Shown piece after piece: positions 1-44,222 of a DNA stretch of 44,222 bases; the first letter of the stretch is position 1; the number at the start of each line of letters is the position of its first letter. The position numbers were made by a program, and so were the translations under genes. Origin of the DNA: an uncultured Algimonas sp. (lineage in GTDB: Bacteria; Pseudomonadota; Alphaproteobacteria; Caulobacterales; Maricaulaceae). The notes under the pieces are model-generated. The model was given only the letters and a program-made list of their open reading frames with translations. It had not been told where the DNA came from and ran no database searches. The stretch is from contig NZ_CANMJB010000014.1 in the NCBI RefSeq assembly GCF_947498175.1, forward strand, positions 1-44,222, written 5' to 3'.

Positions 1-4
1 TGTT

Positions 5-98
5 CCCTTCGCGTCCTTTGGGACGCGTGTCCGTGCCGGACAAGGTTTGCGACGATTGCCGTTGGCAATCTTAGACCCGCACGCGGGACGCAAACCTG
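5..98 (+). repeat. Structured ~95-bp repeat, left copy
   Basis: This segment matches the reverse complement of 44128-44222 with only a few differences. It can fold into hairpin 10-16/21-27 (loop TTTG), hairpin 29-33/37-41 (loop TGC), and a three-way junction closed by 43-51/89-97 that holds hairpin 54-60/64-70 (loop GTT) and hairpin 76-80/83-87. The second hairpin differs between copies by two compensatory base-pair changes. It lies just past the 3' end of the fasciclin gene. It may be a mobile REP/MITE-like element or a structured RNA; I do not recognise the family. Confidence 0.85.
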
Positions 99-116
99 TG
101 GGGGGCCGGGGTTGAG

Positions 117-680
117 CTAGTTCGGCAACAACACCGCATCCACCACGTGCACGACGCCGTTGGACGTCGCCACATCGGCTGTCGCCACCATTGCCTTGCC
201 ACCGTTTTCGTCCTTCACATAGACCTTGCCGTCCTCGGCATAGGCTATCAGGGTGTCGCCGGACAGGGTCGTGACTTCGGCCTCGCCGCCATTGGCTTCG
301 GCCAAGGCGATCACGGATGCGGCGTCGAGCGAACCCGACACGACATGCGCCGTCAGGATCTTGCTCAGCTTGTCCTTGTTGGCCGGCTCCAGCAGGCTTT
401 CGACCGTCCCGGCAGGCAGTGCGCCGAAGGCGTCGTTGGTCGGGGCGAAGACGGTGAACGGTCCGTCGCCGGACAGGGCCTCGACCAGCTCGGCGGCCTT
501 CACGGCGGCGACGAGCGTGGACAGCGCATCGACGTCCATGGCGGTTTCGACGATGTTGGGGCCGGTTTCGGTGGCGCCCATGACTTTCGTCTCGGTCTTG
601 TACTTGTCCCCGGCCAGAGCGGGCGCGGCGATGGCGGTCGTGGACAGGAGGGCGGCGGCGATGAGGGGTTTGAGGATCAT
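117..680 (-). CDS. Secreted fasciclin (FAS1) domain protein
   Basis: A 187-residue protein with a signal peptide over about residues 1-23 (hydrophobic stretch ending in PALA-G), followed by a single FAS1 domain over about residues 40-185. FAS1 hallmarks visible are the GPFTVFAPTNDAF block and the C-terminal GVVHVVDAVLLP block. Single-domain bacterial FAS1 proteins are exported and are linked with adhesion or surface matrix; the ligand here cannot be told. The gene stands alone, divergent from the acyltransferase at 873, with the structured repeat directly downstream. Family assignment is firm and function is general. Confidence 0.93.
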   Translation of the reverse strand: MILKPLIAAALLSTTAIAAPALAGDKYKTETKVMGATETGPNIVETAMDVDALSTLVAAVKAAELVEALSGDGPFTVFAPTNDAFGALPAGTVESLLEPANKDKLSKILTAHVVSGSLDAASVIALAEANGGEAEVTTLSGDTLIAYAEDGKVYVKDENGGKAMVATADVATSNGVVHVVDAVLLPN

Positions 681-872
681 GGGACGTCTCTCGTTTCAGT
701 CATTGCGAAGGGTCCGGGGATGCGGACCTGACTCCCTTACGCAGCGTCGAAGGGCGGCGGATGGCGGTCTGACGCGGACGTGAACTGCATGACTCTTCTG
801 TCATCAACAAGCGGGGTCGCGTAAGGACGGGTTGCGCTGGCCATGGGCGGCGCAGTTTGCCAAGAGGCGCGG
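681..872. other. Divergent intergenic region, fasciclin/acyltransferase
   Basis: About 190 bases separate two divergent start codons, so promoters for both genes should lie here. I see no strong inverted repeat, riboswitch or additional reading frame that looks coding. Confidence 0.4.
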
Positions 873-1922
873 ATGTCGATCGCGACCCCCTCACGGCTGG
901 ACCATGTGCAGGCCCTGCGGGGACTGGCGGCCATGCTCGTGCTGTTGGCGCATCTGGCCCTGATCGAACGCCGTAGCTTGGCCGACCCCTTCCTGCCCGT
1001 CTCCATGGAATGGGGGATGATGGGGGTGGACCTGTTCTTCGTCATCAGCGGGTTCATCATGGTGTTCGTCACGCGCGACTGGCGCGGCGGCGGCGGCGGC
1101 GTGCCCGAATTCCTTTTCGCCCGGGCGACACGCATCTATCCTCTTTACTGGGTTGTCACGGCCGCGCTGCTGCTCGTCTGGGTCGTGCGTCCGGACCTCG
1201 TCTTCTCCAGCTCGCCCAACGATCCGCAATGGCTGAACACACTGCTGCTCGTGCCGTCCGCCGCCTATCCGCTGCTCGAAGTCGGCTGGACGCTGGTCTA
1301 CGAGATGATGTTCTACGTCCTGTTCGCGCTCATCCTGTTTCTTCCGGCCAAGGTTCGACCGGCGGGCCTCGCCGTGTGGGCCGCGGCCGTCATCGTGGGC
1401 CACGTCGGCGGATGGCAGGCGGCGGGCGCCTTGGCGTTCCACCTGTTCAGCCCGCTGACCCTCGAATTCCTCGCCGGCACGGCCGTGGCGCTGATCTATC
1501 TGCGCATGCGTGGAAACCGAACCGTCGCCTTCGCGCTCGTCCTGGCGGGACTGGCAGGTCTGGCCGTCTGGTTCTTCATCGGCGGAGCGTTCCAGGACCA
1601 GGGGGCGCGCGTCCTGCGGCTGACGCTGCCGGCCTGCGCGCTGCTGCTCGGCGCGGCTTGGCTGGACCGGCACGGCGCGACCGCACCGGCTTTCGCCGTG
1701 CGGCTCGGCGATTGGAGCTACTCCCTTTATCTGACCCATCTGCTCAGCCTGGTGCTGGTGGAAAAACTGTGGGGTCTGGCCGGTCTGGAAGGCCTGCCTG
1801 CACCGGTCTTCCTGATCGTCGCGGTCGGGACGGCTTTGGTCATCGCGGCGCTGACCTACCGCCTGATCGAGAAGCCCTTGATCGACAGGGCGCGCGGCGC
1901 CCGCAAACGGCTTTTTCCCTAG
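873..1922 (+). CDS. Acyltransferase 3 family membrane protein (OafA/YrhL-like)
   Basis: A 349-residue polytopic inner-membrane protein. The N-terminal LDHVQALRGLAAMLVLLAH block and the DLFFVISGFIM segment are the classical acyltransferase-3 signature, and about ten hydrophobic helices follow. Members transfer acyl groups (often O-acetyl) to sugars of O-antigen, exopolysaccharide or membrane glycolipids; the acceptor here is unknown. I chose ATG 873 (MSIATPS) over the upstream ATG 843 because AGAGG precedes it and homologues begin close to the LDHVQALRG motif. The stop shares the four bases CTAG with the convergent activase gene. Confidence 0.9.
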   Translation: MSIATPSRLDHVQALRGLAAMLVLLAHLALIERRSLADPFLPVSMEWGMMGVDLFFVISGFIMVFVTRDWRGGGGGVPEFLFARATRIYPLYWVVTAALLLVWVVRPDLVFSSSPNDPQWLNTLLLVPSAAYPLLEVGWTLVYEMMFYVLFALILFLPAKVRPAGLAVWAAAVIVGHVGGWQAAGALAFHLFSPLTLEFLAGTAVALIYLRMRGNRTVAFALVLAGLAGLAVWFFIGGAFQDQGARVLRLTLPACALLLGAAWLDRHGATAPAFAVRLGDWSYSLYLTHLLSLVLVEKLWGLAGLEGLPAPVFLIVAVGTALVIAALTYRLIEKPLIDRARGARKRLFP

Positions 1923-3883
1923 CGCGCGCGGCCCGCGCCCTGGCGGCTCCCACCCCGGCGGCCCGCGCCCCGGCGGCCCCCGCCCCGGCGGCCCTTGGCG
2001 TTGCCGGATCCTTGCGGCGCGCTGGGGAATGCCATCGCCTCCACGAAATAGTCCTGGAAGCGCGGCTCCAACGCCGTCTCGATCTTGACCACGTCGCGCA
2101 CGGCGTCGCGGATGCGGTCCCGCTGGCTCCTATCCGTCAGACACAGGGCCGCGCCCATCCCGGCCGCGTTGCCGACCGCCTTGATCGTGTCCGCCCCGTT
2201 GTGGGGGATGATCCCGATTTCGGCGACATAGTCTGGGTCGAGATGGGTCCCGAACGCACCCGCCAGCAGCACTTCGTCGAAACTTCCGCACTCCAATTCT
2301 TCCGCAACCAGCCGCGCGCCGGCCATCAGGGCCGCCTTGGCGAGCTGGACGGCGCGGATGTCCGTCTGTTTCAGCGTGATGTCGCCGATCAGGCGGTAGG
2401 TCGCCACGCCGCCCTCTTCGGTGAACCGGTCGGGCGCCGTTCCGGTCCGGAACAGACCGGACCGGTCGATGAGCCCCGCGCGAGCCAGTTCGACCATGAC
2501 CTCGAAGATCGCCGAGCCGCACAGGCCGGGCACGGCATGATCGCCGATCGTGTCATCCGTCAGCCAGTCGTCATGGCCGATGATCCTGACCTGGCAGTCG
2601 AACGTCACGGGGTTGATGCGCAACCGCTCCACGGCGCCTTCGCAAGCGCGCACGCCGCAGCTGATCTCCGCGCCTTCCAGCGCCGGACCGGTCGGGGAGC
2701 TGGCGGCGGCGACCTTGCCGTCGTGGGTCAGCACGAGTTCGGCATTGGTGCCGATATCGACCAGCAGGACGGATCGGCCGTCCATCCGGTCCATCTGCGT
2801 CAGATAGGCGGCGGCCGTGTCCGCTCCGACATGCCCGCCGATCAGCGGCAGGAGCGACACGCGCGCCGCCCGGTCCAAGCCGAGATCCAGCATGTCGCCC
2901 GGCAGGTCGAGCCAGTCCTTGACCGCGAGCGTGAAGGGCGACTGACCCAATGGTGTCGGATCCACGCCGATCAGCGTGTGGTGCATGATCGGATTGCCGA
3001 CGCAGACCAGTTCGAGAATCTGGTCCGCCTCCGCCCCGACCGCCTCGCGCGCTTGGGCGATCATCTCTCGCAGCTGGCCTTGCACGGCTCCGGCCAGTTT
3101 CTCCTGCCCGTCCGCGTTCATCATGACGTAGCTGACCCGGCTCATCACGTCCTCGCCGAAGCGGATCTGCGGGTTCATGGCGGAAGATTGATGCACGAGC
3201 GCGCCCGTGCGCAAGTCGTAGAGATAGAGCGCGACCGAGGTCGAGCCGATGTCGATCGCCGCGCCGTAGAGCCCTTCGCGGTCGGGCGGCCAAAGGGCGA
3301 TGACGTCGGTTTCGTCGCGGATCACCGCGATCAACGTGCGGTCATGCTCCGCGAGCAGGGGCTGGATTTTCGTGACGAGGTCCGGCGCGACTCGCAGGTC
3401 TCCGCTCAACTGCTCGATCAGGCTTTCCGTGTCGGACAGATGGTCGTGCAGGGTCGGCTCGGGCAGTCTGACCATCTGCAGCCGGATCGGCGGATCAACC
3501 GGTCCCGGCAGATCGAACGCCGCCTTGCGGATGGCGCTCTGCGTATGGCGGGCGTGCGGTGGAATGTCGATGACGACATCGCCCATGATCTTGGCGCGGC
3601 AGGCCAGGCGCAAACCGTCGGCCATGTCGCCGTCATGAACGGCCTTCTTCTCCGCCGGGCGGAGCTTGAACAGCGCGTCTTCGGTGACGTTCAAGCCGAA
3701 TTTCGAATGGTGGCCGGTCTGGAGCGAACATTGGCAGCGTTTGCAGATGCCGTTGCCGCCGCAGACCGACTTGATGTCCACACCCGCGCGCAGGGCGACA
3801 TCGTAGACGGATTCGCCGGGTTCGGACGTGGTCTGGACGCCCGCTGGCGTGAAGACGATCCTGTGCTTAGCCGCGTCGGCCAC
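1919..3883 (-). CDS. Corrinoid reductive activase (2Fe-2S ferredoxin + ASKHA/DUF4445)
   Basis: A 654-residue RamA/RACE-type protein. An N-terminal plant-type ferredoxin domain carries Cys41, Cys47, Cys50 and Cys95, the pattern for one 2Fe-2S cluster. From about residue 200 an ASKHA ATPase-like region (GAAIDIGSTSVALYL, LLVDIGTNAEL, LLAGAFGTHLD) forms the DUF4445 part. Such proteins use reducing power and ATP to bring inactive Co(II) corrinoid back to Co(I). The gene is last in the corrinoid operon; its GTG start overlaps the methyltransferase gene by 17 bases and is preceded by GGAGG. Its C-terminus is an unusual Arg/Gly-rich tail of about 25 residues coded by GC-rich near-tandem DNA (about 1922-2000). 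Confidence 0.92.
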   Translation of the reverse strand: MADAAKHRIVFTPAGVQTTSEPGESVYDVALRAGVDIKSVCGGNGICKRCQCSLQTGHHSKFGLNVTEDALFKLRPAEKKAVHDGDMADGLRLACRAKIMGDVVIDIPPHARHTQSAIRKAAFDLPGPVDPPIRLQMVRLPEPTLHDHLSDTESLIEQLSGDLRVAPDLVTKIQPLLAEHDRTLIAVIRDETDVIALWPPDREGLYGAAIDIGSTSVALYLYDLRTGALVHQSSAMNPQIRFGEDVMSRVSYVMMNADGQEKLAGAVQGQLREMIAQAREAVGAEADQILELVCVGNPIMHHTLIGVDPTPLGQSPFTLAVKDWLDLPGDMLDLGLDRAARVSLLPLIGGHVGADTAAAYLTQMDRMDGRSVLLVDIGTNAELVLTHDGKVAAASSPTGPALEGAEISCGVRACEGAVERLRINPVTFDCQVRIIGHDDWLTDDTIGDHAVPGLCGSAIFEVMVELARAGLIDRSGLFRTGTAPDRFTEEGGVATYRLIGDITLKQTDIRAVQLAKAALMAGARLVAEELECGSFDEVLLAGAFGTHLDPDYVAEIGIIPHNGADTIKAVGNAAGMGAALCLTDRSQRDRIRDAVRDVVKIETALEPRFQDYFVEAMAFPSAPQGSGNAKGRRGGGRRGAGRRGGSRQGAGRAR

Positions 3884-4790
3884 GTCGGCCTCCGCCGCGA
3901 CGCCCGCCCCGGCGGCCGCCGTCGCCCCCTTCGCCGGACGCGGATTTCGGGCGGTTCATCGAAATCCAGTTGGCGCAGTCCGGATCGTTGCCGGCCAACA
4001 TGTCGCCGGCCTTGATCGCCGGGACGAGGCCTTCGTCGTACACGTTCAGGATCGCGCTGGTCATGCCCGCCGCCTGCAACATCGGCAGGAAGGCGTTGTG
4101 GACGGCGTGCCGGTTGGGCAGGCCGAACGCGACGTTGGACGCACCGCAGGTCGTGTTGACGCCGAGCTCCTCGCGCAGGCGCCGGACCAGACGGAACACG
4201 TCCTTGCCCGCGCTGTTCACCGCGCCGATCGGCATGACGAGCGGGTCGACCACCACGTCCTCGGCCTTGATGCCATAGTCCGCCGCGCGCTCCACGATGC
4301 GCTTGGCGACCTCGAAGCGGACATCCGGGTCTTCGCTGATCCCGGTGTCGTCGTTGGAAATCGCCACGACGGCGCAATCATGTTTCCGGATGAGCGGCAG
4401 GACGAATTCGAGGCTTTCCTCCTCGCCTGTCACGGAGTTGACGAGCGGACGGCCCTTATAGGCGGCCAGACCGGATTGAAGGGCGGGCTTGACCGAACTG
4501 TCGATCACGAGCGGCGCGTCGACCACACCGTCCTGCAGCAGGGTGATGACTTCGGACATGATCTTGGCTTCGTCGGTCAGCGGCACGCCGACATTGACGT
4601 CCAGCACTTGCGCGCCCGCTTCGACCTGCGTCTTGGCTTCCTTCTCCACGCGCCAGTAATTGCCCTCTTTCAGCTCCTTGGCGAATTTCGGGCGGTTGGT
4701 CGGATTGATGCGCTCGCCGATCATGACGAAAGGCTGGTCGAAGCCGATCACCACTTCCTGGGTGGGCGAGGTGAGAACGGTGCGGGCCAT
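3867..4790 (-). CDS. Methyltetrahydrofolate:corrinoid methyltransferase (pterin-binding domain)
   Basis: A 307-residue protein with a DHPS-like TIM barrel of the MetH-module-2/MtgA/AcsE type. Visible motifs are the IGERINPTNRP start, VEAGAQVLDVNVG, PLVIDSS, LVNSVTGEEES and the TTCGASNVAFGLPNR loop. These enzymes move a methyl group between N5-methyl-THF and a cob(I)alamin protein, which is encoded two genes upstream. The last roughly 20 residues form a Gly/Arg-rich tail similar in character to the tail of the next gene product, which is not part of the barrel. It starts 9 bases after the DUF1638 gene with AGAGG upstream. Direction of methyl transfer (methionine synthesis or demethylation) is not visible from this gene. 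Confidence 0.92.
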   Translation of the reverse strand: MARTVLTSPTQEVVIGFDQPFVMIGERINPTNRPKFAKELKEGNYWRVEKEAKTQVEAGAQVLDVNVGVPLTDEAKIMSEVITLLQDGVVDAPLVIDSSVKPALQSGLAAYKGRPLVNSVTGEEESLEFVLPLIRKHDCAVVAISNDDTGISEDPDVRFEVAKRIVERAADYGIKAEDVVVDPLVMPIGAVNSAGKDVFRLVRRLREELGVNTTCGASNVAFGLPNRHAVHNAFLPMLQAAGMTSAILNVYDEGLVPAIKAGDMLAGNDPDCANWISMNRPKSASGEGGDGGRRGGRRGGGRRGRRG

Positions 4791-4799
4791 GGGAAACCT

Positions 4800-5402
4800 C
4801 TAGGCTGCCAAAGGGGTGGAAAGGCGCTCAAGGTCGCGCGCGAAAGCCATGAGCCCGGTGGGGCGGTGTTCGAAAGCCAGGCCGAGCCTGGCGGCGGCGA
4901 CGTTGGCGTTGGCGAGCAGATCGTCGTCGTCCGTCTGAGACAGGAAGACCAGCCGCTTGTAATGGCCGAAATACAGGTCGCGCAGTTCCGGCTTGCGGTC
5001 CAGGCCGAGCGGGCGGATCACCATGGTCTCGAACTGGCGGGCGAGAAAGTCGGTCAGGAAGAACGTGCCGAGCTCTTCTTCCATCATTGCGTCGAATTCG
5101 CTCAGGCCGGCGAAGAAGGCATAGCAATGCGCGCCCGGCAACCGTTCGAGCCCGCGCGCCGCACATAAGCGGTCCAGCGCTCCGCCCGTGCCGCAATCCC
5201 CGAAGGCGATGACGGTGCGCTCATAGGCGCTGCCGGTCTCGTCCAGAATGCGTTCGAGGGCGGGCACGATCCGTTGCGGGCGGTTGTGCAGCGTTGCAGG
5301 CACGCAGCGCAGGTCGAAGGCCGGAAGCTGGTCGCTGAGCGCCCTTACTTCGCGCGCCAATGCGCCGCACGCTATGATCAGCGTTTTCGCCGCCGCGGTC
5401 AT
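4800..5402 (-). CDS. DUF1638 protein of the corrinoid operon
   Basis: A 200-residue cytoplasmic protein of the DUF1638 family, whose members sit beside corrinoid methyltransferase genes in many bacteria and archaea but have no settled role. Cysteines occur in IIACGALAREV, AFGDCGTGGALDRLCAARG and GAHCYAFFAG, enough for a metal or corrinoid site, though that is conjecture. The start at 5402 (MTAAAKTLI) overlaps the stop of the corrinoid gene in an ATGA arrangement, implying translational coupling; the longer frame to 5531 is a shadow of the upstream gene. The context suggests a helper in corrinoid loading, methyl transfer or activation. Confidence 0.88.
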   Translation of the reverse strand: MTAAAKTLIIACGALAREVRALSDQLPAFDLRCVPATLHNRPQRIVPALERILDETGSAYERTVIAFGDCGTGGALDRLCAARGLERLPGAHCYAFFAGLSEFDAMMEEELGTFFLTDFLARQFETMVIRPLGLDRKPELRDLYFGHYKRLVFLSQTDDDDLLANANVAAARLGLAFEHRPTGLMAFARDLERLSTPLAA

Positions 5403-6088
5403 GGGCGGTTGACGCCCATGAAGCGCTTGGCCAGTTCCACCGTGTTGGAGGCGTCGCCGCCATATTCGGTCGCGCCGATGGCGTCCGCGAATTCCTGGTT
5501 CACCGGCGCGCCCCCGACGAAGATGCCGCAATCCTTGCGCAGGCCGCGCTTTTCGAATTCCTCGATCACCACGCCCATGTAAGGCATGGTCGTGGTCAGC
5601 AGCGCGCTCATGCCCAGCAGGTCGGGATTGAATTCGTCATAGGCCTTCAGGAATTCCTCGACATCGGTGTTGATGCCCAGATCCATCACCTCGAAGCCCG
5701 CCCCTTCCAGCATCATGGCGACGAGGTTCTTGCCGATATCGTGGATGTCGCCCTTCACTGTGCCAATCACGACCCGGCCCGTGGGCTTGACCGCGTCGTT
5801 GGCCGCCAGGATCGGGCGCAGCAGTTCCATGCCGCCCTTCATGGCGTTGGCCGCGCTCAGCACTTCGGGCACGAACAGGATGCCGTCGCCGAAATCCAGC
5901 CCGACGATGCGCATAGCCTCGACCAGGCTTTCGGTCAGGATCGCATTGGCGTCCCAACCCCGGTCCAGCAGGATCTGCGTGCCTTCGGCGATCTCCGGAC
6001 CCATGCCGTCATAGAGGTCGTCCTTCATCTGTTCGACGAGCTCGTCGTCGGACAGGTCGGCCAGGATCAATTCGGGTTCGTCACTCAT
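5399..6088 (-). CDS. Corrinoid (B12-binding) methyl-carrier protein
   Basis: A 229-residue protein with a MetH/MtbC-like helical cap domain (about residues 1-95, including FVPEVLSAANAMKGG) and a Rossmann-type cobalamin domain. The base-off/His-on motif GDIHDIGKN places the cobalt-ligating histidine at His116, and the C-terminal GGAPV loop binds the nucleotide tail. It would carry the methyl group between the pterin enzyme and a substrate methyltransferase. It has no SAM-dependent reactivation domain, so the activase encoded last in the operon probably supplies reactivation. The ATG at 6088 has GAGG upstream; the longer frame to 6514 covers the neighbouring divergent gene and is rejected. Confidence 0.93.
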   Translation of the reverse strand: MSDEPELILADLSDDELVEQMKDDLYDGMGPEIAEGTQILLDRGWDANAILTESLVEAMRIVGLDFGDGILFVPEVLSAANAMKGGMELLRPILAANDAVKPTGRVVIGTVKGDIHDIGKNLVAMMLEGAGFEVMDLGINTDVEEFLKAYDEFNPDLLGMSALLTTTMPYMGVVIEEFEKRGLRKDCGIFVGGAPVNQEFADAIGATEYGGDASNTVELAKRFMGVNRP

Positions 6089-6124
6089 GCCGCGAGCCTC
6101 TAGGGGAGAGGGGTTAAGAAGTCG

Positions 6125-6144
6125 ATATAAAAAAACCTTTATAT
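6125..6144. promoter_or_regulatory. Perfect palindrome ATATAAA-N6-TTTATAT, likely operator
   Basis: A perfect 7-6-7 inverted repeat in an AT-rich island between the corrinoid operon (start 6088) and the DUF1289 gene (start 6173). Its symmetry, length and place suit a winged-helix dimer such as an ArsR-family repressor. From memory, SahR-type regulators of methionine metabolism in Proteobacteria use similar ATA...TAT palindromes; I could not check this. I see no cobalamin riboswitch here. Confidence 0.6.
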
Positions 6145-6172
6145 GCCCGTTTCGTTCCGCTACAGGGCTTTC

Positions 6173-6436
6173 ATGGCCAATGACATGACACCGGAGGAGA
6201 TCGCGGCGCTCGAACCCGTGGACAGTCCGTGCGTCCTGGTCTGCGCGATGGACAAGGATAGCGGCTTCTGTTTCGGATGCGGCCGCACGACCGACGAGAT
6301 CGCCTATTGGGCCTTGCGGACCAAGGATGAACGCGACGCCATCATGGCCGAATTGCCTGCGCGCCTGCCGCCGTTGAAGAAAAAGCTGGAGGAGCGCCGC
6401 GCCCGGCGCCGCGTCAATCGCCGCAACCGTGGCTGA
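6173..6436 (+). CDS. DUF1289 small Cys4 protein
   Basis: An 87-residue protein with the DUF1289 core SPCVLVCAMD...GFCFGCGRT. Counted from the start at 6173, Cys20, Cys24, Cys33 and Cys36 form a likely zinc or Fe-S site, and an Arg/Lys-rich tail follows. Function is unknown. Starts at 6143 or 6185 are also possible; 6173 (MANDMTPEE) is the usual length for the family. It is divergent from the corrinoid operon and shares its regulatory gap, although 6143 would put the operator inside the gene. Confidence 0.85.
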   Translation: MANDMTPEEIAALEPVDSPCVLVCAMDKDSGFCFGCGRTTDEIAYWALRTKDERDAIMAELPARLPPLKKKLEERRARRRVNRRNRG

Positions 6437-6485
6437 CATCCGGTTTGGGCTTGATCTTGGACGCCGCGCCCAACATTGACGCGGC

Positions 6486-8159
6486 ATGAGCGACAAGCCG
6501 CCCGCCGACATCAACTATACGTTCAGCGATGCGGAGCTGGAGGCGCTCAAGCCCTACGGCACGGTCCGATCCCATGCGAAAGGCGAGATGCTCGTTCCGG
6601 AAGGGCGGAACCAGGCGGACATGCTGGTCACGCTGAGCGGCGAAACGCATATCTTCATCGAGACCCCCGACGGGCCGCGCCGCGTCGGCTGGATGGAGCT
6701 CGGACAGTTTTCCGGCGATATCGGCGTCATGACGGGTCAGACGACGCTCGCCTACACGATCATGGGCGAGGCCGGGGATGTCCTGCATATCGCCTATCCC
6801 GACTTCCAGCGTCTGCTGGTCGAGAATTCCCGGCTGTCCGACATCTTCATCACCACCCTGACGGCCCGGCGTGCGTTTGCGCGCGACAATCACAGCGCGG
6901 TCGTCGTCATCGGCGCGGCTCAGGACCGGCTCGTCTTCGCGGCCCGTGACCTGTTGTCCAAATTCGGCGTGCCCCATCTCTGGCTGTCACCCGATAGAGA
7001 CCCTGTCGCCAAGACCATCATGGACGCCCGGGACATCGCACTCGGCGACCTTCCGGTCGTCCTGCGCGGGCGGTCGCAAGTTCTCGTCAAGCCGACGGCG
7101 GAGGAGATTGCGTCCTCATTCGGCTTCGACTTGCTGCCGGACGGCGAGAAGGCCGACGTGCTGGTCATCGGGGCGGGACCGGCCGGTCTCGCGGCCTGCG
7201 TCTATGCCGCGTCAGAAGGGCTCGATGTCGTCGCCATCGATGCGCACAATCCGGGCGGCCAAGCCGGGACATCGTCCAAGATCGAGAATTATCTGGGCTT
7301 TCCATCCGGCGTGTCGGGACAGGAATTGACCGAGCGCGCCATGACGCAGGCGATGAAGTTCGGCGCCCGCCTCGCCGCGCCGGTCAAGGCGACCGGACTG
7401 GAACGGCACGACGATCATTACTGCCTGTCCCTGTCGGACGGTCGCCGGATCGGCGGACGCTCCGTCGTCATCGCCACCGGCGCGCAATATCGCCGCCTGC
7501 CGATCCGCGATCTGGAACGGTATGAAGGGCGCGGCATCTATTACGGCGCGACGCCGATGGAAGCGCAGCTCTGCAAGGGGTCCGAAATCGCCATCGTCGG
7601 CGCGGGCAATTCCGCCGGACAGGGCGCGGTCTTCCTCAGCCAGACCTGCGAGCACGTGCACATGCTCTACCGCCGCGCCGACATCCGCGAAACCATGTCG
7701 GAGTATCTGGTCCGCCGTCTCGAAGAAACGCCGAACATCACGCTGCACCCGCAAACGGAAATCGCCGCGCTGCACGGGCTCGAAACCGACGACATCGACA
7801 CCGACCGCCTGACCGGCATTTCGGTCCGGCGACGCGACGCGGGCGACATCGTGCCGCTCGATACGCCTTTCGTCTTCCTTTTCGTCGGTGCCCGCCCGTT
7901 CACGGACTGGCTGCCCGACAGCATCGCCTGCGACCGCAGCGGCTTCGTCCAGACCGGGGCCCGGATCAGCGACGCCGTCCTGGCGGACGCCCGTTGGGAT
8001 TTGGACAGACGGCCCACCGATTTCGAAACCAGTTGGCCGCGCATCTATGCCGTGGGCGACGTTCAGGCCGGGTCGGTCAAGCGCGTCGCCTCGGCCGTCG
8101 GCCAGGGGTCCGTCGTGGTAAGCGCGATCCATGCGGCGCTCGGGGAAACGGCGTCCTAG
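6486..8159 (+). CDS. cNMP-domain/thioredoxin-reductase-like FAD oxidoreductase
   Basis: A 557-residue fusion. Residues about 10-130 form a cyclic-nucleotide-binding-like beta-roll, about 135-205 a small alpha/beta domain, and about 210-557 a class II pyridine-nucleotide-disulfide oxidoreductase with FAD motif GAGPAGLAACVYAAS, the GQAGTSSKIENYLGFP block and NADPH motif GAGNSAGQGA. The redox-active CxxC of true thioredoxin reductase is missing; that place reads YYGATPMEAQLC. The phosphate-binding cassette of the cNMP domain (GDIGVMTGQTTLAYT) lacks the usual Arg. It is therefore an NAD(P)H-flavin enzyme of unknown acceptor rather than a thioredoxin reductase. Its stop shares CTAG with holC. Confidence 0.9.
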   Translation: MSDKPPADINYTFSDAELEALKPYGTVRSHAKGEMLVPEGRNQADMLVTLSGETHIFIETPDGPRRVGWMELGQFSGDIGVMTGQTTLAYTIMGEAGDVLHIAYPDFQRLLVENSRLSDIFITTLTARRAFARDNHSAVVVIGAAQDRLVFAARDLLSKFGVPHLWLSPDRDPVAKTIMDARDIALGDLPVVLRGRSQVLVKPTAEEIASSFGFDLLPDGEKADVLVIGAGPAGLAACVYAASEGLDVVAIDAHNPGGQAGTSSKIENYLGFPSGVSGQELTERAMTQAMKFGARLAAPVKATGLERHDDHYCLSLSDGRRIGGRSVVIATGAQYRRLPIRDLERYEGRGIYYGATPMEAQLCKGSEIAIVGAGNSAGQGAVFLSQTCEHVHMLYRRADIRETMSEYLVRRLEETPNITLHPQTEIAALHGLETDDIDTDRLTGISVRRRDAGDIVPLDTPFVFLFVGARPFTDWLPDSIACDRSGFVQTGARISDAVLADARWDLDRRPTDFETSWPRIYAVGDVQAGSVKRVASAVGQGSVVVSAIHAALGETAS

Positions 8160-8620
8160 GTCGAGGCCTTCTTCTCCCAGCCTCCCCGTTCGCCCTGCTG
8201 CCAGTAGCTCATCGTCGCATCCGCATCCGCCAGCGCTTTCCAACGCGCGCGTTCGCGCTTCACCGCGTCCTGCGAACGACCGTCGATCATGACCATGACG
8301 CGCGATACGGCGGAAACGTCTCCGACATCCGCCCCGTCGATCAGGAACACGGCGTCGAACCCGTCGGCGCTGTCGGCCTTGTTCGCCAGCAGGACCGGCT
8401 GCTGATCCGCGCGGCCCTGATCCTCGCGGCCGTGCGGCAGGAAGCTCTGGTCCTGGAAAGTCCAGAGATAATCGTCCCATTCGGCCAGGTCGGTCCCGTC
8501 GGGAAACCGCACCAGCGCCCGCCAGCCCTTGGCCAGAGTCTTGCCCAGCAAATCCGGCAGCACGCCTTTCAGCGTGCTCGCCTCCAGATGGTAGAACCAG
8601 TATTCGGGCGTCTCGGCGAT
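8156..8620 (-). CDS. holC: DNA polymerase III chi subunit, apparent ATC start
   Basis: Encodes the clamp-loader chi subunit that links the polymerase III holoenzyme to SSB; about 154 residues from the start chosen. The core EYWFYHLEASTLKGVLPDLLGKTL and the later VFLIDGADV segment match the family, and holC next to pepA is a common order. The only ATG/GTG/TTG start in a suitable place is GTG at 8689, which adds 23 unlikely residues. A perfect AAGGAG (8627-8632) sits six bases before ATC at 8618-8620, exactly where homologues begin, so I annotate ATC as the probable initiator. A GTG start at 8689 or a base error at 8618 cannot be excluded. Confidence 0.85.
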   Translation of the reverse strand: MAETPEYWFYHLEASTLKGVLPDLLGKTLAKGWRALVRFPDGTDLAEWDDYLWTFQDQSFLPHGREDQGRADQQPVLLANKADSADGFDAVFLIDGADVGDVSAVSRVMVMIDGRSQDAVKRERARWKALADADATMSYWQQGERGGWEKKAST

Positions 8621-8724
8621 GAGCGTCTCCTTGGGCGGTCTTCCGAGCCTGTCATGCGCTTCGCGCCTGCCCGCGCCGTATTGCGGCACAGCGCTCCGCT
8701 ACGAAACAGCCAAAGGCCTGTTTT

Positions 8725-10245
8725 CTAACGCTCCGCGCCTTCGTGGTTGGAGGCGATCCAGCGGTTGAGCAGGCGCACGCCGAAGCCCGTGCCGAACGTG
8801 CTTTCGCGCGCATCGTGACGGCCCGACGGTTTCATCGCCGTGCCCGCCACGTCCAGGTGGGCCCAGACCGTGCCCTTGGGCACGAAACGCTGCAGGAACT
8901 GCGCCGCCGTGATCGACCCGGCCGCCCGGCCGCCAATGTTCTTCATGTCGGCATTGGGCGAGTTGAGCAGCTTGTCGTAAGGCTTGCCGAGCGGCATGCG
9001 CCACACCTTGTCCGTGCTGGCGTCCCCGGCCAGGTTCAGCTGTTCGGCCAAGCCGTCATCGTTGGAGAACAGTCCGGCATATTCGTGCCCCAGTCCGATG
9101 ACGATGGCCCCGGTCAGCGTCGCGAGATCGACGCAGGCTGCGGGTTTGTACTTGTCGATGGAGTAGTGAAGCGCGTCGCACAGGACGAGCCGGCCCTCGG
9201 CATCCGTGTTCTGAACCTCGATCGTCTGGCCGCTCATGGAGGTGACGATGTCGCCCGGGTTTTGCGCGCGACCGTCCGGCATGTTCTCGACCAGCCCGAC
9301 GACGCCGATGACGTTCGCCTTCGCTTTGCGCTTGGCCAGCGCCATCATCGTACCGACCACGGCGGCCGATCCGCCCATGTCGCCCTTCATGTCCCACATG
9401 TTCGCGCCGGGCTTCAGGCTGATGCCGCCCGAATCGAAGGTCAGCCCCTTGCCGACCAGAAGAGCCGGCGCATCGCCGTCCCGTCCGTGCAGATGCTTCA
9501 AAACGACAAGGAAGCTTTCGCGCTCCGAGCCTTTGCCGACACCGAGCAGGGCCTGCATGCCGAGCTCGTCCATCTCCGCTTCGCCCAGCACTTCGATCTC
9601 CAGACCGAGCTCTTCGAGCGCGACGAGGCGGTCCTTGTAGGTTTCCGGATAGAGGACGTTGGGCGGTTCGTTGACCAGGTCGCGGGCGAACACCATGCCG
9701 TCGCCGACCGGGCCGTAATAGTTGTCATAGGCGTTCCGGGCGGCGGCGGGGTCGTCCACGGCGACTCGGACTGTTTCGAGCGGCCGGGTCTTGGGCAACG
9801 TCGCCTTGCTCTTGTGTCGGTTGAACGCGTAGCTGGCCAGGCGCGCGCCGAGCGCGGCGCGGGCGGCGTCATCGGCCGTGGCGTCCGATCCGCCGAGATG
9901 GATGGTCAGCTCGCGCACGCCGGAGCCCTTCATGGCCTTGGCGGTTTCCGCCACGGCCATTTCGTAATCGAATGTCTCGTCGTCGCCGCGGGCGCGCACG
10001 AAGACCTGCACCGCATCCTGCCCGTTCGCGACGAACGTGGAGAATTTCCGGCCCGACTTGTTCTTAAAGCCTGTCGCTTGGGCGACGGCGTCCAGTCCGG
10101 CGCCGGGATAGAGCCGGTCGTAACCCTCCACCCGGTCCGAATCGGTGAGGATGAGGGCCGCGCCTTGGGGGGCCGCGTCTTCGTCGACGAAGGTAACCCG
10201 GACCGTTTCGGTCAATTCTGCGGAATTCTTCTTATTGCCTGCCAT
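8725..10245 (-). CDS. pepA: Leucyl aminopeptidase (M17 family)
   Basis: A 506-residue cytosolic di-metal aminopeptidase that removes N-terminal residues from peptides; family members form hexamers. The C-terminal catalytic domain shows GKGLTFDSGG and the M17 signature NTDAEGRL, which hold the metal ligands and the catalytic Lys/Arg. The N-terminal domain (residues 1-170) is divergent, as is normal. It is transcribed away from lptF, with 147 bases between the starts, and is followed by holC 104 bases past its stop (or 35 bases if the GTG start is used). Confidence 0.96.
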   Translation of the reverse strand: MAGNKKNSAELTETVRVTFVDEDAAPQGAALILTDSDRVEGYDRLYPGAGLDAVAQATGFKNKSGRKFSTFVANGQDAVQVFVRARGDDETFDYEMAVAETAKAMKGSGVRELTIHLGGSDATADDAARAALGARLASYAFNRHKSKATLPKTRPLETVRVAVDDPAAARNAYDNYYGPVGDGMVFARDLVNEPPNVLYPETYKDRLVALEELGLEIEVLGEAEMDELGMQALLGVGKGSERESFLVVLKHLHGRDGDAPALLVGKGLTFDSGGISLKPGANMWDMKGDMGGSAAVVGTMMALAKRKAKANVIGVVGLVENMPDGRAQNPGDIVTSMSGQTIEVQNTDAEGRLVLCDALHYSIDKYKPAACVDLATLTGAIVIGLGHEYAGLFSNDDGLAEQLNLAGDASTDKVWRMPLGKPYDKLLNSPNADMKNIGGRAAGSITAAQFLQRFVPKGTVWAHLDVAGTAMKPSGRHDARESTFGTGFGVRLLNRWIASNHEGAER

Positions 10246-10392
10246 GATGCCCTATACTGCGTGTGATTATGTTCGGTTCTTAATCGTCTTGCGTCTGGTA
10301 ATGCGCGCAACGCGGAATTAAAACCCGAAACAACCCGGTGTTGCGCCTGCGACGCAGGCATCTTCCGGGAAAAGGGGTCTATTCATCAGCTT
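10246..10392. promoter_or_regulatory. Divergent pepA/lptF promoter region
   Basis: This 147-base gap between divergent starts must hold both promoters. On the minus strand a TATAGGGCAT string lies directly before the pepA ATG. A GCCTGC-GAC-GCAGGC inverted repeat lies about 30 bases before the lptF ATG and could be an operator or leader hairpin. No factor can be named. Confidence 0.35.
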
Positions 10393-11556
10393 ATGCCGCT
10401 TCTGCAGCGATATTTCTGGACTCAGGCTTTCTGGCCGACAGTCCTCGCCCTGGCCGCGTTGGCCCTGCTCGCGCTGTTGACGCAGTCGCTGCAGACGCTC
10501 GACCTGATTGTGGAGAACCGGCAGAGCGCGCTGACGTTCCTCAAGATCACCGTGCTGGCCCTGCCGCAGCTGATCGGCATCATCCTGCCGCTCGCCGTCT
10601 TCATGGCGGCGCTTTACGCGCTCAACCGGCTCAACGGCGATTCGGAAGTCATCGTGGCCAAGGCTGCGGGCGCCTCGCCTTGGCAGATCGCCTCCCCGCT
10701 CGTGCGCCTCGGCGTCATGGCGATGATCGTGCACCTGCTCATCACCCTGTTCGTGCAGCCCGCCTCGTTCCGGCAGATGCGCGTGGAAGTCTTCAAGGTG
10801 CGCACCGACCTTGCGTCGCAGCTGGTCCAGGCCGGCAGCTTCGTCACCCCGTCGCGGAACCTCACGCTCTATGCCAGCGAAATCGGGGCGGGCAACACGC
10901 TGCAGGACATCATCATCCACGACGAACGCGATCCGTCCGACGTCATCACCCACACGGCCAAGACGGGCGAAGTGCAGCGCACGCCCAACGGCGCGGCGTT
11001 GCTGCTGCGCGACGGCGCCGTGCAGAAGCGCCTGCCGGACGGATCGCTCGACGTGATCCAGTTCGAAGACTACCGCCTCGACATGTCGGAGGCGTTCGCC
11101 TTCGATACGCGCATGCGCCTCAAACCGTCCGATCTCTATCTGGGCGAACTGCTCAGGCCCGACGCGAACAGCTTCCTGCCCGAACCGCGGCGGCGGGAAT
11201 ATGCGGCCGAAGGCCATGCGCGCCTGTCGGCGCCGCTCTACAATGTCGCGCTCATAATGCTGGCCCTGTGCTTCATGATCCGCGGCGAACATCGCCGCAT
11301 GGGGTATGGCCGCCGCATCGTCTTTTGCGCGGCCATCGGGTTCGCGATCCGGATATTCGGCTTCACCGCGACGTCTGCGGCGGAATCGAACATGTCCGCC
11401 AATATCGTGCAATATCTCATACCGGCCGTCGTGATCCTTGCCTGCGGCGCCTATCTGCTGCGGCGCAAGCGCTTCACCGCCTACGGAGCGAAGCGCCGCG
11501 CTGAAGCCTACATCGCCGGCGTCGCCGCCAAGCGGACCGCAGCCGGGACGGCCTGA
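10393..11556 (+). CDS. lptF: LPS export permease LptF
   Basis: A 387-residue inner-membrane permease of the LptB2FG transporter that extracts lipopolysaccharide and feeds it to LptC/LptA. The layout is typical: N-terminal helices (about residues 10-35, 50-75 and 100-125), a periplasmic beta-jellyroll in the middle, and three C-terminal helices (about 275-360). The family LxxLNRLNGDSEV-type block after helix 2 is clear. It starts the operon lptF-lptG-surA-pdxA-rsmA, and its TGA overlaps the lptG ATG by one base (TGATG). Confidence 0.94.
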   Translation: MPLLQRYFWTQAFWPTVLALAALALLALLTQSLQTLDLIVENRQSALTFLKITVLALPQLIGIILPLAVFMAALYALNRLNGDSEVIVAKAAGASPWQIASPLVRLGVMAMIVHLLITLFVQPASFRQMRVEVFKVRTDLASQLVQAGSFVTPSRNLTLYASEIGAGNTLQDIIIHDERDPSDVITHTAKTGEVQRTPNGAALLLRDGAVQKRLPDGSLDVIQFEDYRLDMSEAFAFDTRMRLKPSDLYLGELLRPDANSFLPEPRRREYAAEGHARLSAPLYNVALIMLALCFMIRGEHRRMGYGRRIVFCAAIGFAIRIFGFTATSAAESNMSANIVQYLIPAVVILACGAYLLRRKRFTAYGAKRRAEAYIAGVAAKRTAAGTA

Positions 11557-12650
11557 TGCCCGATACGCTGTTCCGTTATGTCATGGCGCGGTCCGCCCGA
11601 AGCCTGACCATCGCCTTCCTGGTGGTCACGGGCATCATCATGCTGGTCGACTTCGTCGAAGCGAACCGCGATCTCGGGGCGGATGTGGACATCACGCCGA
11701 TGCAGCTGCTCTCGCTGACACTGATGAAGACGCCCAGCCTGATCGAACAGACCATTCCGTTCGTCGTGCTGTTCGGCATGATGGGCGCGATCAACGGCAT
11801 GAACCGCCGATCTGAACTGATCGTCATGCGCGCCTCCGGGCAATCGGCCTGGACCATCATCCGCCCGGCGGTGTGGCTGGCCGGGCTGGTCGGACTGGTC
11901 TGGGCCGTCGTGGTCAACCCCCTGGCCACGCATCTCTACGACACGTTCGAGAAAACCGCGGCGGAGTGGATCGGCGGCGGCCCGGTCCCCCAAGAGGGCA
12001 CGGTCTGGTTGCGCGAAGGCCGGGGGGACCAGCAGATCGTCATTCGCGCCGATGCGATGGACATGTCGGACTGGACGCTCGACAAGGCGACGTTCCTGAT
12101 CCTGGACCGCGACCCGGACGGCAAGACGCGATTTTCACGCCGCTTCGATGCGTCGACCGCCACGCTGTCGCCCAATGGATACTGGCAGCTTCGAGACGTC
12201 GTCGAGAACGCGCCCGGCGAGCCGATGCAGAAACTGCGCGGCCTGTCCATGCCCACAGGGATGGACGCGGCGGCGGTGATCGAACAGACGGGTGGGGAGA
12301 CGCAGGCGAGCTTCTGGGACATGCCGGGCGCGATCCGCGACAATGAGGCCGCCGGCTTTTCCGCGCGGGCGCTACGGCTGCAATTCAACCGCCTGCTCTC
12401 CCTGCCCGTGATGCTGATCGCCATGACGTTCATCGCGGCGGGCGTGTCGATGAGCCTGGCGCGCGAAGGCGGAACGCTGCGCCTGCTCATCATCGGCGCC
12501 GCCCTGGGATTTGCCGTCTTCTTCGCCGATTCCATGGTCGTCGCCTTCGGCGAAGTCGCGATCGTGCCGATCGTCATGGCGACGTGGTCCGTGCCGCTCG
12601 TCGTGCTGATGCTCGGCATCACCCATCTGTCGCGCATCGAAGACGGTTGA
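11556..12650 (+). CDS. lptG: LPS export permease LptG
   Basis: A 364-residue partner of LptF with the same plan of helices at both ends and a periplasmic jellyroll between. The RSELIVMRASGQSAW coupling-helix region, which contacts LptB, is well kept. Coupled to lptF by a TGATG overlap. In related bacteria the next gene is lptD; here the next gene is surA, 136 bases further on. Confidence 0.94.
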   Translation: MPDTLFRYVMARSARSLTIAFLVVTGIIMLVDFVEANRDLGADVDITPMQLLSLTLMKTPSLIEQTIPFVVLFGMMGAINGMNRRSELIVMRASGQSAWTIIRPAVWLAGLVGLVWAVVVNPLATHLYDTFEKTAAEWIGGGPVPQEGTVWLREGRGDQQIVIRADAMDMSDWTLDKATFLILDRDPDGKTRFSRRFDASTATLSPNGYWQLRDVVENAPGEPMQKLRGLSMPTGMDAAAVIEQTGGETQASFWDMPGAIRDNEAAGFSARALRLQFNRLLSLPVMLIAMTFIAAGVSMSLAREGGTLRLLIIGAALGFAVFFADSMVVAFGEVAIVPIVMATWSVPLVVLMLGITHLSRIEDG

Positions 12651-12786
12651 TGACTGAAATTTAAGGACCGCAGCGGACCGGCCCCTTTATGCAGAGGGCC
12701 GCGCGCCACGATTGCGGGGTCCGGCGCGGGCCGCTAAAGGCATCTCCGAGAACGACCCAACGGCGCCCAGGCGCACGGATGAAAGT

Positions 12787-14073
12787 ATGGCCATGGATCT
12801 GGTGAAAACATCGTTGAGCGGATTGGCGCTTGCCGTCATGACGGCCGCATCGCCCGCACTGGCGCAGCAGCCCATTCAGACACAGCCGCAAACGCAGACG
12901 GCGTCGCCCGCCGCCCATTCCATCGCCGCCGTCGTCAATGACGACATCATCACCAGCCATGACCTGCGCCAGCGCGTCCTGTTCATCCTCGCCACGACCG
13001 GCGTGGAGCGCAACGAACAGACCTTGATGCGCGTGCAGCAACAGGCCTTGCGCAACCTCATCGACGAACATCTCCAGATGCAGGAAGCGCAGCGGTTCGA
13101 ACTGTCGATCGACGATGCCCAAGTGAACCAGTCCGTCGGGCGCCTGATCGGCCGCAACGGCCTCGACCCCGAGGAAGTCGTGCAACGGCTCGCCTCTGTC
13201 GGCGTGTCGATCGAGACGTTGCGCGACCAGATCCGCTCCGAGATCGCCTGGCAGAGACTGGTCAACGGCCTGTTCGGCCAGCGCATCCGGATTTCCGACA
13301 CGGTCATCGACGAAACCATCGACCGAATCTCCGCAACGGCGGACGAGCCGTCCTACCGCATGGCCGAAATCTACATCGAAGCGACGCCTGAGATCGGCGG
13401 AGCCGAGGGGGCGCTGGAAGGCGCGCAGGCGATGATTTCGCAATTGGCCGAAGGGGCGCCCTTCGCCGTGCTGGCGCAGCAGTTCTCCAGCGCGCCGTCC
13501 GCTGCCGCAGGCGGCGACATGGGCTGGGTCAAGGTCGGCGACGTCCGCCCCGAGGTCGCGGCCGTCATCCCCGAACTGGACGACAGCGAAGTGTCCGAAC
13601 CGATCGTCGTCCCGGGCGGCGTCTATGTCGTGGCCCTCATCGAGCGGCGCGTTTCCGAAAACGACACGCTCTACACATTGTCGCAGTTGACGGCCGAAGC
13701 GGAGGATTTCCAGACGGCGAGCGCGCGTCTGGAAAACTTGCGCGAAGACATCGACGGATGCGGATCGCTCGACGGGCTGACCGAAACGGCCGGCGATCTG
13801 CGCGCGGCGTCGATGGGCGAGCTGAAAGCGTCCGAAATGAACGACGAACTGGCCGCCATTCTTGCTGAAACCGGTGTCGGCGAGATGTCGGCCCCGATCG
13901 AGCGTCCGAATGGCGCTGCCGGGATCGTCATTTGCGAGCGCGAACTGACCGGATCGGAAATCCCGACCCGCGACGATGTTGAGAACCGCCTCATGGACAC
14001 GCAACTGGCCCAGGCCTCCCGGCGCCATTTGCGCGACCTGCGCCGCAAGGCATCGATTTCCGTGCGCGGATAG
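12787..14073 (+). CDS. surA: SurA-like periplasmic peptidyl-prolyl isomerase/chaperone
   Basis: A 428-residue exported protein. A signal peptide (about residues 1-24, ending SPALA-Q) is followed by a SurA N-terminal domain (IAAVVNDDIITSHDLRQR) and a parvulin domain with the YRMAEIYIEA and GGDMGWV blocks; a second parvulin-like segment near residues 310-390 is degenerate. SurA helps fold outer-membrane barrels, including LptD. I start at ATG 12787 (MAMDLVK) because the frame upstream to 12712 adds a charged stretch that would spoil the signal peptide. Two bases separate its stop codon's G from the pdxA ATG. Confidence 0.9.
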   Translation: MAMDLVKTSLSGLALAVMTAASPALAQQPIQTQPQTQTASPAAHSIAAVVNDDIITSHDLRQRVLFILATTGVERNEQTLMRVQQQALRNLIDEHLQMQEAQRFELSIDDAQVNQSVGRLIGRNGLDPEEVVQRLASVGVSIETLRDQIRSEIAWQRLVNGLFGQRIRISDTVIDETIDRISATADEPSYRMAEIYIEATPEIGGAEGALEGAQAMISQLAEGAPFAVLAQQFSSAPSAAAGGDMGWVKVGDVRPEVAAVIPELDDSEVSEPIVVPGGVYVVALIERRVSENDTLYTLSQLTAEAEDFQTASARLENLREDIDGCGSLDGLTETAGDLRAASMGELKASEMNDELAAILAETGVGEMSAPIERPNGAAGIVICERELTGSEIPTRDDVENRLMDTQLAQASRRHLRDLRRKASISVRG

Positions 14074-14074
14074 A

Positions 14075-15088
14075 ATGAAGCCTCTCGCCCTGACCTTGGG
14101 CGATCCGGCCGGCATCGGACCGGAAATCACCTGGAAAGCGTGGGACCGGCTGCGCCGAGAGCCGGATCTGGCGTTCGCGGTCATCGCGCCGCCCGAAACG
14201 CTGCAACAGATTGCCCGGGCCGACCATCCGGTGCGCGAAATATCGGCGCTTTCCGATACGAAGGCCGCGTTCGCCGACGCCCTTCCCGTTCTAGCCATAG
14301 AGGGCCATGCCGCGCGACCCGGACACCCCGATCCGGGCCATGCCGACACGATCACGCACAGCATACGAACGGCCGTCTCGCTGACGCTGGACGGCCAGGC
14401 GGACGCCGTCGTGACCAATCCCATCGCCAAGGACGTGCTCTACCGCGCCGGTTTCTCCTTTCCCGGACACACCGAATATCTCGGCGCGCTGTGCCAGGGC
14501 GTCGATGCGCCTTATCATCCCGGCCCGGTCATGATGCTGACAGCGCCCGACGGCACGGACCGCGACCTGCGTGTCGGACTCACGACCATCCACATACCGG
14601 TCTGTTCGACATGCGACGCCATCACGCCGGACGCTGTTTTGGACGCGGCCCGGACCCTGCTCGGTGCGCTGCGGCTGGATTTTGGCATCGCCAAGCCGCG
14701 GCTCGCCGTCTGCGGTCTCAATCCGCATGCAGGCGAAGGCGGGGCGCTGGGCACCGAAGAACAGGACATCATCAACCCCGTCTGCCGCCTGTTGCGCAGC
14801 GAGGGCCACGACGTCACCGACGCCCTGCCTGCCGACACGCTGTTCCATGCCGAAGCGCGCCAGACCTATGACGGTGTGCTGGCAATGTATCACGACCAGG
14901 GCCTGATCCCGGTCAAGACGCTGGATTTCCACCGCGGCGTCAACGTCACGCTGGGCCTGCCCATCGTGCGCACCAGTCCGGACCACGGCACCGCATTCAA
15001 CATCGCCGGACAGGGGATCGCCCGACCGGATTCCCTCATCGCCGCTCTGCGCAAGGCGCGCGAGATCGCGAACAATCGTCATGGCTGA
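14075..15088 (+). CDS. pdxA: 4-hydroxythreonine-4-phosphate dehydrogenase
   Basis: A 337-residue NAD-dependent, divalent-metal enzyme of the DXP-dependent pyridoxal phosphate route; it oxidises 4-phosphohydroxy-L-threonine for PdxJ. Family blocks are LTLGDPAGIGPEI at the N-terminus and the three metal-histidine segments PGHTEYL, NPHAGEGG and YHDQGLIPVK. The start is one base after the surA stop codon and the 3' end overlaps rsmA by 8 bases, so the three genes are tightly coupled. pdxH, the last step of the same pathway, lies at 42527 in this window but is unlinked. Confidence 0.96.
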   Translation: MKPLALTLGDPAGIGPEITWKAWDRLRREPDLAFAVIAPPETLQQIARADHPVREISALSDTKAAFADALPVLAIEGHAARPGHPDPGHADTITHSIRTAVSLTLDGQADAVVTNPIAKDVLYRAGFSFPGHTEYLGALCQGVDAPYHPGPVMMLTAPDGTDRDLRVGLTTIHIPVCSTCDAITPDAVLDAARTLLGALRLDFGIAKPRLAVCGLNPHAGEGGALGTEEQDIINPVCRLLRSEGHDVTDALPADTLFHAEARQTYDGVLAMYHDQGLIPVKTLDFHRGVNVTLGLPIVRTSPDHGTAFNIAGQGIARPDSLIAALRKAREIANNRHG

Positions 15089-15929
15089 AACGACCGCGCT
15101 CGACGCGCTGCCGAGTCTGCACGAAACGGTGCGTATCCACGGGTTGCGGGCGGACAAGTCGCTGGGACAGCATTTCCTGCTGGATCTCGACCTCACGCGC
15201 TCCATCGCCCGGCTGGCCCGGCCGCTGGACGGCGTGAATGTCGTCGAGGTCGGTCCGGGTCCGGGCGGTCTGACTCGGGCATTGATCCTGGAAGGCGCGC
15301 AGTCCGTTCTGGCCGTGGAGATGGATGACCGCTTCCTGCCTCTGCTGGACGACATCGCCCGCGCTTCCGGGAAGCTGTCGGTCCATCACGGCGACGCGCT
15401 GCGGCTCGACATGGCCCAGGCCCTGCACGCCCCGCGCAAGATCGTCGCCAATCTGCCCTACAATGTCGGCACGAAGATGCTGGTGAACTGGGTCACGGCC
15501 AAGCCCCTCTTCTGGGAACAGATGGTGCTGATGTTCCAGCTGGAAGTGGCCGAGCGCGTCTGTGCCCAACCGGGCGAGAGCGCCTATGGCCGCTTGTCCG
15601 TCCTGTGCCAGAGCGTGGGCGAGTGCCGCATCGCCATGAATATCCCGGCCCGGCTGTTCACGCCGCCGCCGAAGGTGGACAGCGCCGTCCTTGTCATCGA
15701 CCCGCTGGATACGCCGTTCGAAGATCTGAAGGCCCTTGGCGAGCTGACGCAGGCCGCCTTCGGCCAGCGCCGCAAGATGTTGCGCGCCTCGCTGAAACCC
15801 TATGCCAAACGCAAGGGTGTGGAGCTGGCGGACTGGTTCGCGGCCGCCAGCGTCGATCCCCAAGCCCGACCGGAAACGCTCAGCGTGTCGCAGTTCCAGC
15901 GGCTTTGCCGGTCGGCGCATCCGGCGTAG
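15081..15929 (+). CDS. rsmA: 16S rRNA A1518/A1519 N6-dimethyltransferase
   Basis: A 282-residue KsgA-type enzyme that dimethylates two adjacent adenines in helix 45 of 16S rRNA late in small-subunit assembly. It has the SLGQHFL motif, SAM-binding motif I VEVGPGPGGLT and catalytic motif IV NLPYN starting at Asn124. It overlaps pdxA by 8 bases, the usual alphaproteobacterial arrangement. Its last 50 bases overlap the 3' end of the convergent membrane-protein gene. Confidence 0.96.
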   Translation: MAETTALDALPSLHETVRIHGLRADKSLGQHFLLDLDLTRSIARLARPLDGVNVVEVGPGPGGLTRALILEGAQSVLAVEMDDRFLPLLDDIARASGKLSVHHGDALRLDMAQALHAPRKIVANLPYNVGTKMLVNWVTAKPLFWEQMVLMFQLEVAERVCAQPGESAYGRLSVLCQSVGECRIAMNIPARLFTPPPKVDSAVLVIDPLDTPFEDLKALGELTQAAFGQRRKMLRASLKPYAKRKGVELADWFAAASVDPQARPETLSVSQFQRLCRSAHPA

Positions 15930-16599
15930 CTTTCGCCTCGCTGTCGAAGACGTGAGGGTTGTCCTGCACGAACTTCTCGATCGTCAGGGGAAGGAACGTC
16001 GTGCCGCCCCGCTTGAGGTACCAGTAACCGACCCCCGCCCCGATGAAGGCGCCGATGCTGTCCACGATCAGATCGGTCATCGTGTCGAACAGCCCGTCCT
16101 TTTGCATGTTCAGCCCGAAGAACTGATCCATGCCGAATTCGAAAATCTCCCATAGCGCGCCGATCGAGACGGCGAAGGAAAACGCCATGATCGCGCAGAG
16201 CAGCGGCGGTGCGGACAGCCTGTCGCCGCGTACGAAGATCAGCATGACGACAGTGCCGATCATGCCGAAACCGATCGCGCTGCCCGTATGCATGAAGATG
16301 TCCCACCACCAGAAACGTTCATAGAAATTCCCGACTTCGCCGAGGAAGATCGTGCCGACGACGAATACCGTGACGGCCCCGATGAAGGAGCGCGGAAGAC
16401 GCAGATCGGTCCAGCTTTCGAGGAAGAAGGGCAGCAATGTCAGCATGAAGACGACACAGGCCAGGAACACCATGTTCCAGCTGGCCGTGACCAGGCCGAA
16501 CAGGGCCGACCCGACGAGTAACGCCCAGCAGACATAGGTGAACAGGCTGTGCCGGCGATCGATGATCTCCCCAGCTTCGTGTGTGTCGTCGTCGGCCAT
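15880..16599 (-). CDS. YjdF-like (DUF2238) inner-membrane protein
   Basis: A 239-residue membrane protein with about six hydrophobic helices between residues 20 and 200 and an alanine-rich soluble tail. The GALWEIFEFGMDQ and DTMTDLIVDSIGA blocks with conserved acidic residues in helices resemble the DUF2238/YjdF family, whose function is unknown. The start at 16599 (MADDDTHEAG) has GGATGGGG upstream; the longer frame to 16782 runs into the divergent gene. It overlaps the end of rsmA tail-to-tail by 50 bases, so transcripts of the two genes are complementary there. Confidence 0.8.
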   Translation of the reverse strand: MADDDTHEAGEIIDRRHSLFTYVCWALLVGSALFGLVTASWNMVFLACVVFMLTLLPFFLESWTDLRLPRSFIGAVTVFVVGTIFLGEVGNFYERFWWWDIFMHTGSAIGFGMIGTVVMLIFVRGDRLSAPPLLCAIMAFSFAVSIGALWEIFEFGMDQFFGLNMQKDGLFDTMTDLIVDSIGAFIGAGVGYWYLKRGGTTFLPLTIEKFVQDNPHVFDSEAKATPDAPTGKAAGTATR

Positions 16600-16762
16600 G
16601 GCCCCATCCGCAAATCGCCCGGATACGGGCCCATGCGGAATAGACGCGTATCCGCGCTCTGCGTTCCCGCAAGCCAGCTTCGACTGCGCAGCAACCGCAT
16701 TGCGGCCTTGACCCCGGGCCGATCCCGTAAAGACTGGGACGGCAAGACCTGGGGAGATTGCG

Positions 16763-18031
16763 ATGCCATCAAGGTCCACCACTTATATGTCGGTCGCGCT
16801 TGCTTTGTGTGTGACCCTCGCATCCGGATGCGCGACATCCACACCGGACACACCGCGCGAAGCGGGCCCTCTTGAAGACCGGTCCAAAAATATCGTCATT
16901 GCGGCAGACAGCGACGGCGTGGGCGCGTCCTGGTCGTCGGTGACGGATTCGCCCTTGGCCCGGACGGCGACGGAACTCTCCAACCTAGGCGGTGCGCCGG
17001 TCGTGCTGGGCGCCGTCGGCCTCATCATGGCGGCGGACTCCGCACCGAAGCGGCGGGCCAAGCGCATCGCTACGGCCTTGCGGGGCGATCTCGATCCCGC
17101 CGTCCTCGACCGCGAACTCGCGGAGCGGATTTCCGGCATCCTGCCGGATCCGGACGATGCGGCGGATGCGCCAGCGGTTCGGATCAAGGCCTTCGAACGC
17201 CCGGACGACCTTGCCCGGGAAGGCTATGTCGTGAATCCGGGCTACGCTCTAGCCCGGGACGGATCGGCGCTGCGGATCACCGCCGACATCGTGCATGCCG
17301 ACGTTCTGGACCTGGAACAGAGGGTCGCCCGGGAGATGCGACGCATCGAACTGGCGTCGAACCGCGACGACGGCATGCGCCGGTCGTCCCGCCGGTTGCG
17401 GCAGTTGCAGAACGAATGGCGGGCGCTGCCGCGGCACTATCGCGGGCGGATCGTCTACCACTCCGACCCACTCCAGCTTCCGCCGCGCGAAACGCTGTCT
17501 CCAGCCGATCCAGCCGTGCAGCTCGATCTGCGCGAAGCGCTCGACGCCGAACGCGAAGGCCGCAAACGGGCGGCGGAAGCGATCTATGCGGATGCCGCCG
17601 CCCGGGCGACCAAGCCCCGCCATGCGGCAAAGGCGGAACGGCGTCGCGACAAGGCGCTGACCAAAGCGGACAGCCTCCACGCCAAGGGAATGGACAAGCT
17701 CGCAGACGCCGAGATCGACAAGATGGAAGGACTGCTGCTCGCGGCCAAAGCATGGCGGGAGCCTGCGTCCGATGGCCAAAGCGCCCTATCGGACGCCATC
17801 GACAAAGGGCACGCCTTCATCGCCGAGGCCGTCGGCACGGCTTTGTTCGGCGTCGGCACGTTGGAGAACCCCGATGAACCGTCGAGGGCTTTTGCAGGCG
17901 CGGACCTGCTGCGACAAGACGAGGACGGGCGCCTGGTCATGCGCGTGACGGAAGGCCGCGAGGCCGGAACCATCCTGAGCGTGCCGGCGGCTGGCGAAGC
18001 CGAATATGGCGGGTCCGTTGCGCAACCCTGA
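16763..18031 (+). CDS. Putative lipoprotein of unknown function
   Basis: A 422-residue protein I do not recognise. It starts with a lipoprotein signal (hydrophobic residues 8-20, lipobox LASGC). Residues about 60-90 include a hydrophobic, Gly/Ala-rich segment. Residues about 170-340 are strongly charged and helical, rich in Arg, Ala, Glu and Lys (RKRAAEAIYADAAARAT; KAERRRDKALTKADSL), suggesting a helical hairpin or coiled coil of about 100 residues. The start lies in the gap with the divergent YjdF-like gene, and the gene ends 7 bases from convergent gmk. Codon use resembles its neighbours. Confidence 0.75.
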   Translation: MPSRSTTYMSVALALCVTLASGCATSTPDTPREAGPLEDRSKNIVIAADSDGVGASWSSVTDSPLARTATELSNLGGAPVVLGAVGLIMAADSAPKRRAKRIATALRGDLDPAVLDRELAERISGILPDPDDAADAPAVRIKAFERPDDLAREGYVVNPGYALARDGSALRITADIVHADVLDLEQRVAREMRRIELASNRDDGMRRSSRRLRQLQNEWRALPRHYRGRIVYHSDPLQLPPRETLSPADPAVQLDLREALDAEREGRKRAAEAIYADAAARATKPRHAAKAERRRDKALTKADSLHAKGMDKLADAEIDKMEGLLLAAKAWREPASDGQSALSDAIDKGHAFIAEAVGTALFGVGTLENPDEPSRAFAGADLLRQDEDGRLVMRVTEGREAGTILSVPAAGEAEYGGSVAQP

Positions 18032-18038
18032 TCGCGCC

Positions 18039-18686
18039 TCACCCGCCGTCGATGAGCCTTTTGACGAACCCGCTCAGCCAAGGCTGGCGCTTGCGGCGCA
18101 TGCGTTCGGCCGTGACGATGGACAATAGCTCGCCCATGGCGCGGTCGATATTCTCGTTGACCAGCACATAGTCGTATTCGGCCCAATGGCTGATCTCGTT
18201 TTCCGACTTGCTCATGCGCTTGGCGATGACGTCGTCGCTGTCCTGGGCGCGGGTGCGCAAGCGCTGTTCCAACTCGCGCATGTTGGGCGGCAGAATGAAG
18301 ATCTTGACCAGGTCGTCGGCGGCGGCTTCCGTGAGTTGCTGCGCGCCCTGCCAATCGATGTCGAAGACGATGTCCTTGCCATCGGCCAGCGCGTCCTCGA
18401 CCGGTCCGCGCGGCGTGCCGTAATAATTGTCGAACACGCGGGCATGTTCGAGCAACTGGCCGTCCGCCTCGAGCTCGGCAAAGGCATCCTTGGTGATGAA
18501 ATAATAGTCCTCGCCGTCGCGTTCGCCGGGGCGCGGCGGGCGGGTCGTGACGGAGACCGACATGGCGATCTGGGAATCCTGGGCCAGAAGGCGGCGCGTC
18601 ATGGTCGTCTTGCCTGCTCCGCTGGGGCTGGACAGCACGATCATCAAGCCGCGCCTTTGCTCCTTTAGATGATCCAGATCGCTCAC
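18039..18686 (-). CDS. gmk: Guanylate kinase
   Basis: A 215-residue enzyme that phosphorylates GMP to GDP with ATP. The P-loop PSGAGKTT is at residues 21-28, followed by SVSVTTRPPRPGE and YYFITKDAF, which bind GMP, and the DIDWQGAQQ segment. Its start overlaps the mltG stop (ATGA), so it is translated from the same message. In many alphaproteobacteria yicC lies between mltG and gmk; it is absent here. Confidence 0.97.
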   Translation of the reverse strand: MSDLDHLKEQRRGLMIVLSSPSGAGKTTMTRRLLAQDSQIAMSVSVTTRPPRPGERDGEDYYFITKDAFAELEADGQLLEHARVFDNYYGTPRGPVEDALADGKDIVFDIDWQGAQQLTEAAADDLVKIFILPPNMRELEQRLRTRAQDSDDVIAKRMSKSENEISHWAEYDYVLVNENIDRAMGELLSIVTAERMRRKRQPWLSGFVKRLIDGG

Positions 18687-19741
18687 CTCAGCCCTCTTTC
18701 TCTCTGTATCTGCCGCCAGCGTGCGACATTGCGGTTATGCTCCGCCAGTGTCCGGGCGAAAGCATGCCCGCCTGTCCCGTCCGCGACGAAGTAAAGCGCA
18801 TCCGTTTCCGCCGGGTTCAGCACGGCACGTATCGCCGCCTCGCCCGGATTGCAGATCGGCGTGCGCGGCAGGCCCGCGATCTGGTAGGTGTTCCAATCCG
18901 TCACCCGGTCGATTTCGCTCTGGCGGATACGGCGCCTGATCGGGTCGCCGCCCGTTATGCCATAAATGATGGTCGGATCGGATTGCAGCTTCATGCCGCG
19001 GCGCAACCGGTTGATGAACAGCCCGGCTATCTTGTCGCGCTCCATGCCGATCCCGGTTTCCTTCTCGATCACGGAAGCCAGGATGATCGCTTCTTCGCGG
19101 GTTCCGAACGGCAGATCCGGCGCGCGCGCGTCCCAGAGCTCGTCCAGCAGATCATCCTGCGCCGACGCCATCTGCGCGAGCAGCGCGGACTGCGCCATGC
19201 CGCGCGGGGTCAGATAGGTCTCGGGCAGCAGCGATCCTTCCGGCGGCACGGACGGATCGTCGTCCTTCAATGTCTCGAGGCGGTCCAGCGCCCGCACGAC
19301 CTGGGCCGATGTGGCCCCTTCGGGAACGGTGAACGGATAGAGAATGGCCCGACCGTTGGCGAGATCGTCATAGATCTTCGCCATCGAGCTGCCGGGTGTC
19401 AGCGCAAACTCGCCGGCCTTGAAGTTGGCTGCGTTGCCCCGCATCCGGGTGACCAGCTTGAACAGGGTCGCATTGCCGATCAGCCCGTCGGTTTCCAACC
19501 GGTCCGCGATGGAAGACAGGCCCGACCCGCGCGGCACGTCGAACACGACCGTCTGCGTCGCGGACGGGTCCGGCGCGGTTTCGTAGCGGTAGTTGACATA
19601 GGAATAGCCGGCGATGGCGAGACCGAATGCCAACGTCACCAAGCCGCCGAATGCGAGCAGGACCAGTGTCCATCGATTGCGCCGCCGCATGGCAGAGTCG
19701 TCCCTGCTGCGGGGATACTGAGGGTGGGGAGCGCGCGCCAT
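18683..19741 (-). CDS. mltG: Endolytic murein transglycosylase MltG (YceG-like)
   Basis: A 352-residue inner-membrane enzyme that cleaves nascent glycan strands and so sets their length. One transmembrane helix lies at about residues 24-48; a LysM-like segment and the YceG catalytic domain follow, with LASVIEKETG giving catalytic Glu226 (by analogy to E. coli Glu218) and the later SDPTIIYG block. A start at Met18 (MRRRNRW) is also plausible and would give a shorter cytoplasmic tail. It follows fabF by 11 bases. Confidence 0.95.
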   Translation of the reverse strand: MARAPHPQYPRSRDDSAMRRRNRWTLVLLAFGGLVTLAFGLAIAGYSYVNYRYETAPDPSATQTVVFDVPRGSGLSSIADRLETDGLIGNATLFKLVTRMRGNAANFKAGEFALTPGSSMAKIYDDLANGRAILYPFTVPEGATSAQVVRALDRLETLKDDDPSVPPEGSLLPETYLTPRGMAQSALLAQMASAQDDLLDELWDARAPDLPFGTREEAIILASVIEKETGIGMERDKIAGLFINRLRRGMKLQSDPTIIYGITGGDPIRRRIRQSEIDRVTDWNTYQIAGLPRTPICNPGEAAIRAVLNPAETDALYFVADGTGGHAFARTLAEHNRNVARWRQIQRERGLR

Positions 19742-19752
19742 GGGTGGCGCGC

Positions 19753-21033
19753 CTAATCGGCCTTGGCGAAGATCACCGCCGCATTGGTGCCGCCGAACCC
19801 GAAGCTGTTGCTCATGACCGCCTTGGCCTCGAACGGCTTGGCCGTGTGCGGCACCAGATCGAGTGGTGTCTCGACGCTTGGATTGTCAAGATTGAGTGTG
19901 GGCGGCGCCATGCCGTCGCGCAGGGCCAGGATGGAGAAGATGCTCTCCACGGCCCCGGCCGCGCCGAGCAAGTGTCCGGTCGCGGATTTGGTGGAGCTCA
20001 TCAGCACGTTGGCGGCGTGGTCGCCGAGCAATCTCTCGACGGCTTGGACTTCCAGCTCGTCTCCCATGGGCGTGGAGGTGCCGTGCGCGTTGACATAGCC
20101 GATATCCGCGGCGTCAAGACCGCTATGGCCGAGCGCCGCCTGCATCGCCCGCAAACCGCCTTCGCCTTCCGGGGCGGGGCTGGTGATGTGATGCGCGTCG
20201 CCGGACAGGCCGTAGCCGCGCAGTTCCGCATAGATTTTCGCGCCGCGCGCCTTGGCGTGTTCGTAGTCTTCCAGCACGACCACGCCAGCGCCTTCGCCCA
20301 TCAGGAAGCCGTCGCGGTCTTCATCGTAAGGACGCGAGGCCTTTTCGGGCGTGTCGTTGAAACCGGTCGTCATGGCGCGGCAGGCCACGAAGGCCGCGAT
20401 GCCGAGCCGGTTGATCGCCGCTTCGCCGCCGCCCGCGACCATCACGTCCGCATCGCCATGCGCGATCAGACGGCCCGCATCGCCGATGGCGTGGGCGCCG
20501 GTGGCGCAGGCCGTGACGACCGCGTGATTCGGCCCCTTCAGACCGTGCCGGATCGAAGTCTGGCCGGACGCCAGATTGATGAGCATGGCCGGAATCACGA
20601 AGGGCGAAAGCCGGCGCGGCCCCTTTTCGTGCAGGGTGATCGAGGCCTCGTAGGTGGTTTGCAGACCGCCAATGCCGGAGCCGATCATGACGCCCGTGCG
20701 GTGCTGAGCCTCTTCGCCCAATTCCTTCGGCGCCCAGTCGGCATCGGCCAGGGCCTGGTCGGCGGCGGCGATGGAATAGAGAATGAAATCGTCGATGCGC
20801 TTGGCATCCCGCGGGCTCATCACCGCGTCGGGATCGAAGGCATCGGGTCTGTCGGGGAATTCGCTGCGGCGCGGCACCTGGGCGGCCACTTTGCAGGCGA
20901 TGTCGGAGACATCGAAACTCTCGATCCTGCGGGCGCCGGAGCGCCCTGCAAGAATGTTCTTCCATGCGGGTTCGACCCCGCAACCGACGGGCGTGACAAG
21001 GCCCAAGCCTGTGACGACAACCCGTCTCTTCAT
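19753..21033 (-). CDS. fabF: 3-oxoacyl-[acyl-carrier-protein] synthase II
   Basis: A 426-residue thiolase-fold condensing enzyme that elongates acyl-ACP with malonyl-ACP. The Cys-His-His triad is visible: Cys176 in VVTACATGAH, one His in NAHGTSTPMGD and one in SATGHLLGAAG. It lies 13 bases after acpP, the standard pairing, and runs into mltG. Confidence 0.97.
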   Translation of the reverse strand: MKRRVVVTGLGLVTPVGCGVEPAWKNILAGRSGARRIESFDVSDIACKVAAQVPRRSEFPDRPDAFDPDAVMSPRDAKRIDDFILYSIAAADQALADADWAPKELGEEAQHRTGVMIGSGIGGLQTTYEASITLHEKGPRRLSPFVIPAMLINLASGQTSIRHGLKGPNHAVVTACATGAHAIGDAGRLIAHGDADVMVAGGGEAAINRLGIAAFVACRAMTTGFNDTPEKASRPYDEDRDGFLMGEGAGVVVLEDYEHAKARGAKIYAELRGYGLSGDAHHITSPAPEGEGGLRAMQAALGHSGLDAADIGYVNAHGTSTPMGDELEVQAVERLLGDHAANVLMSSTKSATGHLLGAAGAVESIFSILALRDGMAPPTLNLDNPSVETPLDLVPHTAKPFEAKAVMSNSFGFGGTNAAVIFAKAD

Positions 21034-21046
21034 GGTTTTAAGGCCC

Positions 21047-21283
21047 TTAGCCGACTTTCTCGGAGATGAACTTCACGGCATCGCCGACGGTCTGGATATG
21101 TTCGGCGGCGTCATCGGGGATTTCGATGTCGAACTCTTCCTCGAACGCCATGACCAGTTCGACATTGTCGAGCGAGTCCGCGCCCAGATCGTCGATGAAA
21201 TGCGCGTTTTCCGTGACTTTTTCTTCTTCCACGTCGAGATGCTCAACGACCATCTTCTTCACGCGAGCCATTACGTCAGACAT
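21047..21283 (-). CDS. acpP: Acyl carrier protein
   Basis: A 78-residue acidic four-helix carrier protein. Ser37 in [10 protein letters not shown] takes the 4'-phosphopantetheine arm on which fatty acids are built. AGGGAAAA lies before the ATG. Upstream is a roughly 420-base gap to fabG, so acpP probably has its own promoter as well as any read-through. Confidence 0.97.
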
Positions 21284-21702
21284 AGATTTTCCCTAATTGG
21301 CGCCGGAAGATTCCGGCCGGTTCTTGGCTGTGGGGGCTAAGTTTGGGGCTAGTCCCTTGATTTACAACCCCAGCCGGGTTTTTTGCCCGCCCGCGACTAG
21401 CACAGGGGTCGCAGGGGCGCTACCCTGCGATCGGGGATAAGTCACGCATGGCAAACTCTCAGGACCGTGTGTCCGCGATGACCAGGATGACTGGATCCCG
21501 CAGACCGGCACGGTTTCAAGAATGAACGGCGTTTCAGAGGAAAAGCGGCGATCCAGACCCCGACCATCTTCAAGGAAGGCTGGAACAGCTAGTCGTGCAA
21601 GTCGTTCTCCGTCGGATAGGCCTTCTGCCATTCCCGGTCCAATCAATAGCAATGACCGCGCAGGGGGTCAGATAGACAAGGACGAAAGCAGGCGGAGGCA
21701 CG
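21284..21702. other. 419-base gap between fabG and acpP with small hairpins
   Basis: No convincing gene lies here; a 96-codon minus frame over 21362-21652 lacks family features and has no good ribosome site. Seen in order: a GCCGGA/TCCGGC hairpin in the acpP leader (about 21303-21318), a plus-strand AACCC/GGGTT hairpin followed by six T (21366-21384), a perfect TCGCAGGG/CCCTGCGA hairpin (21409-21430), and a CTGGATCCCG string (about 21490) like the end of the REP element at 22551. The acpP promoter should lie in this gap. Confidence 0.5.
21409..21430. repeat. Perfect 8-bp inverted repeat, 6-base loop
   Basis: TCGCAGGG and CCCTGCGA surround a GCGCTA loop in the fabG-acpP gap. No T-run follows on either side, so it is not a standard terminator. 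It may be a lone REP-like hairpin or a structure in the acpP leader transcript. Confidence 0.5.
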
Positions 21703-22443
21703 TCAGATCATCGCCATGCCGCCATTCACATGCAGGGTCTGTCCCGTGACATAGTTCGCCGCGTCAGACGCCAGATAGAGCGCCGCATGGGCGATATCCT
21801 CGCCCGTGCCGAGCGTGCCCATGGGGATACGCGACAGGGTCGCCTCGCGCTGGGCGTCGTTGAGTTCGTCCGTCATGGGCGAGCTGATGAAGCCCGGCGC
21901 GATGCAGTTGACCGTGATCCCGCGCGAAGCGACTTCCTGCGCCAGCGATTTGGAAAAGCCGATCATGCCGGCCTTGGACGCGGCGTAGTTGGTCTGCCCG
22001 GGATTGCCGGTCACGCCGACGACCGAGGTGATGCCGATGATGCGACCCGACCGCGCCTTCATCATCGGACGCAAGCACGCCTTGGCGAGCCGGAAGTAGC
22101 TTTCCAGATTGATCTTGATGACGTCGTCGAAATCCTCCTGTTTCATGCGCATCAGCAGCCCGTCGCGCGTGATCCCGGCATTGGCGACCAGGATGTCGAC
22201 CGGACCGTCCAGCGCGTCCGCCGCCTGCCCCGGCAGCGCATCGACGGCGTCGCCGTCTGACAGGTTGGCGGGGGTGACCGCTATGCGCTCGCCCAGCTCC
22301 GCGGCGAGGCTCTCCAGCTTCTCCGCTCGCGTGCCAGACAACGCGACATGGGCGCCCGCCGCGTGGAGGGTGCGCGCGATCGCGCCGCCCAGACCACCCG
22401 TCGCACCGGTCACCAGCGCGCGCTTTCCTTCGAGTGAGAACAT
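21703..22443 (-). CDS. fabG: 3-oxoacyl-[acyl-carrier-protein] reductase
   Basis: A 246-residue short-chain dehydrogenase that reduces 3-oxoacyl-ACP with NADPH. The cofactor motif TGATGGLGG (residues 12-20), NAG at 88-90, and the catalytic Ser140, Tyr153 and Lys157 (YAASK) are present, and the C-terminus GGMAMI is typical of FabG. It lies between fabD and acpP, as in most Proteobacteria. Confidence 0.97.
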   Translation of the reverse strand: MFSLEGKRALVTGATGGLGGAIARTLHAAGAHVALSGTRAEKLESLAAELGERIAVTPANLSDGDAVDALPGQAADALDGPVDILVANAGITRDGLLMRMKQEDFDDVIKINLESYFRLAKACLRPMMKARSGRIIGITSVVGVTGNPGQTNYAASKAGMIGFSKSLAQEVASRGITVNCIAPGFISSPMTDELNDAQREATLSRIPMGTLGTGEDIAHAALYLASDAANYVTGQTLHVNGGMAMI

Positions 22444-22463
22444 GGTTCTCTCCTGTGTTTTCG

Positions 22464-22580
22464 CTCACCCCGGCGAAAGCCGGGGCCCAGGCCGCATTCG
22501 TGACGAACATGACCTATGTGGAGTTCGCTCCGCTCACGCAGATTTGCTGGATCCCGTGTCGAGGCACGGGATGAGCGGAG
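22464..22580. repeat. REP-like pair of hairpins between fabD and fabG
   Basis: A perfect CCCCGGC/GCCGGGG hairpin with a GAAA tetraloop (22468-22485) and a perfect ATCCCGTG/CACGGGAT hairpin (22551-22572) frame about 65 bases of unremarkable sequence. The flanks GCTCACCCCGGCGAAAG and CTGGATCCCG...GGATGA are familiar from intergenic REP elements of alphaproteobacteria (recognised from memory). In the fabD-fabG transcript the hairpins may stabilise message or damp read-through. Confidence 0.7.
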
Positions 22581-22583
22581 AAT

Positions 22584-23528
22584 TTATTGTTTCACCATCC
22601 TCGCAAAGTCCGCCAACGCCTCCGGCGTGTCCAGCGGCAGGCCCTTGGCATCCGGCAGGGCGCGGCGCATCATGACGGACAGCACCTTGCCGCAGCCCGG
22701 TTCCGCGAACAGATCGACGCCCTTGTCGGCCATGAACTGCATACTTTCGCGCCAGCGCACGCGGCCCGTCACCTGCGTGACGAGGTCCGTGCGAAGCTGT
22801 ACAGGGTCGGTGACCGGCTCGGCCTGGACATTGTTGACGACCGGCACGACCGGCGCCTCGATGTCCACATCCTCCAGCGCATCCGCCATGGCATCGGCCG
22901 CGGGCTGCATCAAGGCGCAGTGGAACGGAGCGGAGACGGGCAGGATCACCGCCTTCTTCACGCCCAGCCCCTTGGCAGCCTCCGCGGCCGCGTGCACGGC
23001 CTGCTTCGATCCGGAAATCACGATCTGGCCCGGCGCATTGTCGTTGGCGATCTGGCAATCTCCGACTGCCTGCCCGGCGACAATGACGGCCTCGGCCTGT
23101 TCGAACGACGCTCCCAGCAATGCCGCCATCGCGCCCTTGCCCTCCGGCACGGCCGATTGCATGGCGTTACCGCGAATGCGCAACAGACGCGCCGTGTCTT
23201 CCAGGCTGATCGCCCCCGCCGCGCAGAGCGCCGTATATTCACCCAGACTGTGTCCGGCGACGAACTTCGCCTGATCGACCGTAATGCCGTGCGCCTCTTC
23301 CAGCGCCGCCATCGCCGCCATGCCGCACGCCATCAGGGCGGGCTGCGTGTTGGCCGTCAGGGTCAGCGCGTCGGCGGGACCGTTCCACATCAGATCGGAC
23401 AGTGTCTCGTCCAGCGCGGCATCGACGCGGTCGAACACGTCGCGCGCCGCAGGCGATCCGTCCGCCAGCGCCTTGCCCATGCCGACGAACTGGCTGCCCT
23501 GTCCGGGAAAAGTGAAGGCGAAAATCAT
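22584..23528 (-). CDS. fabD: Malonyl-CoA:ACP transacylase
   Basis: A 314-residue enzyme that loads malonyl groups from CoA onto AcpP. The nucleophile is Ser94 in GHSLGEY and the partner His203 is in VSAPFHCALM; the FPGQGSQ N-terminus is typical. ATG 23528 is preceded by GGAG. The longer frame to 24341 covers the divergent ribosomal genes and is false. First gene of the fab cluster. Confidence 0.96.
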   Translation of the reverse strand: MIFAFTFPGQGSQFVGMGKALADGSPAARDVFDRVDAALDETLSDLMWNGPADALTLTANTQPALMACGMAAMAALEEAHGITVDQAKFVAGHSLGEYTALCAAGAISLEDTARLLRIRGNAMQSAVPEGKGAMAALLGASFEQAEAVIVAGQAVGDCQIANDNAPGQIVISGSKQAVHAAAEAAKGLGVKKAVILPVSAPFHCALMQPAADAMADALEDVDIEAPVVPVVNNVQAEPVTDPVQLRTDLVTQVTGRVRWRESMQFMADKGVDLFAEPGCGKVLSVMMRRALPDAKGLPLDTPEALADFARMVKQ

Positions 23529-23792
23529 GGGCGCTCCGGCGTGGTGAGAAAAGCGGTATAGTGAGGACGGGCAGGCTTCGCCAGTCGTAACTCTTCCTTC
23601 TTCCGACGGGAAAGGAAGATGGACCACTCCAACCGCAATTCCTCCTTGATACCAACCTTCCTTCCCTTTATCGGCCTGCGCTTCACCGGTCGACGGTGGG
23701 CTTTGGAATCCTTCCGAACCGCCTATCCACCGACGTGACGCCCCACCTTCTCGGGCGTTCGTCGCCGTCGCCACGATCAGAAGGCTTACGCT
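23529..23792. promoter_or_regulatory. Divergent fabD/rpsF regulatory region
   Basis: This 264-base gap lies between divergent starts and should hold promoters for the fab cluster and the S6-S18-L9 operon. A TATACC string on the minus strand, about 35 bases before fabD, could be a -10 element. The 5' leader of rpsF is a known place for S6:S18 autoregulatory structures in bacteria, but I could not confidently trace that motif here. Confidence 0.4.
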
Positions 23793-24143
23793 ATGGCTCT
23801 CTACGAGCATGTGGTGCTGACGCGCCCGGACATTTCGTCCACCCAAGTCGAAGAATTCATGCAGACGCTTGCGTCCAAGATCGAGACTCTCGGCGCGACC
23901 GTCGAAGGCGCCGAATATTGGGGTCTGCGCAATCTCGCCTACCGCATGAACAAGAACCGCAAGGCGCATTACAGCCTGCTGAAGGTCAACTCCGAACCCG
24001 GCCTGCTGCACGAGATCGAGCGCCAGCACCGCATCAACGAAGATGTGCTGCGCTACATGACCGTCAGCGTGGAAGAATTCAACGAAGACCCGTCGCCCAT
24101 CCTGAAAAAGCGCGAAGAGCGCAAGCGCCGCGACCGCAACTAA
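23793..24143 (+). CDS. rpsF: 30S ribosomal protein S6
   Basis: A 116-residue protein with the S6 ferredoxin-like fold. It opens with YEHVVLTRPDIS and carries the GLRNLAYRMNKNRKAHY block. It binds the central 16S domain together with S18, encoded next. The C-terminus is short and basic (KKREERKRRDRN). AAGG lies eight bases before the ATG. First gene of the operon. Confidence 0.97.
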   Translation: MALYEHVVLTRPDISSTQVEEFMQTLASKIETLGATVEGAEYWGLRNLAYRMNKNRKAHYSLLKVNSEPGLLHEIERQHRINEDVLRYMTVSVEEFNEDPSPILKKREERKRRDRN

Positions 24144-24155
24144 GGAGGTTTGATC

Positions 24156-24416
24156 ATGGCCAAACAAGACATCCGCATCGAAAACCTGCCGAGCCGGACC
24201 CCGTTCCGCCGCCGCCGCAAGGTCTGTCCCTTCTCCGGCGAGAACGGCCAGACGATCGATTACAAAGACCCGAAGATGCTGCAGCGCTACATGTCCGAAA
24301 AAGGCAAGATCGCACCGGCGCGCATCACGGCCGTCTCCCACAAGAAGCAGCGCGAGCTGGCGAAGGCGATCAAGCGCGCCCGCTTCCTCGGCCTGCTCCC
24401 TTACGAGGTGAAATAG
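24156..24416 (+). CDS. rpsR: 30S ribosomal protein S18
   Basis: An 86-residue basic protein that pairs with S6 on the platform of the small subunit. The core [19 protein letters not shown] and [21 protein letters not shown] are diagnostic. The start is fixed at ATG 24156 by AAGGAGG (24142-24148); an upstream in-frame TTG is rejected. Two bases separate it from rplI. Confidence 0.97.
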
Positions 24417-24418
24417 TC

Positions 24419-25222
24419 ATGGACGTCATTCTACTCGAACGCGTCGACAAGCTCGGCAATATGGGCGACGTCGTCAGCGTCAAGCCCGGCTTCGCCCGCA
24501 ACTTCCTGATCCCGCAGGACAAGGCTCTTCGCGCGACCAAGGCCAACCGTGTCCGGTTCGAAGCCGAGCGCGAATATCTCGAACAGCGCAACGCCGAAAA
24601 CGCGGAAAAAGCCGCTCAGGACGGCAAGTCCATCGACGGCACGCAGGTCACCATGATCCGCCGCGCCGGCGACACCGGACAGCTCTACGGCTCCGTCTCC
24701 GTGCGCGACATCTATGAGTCGCTGATGCTCAAGGACATCTCGGTCAAGCGCAACCAGATCATCGTCGATCAGCCGATCAAGACGCTCGGCGTCCACGACG
24801 TCATGGTCCGTCTGCACGCCGAGGTCAGCGTGCCGATTACGGTCAATGTCGCCCGGTCCGAGGACGAAGCGGAGCGCCAGGCCAAGGGCGAGGATGTCAT
24901 CGCCACGCAGATGGCTGCCGAACGCGCCGACGCCGAAGACGCCGCTCAGGAGCGCGCCGAAATCGTAGCCGAAATGTTCGAAGGCGGCGAAGCGCCCGAC
25001 GAAGTCGCGGGCGAAGCCGTTGTCGAGGGAGATGCGTCCGAGCTGCAGGCGACCGAAGCCGAACTCAGCCGCGCCGCGCATCCCGATCCGATCCCCGCCG
25101 AGAAGAAGGATCCGGAAAATGTCACGCTGGGCGGAGACCTGGGTAACGACTCGCCCAACTTCGAAGCGATCGACGGCGCCAACCCGGCTCCGAACCAACC
25201 CAAACGCGAGGAAGAAGAATAG
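24419..25222 (+). CDS. rplI: 50S ribosomal protein L9 with long acidic C-terminal tail
   Basis: A 267-residue protein. Residues 1-148 are ordinary L9: the N-terminal domain with VDKLGNMGDVVSVKPGFARNFLIP, a connecting helix and the C-terminal rRNA-binding domain. L9 is usually about 150 residues, and up to about 200 in some alphaproteobacteria. Here a further 118 or so residues follow, rich in Glu, Asp and Ala and ending in PKREEEE, probably disordered. The frame stays open with neighbour-like codon use, so this is a true extension rather than read-through. Last gene of the S6 operon. Confidence 0.95.
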   Translation: MDVILLERVDKLGNMGDVVSVKPGFARNFLIPQDKALRATKANRVRFEAEREYLEQRNAENAEKAAQDGKSIDGTQVTMIRRAGDTGQLYGSVSVRDIYESLMLKDISVKRNQIIVDQPIKTLGVHDVMVRLHAEVSVPITVNVARSEDEAERQAKGEDVIATQMAAERADAEDAAQERAEIVAEMFEGGEAPDEVAGEAVVEGDASELQATEAELSRAAHPDPIPAEKKDPENVTLGGDLGNDSPNFEAIDGANPAPNQPKREEEE

Positions 25223-25248
25223 TTTCTTGTTCCAGTCCCGAATGAGGA

Positions 25249-25274
25249 AAGCCCGCCGCAAGGCGGGCTTTTTT
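25249..25274 (+). terminator. Rho-independent terminator of rpsF-rpsR-rplI
   Basis: A perfect nine-base stem AAGCCCGCC/GGCGGGCTT with a GCAA loop, followed by a run of T, begins 26 bases after the rplI stop. Confidence 0.95.
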
Positions 25275-25689
25275 CATGGTGCGGCGTTAAGCTCTCTCAA
25301 CCGTATGGAGGAAGCCATTCGTTTTCCATGCTCGATCGGACGGGCCGCAAAGGCCGTCAGATCTGCAATGTGGGACATCATATCCGCGAACATCCGAACC
25401 GGGGGCATTTTGCAAGGGTCGAACGGTCCATTTTTACCGCAAGACGCGCCTTTCGCGAAGAGCCGGTAAACGCGTGCCGCTCCCCGCACCCCAGATCGTC
25501 CACTCCCCAGATCGTCCGCTCCGATGTCATCAACCGAAGTGGCAGTCGTAATCGGCCTTCGCGGAAGGACTTTTACACCCCCGCCGCGGCAAAAGCCCCG
25601 CGGCCGCACCGATGCCCCTGCGTAAATGAGATCGGCGCCTCGGAAGACCTGTCCGGAATGAATAGGGACGCCCGAAGCGGCCCGTATCG
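25275..25689. other. Gap between rplI terminator and panD, no clear gene
   Basis: About 415 bases. The reading frames on both strands lack family features and most are shadows of the panD end. A short near-direct repeat, CCCCAGATCGTCC at 25492 and CCCCAGATCGTCC at 25505, is the only regular structure I noticed. The stretch may be decayed coding DNA or hold a small RNA; nothing supports either strongly. Confidence 0.4.
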
Positions 25690-26061
25690 TCAGCCATTCG
25701 CCGCCAAAGGCGGGCTGATGACCTCGTTATCCTCGTCCAGCAGCACGACTTTCGGGTCGTAGCTTCTTGCCACGTCGGCATCCATCTGGGCGTAGGTGAT
25801 GATGATGACCTTGTCGCCCAGCTGCACCTTGCGCGCCGCCGCGCCGTTCAGGCCGAAGGTCTTGGACCCGCGCGGCGCGGTGATGGCATAGGTGGTGAAC
25901 CGTTCCCCATTGGTGATGTTCAGAATGTCGACCTGCTCGTTGGGCAGGATACCAGCCAGGTCGAGCAGGTCCCGATCGATCGAGATCGACCCTTCGTAAT
26001 GCAGATCGGCCTGAGTCACCGTGGCACGGTGGATCTTGCCTTTCATCATGGTGAGGATCAT
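25690..26061 (-). CDS. panD: Aspartate 1-decarboxylase proenzyme
   Basis: A 123-residue pyruvoyl enzyme that makes beta-alanine for pantothenate and CoA. The self-cleavage site is Gly24-Ser25 in [10 protein letters not shown], in the same register as E. coli when the start is 26061 (MILTMMKGK), which supports that start over the internal Met pair at 26049. The [11 protein letters not shown] and [11 protein letters not shown] blocks are typical. GGGAG lies before the ATG. No other pan gene is nearby. Confidence 0.96.
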
Positions 26062-26084
26062 GGGGTCTCCCGATTGCTGACATG

Positions 26085-26096
26085 CCCTATATAGGG
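26085..26096. promoter_or_regulatory. CCCTATATAGGG palindrome in panD/asparaginase divergent promoter
   Basis: A 12-base perfect palindrome 24 bases before the panD ATG. Its TATATA core could act as a -10 box on either strand, giving overlapping divergent promoters for panD and the asparaginase-like gene. A similar TATAGGGCAT string precedes pepA. Confidence 0.45.
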
Positions 26097-26179
26097 TGTG
26101 GCGCAAGCACGCGAAAGAAGAACCCGCGAATGCGCATGGCTGTTCCCCGGCCGTTCGATCCGCGTTCAGGAGTCTGATT

Positions 26180-26665
26180 ATGGACGTTCTCATCCTCACC
26201 ACGGGCGGCACGCTCGACAAGGTCCACGATCTGGTGCGCGAAGCGCTGGTCTTCGACCGCGAGGAAGGCTCTTGCGTTCCGGCCATCCTGGCGCAGGCCC
26301 GTGCCGATTTTCCGCGCGTCGAACAGCTCATGACGCTGGACAGCCTGGACATGATCGATTCCGACCGCCGGCAGCTGGTCGACGCCATTCTGAAGGCGCC
26401 GGAAACGCATATCGTCATCATCCACGGCACCGGCACGATGGGCGTGACGGCACGGTTCATCGCCGAACGCGTGCAGGACCGCACCGTCGTGCTGACCGGC
26501 GCGATGCGGCCCCATTCGCTGGGCCGGTCCGATGCGGGCTTCAATCTGGGCGGGGCGGTCGTCGCGGCGCAAGTCTGCGCGCCGGGGGTCTACGGCGTGA
26601 TGAACGGGCGAGTGATCGGAGCGCAAGAGCTGGAAAAGAACCGGACGACGGGGCGGTTTGCGTAA
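26180..26665 (+). CDS. Half-length asparaginase-domain protein
   Basis: A 161-residue protein matching only the N-terminal domain of type I/II L-asparaginases (which run to about 330 residues). It has the first active-site motif TTGGTLDK near the start and the second, [10 protein letters not shown], with nucleophile/base residues in place; the C-terminal domain that completes the intersubunit site is absent. It is not a recent truncation, because AGGAG and the ATG at 26180 are good and the end is clean. Similar short proteins exist in other Proteobacteria. True activity is uncertain. Confidence 0.85.
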
Positions 26666-26822
26666 AGACTGGCCCTCTCGACCATCTTTCCGGTAGGATC
26701 TCCGGCACAGGCCTTGAGCCCTCGCTGCCGCTTGGCGCGCTGGAGTGCCGCGCGGCAACGAGAGACCATCCTGCTCGCCATGCTGCGCCCGGTGCCCTTT
26801 CGCCGGCAGGACGACAAACCGG

Positions 26823-28910
26823 CTAGGACAAACCCACGGCCATCAACGCAAACGCATATTCCGTCGCCGTCTCTTTCAGAGATTTGTACCGCCCGCTTTC
26901 GCCCTGATGCCCCGCATCCATGTTCATCTTCAGCAGGATCGGCGCCTCGCCCGTCTGGTGGTCGCGCAGCGTTGCCGCCCACTTCGCGGGCTCCCAGTAG
27001 GTCACGCGCGGATCGGTCAGGCCGCCCGTGATCAGGACGGGCGGATAATCAGCCTCCATCACGTTCTCATAGGGGCTATAGGACAGGATCGTCCGGAAGG
27101 CGGTCTCGTCTTCCAGCGGATTGCCCCATTCGGGCCATTCGGGCGGGGTGAGCGGCAAGTCGGCGTCGCTCATCGTATTGAGCACGTCCACAAAAGGCAC
27201 GGCTCCGATCACGGCGCCGAACAGGCCCGGATCCTGGTTGAGCGCTGCTCCGACCAACAGACCCCCTGCCGATCCGCCATGCGCTATGATGCGCCCGCGC
27301 GCCGTCCATCCCAGATCGGCCAGCGCCCGTCCGGCATCGACGAAATCGTTGAAGGTGTTGACCTTTCCGGCCAGCTTGCCTGCTTCGTACCAGCCATAGC
27401 CCTTGGCCATGCCACCACGGATATGGGCGACGGCATAGACGACCCCCCGGTCCACGAGGGACAGCCGTGCCGTGCGGAAGTCGGCCGGAATGGTGTGACC
27501 ATAAGAGCCGTAACCGTAGAGCAATAACGGGTTCGTGCCGTCCGGCTCGATGCCTCGCTTGTAGAGCAAAGTCACCGGCACACTCTGCCCGTCGCGCGCC
27601 GTGATCTCGATGCGTTGCGTGGCGTAATCGGCCGGATCGTGACCGCTCGGCACGCTCTGGCGACGCATCAGCGTGCGTTCTCGGCTCGCCATGTCATAGG
27701 CATAGACCGAAGCCGGAGTCGTCGGACTGCTATAGCTGTAGTGCAGCGTCGTGGTATCGTATTCATACCCGCCGACCAGACCGAGCGAATAGGCCGGTTC
27801 GTCCATTTCTATGCCGTGTTCCTCGCTGCTCTCCATATCGCGCACGACGATGCGCGGCAGGGCATTGATGCGCTCCAGCCGGACCATGTGCCCGGCGTAG
27901 GTTTCCAGACCGAGGATCAGCCGTCCCGGTTCGTGATCGATGAAAGACTGCCATTCCGCCGGGTCACTTGCCTCGCCCAGCGGCGTGCCGGACTGAAAGA
28001 CGGCGAAATCCACCGCCTTGCGGTCATTGGACAGGATGTAGCTGCGACCGTCCTGCGGCGACACGCTGTACTCCACGCCGGTCCGGCGCGGCGCGAAACA
28101 GACGGGCGGCCGGGCTGGGTCGTCCATCGGCACGGCCCAGACTTCGCTCGTCGTATGGTCGTGCGCCGAAATCGTGATGTGCCGGTCATCGTCCGACGTG
28201 CCGACCCCCACGAAGAAACCGGGATCCGACTCTTCATAGGCGAGCCTTCCCTCGCCGTCCGCATCGACGCTGCGATAGCGCACGGCAGACGGGCGCTGGT
28301 TTTCGTCGCGTTCGACCCAGAACAGCGTCTCGCTATCCGCCGCCCAGACCAGCGCGCCGGCCGCCTTGTCGATCCCCGTGAACCGAGCCTCGGCGCCTTC
28401 TGCGGTCTTGATGAAGACCTCGTTGTTCTCCGACCCTTTGAGGTCCAGACCATAGGCCAGCCGCGCGTGATCGGGGCTGTGGCTGACATCGCCGATATCG
28501 AAGAAACCGTCCGCGCCTTCGGACAGCGTTTCGGCATCGAGCAGCGTCACCGCCTGCCCGCCGTCGCGCGGCTCACGCATGTAGGTGCCATGCTCGTGTC
28601 CCGGCTCATACCGGTGGTAATAGCGCCACGGCCCGTCCGGCAACTTAGTCGATGAGCGCGCTGGTTCCAACCGGCCTTTCATTTCCTCGAACAAGGTCTC
28701 TTCCAGGTCGGACAGCGGCCCCAGCACGGTCTGGGTGTAGGCGTTCTCGGCCTCCAGATGGGCGCGTATGTCGGGCGATAGCTTGGCCGGGTCGCGCAGC
28801 ACGGCCTGCCAGTTCTCGTCCTTCAGCCAAGCATAATCGTCGGACCAGTCATGGCCGAAGCGGGATTGGGCGAGCGGGCGCTTATCGGCGCGGGGCGGTG
28901 TGTGTGTCAT
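26823..28910 (-). CDS. ptrB: Oligopeptidase B-like S9 family peptidase
   Basis: A 695-residue prolyl-oligopeptidase-family enzyme. An N-terminal seven-bladed propeller (about residues 70-410) gates the C-terminal alpha/beta-hydrolase. The nucleophile Ser is in HGGSAGGLLVG, the Asp in GLTDPRVTYWEP and the His in DAGHQGESGR. The overall order and the ETNYGY-like YEAGKLAGKVNTFNDF block favour protease II, which cuts short peptides after basic residues, over prolyl specificity. No signal peptide is seen. Start 28910 (MTHTPPRADK) is where homologues begin; the frame to 28997 is too long. Confidence 0.92.
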   Translation of the reverse strand: MTHTPPRADKRPLAQSRFGHDWSDDYAWLKDENWQAVLRDPAKLSPDIRAHLEAENAYTQTVLGPLSDLEETLFEEMKGRLEPARSSTKLPDGPWRYYHRYEPGHEHGTYMREPRDGGQAVTLLDAETLSEGADGFFDIGDVSHSPDHARLAYGLDLKGSENNEVFIKTAEGAEARFTGIDKAAGALVWAADSETLFWVERDENQRPSAVRYRSVDADGEGRLAYEESDPGFFVGVGTSDDDRHITISAHDHTTSEVWAVPMDDPARPPVCFAPRRTGVEYSVSPQDGRSYILSNDRKAVDFAVFQSGTPLGEASDPAEWQSFIDHEPGRLILGLETYAGHMVRLERINALPRIVVRDMESSEEHGIEMDEPAYSLGLVGGYEYDTTTLHYSYSSPTTPASVYAYDMASRERTLMRRQSVPSGHDPADYATQRIEITARDGQSVPVTLLYKRGIEPDGTNPLLLYGYGSYGHTIPADFRTARLSLVDRGVVYAVAHIRGGMAKGYGWYEAGKLAGKVNTFNDFVDAGRALADLGWTARGRIIAHGGSAGGLLVGAALNQDPGLFGAVIGAVPFVDVLNTMSDADLPLTPPEWPEWGNPLEDETAFRTILSYSPYENVMEADYPPVLITGGLTDPRVTYWEPAKWAATLRDHQTGEAPILLKMNMDAGHQGESGRYKSLKETATEYAFALMAVGLS

Positions 28911-29011
28911 GGGACGCGCTCTAGGACGCCGCTCACGGAGTGTTAAGGGCTCCCATTTACCATTTTCGTCTCCGCCACCGCTTTTCGCGGTTCGCATCGA
29001 TACGGGGCCTC

Positions 29012-30226
29012 ATGTCTCAGACGCTCGAGCTCGATTCCGCCATGCAGGCCGCGCCCAGGCCGGGTGCGGTGCGGCGCCAGCTGGTCAAGCGGTTGGCGGA
29101 CGCGATCTGCCTGCCCGCGTCCAAGCTCACGCCGCAGGAACGCCATATGGCTGGCGACGTGCTGGTCGAACTGTTGCGCTCCACGGAAGCCGACATCCGG
29201 GAATCGGTGGCCAAGCGCCTCGTCATGCTCAACGAGGCGCCGCGCACCATTCTGCTCATTCTGGCCAAGGACGAGATCCGCATCGCCCGGCACGTGCTGG
29301 AAAACTCCAAGAGCCTGACCGATTCGGACCTCATCCAGATCGCCCGGCAGGTGAAACTGCATCACCGCAAGGAAATCGCCCAGCGGCGGCACCTGTCCGA
29401 TGCCGTGGCCGACGTGCTGGTCGAATTCATGGAAGAGGACGTCGTCGAGACATTGCTGAAGAACAGGGACGCGAACCTGTCCGATACGGCGCTGCAGCGC
29501 ATCCTCGTCGCATCGCGCGCGCACCAGACCTATGTGGAACTGCTGGCCCGCCGCGACGAACTCCGCCCCAGCCATGGTCTCACCATGTTCTGGTGGGCGG
29601 ACACGGCCAATCGGCGGCGCATCCTGAAACGGTTCGCCGTGACCCGGCATGTGCTGCAGGACAGTTGCGCCGATCTCTACGCGTTGGCCGCCGCGGAAGG
29701 CTGGAACGACTCAGGCGTGCGCAAGGCGCTGCAATTCATCGAACGGCGCCAGCGCAACCGGGTGGCGGTCCAGCGCTCCCCCTATGACGGTCTGGAAGCC
29801 GCAATCGAGGATATCAGGCGGACCGGCCTGACCCGCACCGCCATGGAGGAGATCGCCTACATGGCCGGGATCAAACCGGCGACGGGGGCGCAGATCCTGA
29901 CCGATGCGGGCGGCGAGCCGATTGCCGTCTTCTGCAAGGCGCCCGGCCTGTCGCGCGAACATCTGGAAGCGTTCTGGATCGCCTTGGGCCGCCCGACCCA
30001 GGCCGATGACGGCACGCCCGCCCCGGCCTTAGCCCGCGCCATGGAGACCTATGACACGATTTCGACGGACAAGGCGCAGACCGTGCTGCGCTATTGGAAC
30101 TGGTCGCTGACGGCCTCGCTGGGACCGGAAGTGCTCGACTATATCCGGAAGGGCGTCATCCCGCGCGAAGAGGAATTCGGCGCCGCCGCGATCACGGCCG
30201 CGCTCGTCTTTTCCCACAAGGGCTGA
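29012..30226 (+). CDS. DUF2336 domain protein
   Basis: A 404-residue, mostly helical, cytoplasmic protein of the alphaproteobacterial DUF2336 family. Tandem HEAT-like helices cover about residues 35-230 (ERHMAGDVLVELLRSTE, VAKRLVMLNEAPRTILLILAKDEI and similar), which suits a protein-binding scaffold. From memory, some DUF2336 proteins have been linked to motility or stress signalling; that is not evident here. It is divergent from ptrB. A start at 28940 is possible but adds an Arg/Phe-rich stretch not expected in the family. Confidence 0.85.
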   Translation: MSQTLELDSAMQAAPRPGAVRRQLVKRLADAICLPASKLTPQERHMAGDVLVELLRSTEADIRESVAKRLVMLNEAPRTILLILAKDEIRIARHVLENSKSLTDSDLIQIARQVKLHHRKEIAQRRHLSDAVADVLVEFMEEDVVETLLKNRDANLSDTALQRILVASRAHQTYVELLARRDELRPSHGLTMFWWADTANRRRILKRFAVTRHVLQDSCADLYALAAAEGWNDSGVRKALQFIERRQRNRVAVQRSPYDGLEAAIEDIRRTGLTRTAMEEIAYMAGIKPATGAQILTDAGGEPIAVFCKAPGLSREHLEAFWIALGRPTQADDGTPAPALARAMETYDTISTDKAQTVLRYWNWSLTASLGPEVLDYIRKGVIPREEEFGAAAITAALVFSHKG

Positions 30227-30232
30227 GGTCCG

Positions 30233-30916
30233 CTACTCCGGAATGACGTCGCCTCTTTCGTCGCGCAGATCGAAACGGATGCGGGTCTCGAACCCGGTCC
30301 GGGCGACCGGCAGGCCGTCGCGAATTTCGGGCCGGTAGGTCCATTTGCCGACCGATTTCTCGGCGGCGCGCTGGAACAGGCTCTGTGAACAATAGGATGC
30401 CCGAACATTGAAGGGCCGGCCGTCCGCGCCGATGTCGAAGGCGACACGGCAATGGCCCGACCGCATCGCGCGTGGCGGCATGACAGGCGGGATGCGCACG
30501 AGCGGCGCCGGATCGCCGTCCTGTATCGCCATGTCGTAACGCGTCGGGACGATGAACGCCTCGAGATCCAGGACAGGACCCGGTTGAGCCGTGCCGACGA
30601 TCGGTTCGCTCGGAATCCGGGTCTGCGGAATCTCCACAGCGGGCGGCGGTGGCGGAACGTCGATGATGTCCGGACGCGGCGGCGGTTTGCGGTCTTTGAT
30701 CAGGACGGTGTCGTCCGGTTTGGCGTTGATCTCGAACGCGGCCAACTCGATCGTGTCTTGCGGCGTGAACTCTTCCGAAATCAGCGTCGTCATGACCAGC
30801 AAGAGGGAGACCGTAACGCCGACCGCCAGGACCGGAGCAACGAGGTGACGCCATCGGCCGAATCGAAACTTCGTCGATGACTTGTCCAATTCGGGGACGT
30901 TCCGGATCGCTATCAT
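30233..30916 (-). CDS. TonB-like energy transducer 2
   Basis: A 227-residue protein with one N-terminal transmembrane helix (about residues 25-45), a proline-rich periplasmic spacer (PPPRP, PPPPPAVE) and a TonB C-terminal domain. It lacks TonB1-like length and resembles the TonB2 type. Two cysteines (GHCRVAF and SYCSQSLF) match those of the other TonB in this locus and may form a disulfide. ATG 30916 has AAAGGT upstream; a GTG at 30931 is possible. It follows a terminator, so it has its own promoter next to a 17-base palindrome. Confidence 0.88.
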   Translation of the reverse strand: MIAIRNVPELDKSSTKFRFGRWRHLVAPVLAVGVTVSLLLVMTTLISEEFTPQDTIELAAFEINAKPDDTVLIKDRKPPPRPDIIDVPPPPPAVEIPQTRIPSEPIVGTAQPGPVLDLEAFIVPTRYDMAIQDGDPAPLVRIPPVMPPRAMRSGHCRVAFDIGADGRPFNVRASYCSQSLFQRAAEKSVGKWTYRPEIRDGLPVARTGFETRIRFDLRDERGDVIPE

Positions 30917-30935
30917 GTCGGCACCTTTCACATTA

Positions 30936-30952
30936 CCGTTATTACATAACGG
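30936..30952. promoter_or_regulatory. 17-base perfect palindrome before second tonB
   Basis: CCGTTATTACATAACGG lies 20 bases before the ATG of the second tonB gene, between it and the terminator of the TPR gene. Such a place and symmetry suit a repressor operator. I cannot name the regulator. Confidence 0.5.
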
Positions 30953-30989
30953 ATTTTGAGGCGTCGCGAAAGTGTCTCGTGCAGATACG

Positions 30990-31013
30990 AAAAACCCAGC
31001 CTTGCGGCTGGGT
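30990..31013 (-). terminator. Rho-independent terminator after TPR gene
   Basis: On the minus strand, an eight-base stem ACCCAGCC/GGCTGGGT with a four-base loop is followed by five T, 27 bases past the TPR stop. It separates the main TonB operon from the second tonB gene. Confidence 0.9.
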
Positions 31014-31039
31014 CGATAATTTGGGCTTTAGCGGAATTC

Positions 31040-32566
31040 CTATCCCGTCGTCGTGCGCACATAGAGCGAGTCATACTCGTCCTTGAACCGTGCGCAGCTC
31101 TCATCGTCGAGATTGAAATCACCTCCGGCGAAGACGAGATTGTCATAAGCCAGCTTGATCTTGGAGAAGCACAGCTCCTTCTCGACATTCTTCTCGAATT
31201 CGCAACGGCGCTCGACAGCGGACCGCTCGTCGGAGACGAACTGGATCCATTTGCGGGCATTGCGCGACTCGCGCGAACCGGACGGCACCTTGCGGAATGC
31301 TTCGATGGCGCGGGCGCGAATGCGGGTGATCGGCGCATTGTCCATCTCCTCCGGCGTCATGTCGCAGGTCAGACGCTCGGCGTTTTGCGTGGAATCGTAG
31401 ATGCAATTGGCCACCTGCATCCAGGATTTGCCGGCGTCGTAACCGCGGGAGATGGCATTGCCGAACGATTCCTGCGCCTTTTCGCAATTCCCCTCATTGT
31501 AGTATGCCTCTCCCAGCGCCGCATAGAGCTTGGCGGAATTGGACGACCGGGCCGCCTCTTCCAGCACGGGGATCGCCTTGTCGTATTCGCGGGCCGTGCG
31601 GTAATATTTGGACAGCTCTTCGAGGTTCTCGGCCGTCCGGGCAATGCGGCCATTGCTCATCTCGCGTTCCAGGATCTGCGCCGCCTGATAGGGCATCTCG
31701 TAGAAGGAGTAGTACTGGATGACTTTCTTGATGTCGTCTTCAGTGGTCAACGCGCCGCCCAGATAAAGCATCTTGTTGACCTCGAACGCGTCTTCCTCGC
31801 GCCCGCCATTGCCGAGCATGGAGGCCCAGCTGTTCCACAGCGTGTTGTCCTCCGGCCATTTCTGGATCATTTCCTTGACGATGTCGGCCTGTTTGCCGGT
31901 CATGCCGAGATTGTTGTAGATGAAATTCAGCAGGTCGAAATGCTTGCGCTCTTTCGGGTTCGCCTGGTTGAACCATTTTTCCGCCCATGGCAGAGCGCGC
32001 TTATAGTTTTCCGCTTGGGTCCAGGCATTGACGAGCAGATCGACGTGGGAGGGCTCTTCGCGCAGACCTTCGCGCAGATATTGCTCCAGCCGTTCCGCCC
32101 CTTCGGTGTACTGCTCGTTCATGATCATCAATTGGGCGATGATCACCTTGATCGTGTCTTCATCCTTGGGCAGCAGACCGCCGGAGCTGATCGCCGCTTC
32201 GAAGGACCGCAAGGACTGGGACGTGTTCTTCAGATCGCTATAGGTCTGGCCGAGCATCTGGTAGATGATGGACTTCTCATAAGGGTTGAGCGGCGTGTCC
32301 GATGAAATCAATCCGTTGAGGATGTTGACGGCCTGTTGCGGGTTGGTCTCCATGACCTCTTGCGCTTCGGCCACTTTTTCACCCGCGGCGGCGGAGAACT
32401 GACGGCCCTCGGCCGGCTGCTGTTCGTCGTCCTGGGCGAATGCGGTATCCGTCCCGAACGGTGCGGCGGCGCCGAGAGCGGCGACGGTCAACAGGCTCGC
32501 ACCCAGCAAGGCGGCAGATCGCCGTCCGGTGCGCTTTGCGAATGTCGTGATCGAACGATGTGTCAT
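31040..32566 (-). CDS. Exported tetratricopeptide-repeat protein of the TonB locus
   Basis: A 508-residue protein. A signal peptide (about residues 15-44, ending TAFA-Q) is followed by about nine to ten helical TPR-like units; the clearest are YEKSIIYQMLGQTYSDLKN, YDKAIPVLEEAARSS and KLYAALGEAYYNEGNCEKA. Six or so cysteines lie in the C-terminal third. TPR proteins recur in TonB2/TtpC-type loci and may dock partners in the periplasm. It lies 184 bases after tonB; the ribosome site GGGAG precedes the ATG. Confidence 0.9.
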   Translation of the reverse strand: MTHRSITTFAKRTGRRSAALLGASLLTVAALGAAAPFGTDTAFAQDDEQQPAEGRQFSAAAGEKVAEAQEVMETNPQQAVNILNGLISSDTPLNPYEKSIIYQMLGQTYSDLKNTSQSLRSFEAAISSGGLLPKDEDTIKVIIAQLMIMNEQYTEGAERLEQYLREGLREEPSHVDLLVNAWTQAENYKRALPWAEKWFNQANPKERKHFDLLNFIYNNLGMTGKQADIVKEMIQKWPEDNTLWNSWASMLGNGGREEDAFEVNKMLYLGGALTTEDDIKKVIQYYSFYEMPYQAAQILEREMSNGRIARTAENLEELSKYYRTAREYDKAIPVLEEAARSSNSAKLYAALGEAYYNEGNCEKAQESFGNAISRGYDAGKSWMQVANCIYDSTQNAERLTCDMTPEEMDNAPITRIRARAIEAFRKVPSGSRESRNARKWIQFVSDERSAVERRCEFEKNVEKELCFSKIKLAYDNLVFAGGDFNLDDESCARFKDEYDSLYVRTTTG

Positions 32567-32750
32567 GGTCGTCTCCCGTAGCGTCGCGGCGTGAAGCCGA
32601 ATTGTTCTTTACCAAACCGGCGCTGGGCCGACTTGTCCCGTGCAGGCCGCAAGACGGCCGGTTCGTCTCTCCGATCCGAGATGGGATCGGGCTGCATGCA
32701 TTGGGAGAGGGTGGAACCGCTCCACAACATCACGTTTCAGTCAGACATCC
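32567..32750. other. Gap between tonB and TPR genes
   Basis: About 184 bases, the longest gap within the TonB locus. It includes a CGATCC...GGATCG hairpin (about 32670-32690). Either a local promoter for the TPR gene or a processing site may lie here; no gene is apparent. Confidence 0.35.
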
Positions 32751-33374
32751 CTATTCCGGAATGATATTGCCTCGTTCGTCTTGAAGGCGAAAGCTGACCT
32801 TGGAGATCACGCCGACCCGTCCGACCGGGCGCCCCTCTTGAATTTTCGGATTGTATTTCCACTTCTGGACCGAGCGAATGGTCGGGCGCTCGAAGACCGA
32901 TTGGGTGCAATAGGTCGCGACGACGTCGAAAGGCTGGCCTTCGGGGCTGACGTTGAACTTCACGTTGCAATGCCCGGATTTCTCGGCGCGGGGCGGCATG
33001 ATGGGCGGGATGCGCACCAGAGGCTGGGCGTCGCGGTCCGACACGGTGATCTGGAATTGCGACCGGTCGATTTCGGGGGCTTCGAACTCCGGCACGGCGC
33101 CCTCCATCGAGGCGATCGGCTCCGACGGACGGTCGGCCTTGGCGCGTTCGATCTGCGGCGGCGGGGGCGGCGTTTCGATCTTCTTGACCTCAGTAATCGT
33201 GGTCTTTCGCTCCAGGATCTCGATTTCCTCGACCTTCGGATTAATCTCGAACGAATCCAGCTCGAGCTTGTCCTCGGGTTTGAACTCCTCGGAGATGAGG
33301 CTCATCATGAGGACGAACAGGACGACCGTGACGATCGCCGCGGGAATGATGGCCAACCAGCGCAAAGCACCCAT
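32751..33374 (-). CDS. tonB: TonB-like energy transducer 1
   Basis: A 207-residue TonB2-type protein. A transmembrane helix at about residues 6-28 is followed by a charged and proline-rich spacer (ETPPPPPQIE) and a TonB C-terminal domain (VRIPPIMPPRA to the end). It couples the ExbB/ExbD proton channel to outer-membrane receptors. It shares with TonB 2 the SLISEEF segment after the helix, the GHC/YC cysteine pair and the end DERG(N/D)(I/V)IPE, showing duplication within the locus. AAGGAAA precedes the ATG, 15 bases after exbD. Confidence 0.92.
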   Translation of the reverse strand: MGALRWLAIIPAAIVTVVLFVLMMSLISEEFKPEDKLELDSFEINPKVEEIEILERKTTITEVKKIETPPPPPQIERAKADRPSEPIASMEGAVPEFEAPEIDRSQFQITVSDRDAQPLVRIPPIMPPRAEKSGHCNVKFNVSPEGQPFDVVATYCTQSVFERPTIRSVQKWKYNPKIQEGRPVGRVGVISKVSFRLQDERGNIIPE

Positions 33375-33389
33375 GATCTCGTTTCCTTC

Positions 33390-33785
33390 CTATTCGGTTC
33401 CGACGCGGGTGGTGACACCCAGGTCCTGGAACAGTTCCTGAACCCCCATGACGGTTCCGACATCGGCGTTCCGGTCCGCCTGTATGATGGCGTTCGCTTT
33501 CGGCGTTTCGTCCCGCATGGCGGTCAGGATCGGCCGGATTTCCTCGATCTGATAGGGACGTTTGTCGATCCAGATGTTGGACGAACTGTCCACCGCGACC
33601 AGAATGGTCGGATTCCATTCGGCATCCGTCGTGGCGTCCGGCTGGATCGGCTCCAAGCCGGGCGTCTTCACGAAAACCGACGTGACGATGAAGAAGATCA
33701 GGAGAATGAAGACGACGTCGAGCATCGGCGTCATGTTCAGTTCCGTGCCTTCGTCTTCGATTACGGTGCGGGAACGGCGTGCCAT
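33390..33785 (-). CDS. exbD: ExbD biopolymer transporter, copy 2
   Basis: A 131-residue inner-membrane protein with one helix (about residues 22-42) and a small periplasmic domain. Asp23 in MTPMLDVVFILL is the proton-carrying residue of ExbD/TolR. The protein works in a pore formed by ExbB subunits. It differs clearly from the ExbD encoded just upstream, so the pair may form a mixed dimer. Confidence 0.94.
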   Translation of the reverse strand: MARRSRTVIEDEGTELNMTPMLDVVFILLIFFIVTSVFVKTPGLEPIQPDATTDAEWNPTILVAVDSSSNIWIDKRPYQIEEIRPILTAMRDETPKANAIIQADRNADVGTVMGVQELFQDLGVTTRVGTE

Positions 33786-33839
33786 AAAGTTACCTTATAC
33801 CAAAAATCTGTCGCATCGGCAATATGCCGCTACAGTCGG

Positions 33840-33870
33840 CGGATCGAGGCCGATGCGGCCCGTCGATCCG
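33840..33870 (-). other. Intercistronic hairpin between the two exbD genes
   Basis: CGGATCGA and TCGATCCG form a perfect eight-base stem around 15 bases in the 89-base gap. No T-run follows directly. It may stabilise or process the transcript so that upstream and downstream genes differ in level. Confidence 0.45.
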
Positions 33871-33874
33871 AGCC

Positions 33875-34294
33875 TTATGCCGCACCCTCGATCACTTCGA
33901 TCTTGGATTGCATGCCGCGCCCGTCCACCCCGTCCTTCAACTGGACCAGCACGTCGTGCTTGGCCTCGGGATGGAACCGCAAAATGACGGACGCCCCCGG
34001 CTTGTCGGCCAGTTGGCGTTCGACCCGGGCCATGACGCCGCTGCAGGTGGACCGCGCCCCGTCCACGGAACACTGGCTGTTTTCATCGACATAGACGGTG
34101 ATGGCCGGAGGACTGTTGGGCGGCGGCGGCTGGTCTTCGGGCGGCGGCGGCGGCTGCGTCAGGTCGAGGCCGGTTTCGTCGAGAAACACGGCGGTGACGA
34201 TGAAGAAGATGAGCATGATGAAGACGATGTCGAGCATCGGCGTCATGTCGACATCGGCTTCGTCGTCGCGGTTGCGGCGGCGGTTGCGTCTCAT
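33875..34294 (-). CDS. exbD: ExbD biopolymer transporter, copy 1
   Basis: A 139-residue ExbD/TolR protein: basic N-terminus (MRRNRRRN), one helix with Asp22 in MTPMLDIVFIML, then a periplasmic domain with a proline run (QPPPPPEDQPPPP). Two cysteines (NSQCSVDG and RSTCSGV), absent from the other ExbD, could form a disulfide. It starts 13 bases after exbB. Confidence 0.94.
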   Translation of the reverse strand: MRRNRRRNRDDEADVDMTPMLDIVFIMLIFFIVTAVFLDETGLDLTQPPPPPEDQPPPPNSPPAITVYVDENSQCSVDGARSTCSGVMARVERQLADKPGASVILRFHPEAKHDVLVQLKDGVDGRGMQSKIEVIEGAA

Positions 34295-34307
34295 GGCGGC
34301 GGCCTCC

Positions 34308-34841
34308 TTATGCGATCACGGGACCGCGGTCGACGACGAGCTCGTCGGCGAAGCGGGCAGTCTCGCGCGCGCTCCAGCGCGGCAGGACGGTTGAGAAATA
34401 GAGCCCCGACAGAGCGGCGAGCATGCCGGCCATGGTCGGGATGGTGGCCCGAAACACACCGCCGGCCATGAGGCGCGCGGACGACGATCCGGAATAGGCC
34501 AGCACGTCGAACACGTCGATCATGCCGGTCACCGTGCCGAGCAGGCCGAGCAAAGGAGCCAGGGCGACCAGCGTCTTGATCAGCGACACGTTGGAAATGG
34601 TGCGCTCCTTGACCTGGCTGATCATTTCGTCGCGGATGGCGAGCGCCCGCCAGGACGACCTGTCGGCGCGGGCGTCCCATTCGGCCTTGAGGCGGCTCTT
34701 CATCGGCTTGTGGGCGATCAGATAGTAGGCGATCCGCTCCAAGATGAAGGTCCACATCACGAAGATGAGGATCGCGATCGGGATCAGGACAGGTCCGCCC
34801 TGCTGCAGGAAGCTTTGAAGGCCGCCGATGATATTGCCCAT
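34308..34841 (-). CDS. exbB: ExbB proton channel subunit
   Basis: A 177-residue MotA/TolQ/ExbB protein with three helices, at about residues 15-40, 85-110 and 128-152. The LLGLLGTVTGMIDVF segment and the later TIPTMAGMLAALSGLYF segment line the pore that holds ExbD. It is the short, usual form of ExbB, next to a long TtpC-like form. Confidence 0.94.
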   Translation of the reverse strand: MGNIIGGLQSFLQQGGPVLIPIAILIFVMWTFILERIAYYLIAHKPMKSRLKAEWDARADRSSWRALAIRDEMISQVKERTISNVSLIKTLVALAPLLGLLGTVTGMIDVFDVLAYSGSSSARLMAGGVFRATIPTMAGMLAALSGLYFSTVLPRWSARETARFADELVVDRGPVIA

Positions 34842-34905
34842 TGGGTCGCCTTTCGAAGGTCAGCTGTGGCGGCGCGAAGCGGCGAATGCCGCCGCGCCGT
34901 GGCTG

Positions 34906-34934
34906 GTTGGCAGGGCCGCAAGGGCCCCGCCAAC
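34906..34934 (-). other. Intercistronic hairpin between long and short exbB genes
   Basis: GTTGGC/GCCAAC with an inner GGGCC/GGCCC stem lies directly after the stop of the long exbB-like gene. It has no T-run; it could protect the 3' end of the upstream message or reduce read-through. Confidence 0.45.
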
Positions 34935-34936
34935 GC

Positions 34937-36346
34937 TTAGATGTTCGTCATGGGCGCAACACCGACCGTGCCGACGCCGCGCGATTCCACGTGGCGGGCC
35001 ACGATGCCGGCGGACTGCTCTTCGAGCGTCGACTGGACACCGCGCGCCAAGCTGGCGGCGAAGCTGTGGATGATCAGCAGCGGGATCGCCACGATCAGGC
35101 CCAGCATGGTGGTCACGAGGGCCACGGAGATGCCGCCGGCCATCAGCTGCGGGTCACCCGCACCGTAGATCATCATGGCCTGGAAGGTCTGGATCATGCC
35201 GGTCACGGTGCCGAGCAGGCCGAGCAGCGGTGCGATACCGGCGATCAGCTTGATGAAGTTCAGACCGAACTCCAGCTTCGGGCTTTCCTGCAGGATCGCC
35301 TCGTCGAGTTTCAGCTCGACCGTGTCGGCATCCGCGTTGCGGGCGCCTTCATAGGCCAGCATGACACGACCCAGCGCGTTGGACTTGGACGGCTGCGATT
35401 TACGCTTCTGTCCGGCCACGGCCATGCGGATCAGGAACAGACGCACGATCAACAGGATGCCGAGGGCCGCCGTGATCAGACCGAGTCCGATGATGATCAT
35501 GCCGATGGGACCGCCTTGCATGGCGCGTTCCCACGGCCCGGGACGCAGATCGAAGGTCTTGAGCAGTTCGCCGCGCGTCGGGTCGATCGGCGCATAGACC
35601 ACGTCGCCCGCATTCGCGGACAGGACGTCATTGGCAGCCGACTGGATCGCGCCGCCCGGCTGGGCCGGCAGCAGCGACAGGAGCGGCAGGTCTTCGCCCG
35701 TCGCTTGCGGGGGGTTGTACTGAAGGAACTGGCCGTCCTGGTTGAAGGCAACGAACGGACCGACGCGCGTCACGTCGGCCGCGCCCTCGATCCCGGCGAC
35801 TGGCGCACTGAAGGTCTCGACCTCGCGCTGCTGCTCGATTTCGTTGAGCATGGTCTGCCAGATGGCGTTCAGATCGATGGCGGACGGCAACGCATCGGAT
35901 TCGGCGACGCGGCCCAGCACTTCGGTGCGATTGGGGAACTGCGCCGTGATCAGCGAACGGTCCAGCGTGGACTTGAACTCACCGGCCATGGACCGGGCCA
36001 GACCGAACACTTCGCCGAATTCGCCTTGCGCTTCGGTCAGCTGGCCTTTCAACTCGTCGATACGGTTCTGGTTGGCCTGGAAACTGGCCTCAACCTGACG
36101 GGCGCGAGCCTCGAGCTGGGCCAGTTCGTTGCGCGCGCGCTGCAACTCGGCCGTCTGCTCGCTGGCACTGGACTGGAACTCGGCGACGCGCTGCTGGTTG
36201 ATGCGCTCCTGCTCGGCGGCGTCTGAACGCACCTGGTTGAGCAGCTCCTGGATGGAGTTGATCTGGCCGAAGGCCGGAGCCGACAGCAGGACCGAACCTG
36301 CCAGAGCCGTCATCAGGGCGGCCATTGCGGATTTGAAGAACTTCAT
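34937..36346 (-). CDS. Long MotA/TolQ/ExbB-family protein (TtpC-like)
   Basis: A 469-residue protein. A signal peptide (residues 1-28, ending APAFG-Q) precedes a periplasmic coiled coil (about 30-120, rich in Gln, Glu and Arg) and a globular region to about 270. The C-terminal third is an ExbB domain with three helices, including LLGLLGTVTGMIQTF. This layout matches TtpC, the extra ExbB-like partner of Vibrio TonB2 systems that is needed for their function. The periplasmic part may reach towards the receptor or peptidoglycan. Confidence 0.92.
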   Translation of the reverse strand: MKFFKSAMAALMTALAGSVLLSAPAFGQINSIQELLNQVRSDAAEQERINQQRVAEFQSSASEQTAELQRARNELAQLEARARQVEASFQANQNRIDELKGQLTEAQGEFGEVFGLARSMAGEFKSTLDRSLITAQFPNRTEVLGRVAESDALPSAIDLNAIWQTMLNEIEQQREVETFSAPVAGIEGAADVTRVGPFVAFNQDGQFLQYNPPQATGEDLPLLSLLPAQPGGAIQSAANDVLSANAGDVVYAPIDPTRGELLKTFDLRPGPWERAMQGGPIGMIIIGLGLITAALGILLIVRLFLIRMAVAGQKRKSQPSKSNALGRVMLAYEGARNADADTVELKLDEAILQESPKLEFGLNFIKLIAGIAPLLGLLGTVTGMIQTFQAMMIYGAGDPQLMAGGISVALVTTMLGLIVAIPLLIIHSFAASLARGVQSTLEEQSAGIVARHVESRGVGTVGVAPMTNI

Positions 36347-36370
36347 GGTCTTGTCTTTCCCTGGTTTGAT

Positions 36371-37153
36371 TTAAGAGCCGGCCGCGACAGGCGCGAAGAT
36401 GACTTCCGGCGCGGCCTGTTCGCGCGCGACGCGGATCGTCTGGCGGATTTGGCGGGCATCGACCTCGTTGAGCGGCACCCAGCCGCCCTGGCCCATGTCA
36501 TAGCGCTTGGCGGAACCGTCGCGCTTGTCGAGGAAGATGAACGACGTACGGCCGAAACGGATGAAGTCGACCACGTTGCCCGGCTCTTCCGGATGCACGC
36601 CCTCATAGCTTTCCGTGGAATAGCCGTAGGTCGCTTCGATCTTATAGGCGTTGAGCACCTGGCGATACTGTTCGGCCGGAGAGACGGCCGGGTTTGCCAG
36701 CGCGTTCTGCACGCGTTCGATGCGGCCCAACCGCTCGTTGACGCGGAACGGCACATCGGCGCGGATCGCATCTTCGAGCGCGACCGTCATGCGAAGCATC
36801 ATCGGGCTCATGCCCTGCTTGATCTGCTCCACCGTGCCGAGCTGGTTCTGAACCGAGGCGATTTCGGACGACTGGCTGTCGAGGAAGATCTGCTGCTGCG
36901 CCACGAACAGGCGCGTATTGTCGAGCTGTTGCAGCACGGCGCGGTATTCGCGGACCGCCGAACCGGCGGCGTCGTCGGCCTCTTCGACCTGGCGCTGGGC
37001 GGCGGCCGAGGATGCGGTGGACTGCCGCGCGGCGGACAGGGCGGTGTCGAGCTGCGCCTGCGCCGGGAGCGACAGGGCCAGCGTGCCGCCCAGGGCCATC
37101 GCCCCTGCGGCGCAGGCGAGCCAGGCCCGCTTGGCGATGGATGTAGTCGGCAT
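36371..37153 (-). CDS. DUF3450 protein, copy 2
   Basis: A 260-residue exported protein. Signal peptide about residues 1-30 (LPAQA-Q), then a long coiled coil (about 40-130) and a mixed C-terminal half with DFIRFGRTSFIFLDKRDGSAKRYD. DUF3450 genes sit at the head of TonB2/TtpC loci in many Proteobacteria; the role is unknown but a periplasmic coiled-coil partner for the TtpC-like protein is likely. Start at 37153 (MPTTSIAKR) is chosen because GGAAGGA precedes it and the signal peptide begins there; 37177 and 37207 are less likely. Confidence 0.88.
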   Translation of the reverse strand: MPTTSIAKRAWLACAAGAMALGGTLALSLPAQAQLDTALSAARQSTASSAAAQRQVEEADDAAGSAVREYRAVLQQLDNTRLFVAQQQIFLDSQSSEIASVQNQLGTVEQIKQGMSPMMLRMTVALEDAIRADVPFRVNERLGRIERVQNALANPAVSPAEQYRQVLNAYKIEATYGYSTESYEGVHPEEPGNVVDFIRFGRTSFIFLDKRDGSAKRYDMGQGGWVPLNEVDARQIRQTIRVAREQAAPEVIFAPVAAGS

Positions 37154-37210
37154 GATGTCCTTCCAAGTCTGGTTCATATCTTCAAGTCCCGTAATGCGCT
37201 TGTGCATGGC

Positions 37211-38080
37211 CTAGCTGGCATCCGCTCCGGCTTCACCGATGCGGATCGGAGCCGAAATCGTGGAAATGGCGGATTCGCCCCGGGCGATCCGCACGCTCTG
37301 GCGAAGCCCGAGCAATTCGGCGTTGGAGAGCGCTTCCCATTCGCCGCCGGCCTGGTTGAACCGGTAGCCTTCGGAACTGTCGCGCTCCAGATAGAGCAGA
37401 GCGAGACGGCCGAAGTGGATATAGTTGCCGTCGTAGAGCTGATCTTCGAGATCGGTGATCTCGGCCCCGCTGTTGAGCGCGCGACGCTGCTCGTCGTTCA
37501 GGTCGCACAGCGCGGAGTCGACATCTTCCTGGCAAGCCTGGAACCGGCGCCCCTGGCGTTCGGCGATCGGGTTGTTGCCGGTATAGGAACCGACCTGGTA
37601 GCCGTAATTCACTTCCTGGCCATAGAGCTCCATGGCACGACGGTAGGCATCGCCGACGGCGACATTGTCGCCTTGCAGATCCTCGCGAAGAACGTCGAGC
37701 AATGTGAACCGGCGCTCGACGCGGAACGGAAGGTCGGCCACCATGACCTTTTCGATTTCAGCCACCATCTCGCGCACCATCGGCAGCAGCGCCTGACTGG
37801 CATCGGTATCCGCGGCCGCTTCGATCTGGGCGCTGAGCTCTTCGATCTGGGCTTGCTGTTGGCGGACATAGAAATCGCGCTGGGCGATGTTGATGCGGCG
37901 GTCGGCTATCTCTTGCAGGACGGCACTGTACTGGTCGGCCAGCGGCGCGGTGGATACGGGCGGCACCGCCTCAGGAGACTCGTCCGCGTCCTGTGCGTGG
38001 GATGCAGTCGCCGCCAAGGCGACACCCAAGCAGGCAGCTGCACTCAGAGCAAACTGCCGGGCAATTAGGGTTGGCACCAC
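37211..38080 (-). CDS. DUF3450 protein, copy 1
   Basis: A 289-residue exported protein that opens the TonB locus. Signal peptide about residues 1-29 (ATASHA-Q), coiled coil about 45-110 (RDFYVRQQQAQIEELSAQIEA), then the DUF3450 C-terminal half with YIHFGRLALLYLERD, as in the next gene product. It has a cysteine pair in a loop (FQACQEDVDSALCDLN) that copy 2 lacks. The start is GTG 38080, six bases after GGAGG. Confidence 0.88.
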   Translation of the reverse strand: MVPTLIARQFALSAAACLGVALAATASHAQDADESPEAVPPVSTAPLADQYSAVLQEIADRRINIAQRDFYVRQQQAQIEELSAQIEAAADTDASQALLPMVREMVAEIEKVMVADLPFRVERRFTLLDVLREDLQGDNVAVGDAYRRAMELYGQEVNYGYQVGSYTGNNPIAERQGRRFQACQEDVDSALCDLNDEQRRALNSGAEITDLEDQLYDGNYIHFGRLALLYLERDSSEGYRFNQAGGEWEALSNAELLGLRQSVRIARGESAISTISAPIRIGEAGADAS

Positions 38081-38360
38081 TCACGTCCTCCATTCAGCGC
38101 GGCTTCTTGTCGAGCCGTGTCGTGCGGTCGCCTACACGGGCGATAAGTCTTAATCAATCACTACCTCGGCGACTCCGCAACGGTTTTATTTGGGAACCTT
38201 CGCGAAGCCTTCGTTTTTTTACCCATGTTACGAAAAACTGTCGGAATTGTGACGGTGTCGGATATTGCATCCTATTGTTACTTATAGATTTTTCCCATGG
38301 ATTGCAGCCATTGATTGTGCGGTCGGGCAACTGCAAGGCTTTGGGAGAATCGGGGCGGGA
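38081..38360. promoter_or_regulatory. Upstream region of TonB locus and downstream of tRNA-Gln
   Basis: 280 bases with notably AT-rich parts (38140-38300). It should hold the promoter for the nine-gene locus. A CTTCGCGAAG palindrome (about 38199-38208) lies near T- and A-runs. I see no secure -35/-10 pair, Fur-like box or small gene. Confidence 0.4.
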
Positions 38361-38436
38361 TGGCTGGGGTGGCTGGACTCGAACCAGCGGTACACGCTAC
38401 CAAAAAGCGTTGCCTTACCAACTTGGCTACACCCCA
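38361..38436 (-). tRNA. tRNA-Gln (anticodon TTG)
   Basis: A 76-base cloverleaf with CCA encoded: acceptor TGGGGTG/CACCCCA, D-arm GCC/GGC, anticodon stem ACGCT/AGCGT with loop TTTTGGT (anticodon at 38401-38403), a five-base variable loop, and T-arm GCTGG/CCAGC with TTCGAGT. The pattern is typical of bacterial tRNA-Gln reading CAA/CAG. Confidence 0.97.
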
Positions 38437-38668
38437 TCGACCCGCGGCGCTTCGGTCTTGGAAAACCGTCCGCCCATCTCCGGTGAGCGCGGCTTTTATG
38501 AGCGACTTTCCCAAAAGGCAACGGCGAATTTCCCCCGGATTGCAGCCTGCGGCACAGGCGGCTGACGATGGCCCTTTTCAATCGCCCCGGGACGTGCCAC
38601 ATATCGAAAAACGGTAAATTACATTTTGCGGACCGACGACGCGCAGGATCAACACAAACGAGACAGGC
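38437..38668. other. Divergent gap between tRNA-Gln and sppA
   Basis: 232 bases, holding the promoters for tRNA-Gln (leftward) and sppA (rightward). No credible gene; a TTGCCT and CATAAA pair on the minus strand (about 38490-38520) has a short spacer and is only a weak promoter candidate. Confidence 0.35.
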
Positions 38669-40465
38669 ATGGCCGACATCATCCATCCCCGCAAACGCCT
38701 GAGCGGCACGAAGGTCTTCTTCATCACCGTCCTGGGTGTCGTGATCGGCCTGTTCCTGTTCTTCTTCCTCCTTATGATGTTCTTTGTCTCGCTCGCCGCC
38801 ATCGCAACGGGCGGTGAGGAGACCGGCGGCACGTTGGTGCTGGAAATCGATCTGCGCGCGCCGCTGATCGATTCGCCCACGCCGCCGAGCCTGTTCGCCG
38901 ACAGCGATCCCTCCGTCGTCGGCATCGTTCGGGCGCTCGACCGCGCCAAGACAGACGACAAGGTAAAGGGCGTGTTCATCCGCGGCGAAAGTTTCGGCAT
39001 GGCCCCGGCCAGCGCCGAGGAGTTGCGCCTCGCCCTTCTGGACTTCCGCGAATCGGACAAATTCGTCATCACTCACGCCCAGGGGCTGAACAGCACGTCC
39101 ATCATCCCCTACCAGGCGATCAGCGCGTCGGACGAAATCTGGCTGCAGGCCAGCACATCGATCGCAACGGCTGGGCTCTATTCCCAGACCGAATTCCTCG
39201 GCGGCGTCATGGAAAAGATCGACGCCCAACCGCAATTCGTGCGCCACGGCGCCTACAAGAACGCGGTCAACACCTACACGGAAACGGGTTTCACGCCGGA
39301 ACATCTGGAAGCCACGACCAGCTATCTGACATCCGTCTTCGACGATGCCGTGGGCAATATTGCTGCGGACCGGGGTCTGGACCGGACGCAGCTGCTCGGT
39401 TTGCTGGACACGGCGCCGCATAGCGCCAGCGCAGCGCTCGATGCCGGCCTCATCGACCGGCTCGGCTATCTGGAAGAGGCGCGCGACCATATCGAGACGC
39501 TGACGCAGGACGAGGATACCGTCTTCAAACCGATCGCCGATTACGCACCGAAAGGCCATTACGGCCAACCCGTCATTGCCCTCGTCGAAGGCCAGGGCGC
39601 AATCATGCCCGGCGATGGCGGCAGCAGGGACATCTTCAACCCGGCCGCCAATATCGGCGGCGAATCCATGGCGGCGGCGCTCGATGCCGCACTGGAGGAA
39701 GAGGATGTGAAGGCGGTCCTGCTGCGCGTGAGCTCGCCCGGCGGCTCGGCGGCCGCTTCCGACCAGATCATGGCCGCCGTCAAGCGCATCCAGGATGCGG
39801 GCAAGCCCGTGATCGTCAGCATGGGTCAGTACGCCGCCAGCGGCGGCTACTATATCGCCGCGCCGGCCGACCATATCGTCGCCCTGCCCCAGACCATCAC
39901 CGGTTCGATCGGCGTGTTCGGCGGCAAGTTCGCGCTGGAGGAGACGTTCGCCAATGTCGGCTTCAACGTCGAGGCGGTGCGCATCGGCGGCGACTATGCC
40001 GGGGCCTACAACACCGACGAACCCTTCACCGAATCACAGCTCGAAGGGTTCAGCCGCGAAATGGACCAGATCTATGACGACTTCGTCGGCGTGGTCGCCA
40101 GCGGCCGCGACATGAGCCGCGACGCCGTCATCGCAGTGGCCGAAGGCCGGGTCTGGACCGGTCGCCAAGCCCATGAACGCGGTTTGGTGGACGAGCTCGG
40201 CGGCTTCGACACCGCCCTTCGCGCCGCCAAGCGCCTGGCCGAGATCGACGAAGACGAGGCTGTCCGCCTGCGCCGCTTCCCCCGCCCCAAAACCCGCGAA
40301 GAGCTGTTCAACGAACTGTTGACCGGCTCAGCCGGCACCGCGCAGAGCCTGGAACGCCTCGGCGCCGTGATGGACCTGCCGGAAGTGCAGACCCTCATGC
40401 GCGCCCGCTCCGCCCTGCAAAACGGCACCCAGGAATTGCGCGCGCCCTTGCCTGCGATAGAGTAG
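38669..40465 (+). CDS. sppA: Signal peptide peptidase SppA, 67K type
   Basis: A 598-residue inner-membrane serine protease that degrades left-over signal peptides. One N-terminal helix (about residues 15-45) anchors two ClpP-like halves. The Ser/Lys dyad is split between them: Lys197 in RHGAYKNAV and Ser391 in YAASGGYYIAA, matching Lys209 and Ser409 of E. coli; the TGSIGVFGG block follows. A full-length, double-domain form. Confidence 0.95.
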   Translation: MADIIHPRKRLSGTKVFFITVLGVVIGLFLFFFLLMMFFVSLAAIATGGEETGGTLVLEIDLRAPLIDSPTPPSLFADSDPSVVGIVRALDRAKTDDKVKGVFIRGESFGMAPASAEELRLALLDFRESDKFVITHAQGLNSTSIIPYQAISASDEIWLQASTSIATAGLYSQTEFLGGVMEKIDAQPQFVRHGAYKNAVNTYTETGFTPEHLEATTSYLTSVFDDAVGNIAADRGLDRTQLLGLLDTAPHSASAALDAGLIDRLGYLEEARDHIETLTQDEDTVFKPIADYAPKGHYGQPVIALVEGQGAIMPGDGGSRDIFNPAANIGGESMAAALDAALEEEDVKAVLLRVSSPGGSAAASDQIMAAVKRIQDAGKPVIVSMGQYAASGGYYIAAPADHIVALPQTITGSIGVFGGKFALEETFANVGFNVEAVRIGGDYAGAYNTDEPFTESQLEGFSREMDQIYDDFVGVVASGRDMSRDAVIAVAEGRVWTGRQAHERGLVDELGGFDTALRAAKRLAEIDEDEAVRLRRFPRPKTREELFNELLTGSAGTAQSLERLGAVMDLPEVQTLMRARSALQNGTQELRAPLPAIE

Positions 40466-40731
40466 GCCCTGAAGCGGCAGGCCCTGTTGGGGGAGGCTGC
40501 AATGACATGCCTTTCTCGCGATTGACATCCGCAGCCAAGGATCTGTCGCGTCAAGCGCGTCAGCTGGACGGACCACCCGAACGTCACGGTATTGTCACGG
40601 CGACGAAGCGGGGTTGCGTCTGGACGCCACGCGGCCGAGCATTTATGAATCCTCTCAAAGAGGTCCCGCCACGACAGATCGGGCCGCAACAGGGACCGCT
40701 GCGGCGCGTGGACGTGCCGGGCACTGCATCC

Positions 40732-41634
40732 ATGGCCATTCCGTTCGTCAGAGACTTCACCTTCGACTACGGCGTTCCCGACCGGTTGAGCGAACGCGTG
40801 ACGCGGGTCGTCGCGGACAATCCGGGACCGTTCACCTACACGGGCACGGGCGTCTATATCGTCGGCGGCGGGGAAAGCGTCTGCGTGATCGATCCCGGTC
40901 CGGACACGTCCCCCCATCGCGAAGCGCTCGACCGGGCGCTGGACGGCAAGTCGGTCAGCCATGTCCTCGTCACCCATCATCATATCGACCACAGCCCGCT
41001 GGCCGCACCGTTGGCGGCTCGGCATGGCTGCAAGGTCTATGGCTACGGCTCGCAGCCCGTACCGCCCCAAGGCGGGGAAATCCGCCTGGAAGCAGGGGAT
41101 GACCTGTCCTTCAAGCCCGACGTGGAAATCCGCGACGGCGAACGGTTCGACGGGCCGGACTGGACGCTCACCGCGATCCATACGCCGGGTCACACATCCA
41201 ACCATCTGTGCTTTGCGCTGAGCGAGGAGAACTGCCTGTTCTCCGGCGATCATATCATGGGCTGGTCCACCTCGGTCGTTTCGCCGCCGGACGGGGACAT
41301 GGGCGACTATCTGGCATCGCTGCGGCGCGTCCTCGATCTGGATTTCGACGTGATCCGCCCGACGCACGGCCCGGCCATCCACGATGTCCGCCCCTTCGTG
41401 CAAGCCTATATCGATCACCGCCTGGCCCGCGAACGCCAGATCGCGGACGCCATCGAAGCCGGCTTGACCACCATCGGGGCGATCGTCGCAGACCTCTACC
41501 GCGACGTGGACACGCGATTGCATCCGGCCGCCGCGCACAGCGTGCTGTCCCATCTGATCCACATGCGCAAGACGGGCCGCGTCACGGCCGACGGGCCGGA
41601 CGGATTGCGGCGGGAATACAGGACCGCCGCCTAG
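40732..41634 (+). CDS. MBL-fold metallohydrolase (LACTB2-like)
   Basis: A 300-residue metallo-beta-lactamase-fold hydrolase. Metal ligands are in THHHIDHS (HxHxDH), in TPGHTSNH, in FSGDHIMG and in PTHGP. A C-terminal winged-helix-like segment (LTTIGAIVADLYRDV to the end) is typical of the LACTB2 group, whose animal member is an endoribonuclease; bacterial substrates are largely unknown. Starts at 40507 and 40645 keep the frame open; homologues begin close to MAIPFVRDF, and no start has a good ribosome site, so the N-terminus is uncertain. Confidence 0.88.
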   Translation: MAIPFVRDFTFDYGVPDRLSERVTRVVADNPGPFTYTGTGVYIVGGGESVCVIDPGPDTSPHREALDRALDGKSVSHVLVTHHHIDHSPLAAPLAARHGCKVYGYGSQPVPPQGGEIRLEAGDDLSFKPDVEIRDGERFDGPDWTLTAIHTPGHTSNHLCFALSEENCLFSGDHIMGWSTSVVSPPDGDMGDYLASLRRVLDLDFDVIRPTHGPAIHDVRPFVQAYIDHRLARERQIADAIEAGLTTIGAIVADLYRDVDTRLHPAAAHSVLSHLIHMRKTGRVTADGPDGLRREYRTAA

Positions 41635-41640
41635 GTCGCC

Positions 41641-42507
41641 CTACTCCGCCATCCGGTCGAGGAACGCGCCGATGCGTTCGGCATTGGCGCCGAGATCAGA
41701 CCCGCCGACCCGGCTGACCGAGCGCACATCCAGCCGCGTGCCGCCGCCCGGCGCCGGGCGCAGGCGGATGGCCACATCGTCCTTGAAGCCATACCAGAAG
41801 GTCGTATCGGTCGCGTCTATGCGGCCCGCGGCGGGATCGGCCTCTTTGATCGCCCAGCCCAGATCGCGCGCGACCTGTTCGGCACGGCCGAAGACGGTCT
41901 GCGGCGGCTTGCTCAGCACCAGGGTTCGGATCTTGGGATAGGCCTGCGTCTGCAGGGCCGAGACCAGCTCGCTGCCCTCGCCTCTCGCGCGCTTGCCGGC
42001 ATAGTCGACCGTGTTGACGCCGGGCGTCGCCTCGCGCTCGGCCATGATGGCGGCGCCGAAAACCGGCGGATCCTGCGTATCGGTCGTGATGTCGTGAATG
42101 AAGGGCAACTCCGCTGCCTTGGCCTGGACCCCGCGCTGATATGCGAAGGCCAGGACGGGCACGGCAACGGCCAGCAAACCGATCAGCAGTCCCTTGCGCG
42201 GCTTGATGAAGAACCAGGCCGCCAAGGCGATCAGCCCCGCTGCCAGCGTCGCCGCCAGCAGCATGGGCCCGATCTCGCGGGTCATCGTTCCGAGCCCCGT
42301 GCGCCATGACCACAGGCCCCACTTCGCGCCCAGCCCAGCCAGCATGAACCAGAGCGGCGAGAGGATGGCGAGCGCAAGCGCCGCCCACAGGATCCATCGG
42401 CGCAGGCGCACCCGTCTGGGCACATGGCCGTGATCGACGGGCCGCGCCGTTTCGGTCACGACGGGGCCGTGATCGGGCAAGGGTTCGGTCGGGTCGCTAT
42501 CGGTCAT
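41641..42507 (-). CDS. DUF1499 membrane protein
   Basis: A 288-residue protein with three hydrophobic helices (about residues 37-60, 78-98, 105-122) and a C-terminal DUF1499 domain (about 135-288; PPVFGAA, AYPKIRTLVL, DDVAIRLRP, VRSVSRVGGSDLG). The function of the family is not established. It starts 19 bases after the pdxH stop codon and is probably co-transcribed with it. It is convergent with the MBL gene, with only six bases between stop codons. Confidence 0.87.
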   Translation of the reverse strand: MTDSDPTEPLPDHGPVVTETARPVDHGHVPRRVRLRRWILWAALALAILSPLWFMLAGLGAKWGLWSWRTGLGTMTREIGPMLLAATLAAGLIALAAWFFIKPRKGLLIGLLAVAVPVLAFAYQRGVQAKAAELPFIHDITTDTQDPPVFGAAIMAEREATPGVNTVDYAGKRARGEGSELVSALQTQAYPKIRTLVLSKPPQTVFGRAEQVARDLGWAIKEADPAAGRIDATDTTFWYGFKDDVAIRLRPAPGGGTRLDVRSVSRVGGSDLGANAERIGAFLDRMAE

Positions 42508-42526
42508 GTGCCCGCCTTAGCGCGGC

Positions 42527-43198
42527 TCACGGATAAAGACGAGTCTTCCCCCAGCCCGTGTTGCCGCTGGTCCGGTCGGTGCGGGTGAACAGAATGCGGT
42601 CATGCAAACGGAAGGCCCCGTCCTGCCAGAACTCGATGGCGTCCGGCACGACGCGGTAGCCGATCCAGTGCGGCGGGCGCGGCACGTCCTCGCCGTCGAA
42701 GCGGGCTTCGGTCGCATCCATTTCGGCCAGCAATTCGTCCCGGTCCTCGACGGGCCGCGACTGGTCCGACGCCCAAGCCGACAGGCGCGATCCGCGCGCG
42801 CGGTTGGCGAAATAGGCGTCCGAGCCCTCCGCCCCGACAGGCGCCACCTTGCCCCTCACCCGGACCTGGCGGCGCAGCGACTTCCAGTGGAAGCAGAGCG
42901 CAGCACGCGGCACTTCGGCCAGCTGCCGCCCCTTGGCGGATTCGGAATTGGAGTAGAAGGCGAACCCGTCCGGCGACAGGCCCTTGAGCAGCAGAATGCG
43001 CACGTCCGGCTGCCCGTCGGCGCCCACGGTCGCCACAGACATGGCGTTGGGATCGTTCGGTTCCGTTTCGCGCGCCGCGGCAAGCCACGCATCGAACAGC
43101 GCAATGGGATCGTCCGCCGCGATCCAGGACAGGTCGCGCTCGCTTTCGTCGGACAGATAGTCCGTCGCCGTCGGGGAACCCGGAATGGAGTCCGTCAT
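42527..43198 (-). CDS. pdxH: Pyridoxamine/pyridoxine 5'-phosphate oxidase
   Basis: A 223-residue FMN enzyme that makes pyridoxal 5'-phosphate from PNP or PMP with oxygen. The split-barrel core is clear: NAMSVATVGADGQPDVRILLLKG, FYSNSESAKGRQL, AALCFHWKSLRRQVRVRG and the C-terminal PPHWIGYRVVPDAIEFWQ with the RLHDR FMN/substrate residues. AAGGA precedes the ATG. It is divergent from the J-protein gene, a pairing common in alphaproteobacteria. Confidence 0.96.
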   Translation of the reverse strand: MTDSIPGSPTATDYLSDESERDLSWIAADDPIALFDAWLAAARETEPNDPNAMSVATVGADGQPDVRILLLKGLSPDGFAFYSNSESAKGRQLAEVPRAALCFHWKSLRRQVRVRGKVAPVGAEGSDAYFANRARGSRLSAWASDQSRPVEDRDELLAEMDATEARFDGEDVPRPPHWIGYRVVPDAIEFWQDGAFRLHDRILFTRTDRTSGNTGWGKTRLYP

Positions 43199-43321
43199 AA
43201 CCTTGATCCTTGCTTGGAAGCGCGCCGTTAACCACGCCTCTTAGGGCCTTGTTGACTCACTCTGGCCATATTCACGATGCATTAATCACATCGCTCTCAA
43301 CATGAAAGGACGGCCTGTCTC

Positions 43322-43537
43322 ATGACCCGCCAGAAAGCGCTTCTCACCCTTGGCTGTCCCATGAATGCGCGCGAAGCCGAAATCCGGTCCGCCTGGCGCA
43401 AGAAAGCCAAGTTTTTCCATCCGGACAGCCCCTACGCCAATATCGGCGCCTTCATGCAGGCCAAGACGGCGTTCGAAACGCTGATCCCCCCAGCGCCGCA
43501 ATCGGTCCGCGTCCGCGCGGGCGGACGCCGCTTCTAG
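43322..43537 (+). CDS. Mini J-domain protein
   Basis: A 71-residue protein that is little more than a J-domain. The HPD motif at residues 33-35 (KKAKFFHPDSPYAN) that stimulates Hsp70 ATPase is present, with helix II (EIRSAWRKKAKFF) before it and helix III (FMQAKTAFETLI) after it. Helix I is short, and there is no Gly/Phe or zinc domain. A short basic tail ends the protein. Its client and Hsp70 partner are unknown. Confidence 0.8.
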   Translation: MTRQKALLTLGCPMNAREAEIRSAWRKKAKFFHPDSPYANIGAFMQAKTAFETLIPPAPQSVRVRAGGRRF

Positions 43538-43561
43538 AGGCCCGCTCTTTTCCACAAGAAC

Positions 43562-43592
43562 AAAAAAGGCAGGTCCGCGGACCTGCCTTTTT
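43562..43592. terminator. Bidirectional terminator
   Basis: A 20-base perfect palindrome (43568-43587, GGCAGGTCC-GC-GGACCTGCC) flanked by A on the left and T on the right. It lies between the convergent J-protein and OmpA-like genes and can end transcription in both directions. Confidence 0.93.
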
Positions 43593-43612
43593 CTTGTCCG
43601 GTGCACGCCCGT

Positions 43613-44056
43613 CTACATGTCGGGGATCAGCGTGACCACGGCGCGGCGCTCGAACGCGTCCGGCTCGTTGTCGTCGATGATGGTGCGCTCGCCCATCGAC
43701 ACGACGCTGGCGCGGTCGGCCCGGATGCCCCGGTCGTTCAGTGCGTCCAGCACGGATTCGGCGCGGTCTTCCGACAAGCGCAGATTGGCGGCGCTATTGC
43801 CGACGCTGTCGGCGTAACCGACCACTTCGATGCGGAACAGGTCGCAATCGTCATAGGCCATGGCGGCTTCCTCGATCGTATCTTGCGCGCCCGAATTCAG
43901 GGCCGACGATCCGGTCGGGAAGAAGACGGCGTAGGAGCGCGCGTCGCAAACATCGAGGTCGGCGCGGTCATAGGTCCGGTCCACGGTGGCGCAAGCCGTC
44001 GCGGCCAGGCCGACGATAGCGGCAATGGCAAGGGTACGCAGGTTTCGTGTACGCAT
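43613..44056 (-). CDS. OmpA-family lipoprotein
   Basis: A 147-residue exported protein. A signal peptide with a likely lipobox (LAATAC) is followed by a single OmpA-like peptidoglycan-binding domain: YAVFFPTGSSALN, IEVVGYADSVGNSAANLRLSEDRAESV and GERTIIDDN. It resembles Pal but is short and not linked to tol genes; it probably ties the outer membrane to the wall. The start is ATG 44056 (MRTRNLRT) with GGGAG upstream; the frame to 44146 adds residues ahead of the signal peptide. The right terminal repeat begins 71 bases upstream. Confidence 0.9.
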   Translation of the reverse strand: MRTRNLRTLAIAAIVGLAATACATVDRTYDRADLDVCDARSYAVFFPTGSSALNSGAQDTIEEAAMAYDDCDLFRIEVVGYADSVGNSAANLRLSEDRAESVLDALNDRGIRADRASVVSMGERTIIDDNEPDAFERRAVVTLIPDM

Positions 44057-44127
44057 GGAAAGTCTCCCGTAATGTTGCGATGACGGATCAACCGACAGGT
44101 ACGACAATTGTTCCCACCTCGCCCCCT

Positions 44128-44222
44128 CAGGTTTGCGTCCCGCCATGCGGGTCTAAGATTGCCAACGGCAATCGTCGCAAACCTTGTTCCGCAGGAACAC
44201 GCGTCCCAAAGGACGCGAAGGG
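44128..44222 (-). repeat. Structured ~95-bp repeat, right (inverted) copy
   Basis: The reverse complement of this end matches 5-98 closely. All stems are kept: the second hairpin reads GTTCC-TGC-GGAAC instead of GTCCG-TGC-CGGAC, and the last hairpin has loop ATG instead of AC. The element may continue past the window end. It lies upstream of the OmpA-like gene. Confidence 0.85.

Follow-up and report, generated by a model that had tools for sequence, protein, structure and literature searches.

Gene content of the corrinoid operon

In the window, the whole 44,222-nucleotide stretch of contig NZ_CANMJB010000014.1 from an uncultured Algimonas sp. that we analysed, four genes follow a palindrome on the minus strand in the order mtgC, DUF1638, mtgD and RamA-like activase, all with open frames:

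6125 to 6144, no strand assigned: putative SahR-type operator ATATAAA-N6-TTTATAT, 0 mismatches, beginning 56 nt before the mtgC start
5399 to 6088, minus strand: mtgC, corrinoid (cobalamin) carrier, 229 aa; ATG start, TGA stop; Pfam B12-binding_2 and B12-binding
6014 to 6088, minus strand: acidic N-terminal arm of MtgC, residues 1–25, net charge −9, read from the sequence
4800 to 5402, minus strand: DUF1638 protein, 200 aa; PF07796; its ATG overlaps the mtgC stop as ATGA
3867 to 4790, minus strand: mtgD, methyltetrahydrofolate:corrinoid methyltransferase, 307 aa; PF00809 Pterin_bind; NF005719 at 338.7 bits against a cut-off of 259
3870 to 3935, minus strand: Arg/Gly-rich C-terminal tail of MtgD, residues 286–307, predicted disordered (pLDDT <50 over 286–307)
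1919 to 3883, minus strand: RamA/RACo-like corrinoid activase, 654 aa, ferredoxin-like part plus ASKHA domain; PF17650, PF17651, PF14574
1922 to 2005, minus strand: Arg/Gly-rich C-terminal tail of the activase, residues 627–654, net charge +10, read from the sequence

As originally predicted, modules that MetH joins in one chain are encoded here as separate proteins: the carrier and pterin genes were both in place and supported by Pfam, and the translation of MtgC has His116 within GDIHDIG. This lower-ligand His motif sits on a stand-alone protein with a cap and a B12 domain. NCBIfam MtgC-like models matched it under their cut-offs, and the metH model matched over positions 639–859. The later portion of the acidic arm extends into the cap domain, and alignment of MtgC to the solved homologue 1y80 begins only at residue 19.

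The activase starts at a GTG overlapping mtgD and combines the RACo linker, middle and C-terminal domains with a C-x5-C-x2-C motif near the N-terminus and the motifs DIGST, DIGT and GAFG; ferredoxin-type NCBIfam models matched its N-terminal part under their cut-offs. Similar to RACo/RamA proteins, it aligned over nearly its full length with RACo-type entry 3zyy (query residues 5–620, E 1e-64), but its Arg/Gly-rich tail lies beyond that alignment (residues 621–654 unaligned). Together with PF07796 in the second gene, these domains and motifs bear out the predicted Fe-S/ASKHA activase and DUF1638 protein.

The AlphaFold2 model of DUF1638 had a pLDDT of 93.9, and residues invariant across 59 sequences include C12, H39, C70, H92, C93 and D118. 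No Foldseek match was convincing as a relative (E 0.016 at best, TM-scores <0.4 among the 50 matches listed), and no sequence relative was found in the PDB (best E 0.09). The Foldseek matches showed weak resemblances of the model, CbiX and arylmalonate decarboxylase among them. No MttB or homocysteine module lies inside the operon, also in line with the prediction; contig C4 carries the homocysteine module.

Methionine genes and operators across the genome

The original prediction had called for a genome-wide search for full-length metH and metE, a stand-alone homocysteine methyltransferase and mttB-family genes. TIGR02082 matched three separate pieces only, covering model positions 42–322, 324–586 and 638–864 at 143–149 bits each against a cut-off of 1010.85, and nothing anywhere in the genome matched the reactivation part. 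A complete metH hidden elsewhere is thus ruled out, and no chain or adjacent pair with a reactivation domain reaches the cut-off that would place the system with classical MetH. The sole further metH-like piece outside the operon is mtgE, a stand-alone homocysteine methyltransferase on contig C4 (10528–11394; NF005718 at 450 bits, cut-off 338). The genome also encodes a full-length metE, with a cobalamin riboswitch between its operator and the gene. PF06253 (MTTB/MtgB) gave 0 matches in the genome at E 0.001 and did match the positive control, Methanosarcina acetivorans, ruling out an MttB partner and membership of the MtgBCD glycine betaine demethylases. CbiC, used as a single marker, was not found over cut-off in this genome or 59 relatives; the organism probably scavenges B12.

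Allowing up to 2 mismatches, the palindrome occurs at 6 sites genome-wide against 2 for a reversed control pattern. Further copies precede metE (0 mismatches), sahR–metF (1) and ahcY–metK (2), sahR being recognised by its ArsR and methyltransferase domains, and the operon therefore shares a 20-bp palindrome with the sahR, ahcY–metK and metF promoters of a putative SahR regulon. The predicted likeness to methionine-regulon operators was thus borne out, and, judged by which promoters carry copies, the palindrome fits a putative SahR operator; an alphaproteobacterial SahR motif was published in the supplement of PMC4239095. In 5/5 genomes of this MtgC branch, mtgC is preceded by a perfect operator at −54 to −56. 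Before mtgE, a search of 450 nt allowing up to 4 mismatches found none in the same 5 genomes, so co-regulation of mtgE with the operon is unseen. The charged tails and the operator linking the operon to SAM cycle genes both went beyond the original prediction.

Split methionine synthases are already known from marine bacteria, and this operon is of that kind. In Phaeobacter, the accessible part of Price 2018 (PMC5764234) describes a three-part methionine synthase with RamA-like and DUF1638 proteins, whose mutants were rescued by methionine, matching the original prediction's mention of a split MetH with a RamA-like reactivator in the Roseobacter group. Mutants requiring methionine are described for both P. 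inhibens and R. pomeroyi (PMC5764234, PMC12478193). Similar to the P. inhibens genes (PGA1_c13350, c16040, c13370, c15200 and c13340), the set found here comprises separate corrinoid, pterin and homocysteine proteins and substitutes a RamA-like activase and DUF1638 for the reactivation domain. As far as the accessible text on P. inhibens goes, the differences are that a single operon under a SahR-type operator here unites mtgC, DUF1638, mtgD and the activase, in a genome with a full-length metE, a cobalamin riboswitch and no MttB family match. The methyl-THF, corrinoid and homocysteine modules are homologous to those of classical MetH (TIGR02082) and the overall reaction is presumably equal, but the chains are separate and a RamA-like activase stands instead of the SAM reactivation domain.

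We consider it very likely that the operon is part of a dedicated split cobalamin-dependent methionine synthase. Through MtgD, 5-methyl-THF would give up its methyl group to the cob(I)alamin carried by MtgC, from which MtgE, encoded on the other contig, would pass it to homocysteine; the activase would reduce the MtgC cobalamin once oxidised to cob(II), and DUF1638 may assist the synthase. The operon would fill metH's place in the SahR (S-adenosylhomocysteine) regulon, with MetE as a putative B12-free backup under the same operator and a cobalamin riboswitch. Because metE is also present, the operon may be dispensable. What the sequences show is the gene content, the operators and the tails; catalysis, regulation and the role of the tails are inferred from them.

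Arg/Gly-rich extensions on proteins expected to visit MtgC

Nearly every counted enzyme obliged to visit MtgC bears an extension rich in Arg and Gly, which sits at the C-terminus of MtgD, MtgE and the activase and at the N-terminus of MtgB. We counted a C-terminal tail wherever the last 16 residues included 5 or more Arg, across named loci, the best 80 of at least 518 relatives, taking open reading frames (ORFs) of at least 150 aa with both ends inside the locus and no overlap with a better one. This admitted 77 of 80 matches for MtgC, 62 of 71 for DUF1638, 61 of 64 for MtgD, 55 of 56 for the activase, 48 of 50 for MtgB and 9 of 11 for MtgE. In these loci, tails were present in 61/61 MtgD, 52/55 activases and 9/9 MtgE, against a background of 17/606 other ORFs, which rules out a general habit of these genomes; C-termini of MtgC (0/77) and DUF1638 (0/62) had none. 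By eye, many of the 17 background ORFs resemble spurious GC-rich frames. Two of the three activase misses (L081, L151) are still basic and the third (L155), apparently a wrong frame, is not; among the 3 of 48 MtgB misses, L093 and L112 are Arg/Gly-rich slightly inward and L155 is not. DUF1638 N-termini with 5 Arg (6/62) occurred at a background-like rate (64/606), four of the six seeming to be misread starts or other sequence and two, from Novosphingobium, being clear.

Other samples gave similar pictures. By eye, MtgD had an Arg-rich C-terminus in 9/9 family genomes, and 7/7 activase copies found there had a tail; 4 of 5 MtgB in family genomes showed a clear N-terminal run, the remaining start being ambiguous. 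The class-sample count, which left out matches with <100 aligned residues and those truncated at the terminus being counted, found tails among the matches listed in 10/10 MtgE and 10/12 MtgD, the Arg run of the other two MtgD lying more inward; the matches listed supplied ten MtgD and eight MtgE, and two of each were added from other loci. Class-sample MtgB passed in 21/32 cases, many others keeping a thinner or later basic run, and L196 and L197 showed no basic run at the chosen start.

Stand-alone MetH homocysteine domains of relatives carry tails in 0/22 cases, and the closest solved MtgD homologues are likewise without them. Entries 2qne and 9yce, glycine betaine methyltransferases from the anaerobe Desulfitobacterium, belong to the same sequence family as the relatives' MtgB, but alignment to them begins at query residue 27 or 32, past the basic extension at the N-terminus. 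With the closer entry 4yyc, which has an Arg-rich start of its own, the alignment takes in this extension from residue 3. We found no mention of the charged tails in the literature searched, and such matching tails are apparently new to it.

By analogy with MetH linkers, MtgD, MtgE and the activase may be recruited to acidic MtgC through their Arg/Gly-rich tails, and we rate the role of the tails as docking tags as about evenly balanced. A serious alternative, to which we give somewhat less than an even chance, is that the tails serve nucleic-acid or polyphosphate binding or solubility, or reflect drift in GC-rich genomes. In many proteins, nucleic acids are bound by RG-rich segments. A MetF-like protein of L108 and L138 likewise has 5 Arg among its final 16 residues, so that a tail by itself is no proof of an MtgC client. 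Against this alternative, tails are absent from the C-termini of MtgC and DUF1638 and from the MetH homocysteine domains in the counts above, and Arg counts do not climb with GC content (Spearman 0.05 for MtgD, −0.02 for the activase, 0.02 for MtgB and −0.65 for MtgE, n=9), which rules out GC-driven tails; they are kept at 39–48% GC with mixed Arg codons.

Demethylation and the MtgC branches of relatives

The main alternative to a dedicated synthase, raised already in the original prediction, is a demethylation system for glycine betaine or similar, in which a putative donor enzyme would methylate MtgC, MtgD would make methyl-THF, and methionine would come from MetE and stand-alone MtgE. Relatives do demethylate additionally: the accessible part of Mausz 2025 (PMC12478193) describes a dual MtgBCDE system in Ruegeria pomeroyi, whose MtgC serves glycine betaine demethylation and which resembles this system in MtgC and MtgD, an MtgE elsewhere in the genome, RamA and DUF1638. 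In vitro, the P. inhibens homocysteine subunit (Bmt) can use betaine or DMSP by itself (PMC12366255), so a dependence of MtgE on MtgC is not required, and 25/27 DUF1638 genomes in the class sample (this one included) also carry MttB proteins. However, the MtgB (PF06253) that demethylation needs is absent from this genome, leaving the betaine-demethylating half missing, and from the closed, one-contig relative G015, which has the same gene set and likewise no metH. Shared operators with metE, sahR–metF and ahcY–metK, and the lack of an operator in neighbouring mtgB-linked tree rows, also argue against this reading, which we regard as improbable.

MTTB is not the sole corrinoid methyl-donor family. 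Still less probable is a dual role in methionine synthesis and in demethylation through a putative non-MTTB donor encoded elsewhere, for although both directions run through MtgC and MtgD in R. pomeroyi (PMC12478193), the operon contains nothing hinting at such a donor.

Returning to the dedicated methionine synthase, the lineage has an MtgB-less MtgC branch, apparently SahR-type-controlled and devoted to methionine. This branch lies in a genus whose other members mostly have metH, and two of them (G005 and G006) keep metH alongside split pieces, which points to replacement of metH by the split enzyme within the genus. Three genomes are exceptions: G005, a genome 78% complete, carries an MtgC of the mtgB-linked type together with a 1-mismatch operator, and no MTTB was found in it; G035 has MTTB, a 1-mismatch operator before mtgC and a perfect one before mtgE, its mtgC being cut by contig ends and left out of the tree; and G004 has MTTB and MtgC without DUF1638.

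A broader reading, which as a whole we hold at even chances, is that the Arg/Gly extensions form a shared address tag on MtgC clients of four families (MtgB, MtgD, MtgE and the activase), placed at either terminus and read by the acidic arm of MtgC. The tag would be a non-covalent counterpart of MetH linkers, giving a machine of swappable modules or a condensate that modules join by gaining the tag, as DUF1638 may have done on two Novosphingobium contigs; an MtgC branch of Robiginitomaculaceae-like bacteria would then have dropped MtgB to become a pure methionine synthase under SahR.

Systems of this type are highly expressed across oceans, according to the accessible part of Mausz 2025 (PMC12478193), and the MtgB-less branch separates methionine synthesis from betaine demethylation. 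MetH domains are tethered whereas split modules are not, and how the modules reach one carrier in turn is the question that the tails may address; if the clients share a charged tag, docking to the carrier can be tested directly and cheaply.

The operon and its genomic setting

The original prediction described a split B12-dependent methyltransferase operon, and its four genes lie where it put them; they are on the minus strand, with open frames whose ends overlap or nearly abut. Pfam and NCBIfam matches bear out the proposed identities, namely a corrinoid carrier (MtgC), DUF1638, a methyl-THF:corrinoid methyltransferase (MtgD) and a RACo/RamA-type activase, and His116 of MtgC does fall within GDIHDIG. 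The palindrome described upstream of mtgC is a perfect copy of ATATAAA-N6-TTTATAT. A divergent DUF1289 gene shares the promoter region of mtgC, so the operator could act on that gene too.

Features in the window and on contig C4
1919-6088, minus strand: mtgC, DUF1638, mtgD and activase genes
6125-6144: perfect palindrome upstream of mtgC
6143-6436, plus strand: DUF1289 gene, divergent from mtgC
38364-38436, minus strand: tRNA gene (Rfam RF00005)
C4 (L014:10489-10670), plus strand: cobalamin riboswitch, divergent from mtgE (opposite strand), upstream of a TonB-dependent receptor gene

The genome comprises 2,847,968 bases in 26 contigs and is given as 100% complete, the window being positions 1-44222 of contig C14. 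Across it, the profile of one-chain methionine synthase (metH, TIGR02082; E 0.01) gave exactly three matches: MtgC and MtgD in the window and, on C4, a stand-alone homocysteine methyltransferase, here named MtgE. A candidate acceptor enzyme is encoded elsewhere, as predicted, and the proposed search for a full-length metH returned only these three separate pieces, with zero matches in its reactivation part. The suggested look for mttB-family genes found no PF06253 (MTTB) match, although the control Methanosarcina acetivorans does match; the suggested look for metE found MetE at full length. De novo B12 synthesis was gauged by a single marker, CbiC: neither this genome nor any of 59 relatives gave a match above the cut-off, so this Algimonas probably scavenges B12. 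The riboswitch on C4 probably serves B12 uptake.

This kind of system is already known. For Phaeobacter inhibens, Price et al. 2018 (PMC5764234) showed three separate proteins acting as methionine synthase, with RamA-like and DUF1638 proteins also important, and a FEBS J 2025 paper (PMC12366255) showed that Bmt of this species works by itself in vitro when given betaine or DMSP. Mausz et al. 2025 (PMC12478193) showed that MtgC and MtgD of Ruegeria pomeroyi serve both methionine synthesis and glycine betaine demethylation. The original prediction was right that split MetH with a RamA-like reactivator has been reported in the Roseobacter group (PMC5764234).

Arginine- and glycine-rich tails

In this genome, MtgD, MtgE and the activase each carry an Arg/Gly-rich stretch at the C-terminus. 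By eye, the same holds for the copies found in family genomes (MtgD 9/9, activase 7/7, MtgE 8/8 genomes), and the relatives' MtgB has a like stretch at its N-terminus, clear in four of five. Systematic counts covered 80 named loci (Alpha- and Gammaproteobacteria, Actinomycetota and a single Myxococcota record) and a second sample of genomes drawn evenly from the class. In the 80 loci, each comparison of a tailed family with other ORFs gave Fisher p <1e-13, values that overstate independence since the rows are related.

Tailed proteins, as best 80 of at least 518 relatives; even class sample. C-terminal tail: at least 5 Arg in the last 16 residues of complete ORFs. MtgB: at least 5 Arg in residues 2-26 (class sample, Arg plus Lys at least 6)
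MtgD: 61/61; 10/12 among the matches listed
MtgE: 9/9; 10/10 among the matches listed
Activase: 52/55; 1/1
MtgB: 45/48; 21/32
MtgC: 0/77; 0/26
DUF1638: 0/62; 0/29
Other ORFs, C-terminal: 17/606
Other ORFs, residues 2-26: 64/606

Tails were absent from stand-alone homocysteine-domain frames of two-part MetH (0/22, at most 2 Arg; 30 loci of relatives) and from homocysteine-methyltransferase paralogues outside the system (0/6, at most 4 Arg), and no rise of tail Arg content with GC content was seen. Alignment to the solved methyltransferase 1f6y (262 aa) ends at MtgD residue 279 of 307, and that to 3zyy at activase residue 620 of 654; 2qne and 9yce begin at MtgB residues 27 and 32, and 4yyc aligns from MtgB residue 3, through an Arg-rich start. 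Entry 4yyc is of Sinorhizobium, and the other four are of anaerobes (Moorella, Carboxydothermus, Desulfitobacterium). The MtgD tail (286-307) is predicted to be disordered (pLDDT <50).

Two further proteins carry basic extensions. In two Novosphingobium MAGs (L085:696-1409 and L086:10687-11400), DUF1638 starts with an Arg/Gly-rich extension that most of the other DUF1638 proteins lack, which makes it look as though this protein had likewise acquired a tag. Directly upstream of mtgD, a MetF-like protein at L108:11041-12030 (identity as MTHFR checked there) and a similar frame in L138 have a basic C-terminal stretch.

MtgC is the acidic member. Before its LYDG motif, an N-terminal arm averages 11.2 Asp/Glu and 0.4 Lys/Arg (77 sequences); solved 1y80 aligns only from residue 19, and whole MtgC averages a net charge of -23 (best 80 of at least 518 relatives). 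Net charges in the window are -25 for MtgC, -30 for the activase core and -12 for the MtgD core, with tails of +10 (activase) and +8 (MtgD); mutual repulsion would be expected among these acidic proteins if they had no tails. A keyword search of the main texts of PMC5764234, PMC12478193 and PMC12366255 gave no mention of the tails, and among the open-access matches listed no paper treats them by title or abstract. In a Desulfitobacterium MtgA paper (PMC7154762), 'tail' means the tetrahydrofolate tail.

The genes, operators, tails and acidic arm are observed here; we propose that MtgD would methylate MtgC from methyl-THF, MtgE would pass the methyl group to homocysteine and the activase would re-reduce the corrinoid of MtgC. 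The tails would be a common tether to MtgC, through one-to-one arm-tail contact or a charge-driven condensate. DUF1638 has a confident predicted model with no convincing fold relative among the Foldseek matches listed; its invariant C12, H39, C70, H92 and C93 suggest a metal or corrinoid site.

Putative operators and the MtgB-less branch

The palindrome had been likened to methionine-regulon operators, and its genomic distribution agrees. Six sites with at most two mismatches occur, against two for a control pattern. The two perfect copies precede the mtgC operon and metE, respectively; a one-mismatch copy lies upstream of a gene with ArsR helix-turn-helix and methyltransferase domains, followed by metF, and one two-mismatch copy upstream of ahcY, with metK further downstream. 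These are putative SahR-type operators; the remaining two sites may be chance. Judged by its operator, and set beside the alphaproteobacterial SahR regulon of Leyn et al. (PMC4239095), the mtgC operon occupies metH's place in the putative SahR regulon. A cobalamin riboswitch between operator and metE fits a B12-free backup role for MetE.

Among 60 relatives' genomes, this one (G000) included, nine hold the split pieces. Seven of these lack a visible metH (G000, G004, G007, G012, G015, G028, G035), G007 being only 85% and G012 only 70% complete, and two have it alongside (G005, G006). MTTB occurs in three (G004, G028, G035), from which the Algimonas system differs in lacking MtgB; the single-contig G015 likewise has the split set and lacks both metH and MTTB. 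Of 143 genomes sampled across the class, 27 encode DUF1638 and 27 encode MTTB, 25 encoding both; the two with DUF1638 but no MTTB are G000 and G151, of which G151 retains metH. DUF1638 does not always go with the system: the 96% complete G004 (L061) has MtgC, MtgD, MtgE and two MTTB proteins with no DUF1638 match. On six Acidimicrobiia-type and Nocardioidaceae MAG contigs (L093, L096, L097, L100, L104, L143), MtgC stands with DUF1638 (6/6), MtgD (4/6) and activase (3/6), outside the proteobacterial groups named in the main text of Mausz et al. 2025 (PMC12478193); mis-binning is possible.

In a tree of 85 MtgC rows, G000, G006, G007 and G015 branch with the second MtgC of G028 and with loci L078 and L080 (support 98/97), G000 sitting on a long branch that leaves its exact placement unsure. 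All seven members have a zero-mismatch operator upstream of mtgC, as does G012, which is absent from the tree. Among rows around the branch, none of G028a, G004, L079, L081 and L084 has an operator with at most one mismatch before mtgC, the exception being G005 (one mismatch); mtgB is nearby in the first four, and the L084 contig ends before. Within 300 nt of mtgC, such operators occur at two of the 80 named loci (best 80 of at least 518 relatives), both in the branch. Both MtgC types coexist in G028 (L072, L073) and in one Hellea MAG (L080 and L084 share an isolate name). In each, one paralogue lacks an operator and the other has a perfect one of SahR type; in G028 the former lies near mtgB and the latter adjoins the activase gene. 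We read this operator-bearing MtgC branch as specialised for methionine.
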